From Rosellinia necatrix (taxonomy: Eukaryota > Ascomycota > Sordariomycetes > Xylariales > Xylariaceae), in contig JAGYVD010000009.1 in the NCBI GenBank assembly GCA_021209875.1, positions 868,001 to 932,000 of the forward strand: a stretch of 64,000 nt of DNA, given 5' to 3'. This document shows, one piece after another, positions 1 to 64,000 of the stretch. The translations under genes were made by a program, and so were the position numbers. The first letter of the stretch is position 1. The number at the start of each line of letters is the position of its first letter. The notes under the pieces were generated by a model. It made no database searches, was not told where the DNA came from, and worked only from the letters and a program-made list of their open reading frames with translations.

Positions 1-1679
1 GACATAGCCGGCATTCTCGAAGCCGAAGGTCTTGTGAAGGGACCCATCTACATCGATGTAGCCTGCCTGGCCATTGTGCTCTTCGCTAGATATCGTGTGT
101 ACCTTGGCTGCGGTTTTGGCGCCCTGGAGGAAATTGGCCTCAGCACGGTACAAGTCGCCTTCGCTAGCTCGGCTCGAGCCAGATCCGGAAAATAGCGCGA
201 GGTGATAATTCTGCGCATCGAAGAGGTCGTGGAACCATATCTCGCCCTCTGGGCCCTTGATCTGGCCGTCAGCGGCCCTATCGCCGCCTTTCACAGGGCC
301 CGCGAAGCCCTTCGCGGTGCCGACAATGTCGCTGTGCCGATACCGAATCCGCAGCTGCGATATGAACTGGAACTGCTTCAACACCCGCGGCTTGTTCGCC
401 ACGACCAAGGGGATGACCCAAGGCAGGATAAGGTTGCGGAGGAAAAGGTAGATGGGGTTCGTCGAGGTCACGTATGTGAAGGCCTTGTCGGTGCTCGTGA
501 GCAGGAACTGGCCGACGCGATGCCGCTCGTTGTGGTAGGTGTCGAGGAAGGAGTCCGGCTTCTCGCCGCGCAGGACGGCGCCCATCTTCCAGCCGAGGTT
601 GACGGCGTCCTGGATGCCGGTGTTCATGCCCTGGCCGCCGGCGGGCGAGTGGATGTGCGCCGCGTCGCCCGCGACGAAGAGCCGGCCGTCGCGGTAGCTG
701 TTGACGCCGCGGTGGTGCAGCCGGAACCGCGTGACCCATGTCGCGTCGTGCAGGGAGCCGCCGCCCGGGAAGATCTCCTGCATGAACTCCTCGAAGTCCG
801 CCAGCGTCGGCTCGCGCGTGGTGTCCTGGCCGGGCCGGGACACCACGAGCCGGACCCTCCCGTCCTTCAGCGGCAGCACGATGAACGCCCCCTTTCCGAG
901 GCACATGTACGCCTGCCCGCCTGGCAGCTCGGACTCCATGAAGGTGTCGGCGCAGATGAACTCCTGCGGATATGCATCGCCGTCGAAGGTGAAGTTCTTG
1001 GAGGCATGACGGACGGCACTGTGTGCGCCATCGGCCCCAACCACGCTACAAGGGTTCAGGTGTCAGTAATCGCCATTCATCCGTCGTGTAAGTACGACCT
1101 ATCTTGGGGTTTCCGGGTGTACATAAAAAACCAATATTTGCCAAACGAGGAACTTTGGGGGAAAACCAAAAAAGGAAACCAAAAAGAGAGTACGTACTAC
1201 TTCACTCGTAGTTCCTCTTCATCCCCATCCTTGGTGGAGACTGTGACGGTAACGCCGTCGGCATCCTGGACGATGTTCTTGGCCTCAGCGCCCATCTCCA
1301 CCCTGACGCCGTGTTTGCTGAGAGTGCTCTCGAGCCACCGCTCAGTCTCTGACTGCGTGATGGTCATCGCGAAGGGATACTTAGTGCCAGGCAGCTTAAC
1401 ATCATCGACCTCAATATCTGCTATTTTCTTGCCCGCAACGCACATAGACGCTCTCGAGGCTCTTTTGCCAGCAGCTACGAGATCTTCGAGGCCACTGTGG
1501 CCGTGGCGGTTGTAAGTCTCAAGCGTCCTGGGCTGCATAACGAGCGCACGGCTATATGGCGATCGCTCGGTGGCCTTGTCGATGATGCGGAAGGAGACTC
1601 CTTGCGTGGCCAGCTCGAGGGCCATTGTCATCCCCGTGGGACCACCACCGACTATCAGGACATCGACTTGCTTCTGCAT
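1..1679 (-). CDS. FAD-dependent aromatic monooxygenase (PheA/TfdB-like), 3' end cut by window edge
   Basis: This enzyme should hydroxylate a phenolic or similar aromatic substrate using NAD(P)H and FAD in the cytosol. Exon 1 is 1679-1198 and exon 2 is 1045-1; the 152-nt intron has donor GTACGT and acceptor TTGTAG, and the frame is open to the edge, giving about 508 visible residues. The start is placed at the Met nine residues before the dinucleotide-binding GGGPTG (residues 11-16); an in-frame Met at 1940 would add a tail not usual in the family. Further motifs are the DG motif VVGADGAHS just after the splice site and the GD motif LFVAGDAAHIHSPAGGQG, both FAD contacts in group A flavoprotein hydroxylases. 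The C-terminal thioredoxin-like part (after IWFHDLF) is visible except for the last few dozen residues. Substrate cannot be told. Confidence 0.9.
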
Positions 1680-4600
1680 CCTGAATCGGGTTCCCGGTGT
1701 GTGGGTTGTTGGTGACAGAGGGGAGTAAATTGTATTAGTTATAGATAAACGAGTAATTATGTCATAGGAGGTTATCCTGCAATGTGATGTACCGCTGTGT
1801 GATGATGCCCTCGAAAGTCGAAAGGGACACCAATGTCTTCTTATACGAACGAGAGATATAAGAGCGCATCCCAGCAGCAGCCCCCTCGCTCGCTCAAGAC
1901 GGAGACCGGCTCCCGATCGTTCAGGCGCTGAACGAGTCAACGGAGGCTCAGTATCACGCTGCCGACCCGTTACGATATGACTTGTGGACCAGTGCTCTCC
2001 CGTACGGCAACGCGAAATATGGTCCCGCTTAATAACCCATCGCCGCGATACCTAACAGGGAGAAGGCGACAAGACTCTTGGCGCCAATGGATGGCACCAT
2101 GACTCAACTCGGAGGAAATAGGGACGCTTGGAACCTCGCGCCGCCGACCTCCGATTCTCTGCTGAGCCGACACAGCAGAACGGCACGAGGCCGGCATCAT
2201 GGCCCCCATACGAGGCTAAAGCGCGCATTCCCGACCAGCACTGTTCGCCATCATATGGAGCGAAAATTGAAATTGTCATCACTCGGGAATAGCCTAACTC
2301 AAGAATGCCCAGGCATATTTGGCACACTTGTGACTGAGTTCCCCAGAACGGTTCATTATCAGTATTATCGTCAACATAGCGGGCGATGTTTGAAGCCGTC
2401 GTCCCCTGGGCACGACTAGAGCTGCGTAACCACCGAGGTACGGGAGGTTCGTCATAAACTCAGCCACACGGAATCGCTATATTGGTAGCGTTCGCCGGTT
2501 TGTGCTTGTAAGCTGAAGGCCCAGATTTTTCGCACCGCCGCACTACTGCATCGAGGCGTCGACATTTGGATCTGGCGAATCCTCAGTAGCTCAGCACCTA
2601 GTATACCTAATATTAGAGTACCAAGGCTACTATCGAAATGTGCGATGTCACGCGCGCATTGAAAATACTGAACAGAGGGCTACATTCTTTTCCGCGGCCG
2701 ACACGCAGCTAGTTGCAAAGACCATGGCAATTGACATACTCAAAGCGAAAGCTAATATAATAGCTAGTTAAAAGGTTTTCTTTTTCTTTTTCTTTTTCTG
2801 CACATCTGCTGGGACGAATTGATGATATTTACTGCCCGTAGCGGTGTCATATGCCCGGGGTATATTTTGGGGGCTAACATTCCACAAATACAGAGCACTT
2901 GAGCTTGCAACGTGCCAGTCAACTATCCTCAGTTCAGAGTCCTGCTGCTTGTCTGCAACATGCAAATGCCCGTGATTATGTGCCGCAACTATATTCCTTG
3001 GGATTAGAGTACATTTTACCTTCCTCTGATAAACCTCAAGTTGATTTAGTAGGACAGCCAATTGAATATACACCTTATCGACCGGAAGTGGCAGGTCTCA
3101 AAAAGGCTGGCTTACACTGACTGCCCCTGGAGACATGGGCGAAATGGCCAACGATGGGTGAAACAACCATCTTGTTTGTGTTCTTTTTTTGGCGGCATTG
3201 GCACGGATCCAAGCGAGACTAATTTAGAATCAAACATTCCCTTTCCTAGAGCAGGTAAACATATCGAAATGCTTGCTCGTTTCGAAACGTGAAGCGAGTT
3301 GCATGAATGCCTGTGAGATGTGCGTTTCGCGATTGAAGCTGCACCATATTATATCAAGTCGTTGGCTTTACAAACTAACCCTGGGGACTGGAGGTGAGGA
3401 TAATAATAGCGGTCTTTTTTAAGCGAAGCGACCAACGGCGCTATCACGACTGCCTAGATCAACCGCTAAGTTTAAATCCCCGCAAAACTAGGCCTTTACC
3501 TATTTCTTGGGGTCAAAACGAGTGCACCTTGCTTTTGTTTTTCCCCGCGCAATGAAAATTCAAGCTCGGAATACCAACTTACATAGAATAGAAGCTTGGT
3601 AAACAGTGAAACCCGAGACTTAGGATAGGTAAGGCCCAAGACATTGGAGAAAACGAAGCCATCCCTAAGGGCATAATAGAGCTGCGCTACAAAGAATGAC
3701 GTTCTGTTGGTCGAAATAATTAACTATATTTTTATCAATCAGAGATATCCCAACTCATTCAAGCTAGTCAGAGCAGATGCGCGGCCCAAGCAAAATCAAA
3801 ATGTGAAGAGAAATTGAGTAATGGGCGAGATTATTATTCCCGCGAATGAAGTCATCGAGAATGACAATAACCATAGACGAGGGCTTGTCTTGACGCTGTG
3901 CCGCAATGATGGGTCATGTAGTTAGAATGTGGCGATAAAAGCATACTTGACGCCCGATTAGTGACGCAAGGTGCAGGCAGCTTGAGATGCAATGAAGATC
4001 AGTTGCTGTCTTCCGATGTTAGATTACCATACGCGGCCTCTTTTTGGAACACTCTTATAACTGAAAAGCCGTAAATGGATTGGAATGGATGGCATGGTGG
4101 AAGGATTCCAGACAAAAAAACGCTAATGAGACGCTCTCTCTAATGAGCAGCCCTCCTGCCCGGCAGAGCATCGTATCTAAGTAGATAGTAAAGTAGTAGG
4201 TAGGCCACGGCCTGCCACGGCTACGATTACTCTGTACTCTGCTCGATCTTCAACCCAATATACTCAACATTCTGCTGCGAAACGTCATACTGCGTCAGGG
4301 ATGAACCTCGTATCTGTAGACCCGGGCGATTGGGGTCGCACAACAAACACTAAACGGGAGAGGCGAAAAAAGCGAATCGATGATTACAGCTACGGTTCGG
4401 AAGCCCTCGATTTATTTAGGGTCTTCTCATCAACGATCCCGCCGCTGTGCCACAGAACGATAAATGACGCGCCACTGATTCTCTAGTCAAGAACTACATC
4501 GGCTAGATACCTCAAATGTTGTATCTATAAAGTGCTGGCTTCGCGCCATTGGTGTTAAAATTTTGTATATATATTTCTATTGTGCACGGCTTATGTAGTT

Positions 4601-5884
4601 GAGATTAAAAGAAGTCACCTGGACAAGCTGCATTCCTCGATCAACGTCATATTGTGATAAGTTACAGTACTATGGACTCGGCACGTTGTCGTCACAGAGG
4701 GTCTCAACCCCGCACTGGCCGGCACGTTTCTCCAGCACATGCATCGCATAAGGTTGTAGTTGTTGTAGTTACAGCAGTGGTAGCAGTGGTAGTAGTGGTA
4801 TATGACATCGTCTTATACCTCATGGGCCGGTTGAGCTGCGCTGCATTCGGATGGCAGCATGTGTGCAGAACTCCTCACTTCACGTCCCATAACGAACACA
4901 ACAGAGGCGATGGGTTAGTTGAAGGCGCGCGATATGACGATAGGATCGTCGAACGCTAAGCCGATATAGGCAGATGCCTTCTTTTCTCAGCAGGAGGACG
5001 ATCATCCCATAGGCAAGATGACGCTTAAGGAGCGTTTCCCTTAGCACCAACCTTGCTATCGGCTCGGCGGTATCCCTTGTTAGCTATTCCGCGTGAGGCT
5101 TCTTCTACCTCACTGCCGGCAAGTTCAAGGAACCAACGGCTCTATTGATCACCACTGTTTGCTGACCTACCAACTCATCACTGAATGCTGAATGCTTTGT
5201 AAACTGCGCACTCGCCTTGGCGTCCGAGAGCGCTCAAGACCACAAGAACTAAGAATCAGAACTAAGAACCCTGAAGGAGTAGGTACATATGTATGTATGT
5301 TCATGATGCTAGCTAGCCTGCTCCTGCGAGATGTGATTAGATCCATACGCCAGGACAGAATGCAGGAGTTGATGTGCCCACGGGAGCTCTGCCACGACCC
5401 ACGGGCGCCCACGGGGGGGATGAAACCAACGGTCCTAGCCTTTCCTGGGAGGTGGGTAGCCAGATCTGTGGCGTCCATGCCAGACATGCCCTATGAGACA
5501 TCCTGGCTCTCCCCTGCACTACGGACGAGAATTGCGGGCTTGGGTGGGAATGCTGCCGATCCGCCCAGACCGACCAACAAACCCGCAACACCGCCGACTC
5601 ACCCGTCTCCAACGACTTACAGCAGCCGAAGTGAAAATGACGATCGACGAACCGCTACCCATTGGGATATTAAAGGAGGGCTCCAACGGCTCGCACTCCT
5701 TTTCCCGAGCACAAAGACTGCCTTAATTACACCCGCGTGTGCGACCCTTCGCCTTTGCAGAGACTCTTTCAACTTCACGTTGAAATAATTAATCGTAATA
5801 GCCGACGGCCCTTTTAATACTCCCAAAGGGACTGTTTACCGCCGCCCCAGCCACTCCTTCCAGTCACTCGTTTAATAGCCCACC
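1680..5884. other. Intergenic, 4.2 kb, no supported gene
   Basis: I see no recognisable protein in any frame. Open frames (the longest 198 codons at 5192-5788) have no motif, no splice-linked partner and uneven composition. A short pyrimidine tract and a GTA/GTTG-rich run (about 4753-4800) are the only structured elements. The last 100 bases should hold the tyrosinase promoter. Confidence 0.6.
2776..2799. repeat. Tandem TTTTTC hexamer repeat
   Basis: About four copies of a T5C unit in a row. Simple-sequence repeat in intergenic DNA; no function visible. Confidence 0.8.
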
Positions 5885-7554
5885 ATGCGGTACTCTATCG
5901 CATCGCAAGCCATATGCGGCGCCATCACCGTGTCCGCCTTGGCGGTGCCGAGCACGCAGGTGCAAAAGCGTGTTCAGCTTGTCGACATCTCGAACTTCAA
6001 GAGCTTCCCGACTGCGGATCCCCAGCAGTTCTTCGACAAGGCCGATGATGCCATCAGAGAGTTCTTCAACGTGGGAATGTTCAACGACGGGCCGATGGAC
6101 AAGTCTGGCAAGTGGGTGGACCGCCCCTTGGCCGTACTCAAGGACGTCGGAGGCGGGCTCGAGCTTCATTTTGAGCAAATCAAGGATAAGTTGGAGAACT
6201 TCCAGGACAAGATCGAGGACAAGATCGAGAATTTCCAGCAGAAGGCTCAGGGCAAGGCTCATGGCCTAGGTGGTTCAGTCAAACATAACGCGATAGGGGG
6301 TTTGTTGGGAGGCCTTGGGAGCCGGTTAACAAGCGGAAGCAAACCGGAATTCCCCGACTTCAACGACATTTTCGGGGTGAAGCAGCCCAGCCAGCCCGAG
6401 GTGCCCGAGGTGCCAGAGCAGCCAGCACAAACCACACCGGCCGCACCAGCTACGCCGGCCTCGACAACTAGTACGGAGGCCAGCAAGCCCACGATGACTG
6501 TCGAGGATGACGGTGACAAGGCAGCCACCTGCGATCCCAGCAACGCCCACGTGCGCTTTGAATGGTCGAGCTACAGCCGGTCTGACCGCACGGCCTTTGT
6601 GAAGGCCATCAAGTGTCTTCAGGGCAAGCCGTCGGGCGGCAGCAAGTTCACGGGCTCCCGCAACCGATACGAAGACCTCATCTCGGTGCATCGCGGCATG
6701 ACGGCCAACGTCCACCAGACGGCGACCTTCCTCGTGTGGCACCGCTACTTCGTCTGGGTCTTCGAGCAGATGCTCCGCAACGAGTGCGGCTTTGACCGTG
6801 CCATGCCCTGGTGGGACGAGACCAAGCACGCCGGCGCGTTTGCCGCCTCCGACGTCTTCACCGACGAGTGGTTCGGACACCTCCCACCTAAGACCTCCAA
6901 CGGCCAGGGAACTTGCATCGAGTCGGGTGTACGTATACTACTACGCTTGCGTATCATCCCCTTCGTCCAACTTCGTTGATCGCTGACTCTTCTCGTTTAG
7001 GAATTCGCCGGCACCACGCTCCACGTGGGCCCTGGCAACAACAACGAGAACCACTGCCTCTCCCGAGCGGTCGATGAGTCCCAGACGGCTCAGTGCAACA
7101 AGGACTTCACCAACGCCTGCCTGGCCATGAAGACCTACGACGAATTTCGTGATTGTTTCGAGCTCGGGTAATGTTCCCTCCCCCCACCACCCCCCCCTCT
7201 CCTTGTCCCTTTCTTCTCCGTATTGTCGATGCGGCTAACCATTCCTCCCCCGCACAGCCCCCACGGCTACGGCCACAACGGCATCGGCGCCGTGATGGCG
7301 GAGGTGTCGGCGTCGGTCGGGGACCCGGTCTTCTTCATGCACCACCTCTTCGTCGACCACACGTTCCGCATCTGGCAGAACGCCAACCCGTCGCGGCGCA
7401 CGTCCATCAGCGCGGCTGCGCCGACACCAAGAGCCCCTGCACCCCCATCACGCTCGACACCAGGCTCAGCAGCAACGGCCTCGCCCCCGACCTCGCCGTC
7501 CGCGACATCCTGAACACCCTCAGCGGCACCGTCTGCTACCGGTACAACTACTAA
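5885..7554 (+). CDS. Secreted tyrosinase with long N-terminal extension; reading frame broken near the C-terminus
   Basis: A type-3 dicopper oxidase that would oxidise mono- and diphenols (melanin-type or secondary-metabolite chemistry). Exons: 5885-6928, 7001-7167, 7258-7554; introns are 72 and 90 nt with GTACGT and GTAATG donors. A signal peptide (residues 1 to about 20) is followed by a Lys-Arg Kex2-type site at 28-29. Residues 30-185 form a charged, helix-prone, then Pro/Thr-rich extension of unknown role. CuA ligands lie in SVHRG, then FLVWHRYFVW; CuB has GPHGYGHN and MHHLFVDHTFRIWQ. After WQNANPSRRTSIS the natural C-terminus (CADTKSPCTPITLD to CYRYNY and stop at 7554) lies in another frame: the total is 1508 nt, two more than a multiple of three. 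Read literally, the frame stops at 7513. Either a 2-nt insertion (or 1-nt loss) near 7411-7417, or a recently damaged gene. Confidence 0.88.
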
Positions 7555-7748
7555 AGAAAAAAAAAGAGAAAAAATAAGAGAGAGAAACAGAAACGTCTAG
7601 ACATCGCGGGAAACGCGAACACACGACAAGAACGGCAAGCTTCACCTGTATATTTTCCGAAACTGAATTCCATCATCCTACTGCGAGTATTACGATGCGA
7701 CATCTTTCGTATATCAGTCATATGCGTCACGAGCCTGGGCGCTTTTTC

Positions 7749-7770
7749 ATTATTATTATTATTATTATTA
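7749..7770. repeat. ATT trinucleotide microsatellite
   Basis: About seven ATT units in the 3' flank of the tyrosinase gene. Confidence 0.85.
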
Positions 7771-9716
7771 TCATCTGATTCTTCGCCTGTCTAATTCTAT
7801 TACCTTCATGTCTTCATTCTCAATGAGGTCAGTATATACTACTATACCAACTCGGCTATTTACCGGAGTCTTGGGGCACGTTATATTTTCTTTTTTGGAG
7901 AAAGTGTACTTAGTACTTGCTCATTTATCATGCCACGCATTGAACGATATACAAAATCGGGTTGGCAGAGACGTCCCGCAACATGGGACTTTCGTTTCAT
8001 TCTAGTAGGCGGGGCCGTCGAAGTTCATTGGTTTTATACCCCAGGGAGGCAAGGAGCGAGGTTTTTTTTTTTTTTTGCCCTTTTTTGTTAAGACTGTTAT
8101 GTCCATAGCAGCAATTCCATTGTGTCGTATAGTTAATCTACTCTCGTACCTACGGCCTAGCCTGGCTTTTGCGCCGTAATCTAGATCGATGAAGCTCCAG
8201 CGAAGGAGGTTAGGCGGGCTTTAATTCGCGCAACCGGCATATTATGCGGCTGTATCGGTGTTTTTTTTTATTTTTATTTTTCTTAACGTTGCTCATGCGT
8301 AAGGGCACTTACCGATTTCTTCTGCGAGAACGTTACCTTGGTCCTGCCCTCCGTCGTTCTCCGTGTCCCCGCCCGCACCTCACCTGAGCCTCCCATGGGC
8401 TGACAAACGCTGATTATTATTGGGGTCTCATCATCTGCCCATGGCCAGCGAGACTCGAGGGACAGAGCGAAAGCAAGACACTGCTTGGCGGACATCCACA
8501 CACGATGTGTCGCCTCGTCTGACATTATCCGGGCGTTTCGTGGCATGACCACGTCTACGTATTGTAGTCCGAGGCCGGTGGAAGGGAGATCTGTAAGTGG
8601 GATGGCTCCCCCCCCATCCCTAACACCCCTCCGCAGGGTTGCAGTGTACCATGCTCGGGGGAAAACAAAACGATGGAACCATCTATCTTCCCGCGCGCGA
8701 TAAGCCTCAAACTACCGACTGCCAACCTTCCATGCAGCAAATCATATCGACCAAACTGGCCAGTGAGAGTTGAGAGAACGAGAGCGTGGCATTACACCTG
8801 CAAGGTACCTGAGTAGGCTGCCCGGGGTCCTCGTGGAGTGCGAAAATCTCGTATCCTACCACTACACCGGGAAGTATCATCGTCGCATTTCAGCACGCTC
8901 CTCAGTGCGCTCTTATCCATCTTCAATAAGGCATTGCTGGTTACCGCTACGTCTTGTCGCATAGGTTTTCTTCTTTTTCTTCCTCACTTAAATAAGATCA
9001 AAGATTCTTTGCCAGTTCTTTTTCTTCAATAGACGTAAGACATGCTTCACCGTCAAGCTCGTTATTGAGCTCGTTACTGTGGAAAGGGGAGGGGGGGGGG
9101 TTGTCTGGGATATTGGGGTTTCGGGAAGGGCCGTGTCGGGTGACAAGCGCGATAGCCAGACTGGTTATTCGGTATACATAGATACACCGGCGTTACCTAG
9201 GTAGGTAAGTTGGCATATACAGTCGGCTTATGGCGGCAGCATGGGCGAGAATCGATATTTTGGCTGATGGGCAGTCCGGGCTTCTGGTCCGGGCAGTAGA
9301 CGTATATGCCAGGCTATAAGTACTCCTCCCAACATTTTGCGGGATATAGGTCAAACTGAACGAGCACCTTGATGCTCCATTATCGGGCCTAGGCCCGTTC
9401 AACTTGCCCTCCTGCGAGCACCCTCAATGCTACCCTAAGCCAGGGGGGCGCGCGTGGTGCAGCGCGTGCATTTACTGATTGGGTCGCTGGGCTATGCATC
9501 CAGGTCCTGGCATGGGTGTTATTTTAGCCCTTGCTCTCAAACATCCCACATGTGATAACTAGCTTGACCGAGTGAATCGGCGTTATTCGAAGGAATGCAT
9601 TCCTACCTACCTCTACCTACCTAGGTAGTCCGGCACCACCTATTAACCTAGGTATCGTACGTAAGTTGAGTCGTGGAGAAACGTCTCAAGCAGTTCGCGC
9701 CGAACGTTGGTCCCCT

Positions 9717-9752
9717 CAGCAGCCTTCAGCAGCCTGCAGCAGCCTGCAGCAG
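9717..9752. repeat. Tandem 10-mer CAGCAGCCTG
   Basis: Three and a half copies of a 10-base unit with one C/T difference in the first copy. Intergenic; no coding role seen. Confidence 0.75.
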
Positions 9753-10255
9753 GCCCGGGGGTTTTACAATTGAATGCGTGGATCGCGACGGTAGTTAGTG
9801 GAACAAAGACAGGTTGTGTAAGTCCTAGTCCGTGCATTGGCGTAACACCTCCCTCCCTAAGCTTGAATGGACGAATTATTTGTTCCACGACGACCCTTAC
9901 AGCATGCAAGCCAGAATGATTTTCGAGGAAACAAGATGATTGGTAGCCAGAATTACAGGTCTTCCAGGGATTTAAAATCGCTGCCTAGTTCACACAAAGG
10001 GGGCTGGCCAGTTGCATGAGCAAGGACATCTTGGTCCGACAAAATGGGAGACGGCCAGATCGGGCAACCTCAAGGCCCTGTCGCCGGCCATGATTGGCTG
10101 GCGAGATCCCAGACGCCATGAAAATCGACGGGCCGAAGTAACGGATTGTCAAGGAAGGTATCATGGTGTCATGCAGGCTGCGAAGAAGCTGGAATGCGCT
10201 GGTGAGTCCTTGGGTGCGGCTTAGAAACGGGTAGAACGATACCGCGGCCTGCCAC

Positions 10256-10286
10256 GGCCAACCAGGGCCAACCAGGGCCAACCAGG
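10256..10286. repeat. Tandem 10-mer GGCCAACCAG, three perfect copies
   Basis: Three uninterrupted copies of the unit. Each carries CCAACCA on this strand. Function unknown; may be a plain minisatellite. Confidence 0.8.
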
Positions 10287-10907
10287 TAACATTGTAAAGG
10301 TACCTGGGCATGACATCGAAACAATCAATTTCAAGGGACGATAGCAAGCAATTTCTTGCGGTTGGCTATGACTGATTACACAAATACGTCATAGCGACGG
10401 GGATCGGGGTTTGGAGTTTATATTGGGGCGGTACTATACGAAGTCGTTTTCGTGTTGGATAGTCATAAATGGGATTCCAAAATAAACTGACGTCTATCCG
10501 GATCTCTTGGTCGGTATGTATTTGTATGTATTGGTGTCGTTCTTGCAAGCCATGTCGCAAAGGCGCTATCGTGAGGGGGGAACACGTTATCGGCTAGTTA
10601 ATTGGTAGGCATGCCGCCACGGTGTAGTTACCCAGCGTTGTTTTAACTTCCCAGTCGCCTACCTACTTGGGTAGCATCAACACACCTTGGGCACATACAG
10701 GAATGCCATAGCGGGCGTGGCTGCCGAGCCACCCGCTATTTAGAGCGACACTAAACCTGGAATGGCATGCGACGTACAGAGACGTACCCCAAGACGGTAG
10801 GACGGTGTCCCACTAAACATTACGTCGTTGACTCAGGCGTTTTTTTTTTTTTTTTTTTTTTGGTATCGCGGCGTGATATCAAGTATCAGTGATAGCGGGC
10901 AGCGTTA

Positions 10908-10959
10908 CCCCTCGATAAAAGCCAATTCAACCCCCCTACATACCTTTGAAGCCCCCCCT
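10908..10959 (+). promoter_or_regulatory. Cluster of three CCCCT stress-response-like elements plus CCAAT upstream of TPS
   Basis: CCCCT occurs at 10908-10912, 10933-10937 and 10955-10959, and CCAAT at 10922-10926, about 520-570 bases before the TPS start codon. CCCCT (STRE) boxes drive stress induction of trehalose genes in yeast through Msn2/4-type factors; a role here is inference. Two copies lie within C-runs, so chance occurrence is possible. Confidence 0.4.
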
Positions 10960-11480
10960 TTGATCTCCTTAAGTACCGAGGCTCGCGCCAACCCGAGCAC
11001 CGGCTTGCGACTACAAACTCATTCCCACACTAGTGACGCGAGCTGCTCTTCTCTGCTCCCAATCAGGTCCTTGGCATTCCGACCTGTGCTGTCCCGACCT
11101 CAACCTTCTCGACTGGCGCCGATCTTATTCCCTTCCAAGCCGTATGCTCTGCTGCCCTTCCCATCGGGAGTCCACATATTCGACTCGCTAAGAGGGCTGT
11201 TTTCAACGTTGGATCGTGCTCACTGCTGCTTGCCGACCCTATCACACCCAACCGGAAGCGAACCGACCCGATCTGATCCCGTGTTGCATAGATCGTAGGC
11301 GTCGTGCCTGCGTCCCACCGTCGAGCACCCGTGGCACCATCCATCTCTACCTACGTGCCTACTTGGTAGTCGCTTTGGCAAGGCGGAACTCCTTTGGGGG
11401 TAGCCCGGAGCATCGATTGAGCCTCCTCTGCCACATTATCACTGCCATCACTATCACTCGCCCCCCCTGCCAGCGAAACC

Positions 11481-13164
11481 ATGTCCGAAAGTAATGGTGT
11501 AAATGGGGCCCCTTCTACCGGGGATCGCCGACTACTACTTGTGTCCAACCGGCTACCCATAACGATAAAACGAAAGGACGAGGGCGAATATGAGTTCTCC
11601 ATGTCATCTGGTGGCCTCGTCACTGGCCTAAGTGGTCTAAGCAAGACAACTAGTTTCCAATGGTACGGGTGGCCGGGCCTAGAGGTCCCCGAGGGCGAGG
11701 TAGCGGCTGTCACCAAGCAACTTAAGTCGGAGTATGGAGCTCACCCTATCTTTATCGATGACGAGCTTGCAGATCGGCATTACAATGGCTTCAGCAGTGC
11801 GTCATACCCAGCTTCCCTTTCCTGGAGACTGACTTGCCGCTAACACATGAACTCGATCGTCTATAGATGAAATCCTATGGCCATTGTTCCACTACCACCC
11901 CGGCGAGATCACCTTCGACGAGAGCGCGTGGACGGCCTACAAGGAGGTCAGCAGACTCTTTGCGCAGACCGTGTTGAGGGACGTACAAGACGGGGACATA
12001 ATCTGGGTTCACGACTATCATTTAATGCTATTGCCCGAGATGCTGCGACAGGGGTTAGGCGACAAAAAGGACGTCAAGATTGGATTCTTCCTTCATACCC
12101 CGTTCCCGAGCAGCGAGGTCTACCGTATTCTGCCGGTGCGGGAAGCTTTGCTCAAGGGGCTTCTGCAATGCGATCTAATCGGCTTCCACACCTACGATTA
12201 TGCCAGGCATTTCCTCAGCGCATGTTCCCGCATCCTCGATACACGGACAACTCCGAACGGGGTCGAATATGAGGGGAAGTTTGTCACCGTCGCCGCGTTC
12301 CCCATCGGCATAGATCCAGAGAAATTCGTAGAAGGACTGAAGAAACCAAAGGTGCAAGAACGTATCGGAACGCTAACGCGCAAGTTTGATGGCGTCAAGC
12401 TCATTGTAGGCGTGGATAGGCTGGACTATATCAAAGGCGTGCCACAGAAGCTCCATGCGCTTGAGGTATTCCTCACAGAGCACCCCGAATGGATCGGAAA
12501 GATTGTGCTAGTGCAAGTGGCCGTGCCCTCGCGGCAAGACGTGGAGGAATACCAGAACCTCCGGGCCGTCGTCAATGAACTGGTGGGGAGGATCAACGGG
12601 AAATTTGGCACGGTCGAATTCATGCCGATTCATTTTCTGCACCGGAGCGTCAATTTTGACGAGCTTTGCGCGTTATATGCCGTCTCCGACGTCTGTCTAG
12701 TCAGCTCAACACGGGACGGCATGAATCTAGTGTCGTACGAATATATCGCAACGCAGCGCGAGCGGCATGGCGTCATGATCCTGTCGGAGTTCACGGGCGC
12801 GGCACAATCGCTGAACGGCAGTCTCATCGTGAACCCCTGGAACACTGAAGAGCTCGCGAATGCAATCCACGAGGCGGTGACCATGTCTCCCGAAATGAGG
12901 GAAGCGAACTACCGCAAACTCGAACGATACGTGTTCAAATACACCTCAGCATGGTGGGGGCAAAGCTTCGTTACCGAGTTGACCCGGGTGAATGCCAAGG
13001 AACAGGACGGCATTGACATAAACGCCCACGGAAGCAGGCCGCCAATTCTTAAAGATATCGGCCATGTACTCAGCGACGTCATCGAGTCTGTCAAGGTGGC
13101 GGCTAGCGCTGCTACCCCGTCGGGACACGCCGCCGCCAAGCTCGGACTGGTGAAAGAGATGTAG
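11481..13164 (+). CDS. tps1: Alpha,alpha-trehalose-phosphate synthase (UDP-forming)
   Basis: Transfers glucose from UDP-glucose to glucose-6-phosphate to make trehalose-6-phosphate, the first step of trehalose synthesis and a regulator of glycolytic entry; cytosolic. Two exons, 11481-11796 and 11867-13164, with a 70-nt intron (donor GTGCGT, acceptor CTATAG), give 537 residues, the normal size for a fungal catalytic subunit without phosphatase domain. The GT20 fold is clear: LLLVSNRLPITI near the N-terminus, FHYHPGEI after the splice, IIWVHDYHLMLLP, FFLHTPFPSSE, VGVDRLDYIKGVP, and the donor-sugar segment SSTRDGMNLVSYEYIA with EFTGAAQSL. The start is the first ATG and places the conserved LLLVSNRLP at residue 18. 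The alanine-rich tail after residue 510 is variable in the family. No frame problem is present here. Confidence 0.97.
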
Positions 13165-14290
13165 GACGAGGGTCTCGAGGGATCATACACACACACATGG
13201 CTACTATGCGCAATCACCTGGAGTAGAGAGCGTAGGATAAATGGCAGTCCTACTCTGCTTATGTGCGGCAGCACGAGGAGGGGAGGGGGCAAGGCTAACT
13301 ACCGCATTGCTTGCTACTCTCTAGTGGGTATGGCGGTTGGCCACCAGCATTTAGCGGGCGTTGTAGTTGGCGGATCGGTCCTAGAATTCATAGTCATCAA
13401 GAACGTAGATCTCATAACAACACAACACGCGTCACGGGTTATCAGTTTGATTAGCAAGTAGCAACGCACCAACCTACCTACCTTTTTAACTAGGTAGGTA
13501 TTAAACTTGGTATGTATTAGATAGTCCAAGATAAATCTTAGAGCATCTCGTCTATTACTCAGTTACCTACAATACTTCAGTAAATATGCTGTATTCAGAC
13601 ACTAGCCATATAACTACTTAAATATGTGGAACTTCCTGACCCGAACATATGCTCTGGGTTCCCCGCAGTACCCCGTGCACGAATAATAGATAATAGCAAC
13701 ACCGGCTGTGGGGTTGTAGGTACCTATTCAGTCGGCTGCATGTGCTGCATGTCAACCCCTATTGCCGGGTATATATATCCACCTCGCTAAGGATTATATC
13801 AGGTGCATTCTGTTTGCCAAGGTTTTATCCTAACTTCCCACACGAGCCGCTTCAACCTGTCCAGAAGCCATGGTACCGCCAGCGACATGTTTCGTATTGA
13901 TGAATGTGACGATGCTCCGGACGGTCGCACATACGGCTGAGGAGAGTGAAACAAGGGAACAAAATGAAATAATAATCATGAATCAAGAAAGGAATTGAAA
14001 AAAAAAAAAAAAAAAACGGGAGGGTAGATGTTTGCTTATGCGTCTCCGGCGGAGAGAGATCCGTCCAACCCAGGGTGTCTTAATGATAAAACCATGTTGC
14101 ACCATAAGGAACGCCGTGTCTCGGACATGGGGGAAACAAGGCCCAAAAAAAGAAGAAAAAACCAAAAAAGAAAAGAAGCATTACCGTCTGTGGCGACATT
14201 CGGCCCTTAGGCTTATACATCAAATCCCCCTATATTTGTTAATGCCTAAGTATCCTGCCGGTAGACTCCCAATTATCCCCTTCTCTTTCC
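13165..14290. other. Intergenic with inverted repeat and A-run
   Basis: No supported gene. A perfect 9-bp inverted repeat, ACCTACCTA (13472-13480) and TAGGTAGGT (13491-13499), surrounds a T-rich loop, and an A19 run lies at 13998-14016. Small open frames show no recognisable protein. Confidence 0.6.
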
Positions 14291-15254
14291 CTATACAAGC
14301 CGTCTGCGTACGCGAGCAGCCAACCCGCCCCTCAAGAAACCCGCGGCGCCAGACGGCGGCGTTGTTGTCATCGTGGCAGTCGTGGTCGTGGTCGTGGTTC
14401 CGGCCACCAGCGTCACCACGTCGAGGCTCAGCGGGTGCACGTAAAGGGGGGCCGCGTCTCTCCCCGAGGACGCGGGCGCGGACCCCCTCCCGCCACCGCC
14501 ACCGCCGCCGAAGGCGGGGGCGAGGGCGAGGGCCCGCCGCGCCTCGAGGATGCCGTCGCGGTGCCGCTGCAGCCACGGGTGCACGGCCATGACGTAGTCG
14601 TGGACCGTCACGTACGGCTCCGCCGCCGCCGCTGACGACGACGACGACGATGACGACGACGACGCCCGCACGATCAGGGGCCGGGGCACCACCGGCCGGT
14701 CCTGCCCGCAGCACCGCACGATCCTGCGCCGACGGCGCTGCTGCTTCCGGTCACCGTCGTCATTGTGGGCGATCTCGTCGTCTCCGTCGTCTTCGTCGTC
14801 GTCGGGCAGGTCCCCGCACCCGCCGATGCCGCCGGGCGCCCACTCGGCGCCCGCGTGCGCCATGTGCGCGCCCACCCAGCGTGCCTCGCGCCCGTCGAGG
14901 TCCGCCTGCCCCACGATCAGGAACGCCACCGGCGGCTCCGTCAGCGGGGACGCCGAGACCGCGTGGATCGCCGCCGACGGGTGCGGGCGGTAGTACGGCT
15001 CTTCGCCGGCGGAGCCAGAGGCGGGGGCGGGGGCGGAGGCGGAGGGGGGGAAAGGATGGCGGCGAGTCTACGCCGGTGGCGAATGTGGTGGTGATGGCGG
15101 GAGGGGGAGGGGGAGCAGGAGGCGCCACGAAGATCGAGGTCTCGAGCGGCCCGAATGAAGCCCAGCGGAGACGCTGCCTGTCTGCGGACACGCGCGGCGT
15201 GTTGCCGTCGATGGAGAGCGCTTCGAAGGAGCGGTACTTGGGCGGCGCCGTCAT
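14291..15254 (-). CDS. Hypothetical low-complexity protein (Ser, Gly, Asp/Arg runs)
   Basis: I do not recognise a named family, although ordered islands suggest a real fungal protein: PPKYRSFEALSIDGNTP at the N-terminus, YYRPHPSAAIHAVSASPLTE, a YVTVHDYVMAVHPWLQ block, and LYVHPLSLDVVTLV near the C-terminus. Between them lie acidic, Arg-rich, poly-Ser (ten Ser), poly-Gly and poly-Thr stretches. The best model has exons 15254-15072 and 14998-14291 with a 73-nt intron (donor GTAGAC, acceptor GAAGAG), which keeps the frame and gives 296 residues. Without that intron a one-base change in a C7 run (about 15040) would be needed instead. The poly-Ser is encoded by a GAC/GTC-type trinucleotide repeat near 14635-14663, a likely length polymorphism. 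No membrane segment or signal peptide is seen; probably largely disordered. Confidence 0.65.
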
Positions 15255-15350
15255 GTTGTGCCTTAGAGGGGTTGAGGAGAAAAGGGAAGGAAAGGAAAGA
15301 GATGAAGTGAGGTAGTGATATGACTAGCTAGGTTTGCTGTTAAGTCGATG

Positions 15351-15381
15351 TTGTTTGTTGTTGTTGTTATTGTTGTTGTTC
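15351..15381. repeat. TTG-rich microsatellite in the 5' flank of the hypothetical gene
   Basis: Imperfect TTG/GTT units over about 30 bases, roughly 100 bases upstream of the start codon at 15254; on the sense strand it reads as a CAA repeat, probably in the leader. Confidence 0.8.
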
Positions 15382-15825
15382 AGTTGGGGAGAGAGGAGGC
15401 CGCAGAGCACACGACGGGGAAATTCTCATATGCGTGCACGAGCACAATAGTGACACCAGCTCAGCTTCAGGCAGAATACATTCGTCGGGCAGAAAACAAG
15501 TCACCCGACTATTCACCATTACACAACTTCGGACGGTCAGGGCGACGTAGAAGCGAAACAGTGTTACCTTGGAATCCAATGGCCTCATTTTCCGTGTGTC
15601 AATGGAGACACAGGTACAGAACACCACCAATCGTCTGATAATAATCCCGTGAATGGATGGTCGTCCATCTCAGGGGCATCTGCTTGTCCATGTTCAAAAT
15701 GTTCAAACTCAATGCATGCTTCTGATACCTCCTTACCAAGTCAACGGACATATCGCTACTACTTCTCATGCTGTCTCCCCTTAACTCAATTCTGCTTGGG
15801 AAGGGGTGCTCTAGACGCTAAAGGC

Positions 15826-15827
15826 AT

Positions 15828-15861
<34 letters not shown>
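15826..15861. repeat. CA dinucleotide microsatellite
   Basis: About 17 CA units preceded by two CATA units. Intergenic. Confidence 0.9.
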
Positions 15862-15863
<2 letters not shown>

Positions 15864-16955
15864 TTTGATCCTCATATCATCCCCGATTGTAAATGTCAGC
15901 CGATCGAGCGGATGGTCTGCGTGCACGGCCGTCGTCCGGCTGACCTGGGTACCACGACAGGTGGAAGATATCTTACCCCTGGGGTCCTTCCCCGCCCGTG
16001 TCCAAGATCATGGCCATGAAGGCAACTTGCCTTCCGCCGCTGCCAGCACTCGCCCGCCTCTCTAGGCCCGGGAATATGCGTATACTTGGCCCCCTGATTA
16101 TGGTATTTCATTAGAGGCTCAAGTTGAGGGACTGCGTTGGATGACACGATCGATTCCTCCATGTGTGGACACTTTATAAAGGCGAACATTTACCATCGTG
16201 GTAAAATGTTAGGTCCTAATCGATGAATGAATAACGGGTAATGGGATCAGAAATGGACGTGTATGATACTCACTGTATAACTCAGATAACATGTTCGTAG
16301 CATACAGATGACTTTTTCGGACTGATATTCAGAAAGGCATTGATATGACTATCGGTTTTATGCATAGGCGTATTGGCAGAAGTGTGAAAGCTATACCGAG
16401 GTTTCCATGATGTATATGATAATCGCTAGAATCAATAATCGGAAGATATATCACCAAACCGGTACACGCGATTATCCACCCGCCTCCGTGATGTGAGGGC
16501 AGACATGGATATCTGGACTCGATCAATAACGAAATTATTCCGCAGATCTTCCTATATCTCTCCGCACGTAGTGCAATTATCTTGAGGCGAAGTTTAAAAG
16601 GGTCTGCATAGGTATGTAAAGCACGATGAGTCACATTTATTGTTTTAACGGAAAGCGGAAACACCACGCACGAATATTTCTAGTCCCTTACAAGGTCACA
16701 ACTTATTTTATTCTCTGTTATCCGTCTTTTACACTTCGACTACAAGACCGATCTTGTGGTATCTTCGTCATATTCTGACGGCGAAACTTTGAGAGTATAC
16801 CCTGCCCAAGGCCCCTACTAGAACACTAGGTACGGATTCCAGACTATCCGTGTAGGCGGTTGGTTGATACATACATCCGGGGCTGGCCGGCTTATAGTGA
16901 GGCCATTCCTCTCGCGCAAGGTGGCATTTTGGCACACCGGGTGGATTTGGATACG

Positions 16956-17763
16956 ATGAAATCTATAAAACGGGGGCGAATAAACCATTTGGAACGACTT
17001 CTCGGGTTGAGACGGCATGGAGCGTTACCAATGGACGCCGTTCTCATCTCTTTTGATCTCGAAGTAGCCTCAGGTCGACAGAAACTAGAAACGTCAGCGA
17101 AGGACCTTATTATTACACAAATTGGCTTTGCAAGCCTCGACGCGTGAGATATTGGTATCTTATCAAGTTCTCGCGATCTGTCCAGCTTGATATCCGTCGC
17201 CATGTATGTTGTCAAATCGAAAGCCAAATCGGAAAAAGCGGCTCGAAAGCAGGAACGAGAATGTATTTTTTGCCCCGGCACGGTCGATTCTCCAAGATCA
17301 GGTGGTCGCAACGATTGCTCAGTATTTGCGCATTCCCGATGACTTGCGACGGGGCCAGGCAGAAGATAATCTACGGGCCGTCGTTCTGGTTGGAAACTCC
17401 ATAGTGGAGGATTTGAGATTTTTGCGCTGTCTCGGAATGGATATCGCAGCCTTTGCACCGATGAGATTTATCGTGGCGGACACGCATACGGTAACTCGAT
17501 TTGTTCTACCACCCTATCATCCGAACCTCCGAGTACCGCCTGGGCACAGCTTCTCTTTGGCTGGCATCTTAGCCCAGCTTGGTTACCATCCGCGCCTGGA
17601 TGTGTTCCACAATGCTGGAAACGACGCGGTGTACTCTCAATATGCGACGCTCTTGTCGTCGAGCGAGGGGCAGCTCGTGAGCTTGAGCTCAGGATTACTG
17701 AACGGATCAGATTACAGTATATACGGCGAGCGGTTTCGAAAGTGTTGGAACAGAGTTTTTTGA
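16956..17763 (+). CDS. DEDDh-type exonuclease-like protein (Gfd2/YDR514C-like C-terminal domain)
   Basis: Probable RNase-H-fold 3'-5' nuclease-like protein of the group related to yeast Gfd2/YDR514C, a family expanded in filamentous fungi and of unclear substrate. Visible motifs are LISFDLE (first Asp-Glu pair), VVLVGNSIVEDLRFL (second Asp) and FHNAGNDAVYSQY (His and last Asp), so the catalytic set looks complete. The model has exons 16956-17143 and 17253-17763; the intron of about 109 nt starts with GTGAGA and removes an in-frame TGA at 17145. A second acceptor three bases earlier works equally well. The start at 16956 is the Met before the LERLLGL segment; the frame is open further upstream but only from TTG. 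The intron falls where family members usually have 40-60 more residues, so the protein (232 residues) may be shortened or the gene partly decayed. Confidence 0.6.
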
Positions 17764-19109
17764 TCGAAAGCTCAGACGCCCAGCACTTATATCCACCGGC
17801 CATGATTATGCTTGGAGCGTGGTTACGAGAGATCGCTTCGGCGCTCGTTCCTAGATCTGTAGAGCCATAATATACTGTTTGCCGTACGACCTCCACGACG
17901 CCTGCTTCTGGATCACACAACCTTCGGTGGTGTTCGTGGTTATCCGGCGGGGGTAGAGTCGCGGTACCTACCTTAACATAGCCACATGCAAGACGAGCAA
18001 AGCCTGAAGCGCTCCGAGTCCCAGATTGTCCCGATTGGCTCCATGAATGGAGAAGGTAATATTTACCTTGGGTGTCGATGCAACAGTTGACTCTATCGTT
18101 TTCGATATAAGCAGCTCGGCGACGAGTACCTAGCTTCTGGGAACTTGGATGTTGCGAGCTGCATATCGAGAGGGCGATAGATTCAGATTGTCAGACACGC
18201 GATTAGTGTCTCCTTGCGGGAGGTTGACTCGACAGCATCTCTTGGAGGAGGGTGAGATGAGGCCGAAGGTAATGGTCTAGCGCGGTTCAAATCCATCCTA
18301 CATTATTGTTGCAACGACTCATGGCTGATACATTCCTGCTTACTTTCTGGCTCTGGCGACTCTGCTGCCCTGTTGGAGAATGGGGATGAAGGGTCCTACA
18401 TTGGTGGAATGGCCCTAACCATAAAGAGATATGCCTCGGTTAATCTTGGTATGGGTCACTGTGGGCTAGCTCCAGAGACGGAAGCTGTTAGCATGACATC
18501 ACCTGCGCGCTACTGCACCATGCCGCCTGCTGTTACCATCAGCGAGGGTAGTTATCACATGCCAAACTGCTGAGAAGCTGTCCCAGGTTGCCAGCTTCCC
18601 CCGTAACTCCGCCCCGTATTTTGGATTTTGAGAGCTGCCAGACGGACACATGTTTCTGCACCACCATGCGAATCATGGCCATACTCTTTACCTTGGTAAC
18701 AATAAAACCGACACGATCTCTTATCTACCCCACGGATCCCCGGAAATTGATTTTTTTTTTTTTTTTTTTCTTTCGGGGAAATAACTATGTGGGGTTGGGT
18801 TGTAGGGAGGTTTCAAATTGTAAGTAATAAGTGGCTCGTGACTCGTTAGAAAGACAGAGCGCTGCCACGGTGCCGCTGTTTGCGGCATGTGAAAATGGGA
18901 ACCGAGTTCCGTCATAAGGCGCCTACCTAGTCAATAAGCTGACCGAGGAATAGCCAGGGCGGGCTCAATTGACTATTTCTCCCTTACCCCTTACTATTAA
19001 ACTTTTATCTTCCTGTTCATGCTTTTGTGCCTGACATCTTGACATACGCCGTTCCATCTGCCATCAACACCCTTGTGTTTTCAAACCCATCATTGTGTTC
19101 CCTTTCACC
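17764..19109. other. Intergenic, 1.3 kb
   Basis: No supported gene. A T19 run lies at 18751-18769. A perfect GGTTCAAATCC box at about 18284-18294 does not sit in a foldable tRNA. The last 150 bases are pyrimidine-rich, as expected of a fungal promoter and leader for the downstream gene. Confidence 0.6.
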
Positions 19110-21089
19110 ATGTCAAAGACGTTCAGCAAGGCCGACGTTGCGTCGCACAATAAAGGCGATTCGCTATGGATCGTGGTCGATGACGATGTTTACGATTTAA
19201 CCAAGTTCCAGGACGATCATCCAGGTATGTCAAGGCCATCTTCTAGCGACAGGCGCCCTCGGATGGTTTTGCGCCCGCATTTGTTCCGCATTTGTGAAGG
19301 ATGCGATGTACACACCCGCCATACATCGCAAATACTAACACCCGATCATAGGTGGCAAAAAAGATCTTGACTCGAGTAGCTGGCAAAGACGCATCAAAGC
19401 AATTCTGGAAATACCACAATGAGGGCATCCTCAAGAAGTACAAACCTACTCTTCAGATCGGTTCTCTAGACTCCAAGCCCAAATCTGAGCCCAAGCCCGA
19501 ACCCCAAGTCGAGGCGAAACCCTCCACTACCCTTGCTGCGCCCGTGCCTGCGAAAGCAGCCGCCCAGCCCTCCCAGCCCTCCCAACAAGAAGATGCCGAG
19601 GCTCTAGAACAATTCGGCTCCCAAATTCCCTTTGCTGACCCCAGCTGGTACCAAAACGTGCGTATCACCACCCTGTTTTCCAGCGGCTGAGATTTAGCGC
19701 TAACAACAATCACTTTTTTGCAGTACCACTCTGCTTACTACAACGAATCCCACGCTGCCCTGCGCGCCGAGGTCCGCGAATGGGTTGAGAGTGAAATCGA
19801 GCCGTTCGTCACCGAATGGGACGAGAAGAAAGAGGTGCCCCGCGAGATCTTCCTCGAGGCCGGCCGCCGCGGATACCTGGCCGGCCTGCTGGGCGTGCAC
19901 TACCCGGTCGACTACACCAAGAACACGGTCAAGTCGGTGTCGCCGGAGAAATGGGACCTGTTCCACGAGATGATCATCACGGACGAGCTGTCGCGGGTGG
20001 GCTCGGGCGGGTTCGTGTGGAACATGATCGGCGGGTTCGGCATCGGCGGGCCGCCGCTGGTCAAGTTCGGCAAGAAGGCGCTCAAGGACCGGATCCTGCC
20101 GGGCATCCTGACGGGCGAGAAGCGCATCTGCCTGGCCATCACGGAGCCGGACGCGGGCAGCGACGTGGCGAACCTGACGTGCGAGGCCAAGCTCTCGGCG
20201 GACGGCAAGCACTACATCGTCAACGGCGAGAAGAAGTGGATCACCAACGGCATCTGGTGCGACTACTTCACCACCGCCGTCCGCACCGGCGGCGAGGGCA
20301 TGAACGGCGTCTCGCTGCTGCTCATCGAGCGCGACATGGGCGGCGTCAGCACGCGGCGCATGGACTGCCAGGGCGTGTGGTCGAGCGGCACGACGTACAT
20401 CACGTTCGAAGACGTCAAGGTCCCGGTCGAGAACCTACTCGGCAAGGAGAACCAGGGTTTTAAGGGTAAGATTTGATTTTTTATTTTTTATTTTTTTTCC
20501 CCGTTCACAAACCAACCAATTACTGTTAACTACTACTACTTTACCGTCGCATTTCGTATCGCTAACCATGAGATTTTGATTTGAATTTTCAACAGTCATC
20601 ATGACCAACTTCAACCACGAACGGATCGGCATCATCATCCAGTCGCTGCGGTTCTCGCGGGTGTGCTACGAGGAGTCGGTCAAGTACGCGAGCAAGCGGC
20701 GGACGTTCGGGAAGAAGCTGATCGAGCACCCGGTGATCCGGATGAAGCTGGCGCACATGGCGCGGCAGATCGAGGCGTCGTACAACTGGCTCGAGAACCT
20801 GGTGTACCAGTGCCAGCAGATGGGGGAGACGGAGGCGATGCTGCGGCTCGGCGGCGCCATCGCCGGCCTCAAGGCCCAGAGCACCCTCACCTTCGAGTTC
20901 TGCGCCCGTGAGGCCAGCCAGATCTTCGGCGGCCTCAGCTACTCCCGCGGCGGCCAGGGCGCCAAGGTCGAGCGCCTCTACCGCGACGTCCGCGCCTACG
21001 CCATCCCCGGCGGCTCCGAGGAGATCATGCTCGACCTCAGCATGAGGCAGAGCCTGCGCGTCGCTAAGATGTCCGGCATGAAGCTGTAA
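19110..21089 (+). CDS. Cytochrome b5 / acyl-CoA dehydrogenase fusion; one extra base at the start of exon 2
   Basis: Flavoprotein that would take two electrons from an acyl-CoA to form the trans-2-enoyl-CoA, with an N-terminal cytochrome b5 heme domain; such fusions are common in fungi. Exons: 19110-19224, 19352-19657, 19724-20465, 20596-21089. The b5 domain has the heme ligands in HPG(G) and FWKYHN. A Pro/Lys/Glu linker (about residues 85-125) leads to the ACAD domain with LAITEPDAGSDVANL, KKWITNG, the C-terminal YAIPGGSEEIMLDL and MRQS. At the exon 1/2 joint the conserved HPGGKKIL needs five A after GGTGGC, but six are present (19357-19362), so the total (1657 nt) is one base over a multiple of three. 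Corrected length is 551 residues. The start is the ATG at 19110; the GTG at 19095 is not needed. Confidence 0.9.
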
Positions 21090-21881
21090 AAATAATACGC
21101 ACCGTGTAGTTTTTTTTTTCCCCCTTATTTTCTGTCGCATCTTCCTCTTGGCCGGCTGGCTCTTGTTGTATTATGCATAGTCATCATATATTTGTGGCAT
21201 CCGTTGGTGCGGAGTTCCGTGGGGCTTTGTTTGTGTTTTTCTCGCACTTCATATATCACGGCGTCCGCTGACCAAAATCTGGCGCGTTTCGCAAGGTATA
21301 CATGTATATCTGCTTGCAAAATAAACGCACATTGTCAATATCATACCTGATTCCCGCTGCAGCTATAATATCTCCTGTGAATTAAATGCGCTTATGCTCT
21401 GGAAGGAGTGTTCTCCAAGTAAAGGCAATAACCCTGGAATCATGGGGTATGTGATCCCTACAGCAAAATAATGTGCTACTCGGCATTACGAGGACCGATA
21501 TTCATTCAAAGAATGTACCTATATTTTCAGTCTAATGTTATATCTCCAGCTCGGATACGGTTTACACAATCTCACGACCTGTGATAGAGGCTGTCTCTCC
21601 TAACACTAATATCAACTTATCACCTAGCATGGGGTAACCCTATTCCGAAAGCTTCATGAGTAGTCCCTTTTCTGCAAATCCAATTCAATCCGCATGATAA
21701 AGGGTGAATAGATCATCTGAAAAGGTTCTGCGGATAGATGCGTTAAAAACCAAACATGTCCGTCGATAGACCGGGAAATCGAATGCGGGGTTGAATTGAT
21801 TTGAGGGGGTCAAGGATGGGTTGATTGCCATTTCTACCGGCACAAGCAAGCACGCACGCACATAAGCTGCCGACAGCGATC
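21090..21881. other. Intergenic between convergent genes
   Basis: About 790 bases of 3' flank shared by the b5-ACAD gene and the reverse-strand hydrolase. No gene seen. Confidence 0.6.
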
Positions 21882-22776
21882 TCAAGCAGAGGGCTTCGCC
21901 CTGACCACGTGATCTATCCCCTTCTCGATGGCGTCAGCCAGATCGCGGGGGACGTTGAGGAACGGCGAATGGCCCGAGGCCAGGCTGGCGGTGAAGGAGC
22001 CCTCGGGGAACTGGGCCCAAATCGCCTTCTGCAGGCCGAGCGGGAGGCTGTTGTCGTCCTCGGTGAAGACGTAGCCGACCTCGAAGCCCTGCTTCCAGGG
22101 CTCGTAGGTGGACTTGTCCAGCAGGACCTGCATGGGCATCGATTCCAGAGCCTCGACGGCCCGGTTCGCGAGCGCCGGCTCGACGTCGGCGTAGTATCTG
22201 TGGATGGCGTTGTTAGGCTTGACGAAGCCGTCCTATATGTGTATAAAGTTAGAAACCCGTGTCGACGGCGGAGCGAGCGCGCTTCCGGTCCGTATCGCTA
22301 GATAGCCGTAATGGTCCCGGATAAGGTGGGGGGTTGGAGGAGTTGGCTGCCTGCCTTACCTCGGAAACATCCCAGGGAAGATTGTTGGGGTCGAGGAGCT
22401 CCGTGAAGCTCGTGCCGGCGGGGATGACGCTCGCCGCCAGGTACAGGATCATCAGGACGCCGCCCCGCTCGCCCCGCGCCTTGCGCTGGTGGACGCCCAG
22501 CCCCTCGACCGCGTTCGCCGAGGCGACGCCCGCGTACGAGTGCGCGACGAGGACGACTTCCCTGCCCTCCTCGTCGGCGGCCTTGGTCAGCAGCGATCGG
22601 AGGTGCTTCGCGTCGTCGAGCATCCCGACGCTCGGGTCCGTGGTGCCGATCGAGGGGAACGCCGCCGCGTCCGTCGCGATGCCGCGATCCGAAAGGATGC
22701 TGCGCACACTGTCGAAGACCCAGGGCGAGTGGAACCCGCCCGGCAAGAAGAAGATTGTCGGCTTGGAGTTCGCCAT
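21882..22776 (-). CDS. Alpha/beta-hydrolase (AB_hydrolase-1-like esterase)
   Basis: Serine hydrolase of the small plant-esterase-like group, acting on an ester or related small molecule in the cytosol. Exons 22776-22360 and 22232-21882 are joined across a 127-nt intron (donor GTAAGG, acceptor ATATAG) to give 255 residues, normal for the group. The N-terminal strand TIFFLPGGFHSPWVFDSV supplies the oxyanion-hole turn. The nucleophile elbow is VLVAHSYAGV (Ser about 81), and the catalytic His is in ASGHSPFLNVP near the C-terminus; the acid is probably in the segment around YVFTEDDN. No signal peptide. The next gene upstream on the same strand is an SDR, but 600 bases separate them and no shared pathway can be shown. 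Confidence 0.9.
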
Positions 22777-23379
22777 ATTGACTGGAATGATGATGATGAT
22801 GATGATGATGATGATGGGGGATGATGATGGGGGATGGGGAGCGATGGGTTGGGAGAGGGGGAGGAATAAGGCTTAACGAAGGGAGCGGCAGGCTGACGGA
22901 ACGGAGCAGGCTGGAAGAGGGGAGATATGGGTTTGGAAAATCACCCCCCCTCCCTTGGGTTTTCTTGTTTGTGAGTTTGTTATATATCTGGATATGGTGA
23001 GGCATAGACGATCTAAACGACGCACGACTCCTATGGGTAGTCGTTATTTCGAACGGTCCCGTAGACACCGCCTCTTCATTCACCCTATGATCTCATATAA
23101 CTATCTAGCTAGGTTAGCATGGCACATCATGTTGGCGTCGTTCCACTGTCAAGTTCAATCACCTTCCTAAATTCGGAAGGGTTGCAATGTAGGTGGGCAT
23201 AGTTATATGCGTTTATATTTAGCAGAGCTAACAAGCAGAGGCAGCTCAATCTGTATTGCCTAGATAATATTTTACTGGTACGACGCTGGGTTGACTCTTG
23301 CTTGGCGTGAGTTGTTGCGTAGTATTTGTGCCTTTTGTCTGTTTGGTTGTCTCAGCCACCCATCCCTCCAAGAAACTAC
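22777..23379. other. Intergenic, upstream of the hydrolase
   Basis: About 600 bases. It begins with an ATG/GAT microsatellite ten bases from the hydrolase start; otherwise nothing seen. Confidence 0.6.
22787..22816. repeat. GAT/ATG trinucleotide microsatellite in the hydrolase leader
   Basis: Ten tandem units immediately upstream of the reverse-strand start codon; on the sense strand these read ATC/CAT, so they add no upstream start codons in a run. Confidence 0.85.
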
Positions 23380-24357
23380 CTACGTAAAAGCCGTGCTCTG
23401 CGCAATCTTCTCATTCTCCATGAAGTCATGAACGAACTTATCGTTATTGTTCTTCATCCGTGTGAAGGCATCCTCTCCGATCACCAGCCGGAGGACCTTC
23501 CCCTTGAGCTCACCAGCCATGCCCTCACCCGTGACGATCTCGAAGATCCGCTCAATGCCCTTGTCGGGGTCGCCCATTTGCTTGCCATTGGCATCGCTAA
23601 ACTTCTGCATTATCGAGCCAGCGACGGTATCCTTATAGTCACCTGGAAGGGGGGTCTCCGACATTTGCAACTGCCCGAGGAAGTTCGTCCGGAATGCACC
23701 CGGGTTCACGATCAATACCCCGATTCCAAAGCTGGCGACTTCCCTTGCCAAGGATTCCGAGGTGGCTTCTAATGCAGCTTTGGATGCAGCGTATAAAGCG
23801 CTGATGGCCAATGTTAGTACCTAGAACATCCTTTAGGCGATAGAACGGATGATACGAACTTGGATGGGAGTGGATCTTTGGCTGCGATGCTCGAGATATT
23901 GACTATAAGACCAGATCGGCGGGCTCGCATACCCTCCAACGCACCCTGCATTGTGTATATGGGCCCGAATACGTTGGTGGCTATTTGGGTAGTCGCCTCA
24001 TTCTCGCTGGGACACGACAAATGTCAGTTTCAAACGTTGGAATCCATGCCCGGGCATTCGGAGCCAAACGTACGTGATCTGCTCTAAGCACCCAAATATT
24101 GCGTATCCGGCATTATTGATTAGGTAGTCAATGCGTCCAACAGCCTTTACCTTGCTGCGTATGCTCTCCTGAGACTCGGTCATATCCATTTCTATGACTT
24201 CGGCCCCTGCCGCCTCGATTTGCTGCACTGCATTAGTGTGCTTGGCTTTATTACGCAGGGTTCCGACGACGCGGTGCCCGGCTTTGAGAGCACGGAGCGT
24301 TAACAGGAGCCCGAAGCCATTCGAGACGCCTGTAATGAACCAGACCGGCTGAGACAT
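23380..24357 (-). CDS. Short-chain dehydrogenase/reductase (classical SDR)
   Basis: NAD(P)-dependent oxidoreductase of a hydroxyl or keto substrate. Exons 24357-24074, 24006-23860 and 23800-23380 give 283 residues. Donors are GTACGT and the less common GTTCGT; the second intron has a CTAAC branch site 12 bases from its acceptor. Cofactor motif TGVSNGFG (from residue 9), structural NNAG in YLINNAGY, catalytic Ser in IVNISSIAA, and YAASK catalytic Tyr/Lys are all intact. After the Rossmann core comes a C-terminal substrate lid of about 110 residues. The shift Lys to Asn at the second splice joint (PLPSN-ALYAASK) follows from the GTTCGT donor. The gene lies among metabolic genes but 10 kb from the terpenoid cluster, so membership is doubtful. 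Confidence 0.92.
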
Positions 24358-24988
24358 CTTGAGATCGTGGGACTGGCAGAGAATAATTGATGACTGAGAG
24401 TTGAAAGTTGAAAATTGAAAGTTGAGAGAAGGCGTATTCGGTGCACAAAGCAAAACAGTACTTATGGGAGGCAATGGGTCGCAAGCAAACTCACTTATGC
24501 GAGGGCAATGGGCGACACTTATATACTCGACTTTTCGGCGGGCACCCTCACACTCCCTCAACAAGGCCTCCTATGGCCCGGAGTCGTTAGCTGCAAGTCG
24601 CCAACTGATATACAGAGTATTTCCGTTATCCCCGCGTGGTTTTGATCCTCAATACCCAATAATACGTGTCGCCAAATATCACCGATGGTATCGCCGATGG
24701 CTTTGCCAGTTTAAGTTCCGGCGTATGGCGGGGCCCTCCCTGTCTTAAGTTTTCTGGTAGACCCCGAATCCCGGTCTGGATCTTTATTGATTGTTGGCTT
24801 CAATCAATCTCCCTATTTGCCCCCCCATACTAGGGTGTGCCGTCGATCTGTCTGTCTGGGAAGGGCAAACTCAATACGTCACTGGGCTATGAAAATAGTA
24901 TTTAACAAGAGAGGCCCGGATTCATAGAAACACATCGGACCTCAATATCTAATTGGATTGTTTATGAGCCTATATGCGGCCTTATTTC
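24358..24988. other. Intergenic, upstream of the SDR
   Basis: About 630 bases between the SDR start and the GH43 stop. No gene. Short AAAGTTGAAAATTG-type direct repeats lie at 24398-24425. Confidence 0.55.
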
Positions 24989-26912
24989 TCAGGGGGGGTA
25001 GACGACGATTCGGTCAAGATCTGCTCCCTTGTAGTCAACTCCGTTAAATAGCCCACCAACCGCGATGGTATTTTGCCGACCCTTTTTAAGGGTAAGTTGC
25101 AGCGGCGTCGAGAGGACAATCCCCTTATGCGTGTCCCTTTGGTAAAGTGTCTCGATGTTCTTGGTATCTCCATTGACAATAACGCTACTGATCCGCCGGA
25201 GCTGCCATGCGCCTCCTATGCGGTCGGGTGAACCACCGGCTGTTTTATGTTAGTGATGGGGCATGCATACAAGAGTTAAGCTGCAAACTCACGTTGATCG
25301 CCGAATCCCATATCATCCGTATCTACCGTGCCACTGATGTAAGCTGATGACCTTCGCTTAAGAGGTGAGGTGGTTATACTTACTTTGATAGTAGAACGAC
25401 ACCCATTGAGGCTTCCCAGTCCCTTCTATGTCATGGAAGGTAACAGTGCTGTCGTTGCCGTATATTCCAGTTAAAATGGTACCATCAGTCGCGAAATTCT
25501 ACGTATTCATCGATTATTAGTAGTGCACGGGTCTTATTGCCGGGACTGGTCCCCTACAGCTTCTTGCTTGAAAGCATTTCCGCTAGTTGTTGCGGCTTTG
25601 CTGGAGTAAGCTGTGCCCTTAACCGGAGACCATTGCCCGGATTTCCTGGGTTTGTTAGCCTATCTATTGAATAAGATTACCGTGGGATCTTTCTTACACG
25701 TCTAGGTCATATACATCCTGCCATTCGAGACTAAGTGTCTTTTTGTTATCGTCGATGTTGATCGGTAGCCAGATGTATCGGCTTTCCCAGAGCGAGTTTG
25801 AATCCCACTTTGCGCGAAATTGTGAGCTACGCTGGTGAATTATGACAGTCTAAATCTTACCTGATCTCCTAGGTATAAATATGTAGTCTTTTTTGTACCC
25901 TTTATCCTCAATGTGAAGCCGGATTGAGAGTTGAACGTTCTCGTATTGAGAGGGGCTATTATCCATGGTTGGGACCACGGACCACTTAGCTTGTCGGCTC
26001 GAAATGCAACCACATCTACGAGATCGATTTAGTACGGCTTCCCAAAAAGATCTTGTAAGAGCATGTTATCTTACTATTGGGGCGGTAGCCGGTCTTATGA
26101 CTCATCAGCGCATAATAGCTTTTGTCAGTTTGGAGGATCGTGGGAGCCTCCAAGTCGTACTTGTCGAATCGATGTACAACCTCGTCTAAAGCAGACACCT
26201 CGGTGTTGTAAGATGTTAAATATACATCCCGTCCTACTTTCGAGTCGCCATTCGAGTAAAGGGCGTACGAACGGCCATCTTTGTAATCAGTAAATAGGCC
26301 GAAGTCCTGACTCCAATTGCCGAGTGGTGCCGTTGCGTTCACGAAACTGTAGGGCCCGGCGATCGTGTCCGATGATGCGAAACCTTGGAGCAGGAGACCG
26401 TAGCTCGAATTATCAGCGTGCCACAGCATCTAATTTCATTTAGCCCAACGATAAAATGCCGTGCCGCAGTACCTACGTGATACTGCCCAGCCGACTCACT
26501 GTACACCACCTTGGGCCGTTGAATAATCATGCTAGGTGATATGTACGGGTGGCCCACGATTGGCTCTGCGTATAGGTAATTAGTCCACAGTTGGCCACAA
26601 ATCGGAAAACCGGCGCCTTGATCTCGTACCTAGCGCAAGCCCGTGAGACTGCCATGTTGCCAGATCTTCCGACGAATACACCGAAATACCACCACCCTCT
26701 TCTTGGCCCTGAGTCTTGTATTCGCCGAACAACCAGAACTTCCCCTGCTCGAAGACTACATTACCGGCGTGCGCGTTGACGAGATCGCCGTCTATATCTC
26801 GCCATCTCGCACCAGGCACGATATACTTCGCCTGCGCCGTTGCGCCGAGCAGTAGGCAGCACAGCGAGGAGGCCAATGGGGACTTGAACATGGTGATGAC
26901 AACCTGGAGCAT
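24989..26912 (-). CDS. GH43 exo-beta-1,3-galactanase-like glycoside hydrolase with C-terminal CBM35-like domain
   Basis: Secreted enzyme predicted to release galactose from the beta-1,3-galactan backbone of arabinogalactan. Nine exons: 26912-26630, 26565-26477, 26429-26075, 26015-25861, 25807-25698, 25645-25558, 25498-25384, 25343-25293, 25239-24989; all joints keep frame and give 498 residues (491 from the second Met at 26891, which yields the cleaner signal peptide ending ATAQA). The five-bladed propeller is marked by WRDIDGDLVNAHAGN, FWLFGEYK, RPKVVYSES, the likely acid Glu in KYDLEAPTI, MSHKTGYRPNN, and NSQSGFT where GH43_24 enzymes carry a Gln in place of the usual base Asp. The tail LTLKKGRQNTIAVGG to DLDRIVVY fits CBM35. 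The intron before exon 8 is only 40 nt and least certain. The adjacent downstream gene is a sugar porter. Confidence 0.88.
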
Positions 26913-27487
26913 AGGCTTCCAATTTTCGGTGTCTCAATATATTCACCGGCTAGCCTCTATAGCTTATATGCCCGTAGCCAAGGATCAAGTTCGCGATATT
27001 CTACCCCGCGACACCCCCTGTTCCTCCGCATTTCCACCCAGATGTGGGTGTCTGATGCGCCTCAACATTAACTACGCGTTTATAGTTCTCCACATCGCCA
27101 TGAATTACCCCGAAAGGCTTGAACCAGGAACGCGTTCGTCACAGGGCACGGCCTGAAAATGTCATTATCCTTAACTATGAGTTCCCGCCGATTCTGCAAT
27201 AACTATAGCTATAGATACTCCTAAACTCTTTTCGATGAAGTTACATCTTTATTCTATTAATCATAAACCAAATAGACATTCAGGGGATAATCGTGGTACC
27301 TCCGCGCCAGTCTGTGATAATACAGAGTCATAGGGCCTGTATGCCCGCCAAATAGTCACTAACCAAGACTTGGCGCCATTGATGGCTTTGACCTCGGTCT
27401 CAAAACAGGCTGAAAAAAAAAAACCCCCAATCCGAAAAGAAAGTTTGTCCACCAAGCAACGTGTTTGCGATATTATCCAATGTCCAT
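26913..27487. other. Intergenic between the GH43 gene and the sugar porter
   Basis: About 575 bases: GH43 promoter on the reverse strand and the 3' flank of the porter gene. No gene. A CCCCGC-type GC-rich element near 27004 (CTACCCCGCGACACCCCC) could bind a carbon-catabolite repressor, whose classic site is SYGGRG; this is only a pattern match. Confidence 0.45.
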
Positions 27488-29413
27488 TTAACCGCTCGAC
27501 AAGCTACTTGGCTGAGCCTTAGCGTCAAGCTTTACCTGTTGTTTCGCTATATCCTCATCGGTACTCTCGCTACTTTGGTGAGATTTCTCAACATCCGAAG
27601 CAGACGAATGTCTGTGTCCTTCAAAGATAGCATCAATCTCCTCGAGCGTTTTCCCTTTAGTCTCGACCCAAAATATTGCCTACCCTATTTAGCGTTGGTG
27701 CCAATAGGAATATAGGCCGGTAACTCACAATAAGAGCAGCAATAGCAACGTCCCAGGAAGCATTTGCAATATACATCTTCCAGCCAATGTTATGAAGGCC
27801 AATTGGCATGATGAAGACAAAGACGCATCTAGCAGGATTAATGGTGCGTGGGGATACTGAGTTCAGAGGCAGACCTACGCGAATAAATTCAGGAGCAACG
27901 TCGACAGCGCGAGCCCATTGGCCCGGATCGAGTAGTTCATGACTTCGGCTGGGTAAAGGTACAGTAGGGGCGTCCATGCGAGGGAGTAAAACCCCTGGAA
28001 GAGGAACATTACGGCTACGTTTCCGTAGATCAGGCTTTGAGAGGCGCTTTTTGGGTTTTCATTATACATCTTGGTAAGGCCACCAATGATGAAAAGAGTG
28101 GTGAATAAGAGGGTCTGCGATGTGAGCGCTGTAGGCTTGCGACCCCATCTTGACACGAGGTGTGTCCCGCCGAGCGCGCATGCGAGACACCACACATTCA
28201 AAACAACGTTCTTTTTATATCAGCGCCTCTGCCCCTTAGTGATGCTAGAAAATAGCTCATACCGCTTGGAGTTGTGCAGTTGGGTCGGTGATCCCAGCTG
28301 TCGCGAGCTCCGTGCCTAGGTAGTACGAGGCGATAATATTGCCGGCGATACAGGAAAAGGGGCCGGCCGAGATACCTATGAGGAGGCGCTTTCGTGCCGT
28401 TGGGGTCCTAATAACCTCTAAGGGACTCATGGTTGCTCCTTTTTTCTTCTCCCACTCGAGTGTGTCGACGATCTGCCTATATATGTCGCCAGCAACGGGG
28501 TCATCAAGATCACTATTTGAATTGGTGTGCGCTACAACGACACGCGCCTCGTTGAACCGACCTTGATGAGCTAGCCACCGGGGGCTTTCGGGCCTAGAAT
28601 GACATGAGTGGTATTCTAAATACCTAGCGAGGGTTTATGTTTCGAACTCACACAAAAGGGAGAAGAGCCAAGCATAGAACGGAGAAAATGGCCTGGATGA
28701 GCGAAGGTAATCGCCATGCCCACTCGATAAGAAAGTCAGTATGATAACCAAGGGAATAGCATCGCAATACCCACCGTCGATGGCCATTTACCAGTCCCCA
28801 AAGTCACGCCAGCAGCAATCAAAGCCCCTACGCTGTATTACTTTAGCTTGACAAATATGAATGTGAGATATCAGCCCTTACTAATAGAAGTCATTTAGAA
28901 GCCCGACACCCCAAGCGCGCCACCGGCTTGGGAAAGTCTCAGACAGGTATACACCAGCAGCGATTCCAGAGATAATGCTGCCGAAGCCGAGAATGATGCG
29001 TGCCGCAACGAACATGGCAACATTCTGCGCCGTGGTCTGAAGGATGACGGCAAATACAATGATATTGGCCGACCAAAATATGGCCGGTCGGCGACCGTAC
29101 CTATTCGAGAAAACGCCGGCTACGGGTGTTCCGAGGGCGCCTCCGATAAATACGGAAGCAGTATTCAATCCAAACCCCACAGGTGTGAGATTGAAGTATT
29201 CTGTGTATGACGGCAAGATATTGAGACCATTGAGCATTGAGGCATCATATCCAAGTGTCTCGACGATGTTAACATCCTCGTTAGATTAATCATGGCTGGG
29301 GAACCTACTATGGACTGCACGACTGAACACAGAACAAGAAGGACTGAGAGTGTCAGCGTGGACTCCGGAACCCACGCTGGGAGCCACGTGCCGGTCGCCG
29401 TTTTCCTTAACAT
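27488..29413 (-). CDS. MFS sugar porter (hexose/lactose-permease-like)
   Basis: Plasma-membrane proton-coupled sugar transporter of family 2.A.1.1. Eight exons (29413-29309, 29258-28882, 28832-28775, 28722-28652, 28593-28263, 28210-27879, 27828-27729, 27679-27488) join in frame to 521 residues, the usual size with 12 membrane segments. Signature motifs: GYDASMLNGL after the first helix, NRYGRRPAIFW in loop 2-3, PESPRWL before the central loop, SRWGRKPTAL in loop 8-9, and WVETKGKTLEEID after helix 12. The tail is short and hydrophilic. Its position next to a secreted GH43 galactanase-like gene, in the same orientation, suggests uptake of galactose or a galacto-oligosaccharide; this is inference. 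Introns are 47-60 nt. Confidence 0.93.
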
Positions 29414-30626
29414 TTCTATACCCGGGGTTCGTTAGCGTGGATAAAATCTTCGAGTCATGTATGGGTTTCTTATAAGCCCTGAACACAACGGAAGAAGTAA
29501 TTTTTCCCATTGATGAACAGAGGCAGGTTTTATTTAATCTCACCCAACATTCGATGCGTGTCCACTACTCTTTATCTATTCCCAGTCATGAGCTTACCAA
29601 CGACTCAAGCACGATCAGAGCCCTCGCCTTTTAACCACGCGCATCTAACGGCTTGATCACAGTCAGGTCCGCCACATAATTCGTCCCCCCCCCGCAGGGT
29701 GAAGTGACACATGATAAGCATTACCACCCCTAACCAGTTCTCCTATGTGTGAGTTGGCGGGGCGGAGGCTAGGGCTATCACGAACGAACTTCCTATTTTC
29801 TTACCACACTCTCCTGATCCTGCGAGTGGCACGGGCCGATAGTGGGAAAAAACAAAAGAAATACATGCCCACTAACTTACGCCCACCGCGGCTTCATACC
29901 CCGGGTATACACCACGGATTTAAAAGGGCGTTCTCGAAGCTACTCTTGTGAGGACAGACGCTGGCGCTTAGTAAGGCCATCATTGGTTGGCACAACCACC
30001 ACGTGAGGTCTGGCTAAGCTCAATGAAACCTACCGTCGGCTAGCCGCAGGGTAAGTACGGAAAGGAACCATACTTGAATAAAATCCCAATTGGCAGAACT
30101 CTCTTAGCTTCAGGGATATTGCGGGAAATGGTGGTTCGCCCACGAGGGTAGCTTCTCGTTCCGGGTATCACGGCTGCATCTCCGTCAATCGGATACGAAG
30201 CCATCTGCAGAGACGCCACCGTGCCTTAGTCTATACGTTGCATCCACAGCTCACCGGCGCAGATGCTGCTTTAGTAATCGCCTAAACCCTAAGGGCGGTT
30301 CCAGGCTCAATTGTCTCCGAGTGATGGTAGCTTTTTCATTGCAGGCGTCCATTGGGCTTCAGAGGCACATCTTTCAGAGGCATATCTTTGCGAGATTGGG
30401 ACGCGAGATATGGTGATTGATGCCCTGTCGACGCGGGGCTTCGCCGAAACGTGTGGTTGGTTGAGATCGCAAACGACGCATCGTAAATTACAACCCAGAT
30501 CAAGGATAATAACACCACTTCTCCCTAGCTAAGTTACGGCAAGATAAGAATACAACCGGTTACGCGAAGTATGCTCCTATGGGACGAGAATGACGCGGGA
30601 GCTCCACACACGGGAGCAAAACGTCG
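29414..30626. other. Intergenic, 1.2 kb
   Basis: Promoter region of the sugar porter and 3' flank of the P-loop gene. No open frame with support. Confidence 0.6.
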
Positions 30627-31325
30627 TCACGCAGGCGCCGCATTTGGAGCGCTGGTATCGACCACGACCTCCCCCTCGCCGACTGGCTCCTCGAACCCGC
30701 TCCAATACATGTCTAAGACATCCTCCGTGATCTGGTAGGCGGAATCCGCGTTGATCTCGATCTCCCGCCTCCGGCAGATGCGCTGCCACAGCGTGGCCTT
30801 GTCGGGCGCCTTCAGGTATACGAGCACCCACCTCGCGCCGAGGCCCTCGACGAGCGCCTTCGCCTCGTCGCGGTACTCCTTATTCCAGAACGCCCGGTCG
30901 TAGACGACGTCCCTCCCCCTCCTCCGCCACCAGCCGCGAGAGCCGCGCCTTGCATTCCTCCGCCGCCTCGTCCTGGTACGCCTCGTACTTCTCCGGCGCG
31001 TAGTCCACGCCGAAGATCCCGCGCCGCTCCGCGAGCACCCCGTCGAACGACAGGCGCGCGAAGTTGGGTAGCATCGAGACGAGCGCTTTCGAGAGCGTGG
31101 ATTTCCCGGATCCTAGTAGAGTAATTGTTTTTTGTTCTTCGTTAGCTCGCGGTGGTGGCGCTCTAGTTAACCATGGATGGAATATTCGGTGGCGTTGCGG
31201 AGAAGGAATTTGGGGTTGGTGAGGAGAGAGTACCTGCAATGCCGCATGTCATCACTACGACGACTCGGGGGGTCGGCCTCGGTTCTGAGAATCCGAGGCC
31301 GGAGATTTGAGATAACAGTATCCAT
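30627..31325 (-). CDS. P-loop ATPase/kinase-like protein (AAA_33 type), frame broken in homopolymers
   Basis: Small P-loop protein, probably a phosphotransferase of unknown substrate. Exons 31325-31234 and 31112-30627 flank a 121-nt intron (donor GTACTC, acceptor ACTAG). Walker A is built across the splice site, CGIAG-SGKSTLSKAL, preceded by a hydrophobic VVVV strand. Next come FARLSFDGVLAERRGIFGVDY, a second strand with VVYDRAFWNKEYRDEAK, then LVYLKAPDKATLWQRI and a C-terminal EVVVDTS strand. Two joints need one base fewer: a G6 run on the given strand (31267-31272) between the MDTVISNLRP start and the VVVV strand, and a C5 run (30915-30919) between VAEEG and RDVVYD. With both corrected the protein has about 192 residues. 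The first break can be avoided by starting at the internal Met next to TCGIAG; the second cannot. Confidence 0.75.
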
Positions 31326-31826
31326 CTTGGTGTGTAAACAGCTCAACTTAGATGTTTCTAGAGATGAAAGTGATTCGGGATTTATAGGGAGATTTGACAG
31401 AGTGACTCACGGGAGTTGAGTCAAAGGATTGGGTCCCAAATCGCAACAAATTGTGCAAATTATGACTCAATTCCTCTCAACGTATTTCGTATTTGCCAGC
31501 ACTGAGCTAAGACTAGCGATAGGCGTGCTAGATCAATCGCGCCGTCGCGTTAAATAAGTTACGTCACAATAAGACCTAAGAATAACGGGTTCACTAAAGC
31601 CACAAAACTTGATCAAATCAAAACGTGGTTACGTTCCCTATTTCTCTCTCCTATCTTCTCCTCTTACACGAATTATTTTTGCGAGAAGGGGAGAATGTTC
31701 CCTTCTGATTTCAATTTTAGAGAGAGAGAGAATAACTGGCGATAAATGAGACCGTGCAACTCTTGCCACCTATGCACCCCGCCAATTCGTCACCAATACC
31801 CCTAATCCGCACTTAGACATCCCCAA
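31326..31826. other. Intergenic, 500 bases
   Basis: No gene. It contains the P-loop gene promoter and a short GA-rich tract near 31721-31731. Confidence 0.55.
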
Positions 31827-32747
31827 TCACTCCGTTGCACCAGCACTCTGGCGCGGGTGGTGTACGGTCGTCACGATCGGATCGCGGCTCCACGTAGTTG
31901 GTTCCCATTTCTGGGAAGTGTATCTGCCCGTCACGGTAGGAGTACAGTCGTCGTCCCAGAAATCGCATTCGCTGGTGGTGGACGTGCTCGCCTGCCGAGT
32001 GCTGCTGCCGTGATACGAGTACGAATGCTTAGTGGTTACGGAGCGGCTGGTCCAAGGCTCCGTGAAGTCGTCCGTGCTTGAATCCGAAGCCGTCGAGGAG
32101 TCGCAGTTCGGCGATGTATCTGCGGGTGATATGCGCGTTGTTGTCGGCCGTCCCGTCGGGGGCTCATCGTCCGTTGACCATGGGTCCGTAGGCCACGCGT
32201 CCGTGATCGCTCCCGTGGACTCGGAAGTGAGACTGGAACAATATTTCCAGCCAAACACTGGATCGCATGTCGGCGTGACCGTTACCCATACATCCGTCGA
32301 GTATTCCTCGGTTGACCTCCACGTCTCTGTCAGGGACTCGTAGCTCGAGGTTGACGTGGGTATGCATAGCGAGTATCCGTAATCCGAGACTACCGAGTCG
32401 ATACAGAGGAAATCCGTGCAGGTGTAGAAGGGGAATGAGTAGCTAGCCTCCGATGTCTCATACGCTCTTGTTCGGGTTGGGGTGCTGACGGGAGTTGGGA
32501 CGTCAACGGTAAATGTTGAGGTGGTACAGGTAGAAGTAAGCACCTCCCAATCCCAACTGCAGAACTCGTCTGTCTGAATAGATGGCCCATGAGAGGAACT
32601 TCTTGAATTTGTCCTGGTAATAGATACAAGGGTGCTTGCCTCAAATGGCGTTATAGAAAGAGATCGATGGTTTTCGGTGGGAGAAAGGGTGGTATGATTC
32701 GTTGTATGAGTGTGCAGGGCACTCGACGTTGAAGGCGCGTTTCCCAT
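31827..32747 (-). CDS. Ser/Thr-rich hypothetical protein with possible N-myristoylation signal
   Basis: Unrecognised single-exon frame of 306 codons. About a third of the residues are Ser or Thr. Cys residues occur in short acidic/aromatic contexts repeated along the chain (FCSWDW, CTDFLCIDS, WKYCSS, CDFWDDDC), which looks like a secreted or wall protein, yet no signal peptide is present: the frame opens with MGNAPSTSS, which fits an N-myristoylation pattern (Gly2, Ser6). An upstream exon carrying a signal peptide could have been missed. The opposite strand has open frames too, but the composition bias is more natural on this strand. Function unknown. Confidence 0.5.
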   Translation of the reverse strand: MGNAPSTSSALHTHTTNHTTLSPTENHRSLSITPFEASTLVSITRTNSRSSSHGPSIQTDEFCSWDWEVLTSTCTTSTFTVDVPTPVSTPTRTRAYETSEASYSFPFYTCTDFLCIDSVVSDYGYSLCIPTSTSSYESLTETWRSTEEYSTDVWVTVTPTCDPVFGWKYCSSLTSESTGAITDAWPTDPWSTDDEPPTGRPTTTRISPADTSPNCDSSTASDSSTDDFTEPWTSRSVTTKHSYSYHGSSTRQASTSTTSECDFWDDDCTPTVTGRYTSQKWEPTTWSRDPIVTTVHHPRQSAGATE

Positions 32748-35092
32748 CTCGGCAACTTAAGTGAACAAATGGCGGAATAGAGATCATATGTTTATTGAGT
32801 TGTAAACGCTAGGTATATTCTTGGTATTCGAAAGATGTCGCCATGTTTATATTCAGACCACAGTATTATCACACTTCCTGGCCCGCATCCCCTCAGGTAA
32901 TGGGAAGGCAAAGAAGAAATTAGTCTATGATGGTCTACAAGTGACCTAACTTCAACAACATGATCAATCTCGTCTAAGCCTATGCATGCCTCCAGTGATC
33001 CGGTAACAATCATACCACCCTCAGCTCACAACATTTGACGACGGGTTGGAGTGGTGGCACCCGGCCACAGATTTGCTGTTGCTCGATACCATTTTGGATT
33101 CACCCGTGGAGGTCTTTGTAATTTGACAAACACGGGAGCTCGTTGTGGTGTAGTATAGTGTAGAACTCTCTATGCGCCTCTCACTTAGTCAAATCTAGAC
33201 ATAAGGCTTATAGAGGAAGTAATATTGTGTTTATGTTTCCGTCCCACGTTTGTACAAGTATAAGGTGCAACCGTCGTGTTGTATTGTGCCACGGAAACAG
33301 CCGTTCTCGAACGACTACCCGTCCGACGAGGGACACATCGTAAGTAGGAATTGACGTTAGCTTTGTACAACTATTACTCACAGATTCAGGTTACCCGAAT
33401 CACACCCCATAAATTGGGTGGGACGTTTCAGCCGAGGTAGGATCAAGTCAAGCTAATTATGTTTGCTGATGTACAACAGTAACATGACCGAGTCAAAGTA
33501 ACATTATCTGACACGTATGGGAATCGTGTTTAGAGCAACCCATAATTACTTCACTTAATCTATAAAACCAGTGCTCGAACGGTTATGAGTAGTTAATATC
33601 AAGAGACTCTAGCTTAAATCATTCTCGTCCGCCTAGCAATTTTACCTATATAAATTAAGCGAGAACACATCATAACACCTGTGTTCCCCTTCGTTAAACC
33701 CTAACTTGTTCAAAACCCAATACTACCATAACGGTAAAGAGGCCGCTACCTCATGACTGTATAAAAGAGTTAACTCTAATCAACGAGGCTTTAATATAGT
33801 GGAAATGAGGTGAAAGACTTTGTCTGATCGGCATTTACATCTGGGCTAGAAGGCGGATTACCTGCCATCATGAATGTTTGTCACGGTACGAAAATTTAGA
33901 TAACATATCTTCGGGTGATAGCCGCTACTAAAGAGTGTGAATGGCTCCCATCTTACGATTTTTAGGGGAATGCTTCTTAGTTTATTGCTTTGGGCTAGCG
34001 GAGCATTTAATACGGGTTGGATACACTCTCCCCTAAGGATCTGGCCCCTAGATGTCCCATCTAGGTGTTTACGGCAACCAGTCCACTTCTCTCACCTTGG
34101 TTGTCACACCTCTATGTTCTAATGCTACCTGGCAGCCAATTAGATAGGACCGAAAATAGTCACGGGGAACCCGGAGGTGTGAGATTTCGTAACTACCTGA
34201 CGAGTACGTTAAATCTTGTCCCACAGTTGAACGAGGACTGGAACACAGGCTTTGATAAAGTCCCTTGGCATGTGGCTCGCCTAATAAATATGCAAACGCG
34301 ATCCTTGGTAACAGTGCCAGAGGGGTTATTCATGCACCGATATTTTTTACACTTACCCCTCTTGATTTGTCCCTTGCGTTCTCGTCCTCCAATCCTACAC
34401 ATGACTTCTCTTTGGATATCCTGCACAACGCCCAACGGCCGACGTCCCGGCCCTAGTCTATTGCACTGGAAGTACAGTCGCAATAATGTGGCGTCGCCTC
34501 GCCTAGGGTTTGTATTCGGGCCACCCCAGAGGTGCTGAACGATCTCCTTACCGTAAGTAGCGCCAGCGCAAATCTCTCGTCGCGGCAGCTGACAGGGACC
34601 ACTAATTCAAATACTGAGCGATGTTATAGTTACAGGTCAGTGCAGGCCCTAACGCTCGTGATTAGCGGCCGGAAGGCTCTTGGCGCCGTGGCGAGACAGA
34701 GATTGCAGCAAGTCGCCGCCCAGACAGACGCCAGAGCTGAAATTGACTCTGCTTCTAGTTATTGTAATTCCCCGGCCGTGGCTCTTGAAGGTTCTGAGGG
34801 AATATATCAATATCGAGTTATTGCTCATCTATGGAAGCTGGAGCTCTGTCTGAACGGCGGATAGGTTTATCCACTGCTTCTGATCAATGAATCTACGCTA
34901 TCACTATCATAATTCTGCCGAACTACTTTTTCATGCGACCTCACTGCTAATAGATGCTCTTGCTAAGTAGCGATTGCGATACGACTAAGCATCATACTTG
35001 TATTTGTAAGACCACCTGTGAATATCACGAACATCCTCATACTAACACAGATGACACTTTGCTTGCAATCATGTCGTAGGTAAAGGCCATCA
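32748..35092. other. Intergenic, 2.3 kb, left border of the terpenoid cluster
   Basis: No supported gene. Open frames such as 34065-34538 carry no known motif. The stretch 33370-33870 is AT-richer with TATAAAA-like boxes and might be a decayed repeat, but no terminal repeats or element proteins can be read. Confidence 0.5.
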
Positions 35093-36874
35093 TTAATCCT
35101 TCACAGAAGTGACTTTAACTCGTAAACCCTTCGTGTCTTGTTTTGGCGAAGGCACGAAAAAGTCGTGTACAATCTCGACATCAGAGATGTCGGTGTCGTA
35201 AAGCTCAAATTCAAATCGCCGAAACAGTGTAGCAAGCACTCTGTATAGCTCTACATACGCCAAACTACCACGCCGCATACGATTAGTATATAGATGACAA
35301 ACTGCCTCGATTAAACTTACTTGATGCCAATACACATCCGAGGACCTTTGCCGAAGGGGACAAAATAACGAGTGATGTGTTCTCCATCACGAGTCTTGGG
35401 GTTGTCCAGCCAGCGTTCTGGGACAAAGGCGTGCGGCTTCTGGAATATTTCATCGTCATTCAGGACATCAAGTGTTGTCATGGAGACCGGCGTTCCAGCG
35501 GGAATTACCCAGTCCTTGTACCGCATAGGCTTATCTCGAGAGACGCGTGGGAGGCGAACCGACACGCCCGTCGACATTCGAACGCCCTCTCTCACACACC
35601 CAGTAAGGTACGGAAGCCGTTCTAAATGAAGCGAATCAGGTATAACTGTGGGGTCAGGGATGGCCATTTTAAGCTCGGCTTGTAACTTCTTTAGCGTAGA
35701 AGGATTGTCAACGAGGTGGAAAACTGTAGTTGTCAGGGCCCATGCCACAGTCTCCAGCCCAGCCCCGATTAACTGCTGTGCTTCGGCACCTAGCCGACCT
35801 AGTGTCTTCTCCTGCGGTGGTAGGTTGCTCCCGAGTAGCTCGCTGAAGATGGTTGGATGATCCCCTTCGCGGTGGGCCCCATCCTTGCCGTTGACGATAT
35901 TCGTAATCTTGGACGCGAGGTCCTTCTCAATGTCAATGAATATGATCTCAGTGGTCATTGGCAAAGACTCACCTTTTGCAGCGCGAACATTTTATAAATA
36001 TTAGGCGCCACCGTTTTGATGAGCCAGGATGGGCTCAGTCCTAGCACCTTTGTCGGGTGAGAAAAAGTATCAAGACGTATATGAAGGCAGGGGTCGCTCA
36101 GGGCTTACGATGAACATTGCCGGAAATTGAAGTCCTAGATGGGCAAACTTGCGCACTGCCTCATAGGCGGGATGAAAATTATCCCTGAAATCAATAGAGT
36201 TCAATTGGTCCCAGCAAAACCCGAAGCAATATGAAGCGATGACGTCGCCGGAGAATGCATTAAAGGCGTTGTTGAGGCTTAGGGTTTTCCCGTCCTCTTC
36301 GTATGATGCTATGCGTTCACTCAAAAGCTCGACTTTCTGCTTGATGACAGGTTCAAATTTGGTGATGCTTCGTTTCGAAAACATCGGATTGAGCGGAGCC
36401 CTGCGGATTGCATGAAGATCGCTTTTGACGGTTGACGAGGTCGTTGTATTGGCACCAAATCTCCCCGACATCCACTCATATCTCTCATACTCTTTATGGC
36501 CAGTGTAAAGCTCGTCCCAATAGCTACTATCTTCCACATGCAGCTCAAAGGGGTTGATGCGGACAATTGGACCTTTTCGATGTTCAGAAACGAGAGGTGA
36601 CAGGGGATTTCATGCGTCACATACCATATTTTTTATGCATCTTTTGGATCTGGAAAGTGAATTGGCCTCTTAGAACGACGTCGTAATAAAACTCGTACCA
36701 TTTTGAGATCGCCGCAAGTTTTGGACCTGGGAATTTCGACAACGGACTCAGGTGTAAGCGATAAAACACAAGACCGACACCGTATGTGAACCATAACACG
36801 ATAAATCCCGTCAAAATAGCGACGGATGGCCGTGCAAAGGCCAATGAATAATCCATGGCTAGCAGAGACGCCAT
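35093..36874 (-). CDS. Cytochrome P450 monooxygenase 1 (trichodiene-oxygenase-like group)
   Basis: ER-bound heme monooxygenase likely to oxidise the cluster's terpene. Exons 36874-36625, 36572-36109, 36047-35973, 35925-35321 and 35264-35093 give 521 residues. N-terminal anchor helix (AILTGFIVLWFTYGVGLVFY), proline hinge SKFPGPKL, I-helix LIGAGLETVAWAL with the Glu-Thr pair, ExxR in REGVRM, PERW, and heme loop FVPFGKGPRMCIG. The start is the ATG at 36874; a TTG-initiated extension is ignored. The third intron is taken as 47 nt (GTGAGT to ATTGAG) because it restores the family's residue spacing before the KITNIVNGKD segment. It is transcribed divergently from the next P450 and shares its first intron position and phase (after KYG) with P450 3, so those two are probably paralogues. 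Confidence 0.92.
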
Positions 36875-37313
36875 GTCAAGGGCCGGAGTGAAGAACAAGC
36901 TTCTGACGAAGTAACCAGTAACTATGTCTTTAGGTGAGATGCCGGGCCTGTCAATGCTCTAAAATCGACTTGGGAGGTGGGGGGTGGTGGGTGGAGTTGA
37001 ACGTAGGAACCTCTGTGAGAGCCGATCAGTGAGCTCGGAGCTCGGATGGCGCCCTGCTCAATAAGGAAAACCCGGAGGGGGGGGTGCAATTCGATATTAC
37101 AATAGCAGGAGCCCGATACGTCGCGGAAGCGCAGGCAAATGTCGAAGAGCAATTTTTCAGGGAATCACATTTTGTGAAAGATATGCTGTAACTTGCTTCA
37201 ACTTTGATTGCCAGAGCGTCAAGAATTAGCCAGTCAGTATGATACGCCTGCCCGAATGGCCCGAGGGCGCCGTGCCTTCCGCACCCCAACTTGCTATAGG
37301 GGCAAGCTGCATC
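36875..37313. promoter_or_regulatory. Divergent promoter between P450 1 and P450 2
   Basis: The 439-base spacer drives both P450s. It contains a direct repeat of GAGCTCGG at about 37031-37046, giving two CGG half-sites eight bases apart in the same orientation, of the kind Zn2Cys6 factors can bind. G-rich runs lie near 36974-36995 and 37075-37083. Binding by the cluster's own regulator is inference. Confidence 0.5.
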
Positions 37314-38846
37314 ATGGCAAGTCTGGATACCACAAGTCCCTATGTTCGTGGATTAACGATTCATAGGCATACCTGGTGGCATCAGTTATTTACAATAGGC
37401 TCTTCCACCCCCTCCGAAAAATTCCTGGGCCGTTTTGGTGCTCGGTCTCTTGGTTTCCTTGGTACAAATACTGGTTTTCTGGTTACATGCACCGCCATGT
37501 TTTGAGACTACACGAAAACTACGGCCCAGTTGTTAGACTGGGACCTAGTGAAGTCTCCTTCATCGACAGCGCCGCCTGGAAAGATATCTACAGTCTCAAA
37601 AGATGTAGGCAAATTGAGCGGGATCCAAAATCATTCCCCGCACTCACGCCAAATGGAGCACGGTTTGATCTGTTGACGTACAGCCCGTCCGATCATGCCA
37701 AATACCGCAAAATCCTAAACCCATCGTTCTCCGAGAAGGCGACCAAAGAGTATGAGCCTACCATTCACGAAGATACCGACATATTCATCAAGAAGCTTTC
37801 AGAGAAGCTCCAGGGCCCCGGACTCAAAATCAATTTAACGCAATGGCTACAGTGGCTTACATTTGATATGGTTTCCAATGTAGTCTTTGGGGAGACGTTT
37901 GATTGCGTCACGCACGAGACTAGCCATCCCTGCTTAGCACTCTCCATGGATCTCGTTTCGTTTTCGTCGTTCATAGTGTTCGTCGCATGGTGGACCGGAC
38001 TGAAGAACTTCTTGGTCAAGCTGTCGGGCGTCGAGGGCTTGTTCGTCAATATGGTGCGGTCTAAGTGTGAGAAGAACTTGAGTTCGAAATCCCAGAAAGC
38101 CAGCGTCTTCTCAAACTTGACCAAAGCCGGCGACCCACTGAACCAAGCTGAGATAGACGGGAATCTCACTGCTCTCGTGATTGCGGGAAGCGAGACGACC
38201 GGTTTTATCTTGACTGCTACCAGTTATTATCTCGCGACGAATCCGGAATGTTTTCGAAAAGCGACCGAGGAAGTTAGGTCAGCGTTTTCTTCAGCTGAGG
38301 AAATCAATGATGATGATATTAGAAAGCTGCCGTATCTTCGAGCTACGGTGGACGAAGCTTTGAGAATGACGCCCGCAGAGCCAAACGGGTTAGCCAGAAA
38401 GGTTGTTATTGACGGAATCGATATCGCGAATCAATATATCCCAAAGGATGTAAGTCTTGCTTTAGAGATCTGTTATAGGTATATCGTTGAACTAACATAC
38501 ACAGACCGCCATTTATGTCTCCCAATTCGCTCAGAACCGGCATTCGGCCAATTTTCATCTGGCAGACGAGTATCATCCTGAGCGGTGGTTGAACGACCCT
38601 AGATTCAAAAATGATAAATTGGACGTAGTGCAGCCATTTATCATGGGCGTTAATGTTTGCATTGGAAGGGGACTAGCCTGGATGGAAATGAGAGTTATTC
38701 TAGCTAAGATGTTGTGGAACTTTGACTGGACGATAGATGCGAAGGATAGAGAGCCTTTCGAGAAAGCGAAGGCGTGGCATGTTTGGATGAAGAACCCAGT
38801 TAAGATCAACTTATTGCCTAGAGGCACGCTTAGCGCTAAATCATGA
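37314..38846 (+). CDS. Cytochrome P450 monooxygenase 2, frame break close to the N-terminus
   Basis: Heme monooxygenase of the cluster. The main exon runs from about 37367 to 38449, and the last is 38505-38846 (donor GTAAGT, acceptor ACACAG, branch CTAAC). Motifs: HPLRKIPGPFW hinge, I-helix LVIAGSETTGF, ExxR in VDEALRM, HPERW, and heme loop FIMGVNVCIG followed by RGLAWMEMR. The N-terminus should be MASLDTTSPYV at 37314 followed by the anchor AYLVASVIYNRLF, but these lie in different frames: one base is missing near 37364-37367, or a 23-base GTTCGT...TTAAC...ATAG segment (37344-37366) that looks like a shrunken intron would have to be removed, which exactly restores frame. 23 nt is shorter than known spliceosomal introns of fungi. 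About 490 residues if restored. Confidence 0.88.
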
Positions 38847-39592
38847 CGATAGCGCTTAGGTAGAGTGCGGTATAAGGGCGCCTATACAAGTCACTATTCC
38901 TGGACTAATATAGGTACTTAACCCAACATCACAATTAACCAATGCAGCCCTCTTGAAATATTAAGTCAACAAGTAAAGTTTCTATCATAATCCCATCATT
39001 GCACGTATATTGTTCGATTGATATATCAATTGTATTTGCGTAGATCGCTTGGTAATCACTCATCGCCTTGTCAAGTTTCCCGCTCAATTAAAGGCGGATT
39101 TTATCTTAAAATTCTGTGGCAGCGAGCTGCGAGAGATGCGTTTTTGAAAGTATGCCTAATCGCAGCTTCGAGATAAATAACTCGAAGCTGCTATGAATTT
39201 ATATTAAAATACCGTTGGTTTATAGCTTAATCTTACAAGATTGTGTTTTGGTCAGGAGGATAAAAAAGAAGCACCAACATTGCTCCGTCGGAGGCAATTG
39301 GTGGGTGGGCGGCAAAATGCACACCAAAAAACGGTGTGTTCTTGGTGCCGATCACAACAAGATTCTAGTCACCCATAAATAGGAGGATCACGATACTCTT
39401 TTTAATCAACTTCACGCTTCAGTTAACTATTCTTACGAAGGCCTACGAGATCATCTTAATTGTTGTGCATATTAACATGAGTAAGACGGAGCCTGCATTT
39501 TGAAGTGGCACACCATCTAAGTAGATATGTAATTGGCGATGGCTCCAAATTAGGAACCTGAAAAGCTGCGTCTTTCTTTAGGTGATCCTTGT
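38847..39592. other. Intergenic between convergent P450 2 and the NTF2-like gene
   Basis: About 750 AT-rich bases with no gene seen; shared 3' flank. Confidence 0.6.
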
Positions 39593-40199
39593 TTATTTAG
39601 CCATCCCGGGCAACTTTTGAATAAACGGCAAGAAGGGTACACGATCCTTGTAAATATACATCTTGTTAATCTTCCCAGCTTCAGGGCCCTCTGTGACAAT
39701 ATCGAAACGCCCGATCATGGGAATTGTGACCGAGGGCGAGTCAGGGAGTGCGTTGAAGATCGCTGTTGACGTTCCAGAACTGTAGATAGTGCCGTTTGTC
39801 ACGTCTTCACACGGGATTAGCTAATGCACCAGTACCAAGCAACCCATCTAGAGAATTCGACTTGCTTACCATTCTTGAATCTAGAATGCGACGTCTTCAT
39901 CGATGGCATGACTTGCATCTGTTTCTTCAGATTCTACAAACCCTGTCAGCTACATCGCCCGAACACCAGTATGCTTAGTTGGACTTACTTGAGTAAAGTT
40001 TTCAAGCCCTTCATCCCTTTGCAAGCCACCTTGGTACTCTAAGCTCGTTGCAAAAACTTCAGGGAACCGATCGAAATCATAAGAGTCCAAGATTTCAAAA
40101 ACCTATTCATATTAGCGGCGGCCCATGGGAGCGGCGATAGGGAACCGAACACACCTTGGAGAGGAATGACTCAGGGTCTTGAAGTGCAGCGACTGCCAT
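39593..40199 (-). CDS. NTF2/SnoaL-like small protein, candidate cyclase or pericyclase of the terpenoid pathway
   Basis: A 144-residue protein built from four exons (40199-40155, 40102-39989, 39933-39870, 39804-39593) with clean donors GTGTGT, GTAAGT and GTAAGC and all phases consistent. Residues 1-45 form an amphipathic helical start (FLSKVFEILDSYDFDRFPEVFA) and then comes a beta-rich half with SRFKNDVTNGTIYSSGTSTAIF and PMIGRFDIVTEGPEAGKINKMYIYKDR, the typical cone-shaped alpha+beta layout of NTF2-like/SnoaL proteins. No signal peptide, no cofactor motif. In fungal and bacterial biosynthesis this fold often serves as a cofactor-free cyclase, isomerase or dehydratase. It shares a promoter with P450 3, pointing to coordinated expression. 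Assignment to the fold is by pattern, not by search; the reaction is unknown. Confidence 0.82.
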
Positions 40200-40629
40200 G
40201 ATGAATCAAACTGATCGGATGTTACCTTAAGAAATTGCGTCTTTCCGCTGAAATTTTAGTTTCAATCAATCTATAGGTCACAGTTATTCGTGATATAAGT
40301 AGAGCCACCCAAATGAAGTTCATGGTTATGATAACAAGATTCGGGACTGCCTAATAGGGAGGTCTAGGGGACCTTTCCAGCGCTGTGTCAGAAGATTTAC
40401 AGAGGTTCGGACCTGCCTAAGTAAGCCCCGCTAGGACATTGAAGGACCGCTAGAAGCTGATGTCTTGCACTATCTACATACTTAGATAGAGTGTGAACCT
40501 CGTTCCATAAAGATACATGAGATATATGAGTCGTTTGTTACCAGTTTCCTCTGGATGCACAATTACTTACATACTCGACTGAGGCTGCTACTATAGTACG
40601 CACTGTGGTTAACGAATACGTCAGCCGCC
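40200..40629. promoter_or_regulatory. Divergent promoter between NTF2-like gene and P450 3 with duplicated TTCGGNNCTGCCTAA motif
   Basis: The 430-base spacer carries TTCGGGACTGCCTAA at 40340-40354 and TTCGGACCTGCCTAA at 40406-40420, same strand, 66 bases apart, 13 of 15 positions identical. A direct repeat this long in a divergent promoter is a good candidate binding site for a Zn2Cys6 factor (CGG core). I did not find a clear further copy in the other cluster promoters by eye. Confidence 0.55.
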
Positions 40630-42781
40630 ATGGGTGCATTACAAGACGGGCTTGAGGCCTTAGACCCCGCCTACCGCAAAGCCAACCGTTGGGAACTCCT
40701 AGGGGCCGCAGCTATTATTCTGGTGATCTACAATACTGCCTTAGTTATTTACCGTCTCTATTTTCATCCCCTCGCTATGTTCCCAGGTCCCAAGCTGGTA
40801 GCGGCGTCAACATGGTATGAAACGTATGTGGACCTCTTCCGCCATGATTTTCCGGAGCGGTTGGCGAAGATGCACGAAAAATATGGTAAGAGCTCTGGAA
40901 CAAGGCACATAGCTGGGCTGCAAATCCTAATATTCTCATAGGCCCTATTGTACGGGTTTCTCCTAGGGAAATTCACATCAGCGATGCCAACTTTGTTACG
41001 ACTGTCTTTGCTACTGCGGCGAAGCACCGGACAGACATTATCCCTCCTCGGGGCTTGGGGATGGATGGTAAGTGGACATCCTCGACCCATGATATATATC
41101 GGTATGAATTAATTCAATGGAAATGTGCAGACTCTATCGGATCTACGCCTGGCCATGACATTCATGCCGTGAGAAGAAAGCCACTGGACAAGTACCTCTC
41201 ACGCCAGAATGTTGTACGGCTTCAATCTATCATTCATGATGAAATTAGGAGTCTAGAACAGATAATGCTAGAGGTAAAAGACACAGGACTGCCGGTCAGA
41301 TTGGATTGTGCTTTCACGGCCTTCACAGGTGACATCGTGGGACATATTGCTTGCGGCGAAAGCCCGCAGCTTTTAGAAGGCAAGGACTTTACGCCCGAAT
41401 GGTATAATTCAGCTCGTCTTTTCTGATATGGACGAACGGATAGCTAACGGCTTATGCAGGTACACAATGATCCGAGGTGCAGCGAAAATCATTCCTCTGC
41501 TACGGCACTTCCCACAAATTGGACTGTAAGCAGAATGTATCCAATTACGTAGAAAGGCGACTAATGGAAACGTAAAGTATAACGCAATATGTACCAGCAC
41601 AGATAGTGCAAGCATTAATCCCGAACACTACAGGCTTCAGGATCTTGCAACTAGTAGGCACACACCTAGCTCTGGAAACATCTCTTTGGGTGGTTTTACT
41701 AATCGTATCAGCTTGGTGAGCAACGAGTCAACCGGATAAGAAAAGAGATCGAGAAAGAGAAGAAAGGCCAGGCGGAATCTGAGGAGAACGGCTCCATGTT
41801 CCACCACCTCCTCCGCAGCGACATTCCAGAGTCTGAGAAAAACCCTGCCCGCCTGGCCGCTGAGGCGGTGTCCTTCCTTGGTGCTGGGACCTATCCTACT
41901 GCCGCTACTCTCATCTTAACTGCGTACTACATTCTTGCGAAACCAGAGATTGAGGAGCGGCTTCGCAAGGAACTGAAAACCGTCATGGCCAACTTTGACG
42001 ACGAGGTGCGTTCATTTCCCCACCCATACTCGTGAGGGTTATGGAATCTTCACCTGCACTGCGACTAAGAAAACACCATGTTTTAAAATACTGATATGAG
42101 ACGTACAGGTGCCCAACTGGGTTGAGGTTGAGCAAGTCGAGTATTTGGGTGCATGCATAAAAGAAGGGCTTCGGTGAGCATTCAAACATGGAATCATGAT
42201 AGACACAGCAAGATTGACTTTATGGCCACTACAGAATCCTACGCCTATTTCGCCGGAAGGGTCGTATTTCCATTGATAAAGACCTTCAGTACAAGGAATG
42301 GACAATTCCGAAGAATGTAGGTGAACCCCATCCACCCTTCCATGCCTATATCACATGCTAATACGTGTAATCTACAGACGCCGGTCAGCATGTCGCCTTT
42401 CTCGATGCACGTAGATCCAGAAGTGTTCCCCGATCCTTTCAGGTTCAACCCGGATAGATGGCTGGGCAAAAACTATGATTCTCGCATGGACCGCAACTTG
42501 AACCCATTCCTTCAGGGTTCGCGCATTTGCATTGGCATGCAGTAAGAACCAACGTCCCTCTGCCCTGCTCGCTAAACAGTAAGACTAATGAGTGCAAACT
42601 TCGCAGCGTGGCTTGGGCTCAGATGTACCTCATTCTGGCTACACTGTTCCGGCCAAACAAGAAATATCGTCTGCGCCTGGGTGCTTGTGACGAGTCGGAC
42701 GTCTTCCCAGTGATCGACAACGAGTTTGGAGTTGCCAAATACGATTCTAGAGGGCTTGTTGGAATGGTGGTCGCTGCATAG
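40630..42781 (+). CDS. Cytochrome P450 monooxygenase 3
   Basis: Heme monooxygenase of the trichodiene-oxygenase-like group. Ten exons: 40630-40885, 40942-41067, 41131-41401, 41460-41525, 41607-41653, 41728-42005, 42109-42173, 42235-42316, 42378-42541, 42607-42781, giving 509 residues. Anchor helix AAAIILVIYNTALVIY, hinge AMFPGPKL, KYG-PIVRVSPREI across the first intron, ExxR in KEGLRI, FNPDRW, and heme loop FLQGSRICIGMHVAWA. The I-helix reads FLGAGTYPTAATL: Tyr-Pro stands where most P450s have Asp/Glu-Thr, so proton delivery may differ. The short fifth exon and the acceptor of the intron following it (ACGAG at 41727) are the least certain joints; they were chosen because only they keep frame. 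Divergent from the NTF2-like gene. Confidence 0.88.
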
Positions 42782-43211
42782 GCCTCTCTAACTCCCGGCG
42801 CGGGTGGCCAAGATACATTCGTAGCGCTTTGGTCACAGGAGCAAGTTCGTGCTATATGTACACAGCCGTGGGAAGAGCTCTTCGGTACAAATGGTGCCTT
42901 AGTAGGAGAAATTAATGCATATAAGAAGAATGAAGTAAAAATAAACGATAATAACAGACATCTTTTGGCTAGTTATTAGTTCTGCAGCTGTAGAATCCGA
43001 ATAGGTAGACAAACAAATTTAGTGAGATGCTGCGACGTAGTGCCGGTCGCTATGCCACTGTATCAATCCTGTGGGTACCTCTATACGGTAGCGAATTTAG
43101 CAATATGTCCTAGCCCTTACCCGCCTATAACTAATTCTGAAGCGATAATACACTCTCAACTTAGAATGTAGTTACCTGTTCATAAATACCTAATGATGTG
43201 CAATAGGCATT
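42782..43211. other. Intergenic between convergent P450 3 and glycosyltransferase
   Basis: About 430 bases of shared 3' flank; nothing seen. Confidence 0.6.
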
Positions 43212-44875
43212 TTAATATATCTTTTTCGAGGGCTCCTTGCCCTCGAAACAGAGATTGGAGATAATTCTAGCAGCCTCAATTCTACCACCACTCTTCCGGC
43301 ACACCTCGCCCAGATTTGCTGCCCGTGTCTTCATGGCGCTAGCTTTTTGGTCAACTTTTCCACGCCCAACAACTTTCAAAAGCGCATCGCCGAACTCCTT
43401 CCCATCGACCATAAGTGGTGCTTGATAGTTTTCCTTGTCGACTTTGCAATTCCGGCTTGCAGCGCGATTTCCGTACACACCTACGCCGAGATACTCGATA
43501 CGTGTGGCGTAATCAAATGTGTCATACCACATGGCAAGGATCACATGTGGAATACCGGCCCTTGATGAAGTTAGCTCTATATCCAACGGGATTTCTTTTC
43601 AAAGGGAGCAAGACATACCAGGTTGCTTCAAAATATGAATTTGCTCCGCCGTGGTGCACAGCACACACGATATGCCCACTCCTCAGAATCGCCACTGGGT
43701 CCGGCTTCAACCAGCTCTCAATCCTAACCCTTCCGCTCTCTATCTCCTTTCCCAGTATCGCTCTCAACGAATCCTTTCCATCTCCTTCGGATGCCGCTTC
43801 CGTTTTCAATTTCCATAATACTTGGATATCAGGTCGCGCATCAAGAAGAACGCGCAAGCCGACTGCCTGCTCTCTTACTGTTGCTGCGTACGCTTCAAAA
43901 TGGGTCCCGAGAGCCATAAGGACCGTTGGTCTCTTCTCAAGCCAGGCAAGAAGCTCCGGATCGCTCTCTACGATAGGGGGTGAAGGAAGCATGATCGGCC
44001 CGCAGTTATATACATTTGACGGGAAGCTTAGGGGAAGATCAATTTCGGGGAGTGAAGGGCAAATATGTGGGATATCCTTGACCCATAGGGTGAAGCTTCC
44101 CAGGGGCTCATGAAGACCTTGGGCGCTCCTTGCTTGGTTGACAACTTTAACCTGCGGATCATTGGCGGCATCTTCTATGGTCCGTTTGCAGTAGTAATTC
44201 TCTATTAGATTACTCCATGGTAAGGGATATGGAAACCCAGTCGAGAATCTGTGAAGCTTGTCGTCAGCATCAAAGGGCCGCGGCGCTAAAGGTAGGAGGG
44301 GAGGCATACGCAGGGAACTTCCAGTACGCAGCAAGCCACGGCTGTTCTGATATTAAACCCTCAGCCATAGTGCAAGGACTCAAAACAGCGTATTTCCTCT
44401 TCAAACTCCGAGCCATATCATGTACGGGGACAAGATGGGGATCTACCACAACAAGTGCGGGATCTAGCTGTTTCGCCAAGTCTGCAGCCCATCCAAGCAA
44501 CGCCAGATGTGCGTCCGGTCCCCAGGCAGAGAGAAACCTCACAGCTAATAGGGCAATCCTCTCTGCCCCTAGGCGGCCGGGCGGGTGAGGTACATCGGCT
44601 TTTCTTCTACTCGCATTCTTCTTTGCGAACTCTGGAAAGCCGGGGAATGACGCGAGGTCATGAAAAGCGATCGGGGCTATCAGCTCCGCCGGGTTGTCAT
44701 CCTGAGCTTTCTTAGAGAGACTTTCTAATCGTGGCTTCAAGGGTGCCCATGACGCGACGTGAATGTCGAGCCTGTTCTGGCGGAGAAGCTCGTAGATTGT
44801 TGATAAGACGACATTGGCCTGGCCGAAGTCGCTGTTGGTGAAAAACAAAATTGTCCTCCGTTGCGCCATGACCAT
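43212..44875 (-). CDS. GT1-family UDP-sugar-type glycosyltransferase
   Basis: Inverting GT-B glycosyltransferase that would attach a sugar to the oxidised terpenoid. Exons 44875-44310, 44248-43619 and 43560-43212 give 514 residues; donors GTATGC and GTATGT. The N-terminal domain starts ILFFTNSDFGQANVVLS, the acceptor-site side. The C-terminal donor domain has PTVLMALGTHFEAYA, VLWKLKTEA, and the signature VHHGGANSYFEATWAGIPHV with AMWYDTFDYATRIEYLGVG; the HHGGANS core contacts the nucleotide-sugar phosphates. A second in-frame Met lies at 44869. No membrane anchor is seen, so it is probably cytosolic. Which sugar is used cannot be told; no nucleotide-sugar biosynthesis gene is found in this window. 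It is divergent from the FkbM methyltransferase across about 1 kb. Confidence 0.93.
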
Positions 44876-45910
44876 TCATGTGTCGAAGCGTCTGGTATCT
44901 ACTTCGTAGAGCTAGTCCCAAGTTCGCAGCAAGGTCCGGCACAGTCAAGATATGCTGCGCTTTTCATCCAACAACTTCGATAAAATACTGTAACTAATAC
45001 TTACACCCGTCTCCTAGTAGATCTCTCTATTGAAGGTTTCGGCGCTGATCCTACTCAGATTAGTATACCCGCCCTAACGGGGACTGTATGTACATCGCTA
45101 CATGACACTGTGAATGCGTTACTTAAAATTGCACCTGCTGCGCCTAGCAACTCATGTCTATCTGGTCTAATCCTCCACAACGACTACTTGCTTGGCAAAG
45201 CCCACATCCCGTTTCGCGATTGCCTTATTCAGAAGTATCCGGGTATCTGACTCGCGGAGCAGTTTGGACCCTTAACCTTGGCATTCGTTCGCTTAATTCA
45301 GAGAGAGTCTGCATATTATCAAGTATGTAATAGCTGTTTCAACGACGCCTCACCAATGCCAAGGCTTTTCTTATAATACGGAAGAGTAGCATTGAGTGCT
45401 ACTGTCAATAGTATTCGTAAACAATCAAAGGGAGTGTGTTAGTGATTGCCATGGAGCACTTGATAACATAGAGAAGACCCTCAAAGTTACACATGTACAG
45501 ACTCCAGAAGCACAAAGAGGGCTTGTGTTGGGCCCGTACTCTTATTATACTGGCTAAATTATAGATATCTGGATCAACAAACAGATTAATGTAAGCACCC
45601 AGTTGGCACACGCCTGAGAAGCAATGCACAGGCCGTTTTTATTTGTATAATGTTTGGTTTCCCGCCAAGCATCCAACAGGTTCAGCCGGTACAGCCCAAT
45701 CAGGCACGGCCGGGCATTACCACGAGCACAACGATAGTCAGTAGATAGCTCATTATTTATCATTGTCTGACACTGCGGACTCGTAAATTCAATGATTTCT
45801 AAGTGGCACCCTTGGTCGGATTACTATCTCATTCTCCATCATAGTTTTATCCAGAGCAACACAGCCACGGGCGAACACTCCAACTCCACGTTTTTACACC
45901 CTAATCGAAG
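44876..45910. promoter_or_regulatory. Divergent intergenic region between glycosyltransferase and FkbM methyltransferase
   Basis: One kilobase with promoters at both ends. Scattered CCGG-containing sites (GTCCGGCAC near 44934, AGCCGGTAC near 45683, CACGGCCGGGC near 45704) are present, but no clear long repeat. No gene. Confidence 0.45.
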
Positions 45911-46648
45911 ATGGCTGAACTCATAGAATTTGAAAAGACCTCATGCTATTCCATGAGCAAAGATGAGGCAAAGTTTATTTACAAAGAGATCTTTGAAGAT
46001 GGGTGTTACGATGTGTCGAATCTCCCCGACGCACCCTTCGTCATCGATGCCGGAGCCAACATTGGAATGTTCTCTCTATACATGAAGCAAAAGTTTCCCT
46101 CATCCAAAATCCTCGCCTTCGAGCCAGCTCCGGAAACTTACGGCCTTCTACGCCGCAATCTTGAGTTACACAACGTCACGGACGTGGAAGCCATCCCCTT
46201 CGGCTTAGCCTCAAAGGCCAGCACCGAGAAGCTTACGTATTTCCCAAACATCCCCGGCAACTCAACTTTAAAACCGGAAGAAAAGAAGAAATTGTGCGAG
46301 ATGGCTTTTGAAATGAGCGGCCGAGAAGACGCCAAGGAACGGTTCGGCGGCGCTCAGGAAGTTGATGTTAAACTAGAACGGCTTTCAAACATCCTAAACG
46401 ACCACCCTGATTTCACGCAGATTGATTTTCTCAAGGTGGATGTTGAAGGTGCTGAGCTCGAAGTGTTGCGCGGCCTAGACGACGCCCATTGGGGAATGGT
46501 GCGTAACGTTGTGCTGGAGACATGGGACGCTTCCGGGGTTCGGGCCGAAATAGAGACCCTGTTGAAGTCGAAAGGCTTCGCTATCAAACTTGAGGAAGCT
46601 CCCTGGGCAAAAGGATTTTACATGATTAGCGGTTCGCGTGAGGACTAG
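45911..46648 (+). CDS. FkbM-family SAM-dependent methyltransferase
   Basis: Class I methyltransferase, single exon, 245 residues. Motif I is VIDAGANIGMFSLYM (residues about 44-58), followed by the acidic strand-2 end ILAFEPAPETYGLL that binds the SAM ribose, an IPFGLASK segment, and the FkbM hallmark DFLKVDVEGAELEVLRG near residue 177. FkbM is an O-methyltransferase family named from FK506 biosynthesis, and members methylate sugar or polyketide hydroxyls. In this cluster, beside a glycosyltransferase, O-methylation of the sugar or of the terpenoid is a reasonable guess. The ATG at 45911 follows a purine-rich AACGAAG-like context. A short hydrophilic N-terminal helix precedes the fold, and there is no signal peptide. 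Confidence 0.92.
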   Translation: MAELIEFEKTSCYSMSKDEAKFIYKEIFEDGCYDVSNLPDAPFVIDAGANIGMFSLYMKQKFPSSKILAFEPAPETYGLLRRNLELHNVTDVEAIPFGLASKASTEKLTYFPNIPGNSTLKPEEKKKLCEMAFEMSGREDAKERFGGAQEVDVKLERLSNILNDHPDFTQIDFLKVDVEGAELEVLRGLDDAHWGMVRNVVLETWDASGVRAEIETLLKSKGFAIKLEEAPWAKGFYMISGSRED

Positions 46649-47867
46649 TTAAGTGGACGGTCGACAAGCAATCAATCCAATATCTTTATAGATTCAATCT
46701 AGATGAGGTGGGAAATGTTATCATAACTATGTCGCGAACCCAATTACAGGTACGGGTGTACCAGGGAAAATATATTCATCAGTTATATGTCGCCCGGATA
46801 GTTTCACAAGGAATTTCGTATTCGGCATGAATAAATCACCTCTGCAGTGATCTCATTACCTCAAATAGACATCAATTACAACGATTTTCATACCTTTACA
46901 ACGGGATAGCCTGCGTGTTGATCCGCATACCATGGTCGGAGAGCTGGCGGCATTTCATTCCGAATCTCAGAACAACTCGGGCCAACCCCGCTGGCGGGTC
47001 CTGCGATTCTCCATCGGTAATTGTTCCGAAACCCAAGCTACCGGATCTCTAGTATGTCACCGAACCCATTGAATGGGTTTATGCTTCTCCAGCCGTTGGA
47101 GCTTCGGTAGATGCACGAATTGATTTTGAGGAAAGAGCCCAACACACATCATTGCAGGAAATTTTATAGAACCCAGTATAATGGGCGCAAATGAGGCACA
47201 AAAATATAATACGGCGGTAGTATTAAGTCGCCGTCGCATAATGGGGTGGTAAACAATGGCTACCGACGGCAAATTCCGATAGGGGTACTTATTCTTTGCC
47301 TAGCGCATATTTCTTTAGCCCTCATCTACGAGTTCACTCCTCCTATCCAATCCCATTTCCCCAGTATCTAGAAATTTCTCCTGAAAAATTTACATGATGA
47401 CTATCATCTCTCGCTCGCCATCCTGTCAAGTCAAATAATAATGGACCGAGTTCGCTGAGAATGGATTACGCTTCAAGAATTATCTTGGCGGCGGGGCAAC
47501 GGAAAACAATCTCAGCTTCATCTAGCAATGGTAGAGATTTTATTCTCAAACAGCGGATTTCGCAATTATATCCCAGTTCACGAAGCAACTCATGTGAAGT
47601 TCATTTTGTTCATCATGGAGATTGGTGAAATCGACGCTCTGTCGCATGCGGTTGCTGCTTCTTTTTCCAGGATTTTACCGGCACTTCTGGAATAGGCAAT
47701 TTCCGGTACTTATCTTGATAGCCAGACCCAAGCAATGAATGGACTAACTAGAAGATCATCCGATGTGATTCATCGTTGAAATAGAGAAAACACCGTCCGA
47801 ATTCATGAGTTAGGCGCTCACTCTGCAATTCTTCTCCTTCGTTCCTGTGCGAATTCGCATAGCAGAG
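46649..47867. other. Intergenic, 1.2 kb, upstream of P450 4
   Basis: No gene seen. The last 300 bases should contain the P450 4 promoter. Confidence 0.6.
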
Positions 47868-49789
47868 ATGGAGGCTCATAATGTGTCGTTGTTTCAGCCC
47901 AATGCTGCCTACGACAAGCTCAATACCATCCTCGGCACTGATGTGTCCACATTCTTAACTACTTTCGGCGCCTGGCAGGGGGTAATTCTGCTCCTGTGTC
48001 TTTCTTGGGGAGCATCGTCACTCTCTACCAGCCGGAGAATCCGGGTTGCCGGTGCACCTGTCCATGGCTACATGTCATGGCTTGAGCCGACATGGTTCTT
48101 CAAATTGAGATATGCGAAAGACGCCCACAAGACAATTGTGAGCGGCTACCACAAGGTGCGTTCTAATTACAGCCGATACGAATGGCAACAATGCAGAGTC
48201 GGCAGGATTTATATAATTAACAGGCTATATAGTTCAAAGAGTCACCGTTCGTTCTTCGTCGCCTAGACCATGACATCACAATTCTTCCCACTAAGTACAT
48301 AAACGAGCTTCGGTCGATCCCTACCGCGAAGCTGAGTCGAGGAAGAGCCAACTTTTTAGTTAGTTTATCCCATGGTTTGTTATTTCTATCCTCATCCCTG
48401 ACATGTTTCTGTAGGAATGGGGAGACCAGTGGGCGATGCACACTCTGTGGAGCCATTCAGAATGGTCAATCAGAGCCATATCCGAAAACCGTAATGGTCA
48501 AATGGGAAAATATCTTGAGGCCATTAGAAAGGAGCTTGATTACGCTTACAAAGCTGAGATGCCCCAAGTTGACGGTAAGCTGAACGAATACCCTTCTTTT
48601 CCCCTCCTGATTGATCCCCTTTTATGATCCAATGTCGCGGATTTAATATGTCTCATATTGTCAATGAGCATGTGCTGAATAGTTACAGATTGGACTAAAG
48701 TAGATATCCAACATATCATTGGCAAAATATTGGTGCGCATCATCGGTAAGATGATAGTTGGCAATCCTGCCTGCCGCAGTGATGAATGGTTGAACCTAGG
48801 CTTCACTGAGGATTTCGTGTCTGCCTCCATTCTCATGCGGCTTCTCCCAACTTGGACGCATCCTATAATCACAAATATTCTTCCCCAGAGATGGAAGATG
48901 AGAAGAGGCGTGAAAACCGTCAGTAAGATCATCGAACCAGCCATCGCTCGACATAGGGATGCAAACCAGAAAAGATCACAAGGATTGGATGTCAACGAGG
49001 AAGACTCCATGTTAAACTGGGTGCTTGACAACGCAGATAGCGATGATGTTCTGGAGAATTTGCCTAAGATTGTGTTGGTCATGTTTGTTCCCGCAGCTCA
49101 TACTACTTCTATGGCTATCTCCAACGTCCTGTTTGACCTATGCGCCCATCCGGAATGGGATGCAAAGCTTCACTCTGAGGTTACTGACCTCATAAAAGAG
49201 GTTGGCCCCGTAGGCGAGAAATTACCAGTCAAGGATTGGACGGCAAGATTAGAATTCCTCGACAGCTTCTTCAACGAAAGCCAGCGTCTGAGTCAACCCA
49301 TATCTAGTAAGCTCCCCTTCTTGGATATGTACTTATAATCAAACGCGATATATACTTACTGTTGCAGTCACACCAAATCGATATGCATATGAAAACGTCA
49401 CCTTCAAGGATGGGCTTACCATCCCCAAGGGCGCGTTAGTCGGGTTCGTTGCTATCCACAACCAGATTGACCCAGAGATCGCGCCCAACCCGGAGAAGTT
49501 CGATCCAACGAGGAGCTTCGTTAGACGACACTCATCGCCTGAGGAGAAGGATAAGCATCTTGCCGGACAACCGAGCAAAGAAAACTTTGCTTTTGGATAC
49601 GGAAGTCAAGCTTGCCCGGGACGCAACTATGCAGTGGCCGTCCTCAAGATGGTTCTTTCACGGATACTGGTAGACTACGAGTTCAAATTCGTCGCGGGCC
49701 ACACAAAGCCAACCAAATATCACTTGATGGAGTTCATTATCCCCGACCCAACTGCGAAGCTAATGATGAGGAAGCGAAAAACGGCCTGA
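47868..49789 (+). CDS. Cytochrome P450 monooxygenase 4 (ent-kaurene-oxidase-like group)
   Basis: Heme monooxygenase in the group that includes fungal gibberellin P450s, many acting on di- and sesquiterpenoids. Exons 47868-48155, 48233-48358, 48415-48574, 48689-49306 and 49368-49789 give 537 residues. N-terminal anchor near residues 30-50 (FGAWQGVILLLCLSW), I-helix VMFVPAAHTTSMAIS with the His-Thr-Thr typical of this group, ExxR in FNESQRL, a VTPNRYAY substrate strand, FDPTR, and heme loop FAFGYGSQACPGRNYAV. The ATG at 47868 is preceded in frame by a GTG-led stretch that is not needed. The second intron has the less usual donor GTTAGT. Co-directional with the terpene cyclase further on. Confidence 0.93.
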
Positions 49790-50578
49790 TTAGCACCCTA
49801 GCCTATATAGCGGGAAAAACACAATAGTATCTAAACCACAAGATTACTAATGCAAATAATAACATTTACGTTTTACACATAATATGAACGAGCCAATAAT
49901 ACTTAGTAGCTCAGGTAATCTTAGTAGACAGCCAAGCGGTAATGGTTACACAGTGGAACAATAACGTATAATATCCAATAAAGGCTTGCGGTAATTAGAT
50001 ACTGGGGCTTCTCCCTAAGGCATCATGCTATGTAAATTTTCGATTTCAGAGATAGCTTGTTATATAAGCACTGCCATCCCATTGAATGCTTCTTACAGCG
50101 CTTTATGTTATCTCATACATAAAATGCGTTTCGCGAACAACGCGGATATATCTTACGTGACGACCGCTAACGCCTGTAATCAGTGTGTAGAGACAAAGAT
50201 TCCGGCTGTTACATTTTATCCATACATACTGTATATAGAAATTCCGAATCGCATTCCGTGTGTATAAAACGACGCGGTATCCATATAATTCGCAATATGA
50301 TCAACATTAGTACCGGACCTTTCCTCTTCTGGCCAATAGCATCGCTAGATTTCGAGAACCCAACGCTAGATCTCATGGTCACCAAACGGGAAGTTGCCGA
50401 ATCCACCCCGTGCATGAATCAGTACCTTAGTGTTCACGTCATAGTACCGAGGTGCTGTTGATAGTTATTTATGACATTCTGTTCCAACTGCACATTCAAA
50501 TTAAATCCTGAATGGTATTTATCGTTCGTCTCGTTAATACCATTCTCTACAGTTCCAGCAAACATCAAGCCATCCAAG
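49790..50578. other. Intergenic, terpene cyclase upstream region
   Basis: About 790 AT-rich bases. No gene. An in-frame ATG at 50471 could extend the cyclase by 36 residues, but that stretch (Cys/Phe-rich) looks like leader rather than protein. Confidence 0.6.
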
Positions 50579-52322
50579 ATGCCAGCGGTCAACGAAGCCT
50601 ATGAGACCAACGGGTACAGCGTTCCCAATGGGGGCGATGTGACCAGCAGCATCGATGGAACTAGCGATGTTCATAAAACAAATGGCATTAATGGAACTAA
50701 TGGAATCAAGGAGACGAACGGCATCAAAAAAGTCAACGGCATCAAGGAAGTGAACGGAACCAAGGAAAAGAACGGTGTCAAAGAAACCAAACCTAGGACT
50801 CTTCATATCCCGGACCTCTTCGGAGGCATTCTATCAGGTGATCCCGTCGAGAATCCTTTGGAGCCCACGATTGGGCCGCTATCCGAAGAATGGACTAAAG
50901 CGTATGTTAAACTTACTGGTGGTGAAGTAGACACAACTAACTTCGAGACAGACTCACAAAAATGGACCCCAAGACGGCCAAGATATTAACAAAGGCAAAT
51001 TTCGCCTACTTGATCAGCTTAGCTGCTCCTCAAGCGGACGCGGCAGCATTTCGCATGGCAGTTGATTGGTGTATCTGGGTAAGTCGAAAACTGCTAAGAT
51101 CAAAGTTGGGCATTACTAAACATTAACAATAGGCCTTCGTGTTTGACGATCGTGAGTACCACTCCTGTGAAAAATGGAAGGAAATTTGGTTAATGTGACT
51201 AGAGTACGATGAGGGCTTGATGAGGGACAAGACTATCGAGTCTGCTCATGAGATGATATGGACATTGTCACTGATGGACGACTCATATCCTCCTGTCGAC
51301 CCTAAGAAGCACCCACTACGATATATGTTTCAGACAACTTGGCAACGGTTTCAACTCGTACGTAACGACTCGGATCCGCAAGCTTTCGCATTTCAAGCTA
51401 ATTCATAGATTATAGAGAAACCCAGCTCCAGGTATTTCAACTCTGGTCTTTGGACACCACCCTAATCTACTCATTGCTAACTCGCACTCTGGAAAGACCT
51501 TCAGCAACGATGGAAGGAATCTCATCGGAGGTGTCTGTTTGCTATACTGCAGCAAGTTTGGCTAGCACAGTCAAAAACCGGCCTCGACGTTTCCATCCCT
51601 GACTATATGGACACTCGGCGGCAGTCGATTGGTTCATATTGTTTATTTGTGGTAGTTGAGTGCGTCTTCCATACAGAAGCAATCGTCGACCAACGTTCTT
51701 TTGCGAAGCTAACGCGAATTCAGATGGGCGCATGGCATAAAGCTGACACAGGATATATTTGATCATCCCTCTATGTCCACTTGTGAGCGCGTCGCAGCCG
51801 ATCTCACTTGGTTGTAAGTTGGGGTGCACTCTGCCTTTCGGCGCCGATTAGCGAGAGTATATCTAACTTGATAATTCAGAGTAAACGACGTGTTGTCATA
51901 CAAGAAAGACGTGGTAAGCCATTTCTCCAGACATGCAAGACGCCTCGATCTGTCAGCTAATATTAACGAATCAGGCCTTTGGCGTAGAGCACAATTTGGT
52001 CTGCTTGTTAATGCGGCAAGGTTGCACTGAGCAAGAAGCAATGGACAAGATCGGTGAGATTATAGATCAATGCCATAAAGAATGGGATGACGCAGTAGCA
52101 AATCTGCCCTCATGGGGTGAAGAGACAGATAAGGAAGTGCAAAGATATCTCGGTGCGTGTCGGGACGTTGCGAGAGCCAACCTTTGGTGGAGGTACGTAA
52201 ACCGTTTAGTAATACCTACTTTGATACCGACTAATCATCTTCATAGTTTCAAGAGTGGTCGCTACTTGAACGCGGAGGAGGCAGGCCAGGCGCGTGTTAA
52301 TAAAATTTTGACTTTAGGTTGA
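50579..52322 (+). CDS. Class I terpene cyclase, core enzyme of the cluster
   Basis: Ionises a linear prenyl diphosphate (farnesyl or geranylgeranyl, not decidable) and cyclises it. Ten exons (50579-50901, 50952-51078, 51133-51151, 51203-51357, 51416-51431, 51497-51659, 51724-51813, 51880-51913, 51975-52192, 52247-52322) join in frame to 406 residues. Residues 1-70 carry an Asn-Gly-rich tandem repeat (TNGIKEVNG-like units). The aspartate-rich motif is FVFDDQYDE (D155, D156, D159), the pyrophosphate-sensing Arg is in DTRRQSIGSY, the NSE triad is VNDVLSYKKD (N300, S304, D308, with Asp for the usual Glu), and the C-terminal RY pair is in WSFKSGRY (387-388). There is no fused prenyltransferase domain. 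Two exons are micro-exons of 19 and 16 nt, and the first encodes the aspartate-rich motif. It ends 106 bases from the convergent regulator gene. Confidence 0.94.
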
Positions 52323-52428
52323 GGGTTTTGTACAATACAGCAAGTATCGGAGCGCTGAATGGGTCACTGTTTTCAAAGGCGAAATAGGCTAAGAATTGAT
52401 GTTATTACTCTGTCATGATTTGTTATGT

Positions 52429-53959
52429 CTATAAATCTACTGTAAAACCAACGCCCTCCCGCTCTGACCCTATACTAGCTATCCTGTCCGTGATTGACTG
52501 CCTCAAAGCCTGGATAACCCACTCGTAGCCAGGATGGTGAGCCTTCACGGACCTTTCAAGAAGGCTAATCAGACTCCCAAGCCTCGTGATGCGGATACCA
52601 ATGAGAGATTTTATAACTTGAATCTCATCTTCGTCGTCGAGACGCCACCCGCCGGCTTTGAGCCCTCTTTTTCGTCCACCGTCTGACTCAGAGCGTGATC
52701 TTTTCGAGCTCCCATGCTGGGATCCGGGCAGGAGCGTCGCACTCAAGTCCCCAATGCCATTCATCATCTCATGACACATAGAGACAATCAGCATCACATA
52801 ATCTGACCGCAAACTGCATCGTAGACATTCGAGCAGCGTCTCACAACTGACCAATATGTCCTTCTGGCATTGGAGCATATCATCAACGCTGACCGATACC
52901 CCATTGAGTGGATAAGCCCCCCCAGACTAATTTTACTTGCATGTCCTCATTAGCTCCCATGAGCTTCTCTAGGCAATGGCACGTCGCGGCTGGAGGCTGT
53001 GGGGATACTGCCCCCTGAAGCCCCATTCCAGGGAGCGCCGAATAGGCCATCCCATCTGGCGTTGTGATCTTCGAGGATTCTCCCAAACAAGGTGTTTGAA
53101 TATCTTGAATGATGCTGGTGTCCCAACCGAGTGGTTCTGTTATGGGGGTCGACGTGGTTTGTGGTGTGGCTTGTGACGACCCCCCCGCTGTCGCTGGTCC
53201 CCCATCTTCGGGACCGTTATCCCCCCCACGGGAATAACCTAAGAGGAAATCGTGATTGGACTTTGACGGATCTATCCGCGGAAATGGCGTAGCATCACCA
53301 TCATTCTCCCCTCCACTGCTTCCCGCAAGGTAAAGAGGTGTATCAATATCCACTTAGAAACAAATTAACATAGGCCCCGTGCATGTTGAAATCTGCACTT
53401 TGGGGATAACTTACTACCGCCATCGTTGGGTAATGACCAAAAATCAAAAGATATTTCACTTTCAAGTAAATCTGCAAATGAAAAGCCTTCTGGCATCGTA
53501 GGGTCACCAGGAGCCGAGATGGGTGTTGCACTGTTTGGGGGGGGGAAGCCGCCCTATCTCGAACTGCGATAGAGAGGTCGTTGTCTGGTAACGGTTTGGG
53601 TGCTGCAACTTGTTTCCCCTTCGATGGTCCGCTTGAGCTTCCCGATTTTGAAGCTGCCTTGGAAGATTTGGAAGCCAAGGTCGTATCCGATTTGGTGGTA
53701 GTCCGGTATGAGCACTCCAAACCCTGTTTGAGGCACTTCACGCAGCTATTCCCTTCAGCGACACATTTTAACTAGAGTTTCGTCAGCATAATACCACGAC
53801 ATATATCTGATACTGTAGTCTGACCTTTTTTAGCTTGCAAAGAGTGCAAGCCCGTTGTTTCTTGCCTTTATTCTTCTCAAACGGCATACCAGCAGACTGC
53901 ACAACATAGGCAGACTCGCCCGTTGTCGTGCTGCGTCGAGCTTTCAGCGTTTGAAACAT
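52429..53959 (-). CDS. Zn2Cys6 transcription factor with AflR-like C-terminal region; frame break in a G9 run
   Basis: Likely pathway-specific activator, nuclear. Exons 53959-53825, 53771-53418, 53352-52941 and 52888-52429. The binuclear zinc cluster spans the first splice joint: CTLCKLKK-LKCVAEGNSCVKCLKQGLEC, spacing C-x2-C-x6-C-x6-C-x2-C-x6-C, followed by a Lys/Ser-rich linker. The C-terminal half has CHCLEKLMGANED, LLECLRC and VMLIVSMCHEMM, resembling the AflR regulatory domain of aflatoxin-type regulators. Exon 2 changes frame at the G9 run (53537-53545): upstream SIAVRDRAA and downstream PISAPGDPTMPEGF are only joined if one base is added (or two removed). The intron 52940-52889 has a GC donor (GCAAGT), which fits the GC-AG class and keeps frame. 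Corrected length is about 453 residues. Confidence 0.88.
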
Positions 53960-56900
53960 GGTGATTGCTATGCAGTAAAATTAATTATTCCTATCCGAAC
54001 AATTAAAATACCAATATTCCGACTGAAGCCCGCTGTTGGAAGCTCATATATGCTAAAGTGTGTAGAAATGTTTAATCGAGATGTTGATCGTTCTTTGATC
54101 CCCATTATCAGTACCCTGCTTCTAGTTGGCTAGGATGCTAATAAGGGGCTAGCGTAGATCATGAGGCTAATGCCTAGAAGATGGACGGTGCGAGGTATCG
54201 ATCGACGGAGCATTTCATCATGGGTTGACGATACCTAGGGAGTAGTTTTGCCATATGTTATGGCATATCTCTCTACCCTTGACTCGGAAATAACGGTGAA
54301 GGTGTTACTTGCAGTTCAAACCCTAGTGCTGCGCTAATGGTTGGCACCCTGGCGGCCTATATCATACCGGCTAGGGGGTGAACTGGGATGTCGCTGTAAA
54401 CTTCTCTTCCTTCGTTTCGCATGTGCATGCAGATTCCTAAAGGATTATTCACAATGACCTGTGGGGGATGACGAGATAGAGGAGAGAGAAAAACCCTCAC
54501 AGTCCACCAGCCAGTATGAAAGCAAGACGTTGGAATTTGAAGCGTAGCTCACTATTGCGTTGCGATGGACTCTTGGCGGAATTCAATCCGTGACGCCAGC
54601 TCATGACGCCAGCGTATGACCGCCTAGTGTGCTCAACTAAGAGCCAAGAAAATATTATAAAGACGACTAGACCACGAAGCATTCTACAAGTTCCCCAAAC
54701 AGTTCGACCATCCTCGTTGCTGCGGGACCTACGCTAAAGCAGACCAACAGTTGACTCTGAAACTGGCAACCTTCCACCTTTCTAAGCCTTACCAAGGCGA
54801 GCCAGGCTTACATGCATTCGGGTGGCTGACGCGGCTCATCTTGGCTTCGCTTCGGCTCGTCATTACGCCACTAAGCTTATAGATGCAATCGAACAGTTCA
54901 TAAAGTCACGTACGGCATATTCTGGCAAAAACGAAATCGCGACAGTCGATTCAATGCCGCCAAGGAATATGGGGTTGGCCAGAGCAAGAAGAAAGCCCCT
55001 GGCGGGCCTATTAGGAATGGAGTTACATCATTCGCTGCAAATTTTATTAGCCCATCAGACACCCTGGTCCACTTGGCCATGCCATGGTTTATCTGCCTAC
55101 AAGGGATAATTAATCGGGAATTCAAATGCTTCGTATATTCCCTCCTGGGTGCCTAGTTTCTTTCCGGTCCCAATAACACGGGATCACCAGGACCTTGACG
55201 ATCACTTAGGCGATACATTTGAAGACAGTAATCTGAGTAATCTGGTCGGAAGGATGTGCCAGGCCAGAGCCGGGTCTTGATGACGATCTCCCTATCAAAT
55301 AAGTATAGTAGGGATAGGCAAAATATACCGGTCGGAACCAGTGTTCGTAGAATTGCGCTAAGAATTGCCAGACAATCCTTCGGGCTTGCATACTACATAC
55401 ATACATGTGAACACAATACGTCCACTAGCGCTCTCGGCATCCATGTCCAGTTCATTGTTGGGGCCGACTACATATTCAAGCTTTATGTACTTCGACCAGG
55501 TACCCCGTACCAACAAGCAACGGTCTGCGAACCTAACGTATGAAGTCGTAGCGTATGTAACAAATGATTATCTATTAGGAATTATGAACGCCCTTTGACA
55601 AAATGGATGGTTTCCCATTGGTCTACCAATCCTGCGTATCAGAGCAAATCATGTTTTCACACGAAGACTACCGAAACACCACACCGCCATCGGATAGTCT
55701 TCATTTGCTTTACAGAGTATAATGTAATACAGGTTTGGCGAACAGCTCGGTTTGTGGTCTAGTTGCTCCTTCCAACGGCCAACAACTTCCCTCCATATCT
55801 GTCCCAGCAGCATCTTCCACTCGTTCTCGATGCCATTGGGGGCCAGATGCCAAAGTGGCCGTTGGCCCACATCCTCCTGCTCGTTTCTGCCCTGAATCCG
55901 CTCTAGGGTATCCCCATTACCAACCAGTATTCTACTCCCTTATTTGGCCGAAGCCGCGATGGCTGCATTGAGCAGGGCCATGAACAAGCCTACATCTAGG
56001 CGAGAGTCACCCCCAGAGACGCACACAGGCGTTCCCTTTGCAGTACGCAATAACGACTAGACTCTCACATGTTAACTGGTTCGTCTTGAGACAGAGAAAA
56101 TGAGAGTCGGGCCTTCAATAAAAAGAACAAAGGATACTTCTACATCACGGTAGCCCGCCAGGCCCATAGTTTCCGATACTCCCTGCGCGGCGTTGACCCG
56201 AGGAACGGCAAGAACCCGATCACAACCAGAGCCACGGAGAACATATCCGCCTTGTGCCATCTTCTGGTCATCCTTGGCATATTGGCGGTTCAAGTTCGTC
56301 ACCCCCACGCCACTATCGACGGTGCGGCCCAGCATGCACGTCGATCGCTTCACTACATCCGCTCTTCCGCCAGCCCGACAGGGGCAGACGAAGCATATCG
56401 GTAGACCGGACCACAATGGGAGGGTCATCGGTGCATGATACTTGAGCAAGGTTCCGGGGTCAATGATTCGAGCGCAGCGCTGCGACTCCTCCTGCGACAT
56501 GGTCATCATGTTGAGAAACCCCATCGAAGAGCTCGTACGATAGCAGAACTATATCCATCACGAGCATCGTCTTGGCTCCAAACGTTTTTCTAGACCTTAC
56601 AGGGTCATTGTGACATCGTGGTCGCAGACAGAAGACTGGAAGCTTATTGCGAAAGTAGTCAGATTGAGTTACCTCGAAATCTCGACACGGTCCTTTTTCC
56701 AGTTCATAGTCTATTAAGACGAAACTTACCTAAACCAAGTCGCATTAAAGGAAGAGACGAGTGTGAGCAATAAAGTTGCATAATAATAACTAGGCACATC
56801 CTCAACCGGGCAGGTCCGAGTCATCGGGAGCGCGCCAGGTCGGCCCGTGCCTTCGGCCACCATCCAGCTATCCCCCAAGGCAGTACGGTTGCAATATGTT

Positions 56901-59900
56901 CGCGAAATCCACGGCCGTAGTCTAGGATGTTTGCACTCCCAAACCCTTCCAGCTCGCCAGGCGAAACCCTCGAAGGACTGTCGGTTGCAGGCAGAATTTA
57001 CGAGCTCAACTGGGGGTGGCCGACCTTGGCCTGAGCTACTAGACCTTGGAAGGGCAACTACTCAATCTCCGAGCCAAGCCGGAATTACCTAACCCTGCTT
57101 AGTTAATTAAGGTATGGAGATGTGGAGTGCTTTGCTAAGCTGCATGCAGACAATTCACTACAAAGAAGCGTTGCAGACTTCAGACGTTGTTTTGACAACG
57201 TTACCTCACAAAGCCGTGGCACAGTTGAGGCGTCGCCGGCCCCACGTGGCCTTCACTATACGCGCCGACAAATACGCATTGATGGGTCTGGCCGTCGCGC
57301 CGAAATCTGCGCAGCATAACTTGGATATTTGTTCCCTCACTGTAATACCCGTGACAACACCAAATGAAAAGAGGGAATTAAATAATTGTCAAAGAGGCTC
57401 TCTAACTATATTGCCAGCGACGCCAGGGGCGATAAGCGAATAGGCAAGGTCACTCTTCTATGTAACCCCAAATACCTACCTAAGTTGCATGGAGACGTAG
57501 TGTTGTTGTTTTTATCTCCAAATCACCCCACAAGAGCACAAAGTTCGGCGCTTATCAGGTGACCGTCCATGTGCATATTTCCCCGCCATGGGCAAGACAC
57601 TTTCAACAGTACATAGCTGTGTATACGGCTTCTACAGCCCCGAGCTACATACCGTAGGAGAAATAATTTGTTACCCGAGAGCCCTTGGTTCCAAGCCTTC
57701 CCCATGTATCATCGATCTTCCCGGCGAGAGTTCCGGCCTATTTGCCAAGGCGATAAGAAAGCCCAGCTACCGCCAAGCTTCCAAGTGAAAAGCATATGTG
57801 CTACAGCATATTTTCATCCACCAAGAGAAGTCTAACCTCGGCTCAGACGTAGCATAATGGGCTACATCTCTTACGTCCTACTTTGTAATGACCTAGCTTC
57901 ATGCTTACACTGCATCAGACGTTGGGCGGTTAATGCTGTGTGGATTAATGGGCTCGGTCTCTCGGCACTTCTTCACGGACTGCGAACTCCAAATTCTTCT
58001 TCCAGTCACGTGTTAAATAAATTTATCAATAAAGGTTAGCAATATCTATCCCCAGAAGCATTATTGCTTGGACCCTAAGGAGATACCCACACTATCCTTT
58101 ATTGACACCCAGTAACTAAAGAAAGTATTGTATCTAATCACGAAGAATCACCTTGAGGCAGTGACAAGATCAAACAAAAAGGAAGCTGTGTGAAAACATG
58201 AGAATATACACCATGGTATATATATTCTACACCGACCAGTTCAGGTGGTTGCTATTATGGCTCGAAATTACCCAAGACAACATCAGCTAGCATTACGAGA
58301 TAGGAATGGCATAAAACGGGAAGCGCCATTAGTGTCATACTTCAACCAAAAGCTGGCTTGGATATGGCAACTTGGATAAAGGCAAGTAAAAGTTTGACAT
58401 CGAAGGCCAATTGACCAAATTTATAAGATAAATATGCTGTCAAGTAGGAAATGTTACAAGCCCACAGCACACTTATTAATACCCTGGTGCTCTATTCACT
58501 ACTTGTATATAATGATTATTGCGTGCTACCAGCGTCAGGGCCGATAGCAACCACCTAAACGCCCATGTTACCTTCTCAGTGGATTGATCCTAACCTAAAA
58601 TAGAAACGGGAAATGTGGGCAACATTTGTTAAACCTTCTATCCATCCAGGCACCAGGCACCGGGATCCTTACATATGTCGTGTATATCCACATTTAACCT
58701 TAGCTAATTAATCGTCACCATTACCATGGCTTAGGCTCTGCTCGTAAAAGCCTAGAGCACTTCGATGATTCCAGAGTAAATCTGTGTCGCAAGATAAGCA
58801 TCAATTAAATAAGAAAGATAAGTAAATCGGCCCCGTTGACTCCTATCTTACCCCTTGCTTGAAGGTATGACCTGGGTGGGTTCATGAAATAACATATGTA
58901 TGCAGGCATGCATGTGCACCACTTATCTATCAGATGCGCTCGTCGGTTAGATCTTCCGCACAAGAGCCAGCTGACGCGATCACTAGGCATGGGTGCTCCA
59001 AACGGATTGTCTGATAACTGAGCCAGTTGTTCTGGGGCCCATACTTTGGTCACAAATTTTATTGCATCATTTCATACCTCAGTGCTCACCGCAACACACA
59101 ATCTGTTGATTGTTGCCTGTAGAAGCTAGACTCGGCAGTGTCAAGAGAGAGATCGTAGAGTTTAGAAGAAACGGCCAAGTTCGAATGTGTGATTGTGGAT
59201 CTCTAGCATTTGCACTAAATACTAGTTACTGTAGGCATGTGGCGTAGAATTGTGTACTTACATAGGATCCACTTAATACGAAAGCATAAAACCAAAACCC
59301 TCAAACTACCGTCTACTTGTATAAGCATAGCAGGGTATCACGAATCCTTTTGTTCGCTATGCATTTATCACACATCATAGACAGAATTAAGGCCTAGTGC
59401 CAATGATAGGCCAAATTCCGACCTAGCTAACCCATGGCAGGCTTGATTCAACTATACGGTGGCTAAATCATATCAGGCAAAGCTTCAAAGTACCACATAG
59501 CAGTAAAACTGGTACCCTTCCAGAGGTACTTCCAAACACGGCTTAATTTGTACCCAGTATTAACCTATCCACCTAGATATTCCGTCCGTCATTGAAGGCA
59601 TAAAACATCTCTATTACTGCCAGCAGTATGTACGGTTAAAACAAACTAGATGTTGCATAGCCGTTATATTTCAACAGCCATATCTCGTTTCTAGGCGTAA
59701 AGTGTGTAGCCATAGAAGTGAAATAAAAAAAGACGGGTCTTAGTGATACATGTATGTACTAATGGACAATAAATAGTTCAATTGATGCCAGCCTGCGCTG
59801 TTCGATCCGGGCTAGCTACTCCGGAATTGACTCAAGCCTAGGTACCGTATATTTAGCCCAGTTCATCAAGTAACTACAAAGCAATGTAGTCGAAGGGGAA

Positions 59901-62900
59901 TTAGACATAGGTCGGACGGCTTGGCAGGGCTTGTGCTATATTACACAGAACCCCATGAACCGCGAACGGCTGGGTAGCTAGCTACCTTGTAATGCATACT
60001 TCGCATCCTCCCAAATCCATAAAGTTCGAGAAGCAAAAGAGCAACCAGTGTATGTAGGCCAAGATATTTAATATGTCTTTGTTCATTACATGTGTATGTA
60101 ATCGATCTCACATTACGGCATCAGGGAGCACTCCAGGGACAGGGCATAGAGTGACCCCTGCGTAGTCTCATAGACAAGCTTATTCCGAAACTACTGTATA
60201 CCAAGCCAAAGCTAGCAAGCTCACAATGCAACTTGGCGATCCTCCCGTTAATATGAATGCGAGCGTGGCGGCAACGTATGTAGGTACATACCAGTCGACC
60301 GAAGGCGCTTTTACCACGTGTCAACGGTCGGCAAAGCCGAAGCGAACAAGAGAAAACTACAATACACTATGTACCTAGATTATACTATCATGCAGTAATG
60401 TAGTAGTCCACATAGTATGCTCACCAACCCCGCTAAACTAGTAACGGTATGATCTATGTATACTAACATGCCATTTATGCAGATATCTTGACCACCAAAC
60501 CTCCACAACGTCTTCCCCAGGAGTCGGAAATACCGCTCTGCCTTGTCACCGGGGGTGAAAGTACGACGCTAGTATAATCCACTACTATTTGGCCGGCAAT
60601 GAACATGTAGGCGAGTGACCGCCCTTCCATAATAGCTAGAGTGGAATGAGAGCGACGTGGAGTTGGCTAAGTTTGTCTATCGAACTATTCCCAGCATCGA
60701 CGAGACAATAACATATTAACCTTCTTCAGGACTGAAGTACCTAACACCACTCTCCCCATTAGGTCGCCAACCAAAATGCCCCTCCAAGTGGTGCCCCGGT
60801 TTTGAAGTGTACCCATGTAAGGTGCGTACAGGCCAGCGGCCGATTGCCTCCACGATTCCCTGAATCATTATAGAATCCCAGCATGCAGGGACCAGGTATG
60901 ACTGACAAATTCAATGTCTTTTATTTTGTACACAGTCTTAGCTTGACGAATAGACTCCTCCCAGCGCGTTCGATAGAAATTACCGTAAGCAGAAATTAAC
61001 ACTAGTTATAGGCTGACGGGCGGTTTGGCCTACTCGGCGTGCGTCACTGATGACTGCCGAGCCTCTCCTCTGCGATTCATAAGGCTGTGAAATAGTAGCA
61101 CCGATCTCGCCTCTGTATATAGACAGGCAGCATGAGAAGAGCTCCCGGCGACGCCTAGATAGTGTACCAGCCGTGTATATACCTGGGTATGCAAATGCAC
61201 GGCTTCCAATTGGGAAAGAAGGAGCTGCTTAAATACGACTAACAGGTCATATGCAGTTTTTCAGATAGGAAACAGTCGCATAAGTTCATTACGCATCTAT
61301 TATTATAACGGCCAAGGTTTCTAAATACGACCTCGACACCTGAATCAGCTAGCTACCCGGGAAAGCTTCCTCAGAGGGGCACACTCCGGTCGATAGAATA
61401 CACTGCTCACTAGCCTAATATAACGGGGCGTCTTGTGTTATAGCCATCTGTCTGGTATTAAGCTGATATGTGCATGGGTATCCGATCCGACCGAGGGGTG
61501 ACTGGGTTTGCTAGGTGCATGTAAGGTCGGTTAAACTTACCCGAATCAAATAATCTGCAGTAGTATTGAGGAATGGGTATATGCAAGATTTCCCGCAAGG
61601 TAGAGCCATAGACCAAACAACCTACTACACGAAATGCACGCGTGAAGATCTGCGTAAGCGCTGAAACTCGGATCCGTGACTGAGAGAGTCGCCAACCATC
61701 AATAAATATATATCAGCACAGACCAATAAGTCGAATACCCGTGGGAGCGTTCAGGCTCTAGGCTGCGTTGTCGAACGATTATTTTATCAGGGTAGTAATA
61801 GAACCAGCATCGTGCATACCCATTAATCGCAATGTTCAGGTAGCACTGTGCTGTTTCTGGAACTGAGTTGCATGCCGGATTCATGGTGGCTCATACTACC
61901 CCGCGTGAGTATGTCGAACATCAGGCATGACAACATTTCCCCGGTTAGGACGGAATATATATGGCCGTGTTGAACCCCGCAAATGTAAGGATATTCACTC
62001 GCTGGGTGTTGCTTGGCACATTGATCATTCAGTGGGCAGGGATGCGCATGAAGGCCATGCTACAATCATCAACACATATTTTAGCAGAACTTATGTATTT
62101 GAACAAGAGTACTTTTATGAAGATCACACGAAATTTTAATATTTTCTAATGTAAAAATAAATAAAGTAGGAAAGTTGAAATTTTATCAGAATGGGGGTAT
62201 CAGTGGATTGAGCGGACTGAACGATAGCTAATCTCAACCTAGATTGGTGCATTTTGATAGTGATACCAACATAGAGACACATCAAGAGAATGTTTTAGAT
62301 TACGTTAATCCTAGTAATATTTACCATTTCTCTAATCGGTATACTATTACCCAATGATTGTCGATATAGTCAGGCAGCAACGGACCTTTAGACTGACTGA
62401 GTGGTTAGCTCAAACTTTTTCTTATGTGATAAAGCCCGTCGTCTCAAAAGGCTCACGCTTCTGCGCACGATATAACAGGAACTCATGACTCTAGAGACGA
62501 TGGGCTATCTTAGCAAAAGAGGGGATATTGCGGAGATTTTAATAAGAGGGCAAAAGTCGACCCTTCGCAATGTAACAACCCTTGGTGTAGTCAAACAATC
62601 AGATCTAAAAGATATATCTATAATTTATTCATTTTCATTTAGCTTTTCGTTTTGTATAATAAAGATAAGGCTCTAGTAGTCGTATCTTTCCATAATATAG
62701 AACTGGATTTTGTACATTGTTGACCAACTGTTTAATTCAATGAGCATCTAGATAGATGTATTGTCGTTAGTCTAGTGTATAATAATGCCATTTCCACAGG
62801 AATTGCTTTTATACTTATACTACTTATGTATATTTTACTTCATTGACAAACACTTGCGATCCAAGCAAAGCATGGATATGAAATAAGTAGTGAAAATTAG

Positions 62901-64000
62901 GCTGGCTATACATTCCCCTCTCTCCACTTCCACATTCTATACAGGAAATAGTATATTATATCTAACTATTAAGAGCTCTTATGGTATAAATTTTATAGTC
63001 ATACTCTACGAGCTAATTGAGCTAGATCCTTGAGCGCTAGGCTAATAAATTCATTGAATTCTGTCATGTTATGTGAATGGTCAAATCAAAAATAGACAAT
63101 TTACTATCACGCAAGATGAGACAGAGAATTACTAAATACATGCTGCTTATAGAAAGGGATTTTGTTTTAGGACACTCTTTTGCAGACGAGAGGTAATATG
63201 CGTTGTCGCTCATACAGTCACATGGGTTAGTCATAGAACCATTAATATTACCTACTAGCTGCTGCTAAAGAATCATCTTGGGCTTTGTGAATTATCTGCC
63301 TCATCTAAGAATACAGCGTCTTTCTCCTCCCGCAATATACCGCCGTTGGGAAACACTTCTTCTCAATGTGTTGTGAAATACATAGTCGTCCGTTATTGTT
63401 CCCAGCTTTTATTCGGCGAGTGTCACTGTACCCATACAATTCCATTCGTCTAATTCAGTAATACTTATACATCAGTCCTGTTATCGTTATGGGTACAGAT
63501 CTGAAAAAGAGGCCATCCATAAAAGAGTGGTTGCGGTTAAAGAAGACCCCTATCATCATAGAAAGTCTTGTGCCAGTCTTTCCTCCTACGCCCGAGGCTG
63601 GAAGTCGATCAACCTTAACAGCGGCCCTCAAATTAATCAGGGATCAGACCAAACAGGATTGCTACCACCCCCATTAATTTATGATATCCATGTGAAGGAG
63701 ATCATTATTGTATGAAGAGATTCATGCCCCTTGATACATGTCTCATACGCCTCCAGCAAGGCCTCCCGCGGAATCGCCTTGTAAACCGGCTCTCTTAATC
63801 GCACAAAATAACACGCCGGTGGATTTGGTTCAGAAGAGATTGGCTTTAAGCTGTAGAACTGGCACGCGATTGAGAAAATACGGCATCCGGTGTTTGACTA
63901 TAACTGCTGACTCTGGTAAGATTTAACCCGTGTGAACATGATCTTGTATATTCGTCATCTTTGTCACTGATCCAGACTAGCTCATGATGATAACACCATG
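53960..64000. other. Gene desert, 10 kb, right border of the terpenoid cluster
   Basis: No frame longer than about 150 codons and none with a recognisable motif on either strand. The longest, 56072-56524 on the reverse strand, has no known signature. From about 57.8 kb on, stop codons are dense in all frames and TA steps look frequent, consistent with old, mutated repeat DNA. I could not read transposase, reverse transcriptase or terminal repeats. The first 500 bases contain the regulator's promoter. Confidence 0.6.

Follow-up and report, generated by a model that had tools for sequence, protein, structure and literature searches.

Sordarins inhibit elongation factor 2 selectively in fungi; most reports of these compounds come from Xylariales. 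In addition to the sdn cluster of Sordaria araneosa (LC079035), whose product is hypoxysordarin/sordarin, an eight-gene putative sordarin B cluster has been described in Rosellinia necatrix and Xylaria hypoxylon by Sun et al. 2022 (PMC9095873). The same authors presented SdnG as a norbornene-forming Diels-Alderase, a class that they termed undescribed, with homologs only in sdn-like clusters (PMC9095873). In a third system, the tdn cluster of Talaromyces adpressus, the cyclase, GGPPS and four P450 genes were expressed in A. oryzae, which then formed cycloaraneosene as well as hydroxylated derivatives (PMC12006653).

The locus described here occupies 19 kb (35093..53959) of a window of 64,000 nucleotides, the whole stretch of DNA that was analyzed. 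It comprises eight enzyme genes in readable frames and an adjoining gene for a Zn2Cys6 regulator. The enzymes are a class I cyclase, four P450s, an NTF2-like protein, a GT1 glycosyltransferase and an FkbM methyltransferase, and in spliced models with GT-AG introns none of the eight frames contains an internal stop. These models, together with a Pfam scan of seven of the eight enzyme genes (P450 D being left out), place all nine genes where an earlier note on this DNA had put them. That note's reading of the locus as sordarin-like is likewise borne out, both by the matches to SdnG, SdnA, SdnE and SdnJ and by the agreement with the eight-gene set of Sun et al. 2022. Thus, we regard the locus as very probably the compact sordarin-type diterpenoid cluster of Rosellinia (R. 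necatrix or a very near species), with a predicted sordarin B-like product. The cluster is already known: the same gene set has been published for R. necatrix, and across 514 aa an R. necatrix P450 (P0024) shares 98.4% of its residues with the gene A product.

The NTF2-like protein is encoded by gene C (39593..40199, minus strand; 4 exons, 144 aa). It matched no family in the Pfam scan and aligned with the crystallized SdnG (PDB 8yhg/7xsi) at 134 bits (E 2.3e-38), with 69/134 identical residues (51%). By homology it is the SdnG ortholog and a predicted cofactor-free norbornene-forming Diels-Alderase; the possibility, raised in the earlier note, that this gene falls outside the sdn group is thereby settled in favor of membership. 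Gene H (50579..52322, plus strand; 10 exons, 406 aa) carries the motifs DDQYDEG and NDVLSYKKD and a Terpene_syn_C_2 domain (Pfam, 150 bits). Its product is 66% identical to a protein named sdnA (P0014), 67% to X. hypoxylon E0Z10_g3263 (P0010) and 82% to an X. palmicola protein. Of the 23 search matches, 21 score 363 bits or more, with a sharp step down to 201 bits for the next; in the tree 22 rows form a clade that is separated from the two outgroup rows with support of 100/100, the trees of the cyclase, P450 and glycosyltransferase all being midpoint-rooted and holding few named members. Gene H, for which an unrelated sesquiterpene product would have counted against the earlier reading, groups with the named cycloaraneosene synthase and is by sequence the SdnA ortholog, a predicted class I diterpene cyclase. 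One Apiospora ortholog of the cyclase bears the automatic name presilphiperfolan-8-beta-ol synthase. R. necatrix is absent among the 23 cyclase matches, as it is among the 20 glycosyltransferase matches, so that a single protein, that of gene A, carries the species assignment.

Among the P450s, gene A (35093..36874, minus strand; 5 exons, 520 aa; Pfam p450, 191.6 bits) is 69% identical to S. araneosa SdnE (SDNE_SORAA, P0039). It lies in a 14-row clade that holds three named SdnE proteins, that of S. araneosa included, with support of 100/97; a further row named sdnE (P0085, 45% identity) falls outside this clade. Its start codon is uncertain, the R. necatrix homolog beginning 6 codons downstream. 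On this phylogenetic evidence gene A is the SdnE ortholog. SdnE in S. araneosa is the C-18 hydroxylase of the sordaricin core. Gene B (37256..38846, plus strand; 497 aa) has a p450 domain (Pfam, 209 bits), the FxxGxxxCxG motif and an uncertain N-terminal exon. Gene G (47868..49789, plus strand; 5 exons, 532 aa) is also a Pfam p450 match (130 bits). Gene D (40630..42781, plus strand; 524 aa in 10 exons) was modeled with its exon borders judged against 7 homologs; a frameshift once considered in it was dropped, since the frame stays open when the introns 41068-41130 and 41526-41577 are placed against these homologs. Its best match among the fetched P450s, 43%, was measured with an earlier, partly wrong model. 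A mixed alignment search meant for genes B, D and G returned 20 matches, all of them glycosyltransferase relatives. By exclusion, genes B, D and G would each be one of SdnB, SdnF and SdnH. The expectation that the P450s fall within the sdn clades is thus upheld for gene A, whereas the other three are placed by family and by the composition of the set.

The tailoring enzymes bear on the nature of the final glycoside. Gene E (43212..44875, minus strand; 3 exons, 514 aa) encodes a GT1 glycosyltransferase whose identity to two named sdnJ proteins is 62-63% and to a Xylaria protein up to 85%; its Pfam match to EryCIII-like_C, at 30.7 bits, is just below the cut-off of 31.7. In a tree of all 20 matches the named sdnJ proteins sit in the sister group, and as this tree is without a sound outgroup it adds little. 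From these identities, gene E is the SdnJ ortholog, so that orthology at the sequence level extends to SdnA, SdnE, SdnG and SdnJ. Gene F (45911..46648, plus strand; single exon, 245 aa) matches Methyltransf_21 (PF05050, 66 bits), which places it in the FkbM family; by analogy with SdnD it is a likely sugar O-methyltransferase. The gene E product would, again by analogy, add a 6-deoxyhexose, most likely rhamnose. The sordaricin core could instead be furnished with another glycoside, a 6-deoxyaltroside as in sordarin or a plain hexoside, rather than a methyl-rhamnoside. Kudo et al. 2016 name a GDP-6-deoxyaltrose transferase in their title, a table in PMC12006653 lists 'GDP-6-deoxy-D-altrose' against sdnJ, and the donor preference is not readable from the gene E sequence. 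However, no GDP-mannose 4,6-dehydratase rises above the family cut-off genome-wide (best 61 versus 415 bits); this search was scored exon by exon, which makes the cut-off hard for a split gene to reach, yet it gave one candidate place only. Two genes elsewhere in the genome, a dehydratase and an epimerase/reductase, are in contrast fit for making UDP-L-rhamnose, and Sun et al. predicted that the compact clusters give sordarin B with rhamnose (PMC9095873). We therefore consider a different glycoside rather unlikely. For the predicted product an [M+H]+ of 493.280 (C27H41O8) is expected; PMC8000789 lists sordarin B at 493.2786 and, one entry earlier, what is probably sordarin at 493.2787, values too close for mass to tell the sugar. 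An RmlD-family match at C8:1338241 was read as MAT2B-like and set aside.

The missing sugar genes had been held against the identification. The cluster shows neither SdnC nor sdnI, nor any transporter or resistance gene; no GGPPS or FMO was recognized by eye among the frames of 35-54 kb, and none of the long-cluster genes for GDP-mannose 4,6-dehydratase, SdnC, PKS and FMO among the cluster's frames. The objection is nevertheless largely answered by the UDP-L-rhamnose-type genes and by two GGPPS-like genes, all elsewhere in the genome, the latter on other contigs.

Gene I (52429..53959, minus strand), beside the cluster, has a genuine Zn2Cys6 domain (Zn_clus, 28.6 bits versus a cut-off of 21), but its long frame shifts inside or next to nine consecutive Gs on the plus strand (53537-53545). 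Together with the uncertain N-terminus of P450 B, this raises the prospect of a cluster that has kept its sequence but is silent or in partial decay, for instance through a nonfunctional regulator or P450 B, and that gives shunt products or nothing. It is just as possible, though, that the length of the homopolymer is in error, gene I does not belong to the conserved eight-gene set, and the enzyme frames are open throughout; decay or silence thus appears distinctly improbable. The flanks agree with their earlier description, and other genes lie on the left. Eight frames were scanned in the left flank, and 7 had a family, one of these 7 below the cut-off; on the right, the final 10 kb of the window hold a single stop-to-stop frame of at least 140 aa. 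The next 18.9 kb to the right has no frame of at least 130 aa that looks sdn-like by eye, and 57.5-63.9 kb matches only itself in the repeat check. There were no Rfam matches above the gathering score and no tRNA genes.

That the locus serves some other glycosylated sesquiterpenoid or diterpenoid, unrelated to sordarin and with a resemblance to sdn in gene classes alone, as the generic nature of the Pfam classes by themselves and the automatic name of the Apiospora cyclase might suggest, is scarcely credible and was rejected because of the matches to SdnA, SdnE, SdnJ and SdnG, the last found by Sun et al. in sdn-like clusters only.

For the sordarin-type cluster, we infer every reaction, the sugar, the product and the roles of genes B, D, F and G on the model of the S. 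araneosa enzymes. GGPP, supplied by synthases encoded elsewhere in the genome, would be cyclized by the SdnA ortholog to cycloaraneosene. The three P450s equivalent to SdnB, SdnH and SdnF would then make a diol and desaturate the ring to a cyclopentadiene, and would also cleave the diol and oxidize one aldehyde to the carboxylate. The SdnG ortholog would accelerate the intramolecular Diels-Alder reaction that forms the norbornene core, and C-18 hydroxylation by the SdnE ortholog would give sordaricin. Attachment of a 6-deoxyhexose, most likely rhamnose, by the SdnJ ortholog and O-methylation of this sugar by the FkbM enzyme would complete a sordarin B-like antifungal.

A producer of such a compound must itself survive it, and residue 521 of eEF2 opens this question to direct testing. 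The single eEF2 gene found in the genome encodes Ser at yeast position 521, along with N523 and D524, as against Y, S and E in the yeast protein, and yeast eEF2-Y521S is sordarin-resistant. For the stretch around 521-524, which we take to be the sordarin-specificity region with boundaries set after the literature, the test gave 22/442 (p 0.0020), the sole significant eEF2 test; a sliding-window test gave no significant clustering of changes (p 0.15 with 5 columns and 0.62 with 8). The stretch is variable in general, since each of the other two proteins has one unique change among its 4 corresponding columns. No eEF2 comparators were found in viral contigs. Self-protection through an altered eEF2 (S521, N523, D524), and not through a cluster-borne resistance gene, is a tentative suggestion, somewhat less likely than not. 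If true, the eEF2 sequence could mark the genomes of sordarin producers; the part of the open-licence PMC literature covered gave no description of the eEF2 of such a producer.

In comparison with the known systems, the locus shares its core enzymes with tdn, which retains the long set (tdnC, tdnI, PKS and others; PMC12006653). The S. araneosa sdn cluster has twenty genes, including GGPPS, GDP-sugar genes, PKS and FMO that are not seen at this locus (PMC9095873, PMC12006653). The SdnG and SdnE orthologs share 51% and 69% of their residues with the S. araneosa enzymes, while the likeness of SdnA and SdnJ to sdn (62-66%) was measured against named relatives. The locus thus adds SdnG, SdnA and SdnJ sequences for enzymology, at 51-66% to characterized or named forms, and yields a specific prediction of sugar supply. 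No difference was found from the published R. necatrix cluster, as compared by gene classes and the gene A protein. The compact R. necatrix/X. hypoxylon cluster and this locus alike have no SdnC, FMO or GGPPS among the eight genes. At this locus we also note the adjoining Zn2Cys6 gene. Each of the eight classes reported by Sun et al. (SdnA, B, E, F, H, G, J and D) has a counterpart here, those of SdnB, F, H and D being placed by family and by the composition of the set.

Between 35.1 and 52.3 kb of the window lie eight enzyme genes, with GT-AG introns and zero internal stops in their spliced models, and a Zn2Cys6 gene is modeled at 52.4-54.0 kb; these models confirm the clustering of enzyme genes observed in the earlier note. 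A Pfam scan took in seven of the eight enzymes, P450 D (40630..42781) standing outside it. P450s A (35093..36874), B (37256..38846), and G (47868..49789) scored 192, 209, and 130 bits, respectively, the cyclase (gene H, 50579..52322) 150 bits as Terpene_syn_C_2, and gene F (45911..46648) 66 bits as an FkbM family member. The glycosyltransferase (gene E, 43212..44875) reached 30.7 bits with EryCIII-like_C, slightly below the 31.7 cut-off, and gene C (39593..40199) matched zero Pfam families. On direct reading, the FxxGxxxCxG haem motif is present in all four P450s, and DDQYDEG and NDVLSYKKD are present in the cyclase, motifs whose functional roles we take as given. The N-terminus of P450 B is uncertain in its model. 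The reading of P450 D as a broken gene was dropped, its introns, corrected by homologs, giving a 524-aa open frame. The regulator (gene I, 52429..53959) has a Zn_clus domain (28.6 bits), and its long frame shifts in or next to a nine-base G run at 53537-53545 (C on the coding strand), reflecting either an assembly length error or a real change. Toward the 5' side of its coding sequence, the cyclase gene carries a short 18-bp minisatellite (50717-50775) encoding NGIK/NGTK-like repeats; the Xylaria hypoxylon ortholog also has an NG-rich stretch, but a shorter one.

The reading of this locus as a sordarin-type cluster, proposed in the earlier note, is supported by matches to SdnG, SdnA, SdnE, and SdnJ, along with the gene set of Sun et al. 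discussed below. Gene C aligns with the SdnG structures in the PDB (8yhg, 8yhm, 8yi8, 8yj4, 8yia, and 7xsi) at 134 bits (E 2.3e-38), with 69 of 134 residues identical; according to Sun et al. (PMC9095873), their BLAST search recovered no homolog of SdnG beyond sdn-like clusters. A search with the cyclase through 4043 candidates gave 23 relatives at E <= 0.001, 21 of which score 363-761 bits before the next score falls to 201. These 21 include a protein from Naviculisporaceae sp. PSN 640 named "Cycloaraneosene synthase sdnA" (66%), X. hypoxylon E0Z10_g3263 (67%), and one protein automatically named presilphiperfolan-8-beta-ol synthase. In a midpoint-rooted tree of the query and all 23 relatives, two of them outgroup rows, the query groups with 11 rows from Xylaria and Nemania (100/99), nested in a 22-row group that includes the named sdnA and is set apart from the outgroup rows at 100/100. 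Gene A is 69% identical to SdnE of Sordaria araneosa (SDNE_SORAA), and its top relative among the best 120 of 2319 matches listed is a Rosellinia necatrix P450 (98.4% over 514 aa); a tree from 26 of those 120 places it beside three named SdnE proteins in a clade of 14 rows (100/97). Source names are not proof, because one relative named sdnE (P0085, 45%) falls outside the SdnE clade and another among the matches listed (P0127) is named sdnH at 36%. For gene E, 20 relatives were obtained at E <= 1e-20 among 7995 candidates, including two proteins named sdnJ (62-63%); in a tree of those relatives, which has no sound outgroup, both belong to the group sister to the query's own. Gene A is the one protein by which the source genome is placed in R. 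necatrix or very close to it, and an R. necatrix protein is missing from the 23 cyclase and the 20 glycosyltransferase matches. Gene F is assigned by family only, and genes B, D, and G are P450s by class.

On the left, the flank encodes a tyrosinase, a trehalose-phosphate synthase-type GT20, an acyl-CoA dehydrogenase, an SDR, and others, none recognised as an sdn gene. On the right, 54-64 kb holds a single stop-to-stop frame of at least 140 aa, 57.5-63.9 kb has no genome match other than itself, and the 18.9 kb beyond the window contains no sdn-like frame of at least 130 aa, as judged by eye. The gene-poor segment 62001-64000 has a GC content of 0.386, against 0.42-0.60 in other 2-kb windows.

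If the route follows the S. araneosa pathway as reconstituted in PMC9095873, SdnA would convert GGPP to cycloaraneosene, which SdnB would oxidize to a diol; SdnH would then form the cyclopentadiene, SdnB cleave C8-C9, and SdnF take the aldehyde to the carboxylate. The Diels-Alder reaction of SdnG would follow, then C-18 hydroxylation by SdnE, glycosylation by SdnJ, and O-methylation by SdnD. Orthology at the present locus is at the level of sequence, and we infer all the reactions.

The source genome comprises 49.1 Mb in 12 contigs, with the window at 868001-932000 of contig 11. The absence of GDP-sugar genes from the cluster, which the earlier note had counted against its identity, stands, but its weight is much reduced, as UDP-L-rhamnose is the likely donor and would need no cluster gene. 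The gmd model TIGR01472 has a single match genome-wide, at 61 bits against a cut-off of 415, a threshold hard for a split gene to reach when each exon is scored separately; the site (C2:4993458) is a dTDP-glucose 4,6-dehydratase relative (best 160 bits). At C5:2516959 there are matches to the 3,5-epimerase/4-reductase 4qqr (155 bits) and the UDP-L-rhamnose synthase 7jid (75 bits). The preference for this donor rests on these matches and on the fungal route from UDP-glucose through UDP-4-keto-6-deoxyglucose to UDP-rhamnose via an epimerase/reductase, as outlined in an extract of PMC5698552. GGPP supply is predicted to be covered by two GGPPS-like genes elsewhere in the genome (C3:2403343 and C9:1441322). 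The latter (C9:1441322-1444409) has P450 matches ~1.4 kb away and is possibly part of another diterpenoid cluster; at C5:2802912-2806709, a divergent polyprenyl synthase whose exons are split lies ~2 kb from a P450 match, marking a possible further terpenoid cluster.

For the drug target, the EFG_IV family search returned two genes, read as one eEF2 and one mitochondrial-type EF-G. A search with the eEF2 protein gave one full match, the single eEF2 gene at C5:3018500-3022500, plus weaker ones at three further sites, taken for the probable Snu114, Ria1, and mitochondrial EF-G. Across 250 ungapped columns starting at residue 487 of yeast eEF2 (1n0u), the sordarin-specificity region reads S521, T522, N523, and D524 where yeast has Y, M, S, and E. 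The nearest solved relative, 7old, which we take to be from Chaetomium thermophilum, retains Y521, S523, and E524. The relevant parts of PMC5668335 associate sordarin sensitivity with a tyrosine in this region, report that Y521S makes Saccharomyces cerevisiae eEF2 sordarin-resistant, and note that the largely resistant Schizosaccharomyces pombe differs there. Judged from these residues, the eEF2 of the source genome is probably insensitive to sordarin. Yeast eEF2 and 7old, the comparison proteins, share a residue at 442 columns, and the present eEF2 departs from it at 22 of these (I556F, S569G, and V774I among them). Six of the 442 lie in 517-524, a stretch chosen from the literature, and three of the 22 changes fall at those six (Fisher one-sided p 0.0020). 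Neither S. pombe nor Candida parapsilosis is, to our knowledge, a sordarin producer. We hypothesize that these changes are an adaptation to the cluster, and hold the idea at that strength because a sliding-window test without a preset stretch found no significant clustering, each of the two references also has one unique change among four columns in 517-524, and the tyrosine is likewise missing in the resistant yeasts S. pombe and C. parapsilosis (PMC5668335, in part).

This eEF2 lead and the sugar-supply prediction are where the interest of the locus comes from; the cluster itself is of a known kind. The tdn table in PMC12006653 includes SdnI, a PKS, and other genes, none of which is seen here, and the long sdn cluster, as excerpted from PMC9095873, has twenty genes, including a GGPPS and an FMO. 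In contrast, the same source reports that an SdnA query recovered a compact eight-gene cluster common to R. necatrix and X. hypoxylon (Sun et al. 2022), comprising SdnA, the P450s SdnB/E/F/H, SdnG, the glycosyltransferase SdnJ, and the methyltransferase SdnD; its predicted product is sordarin B, with SdnJ adding rhamnose and SdnD methylating it. Because the set of gene classes is identical to that of the present locus and the host is R. necatrix or a near relative, we regard the cluster as already known and previously reported from this group.
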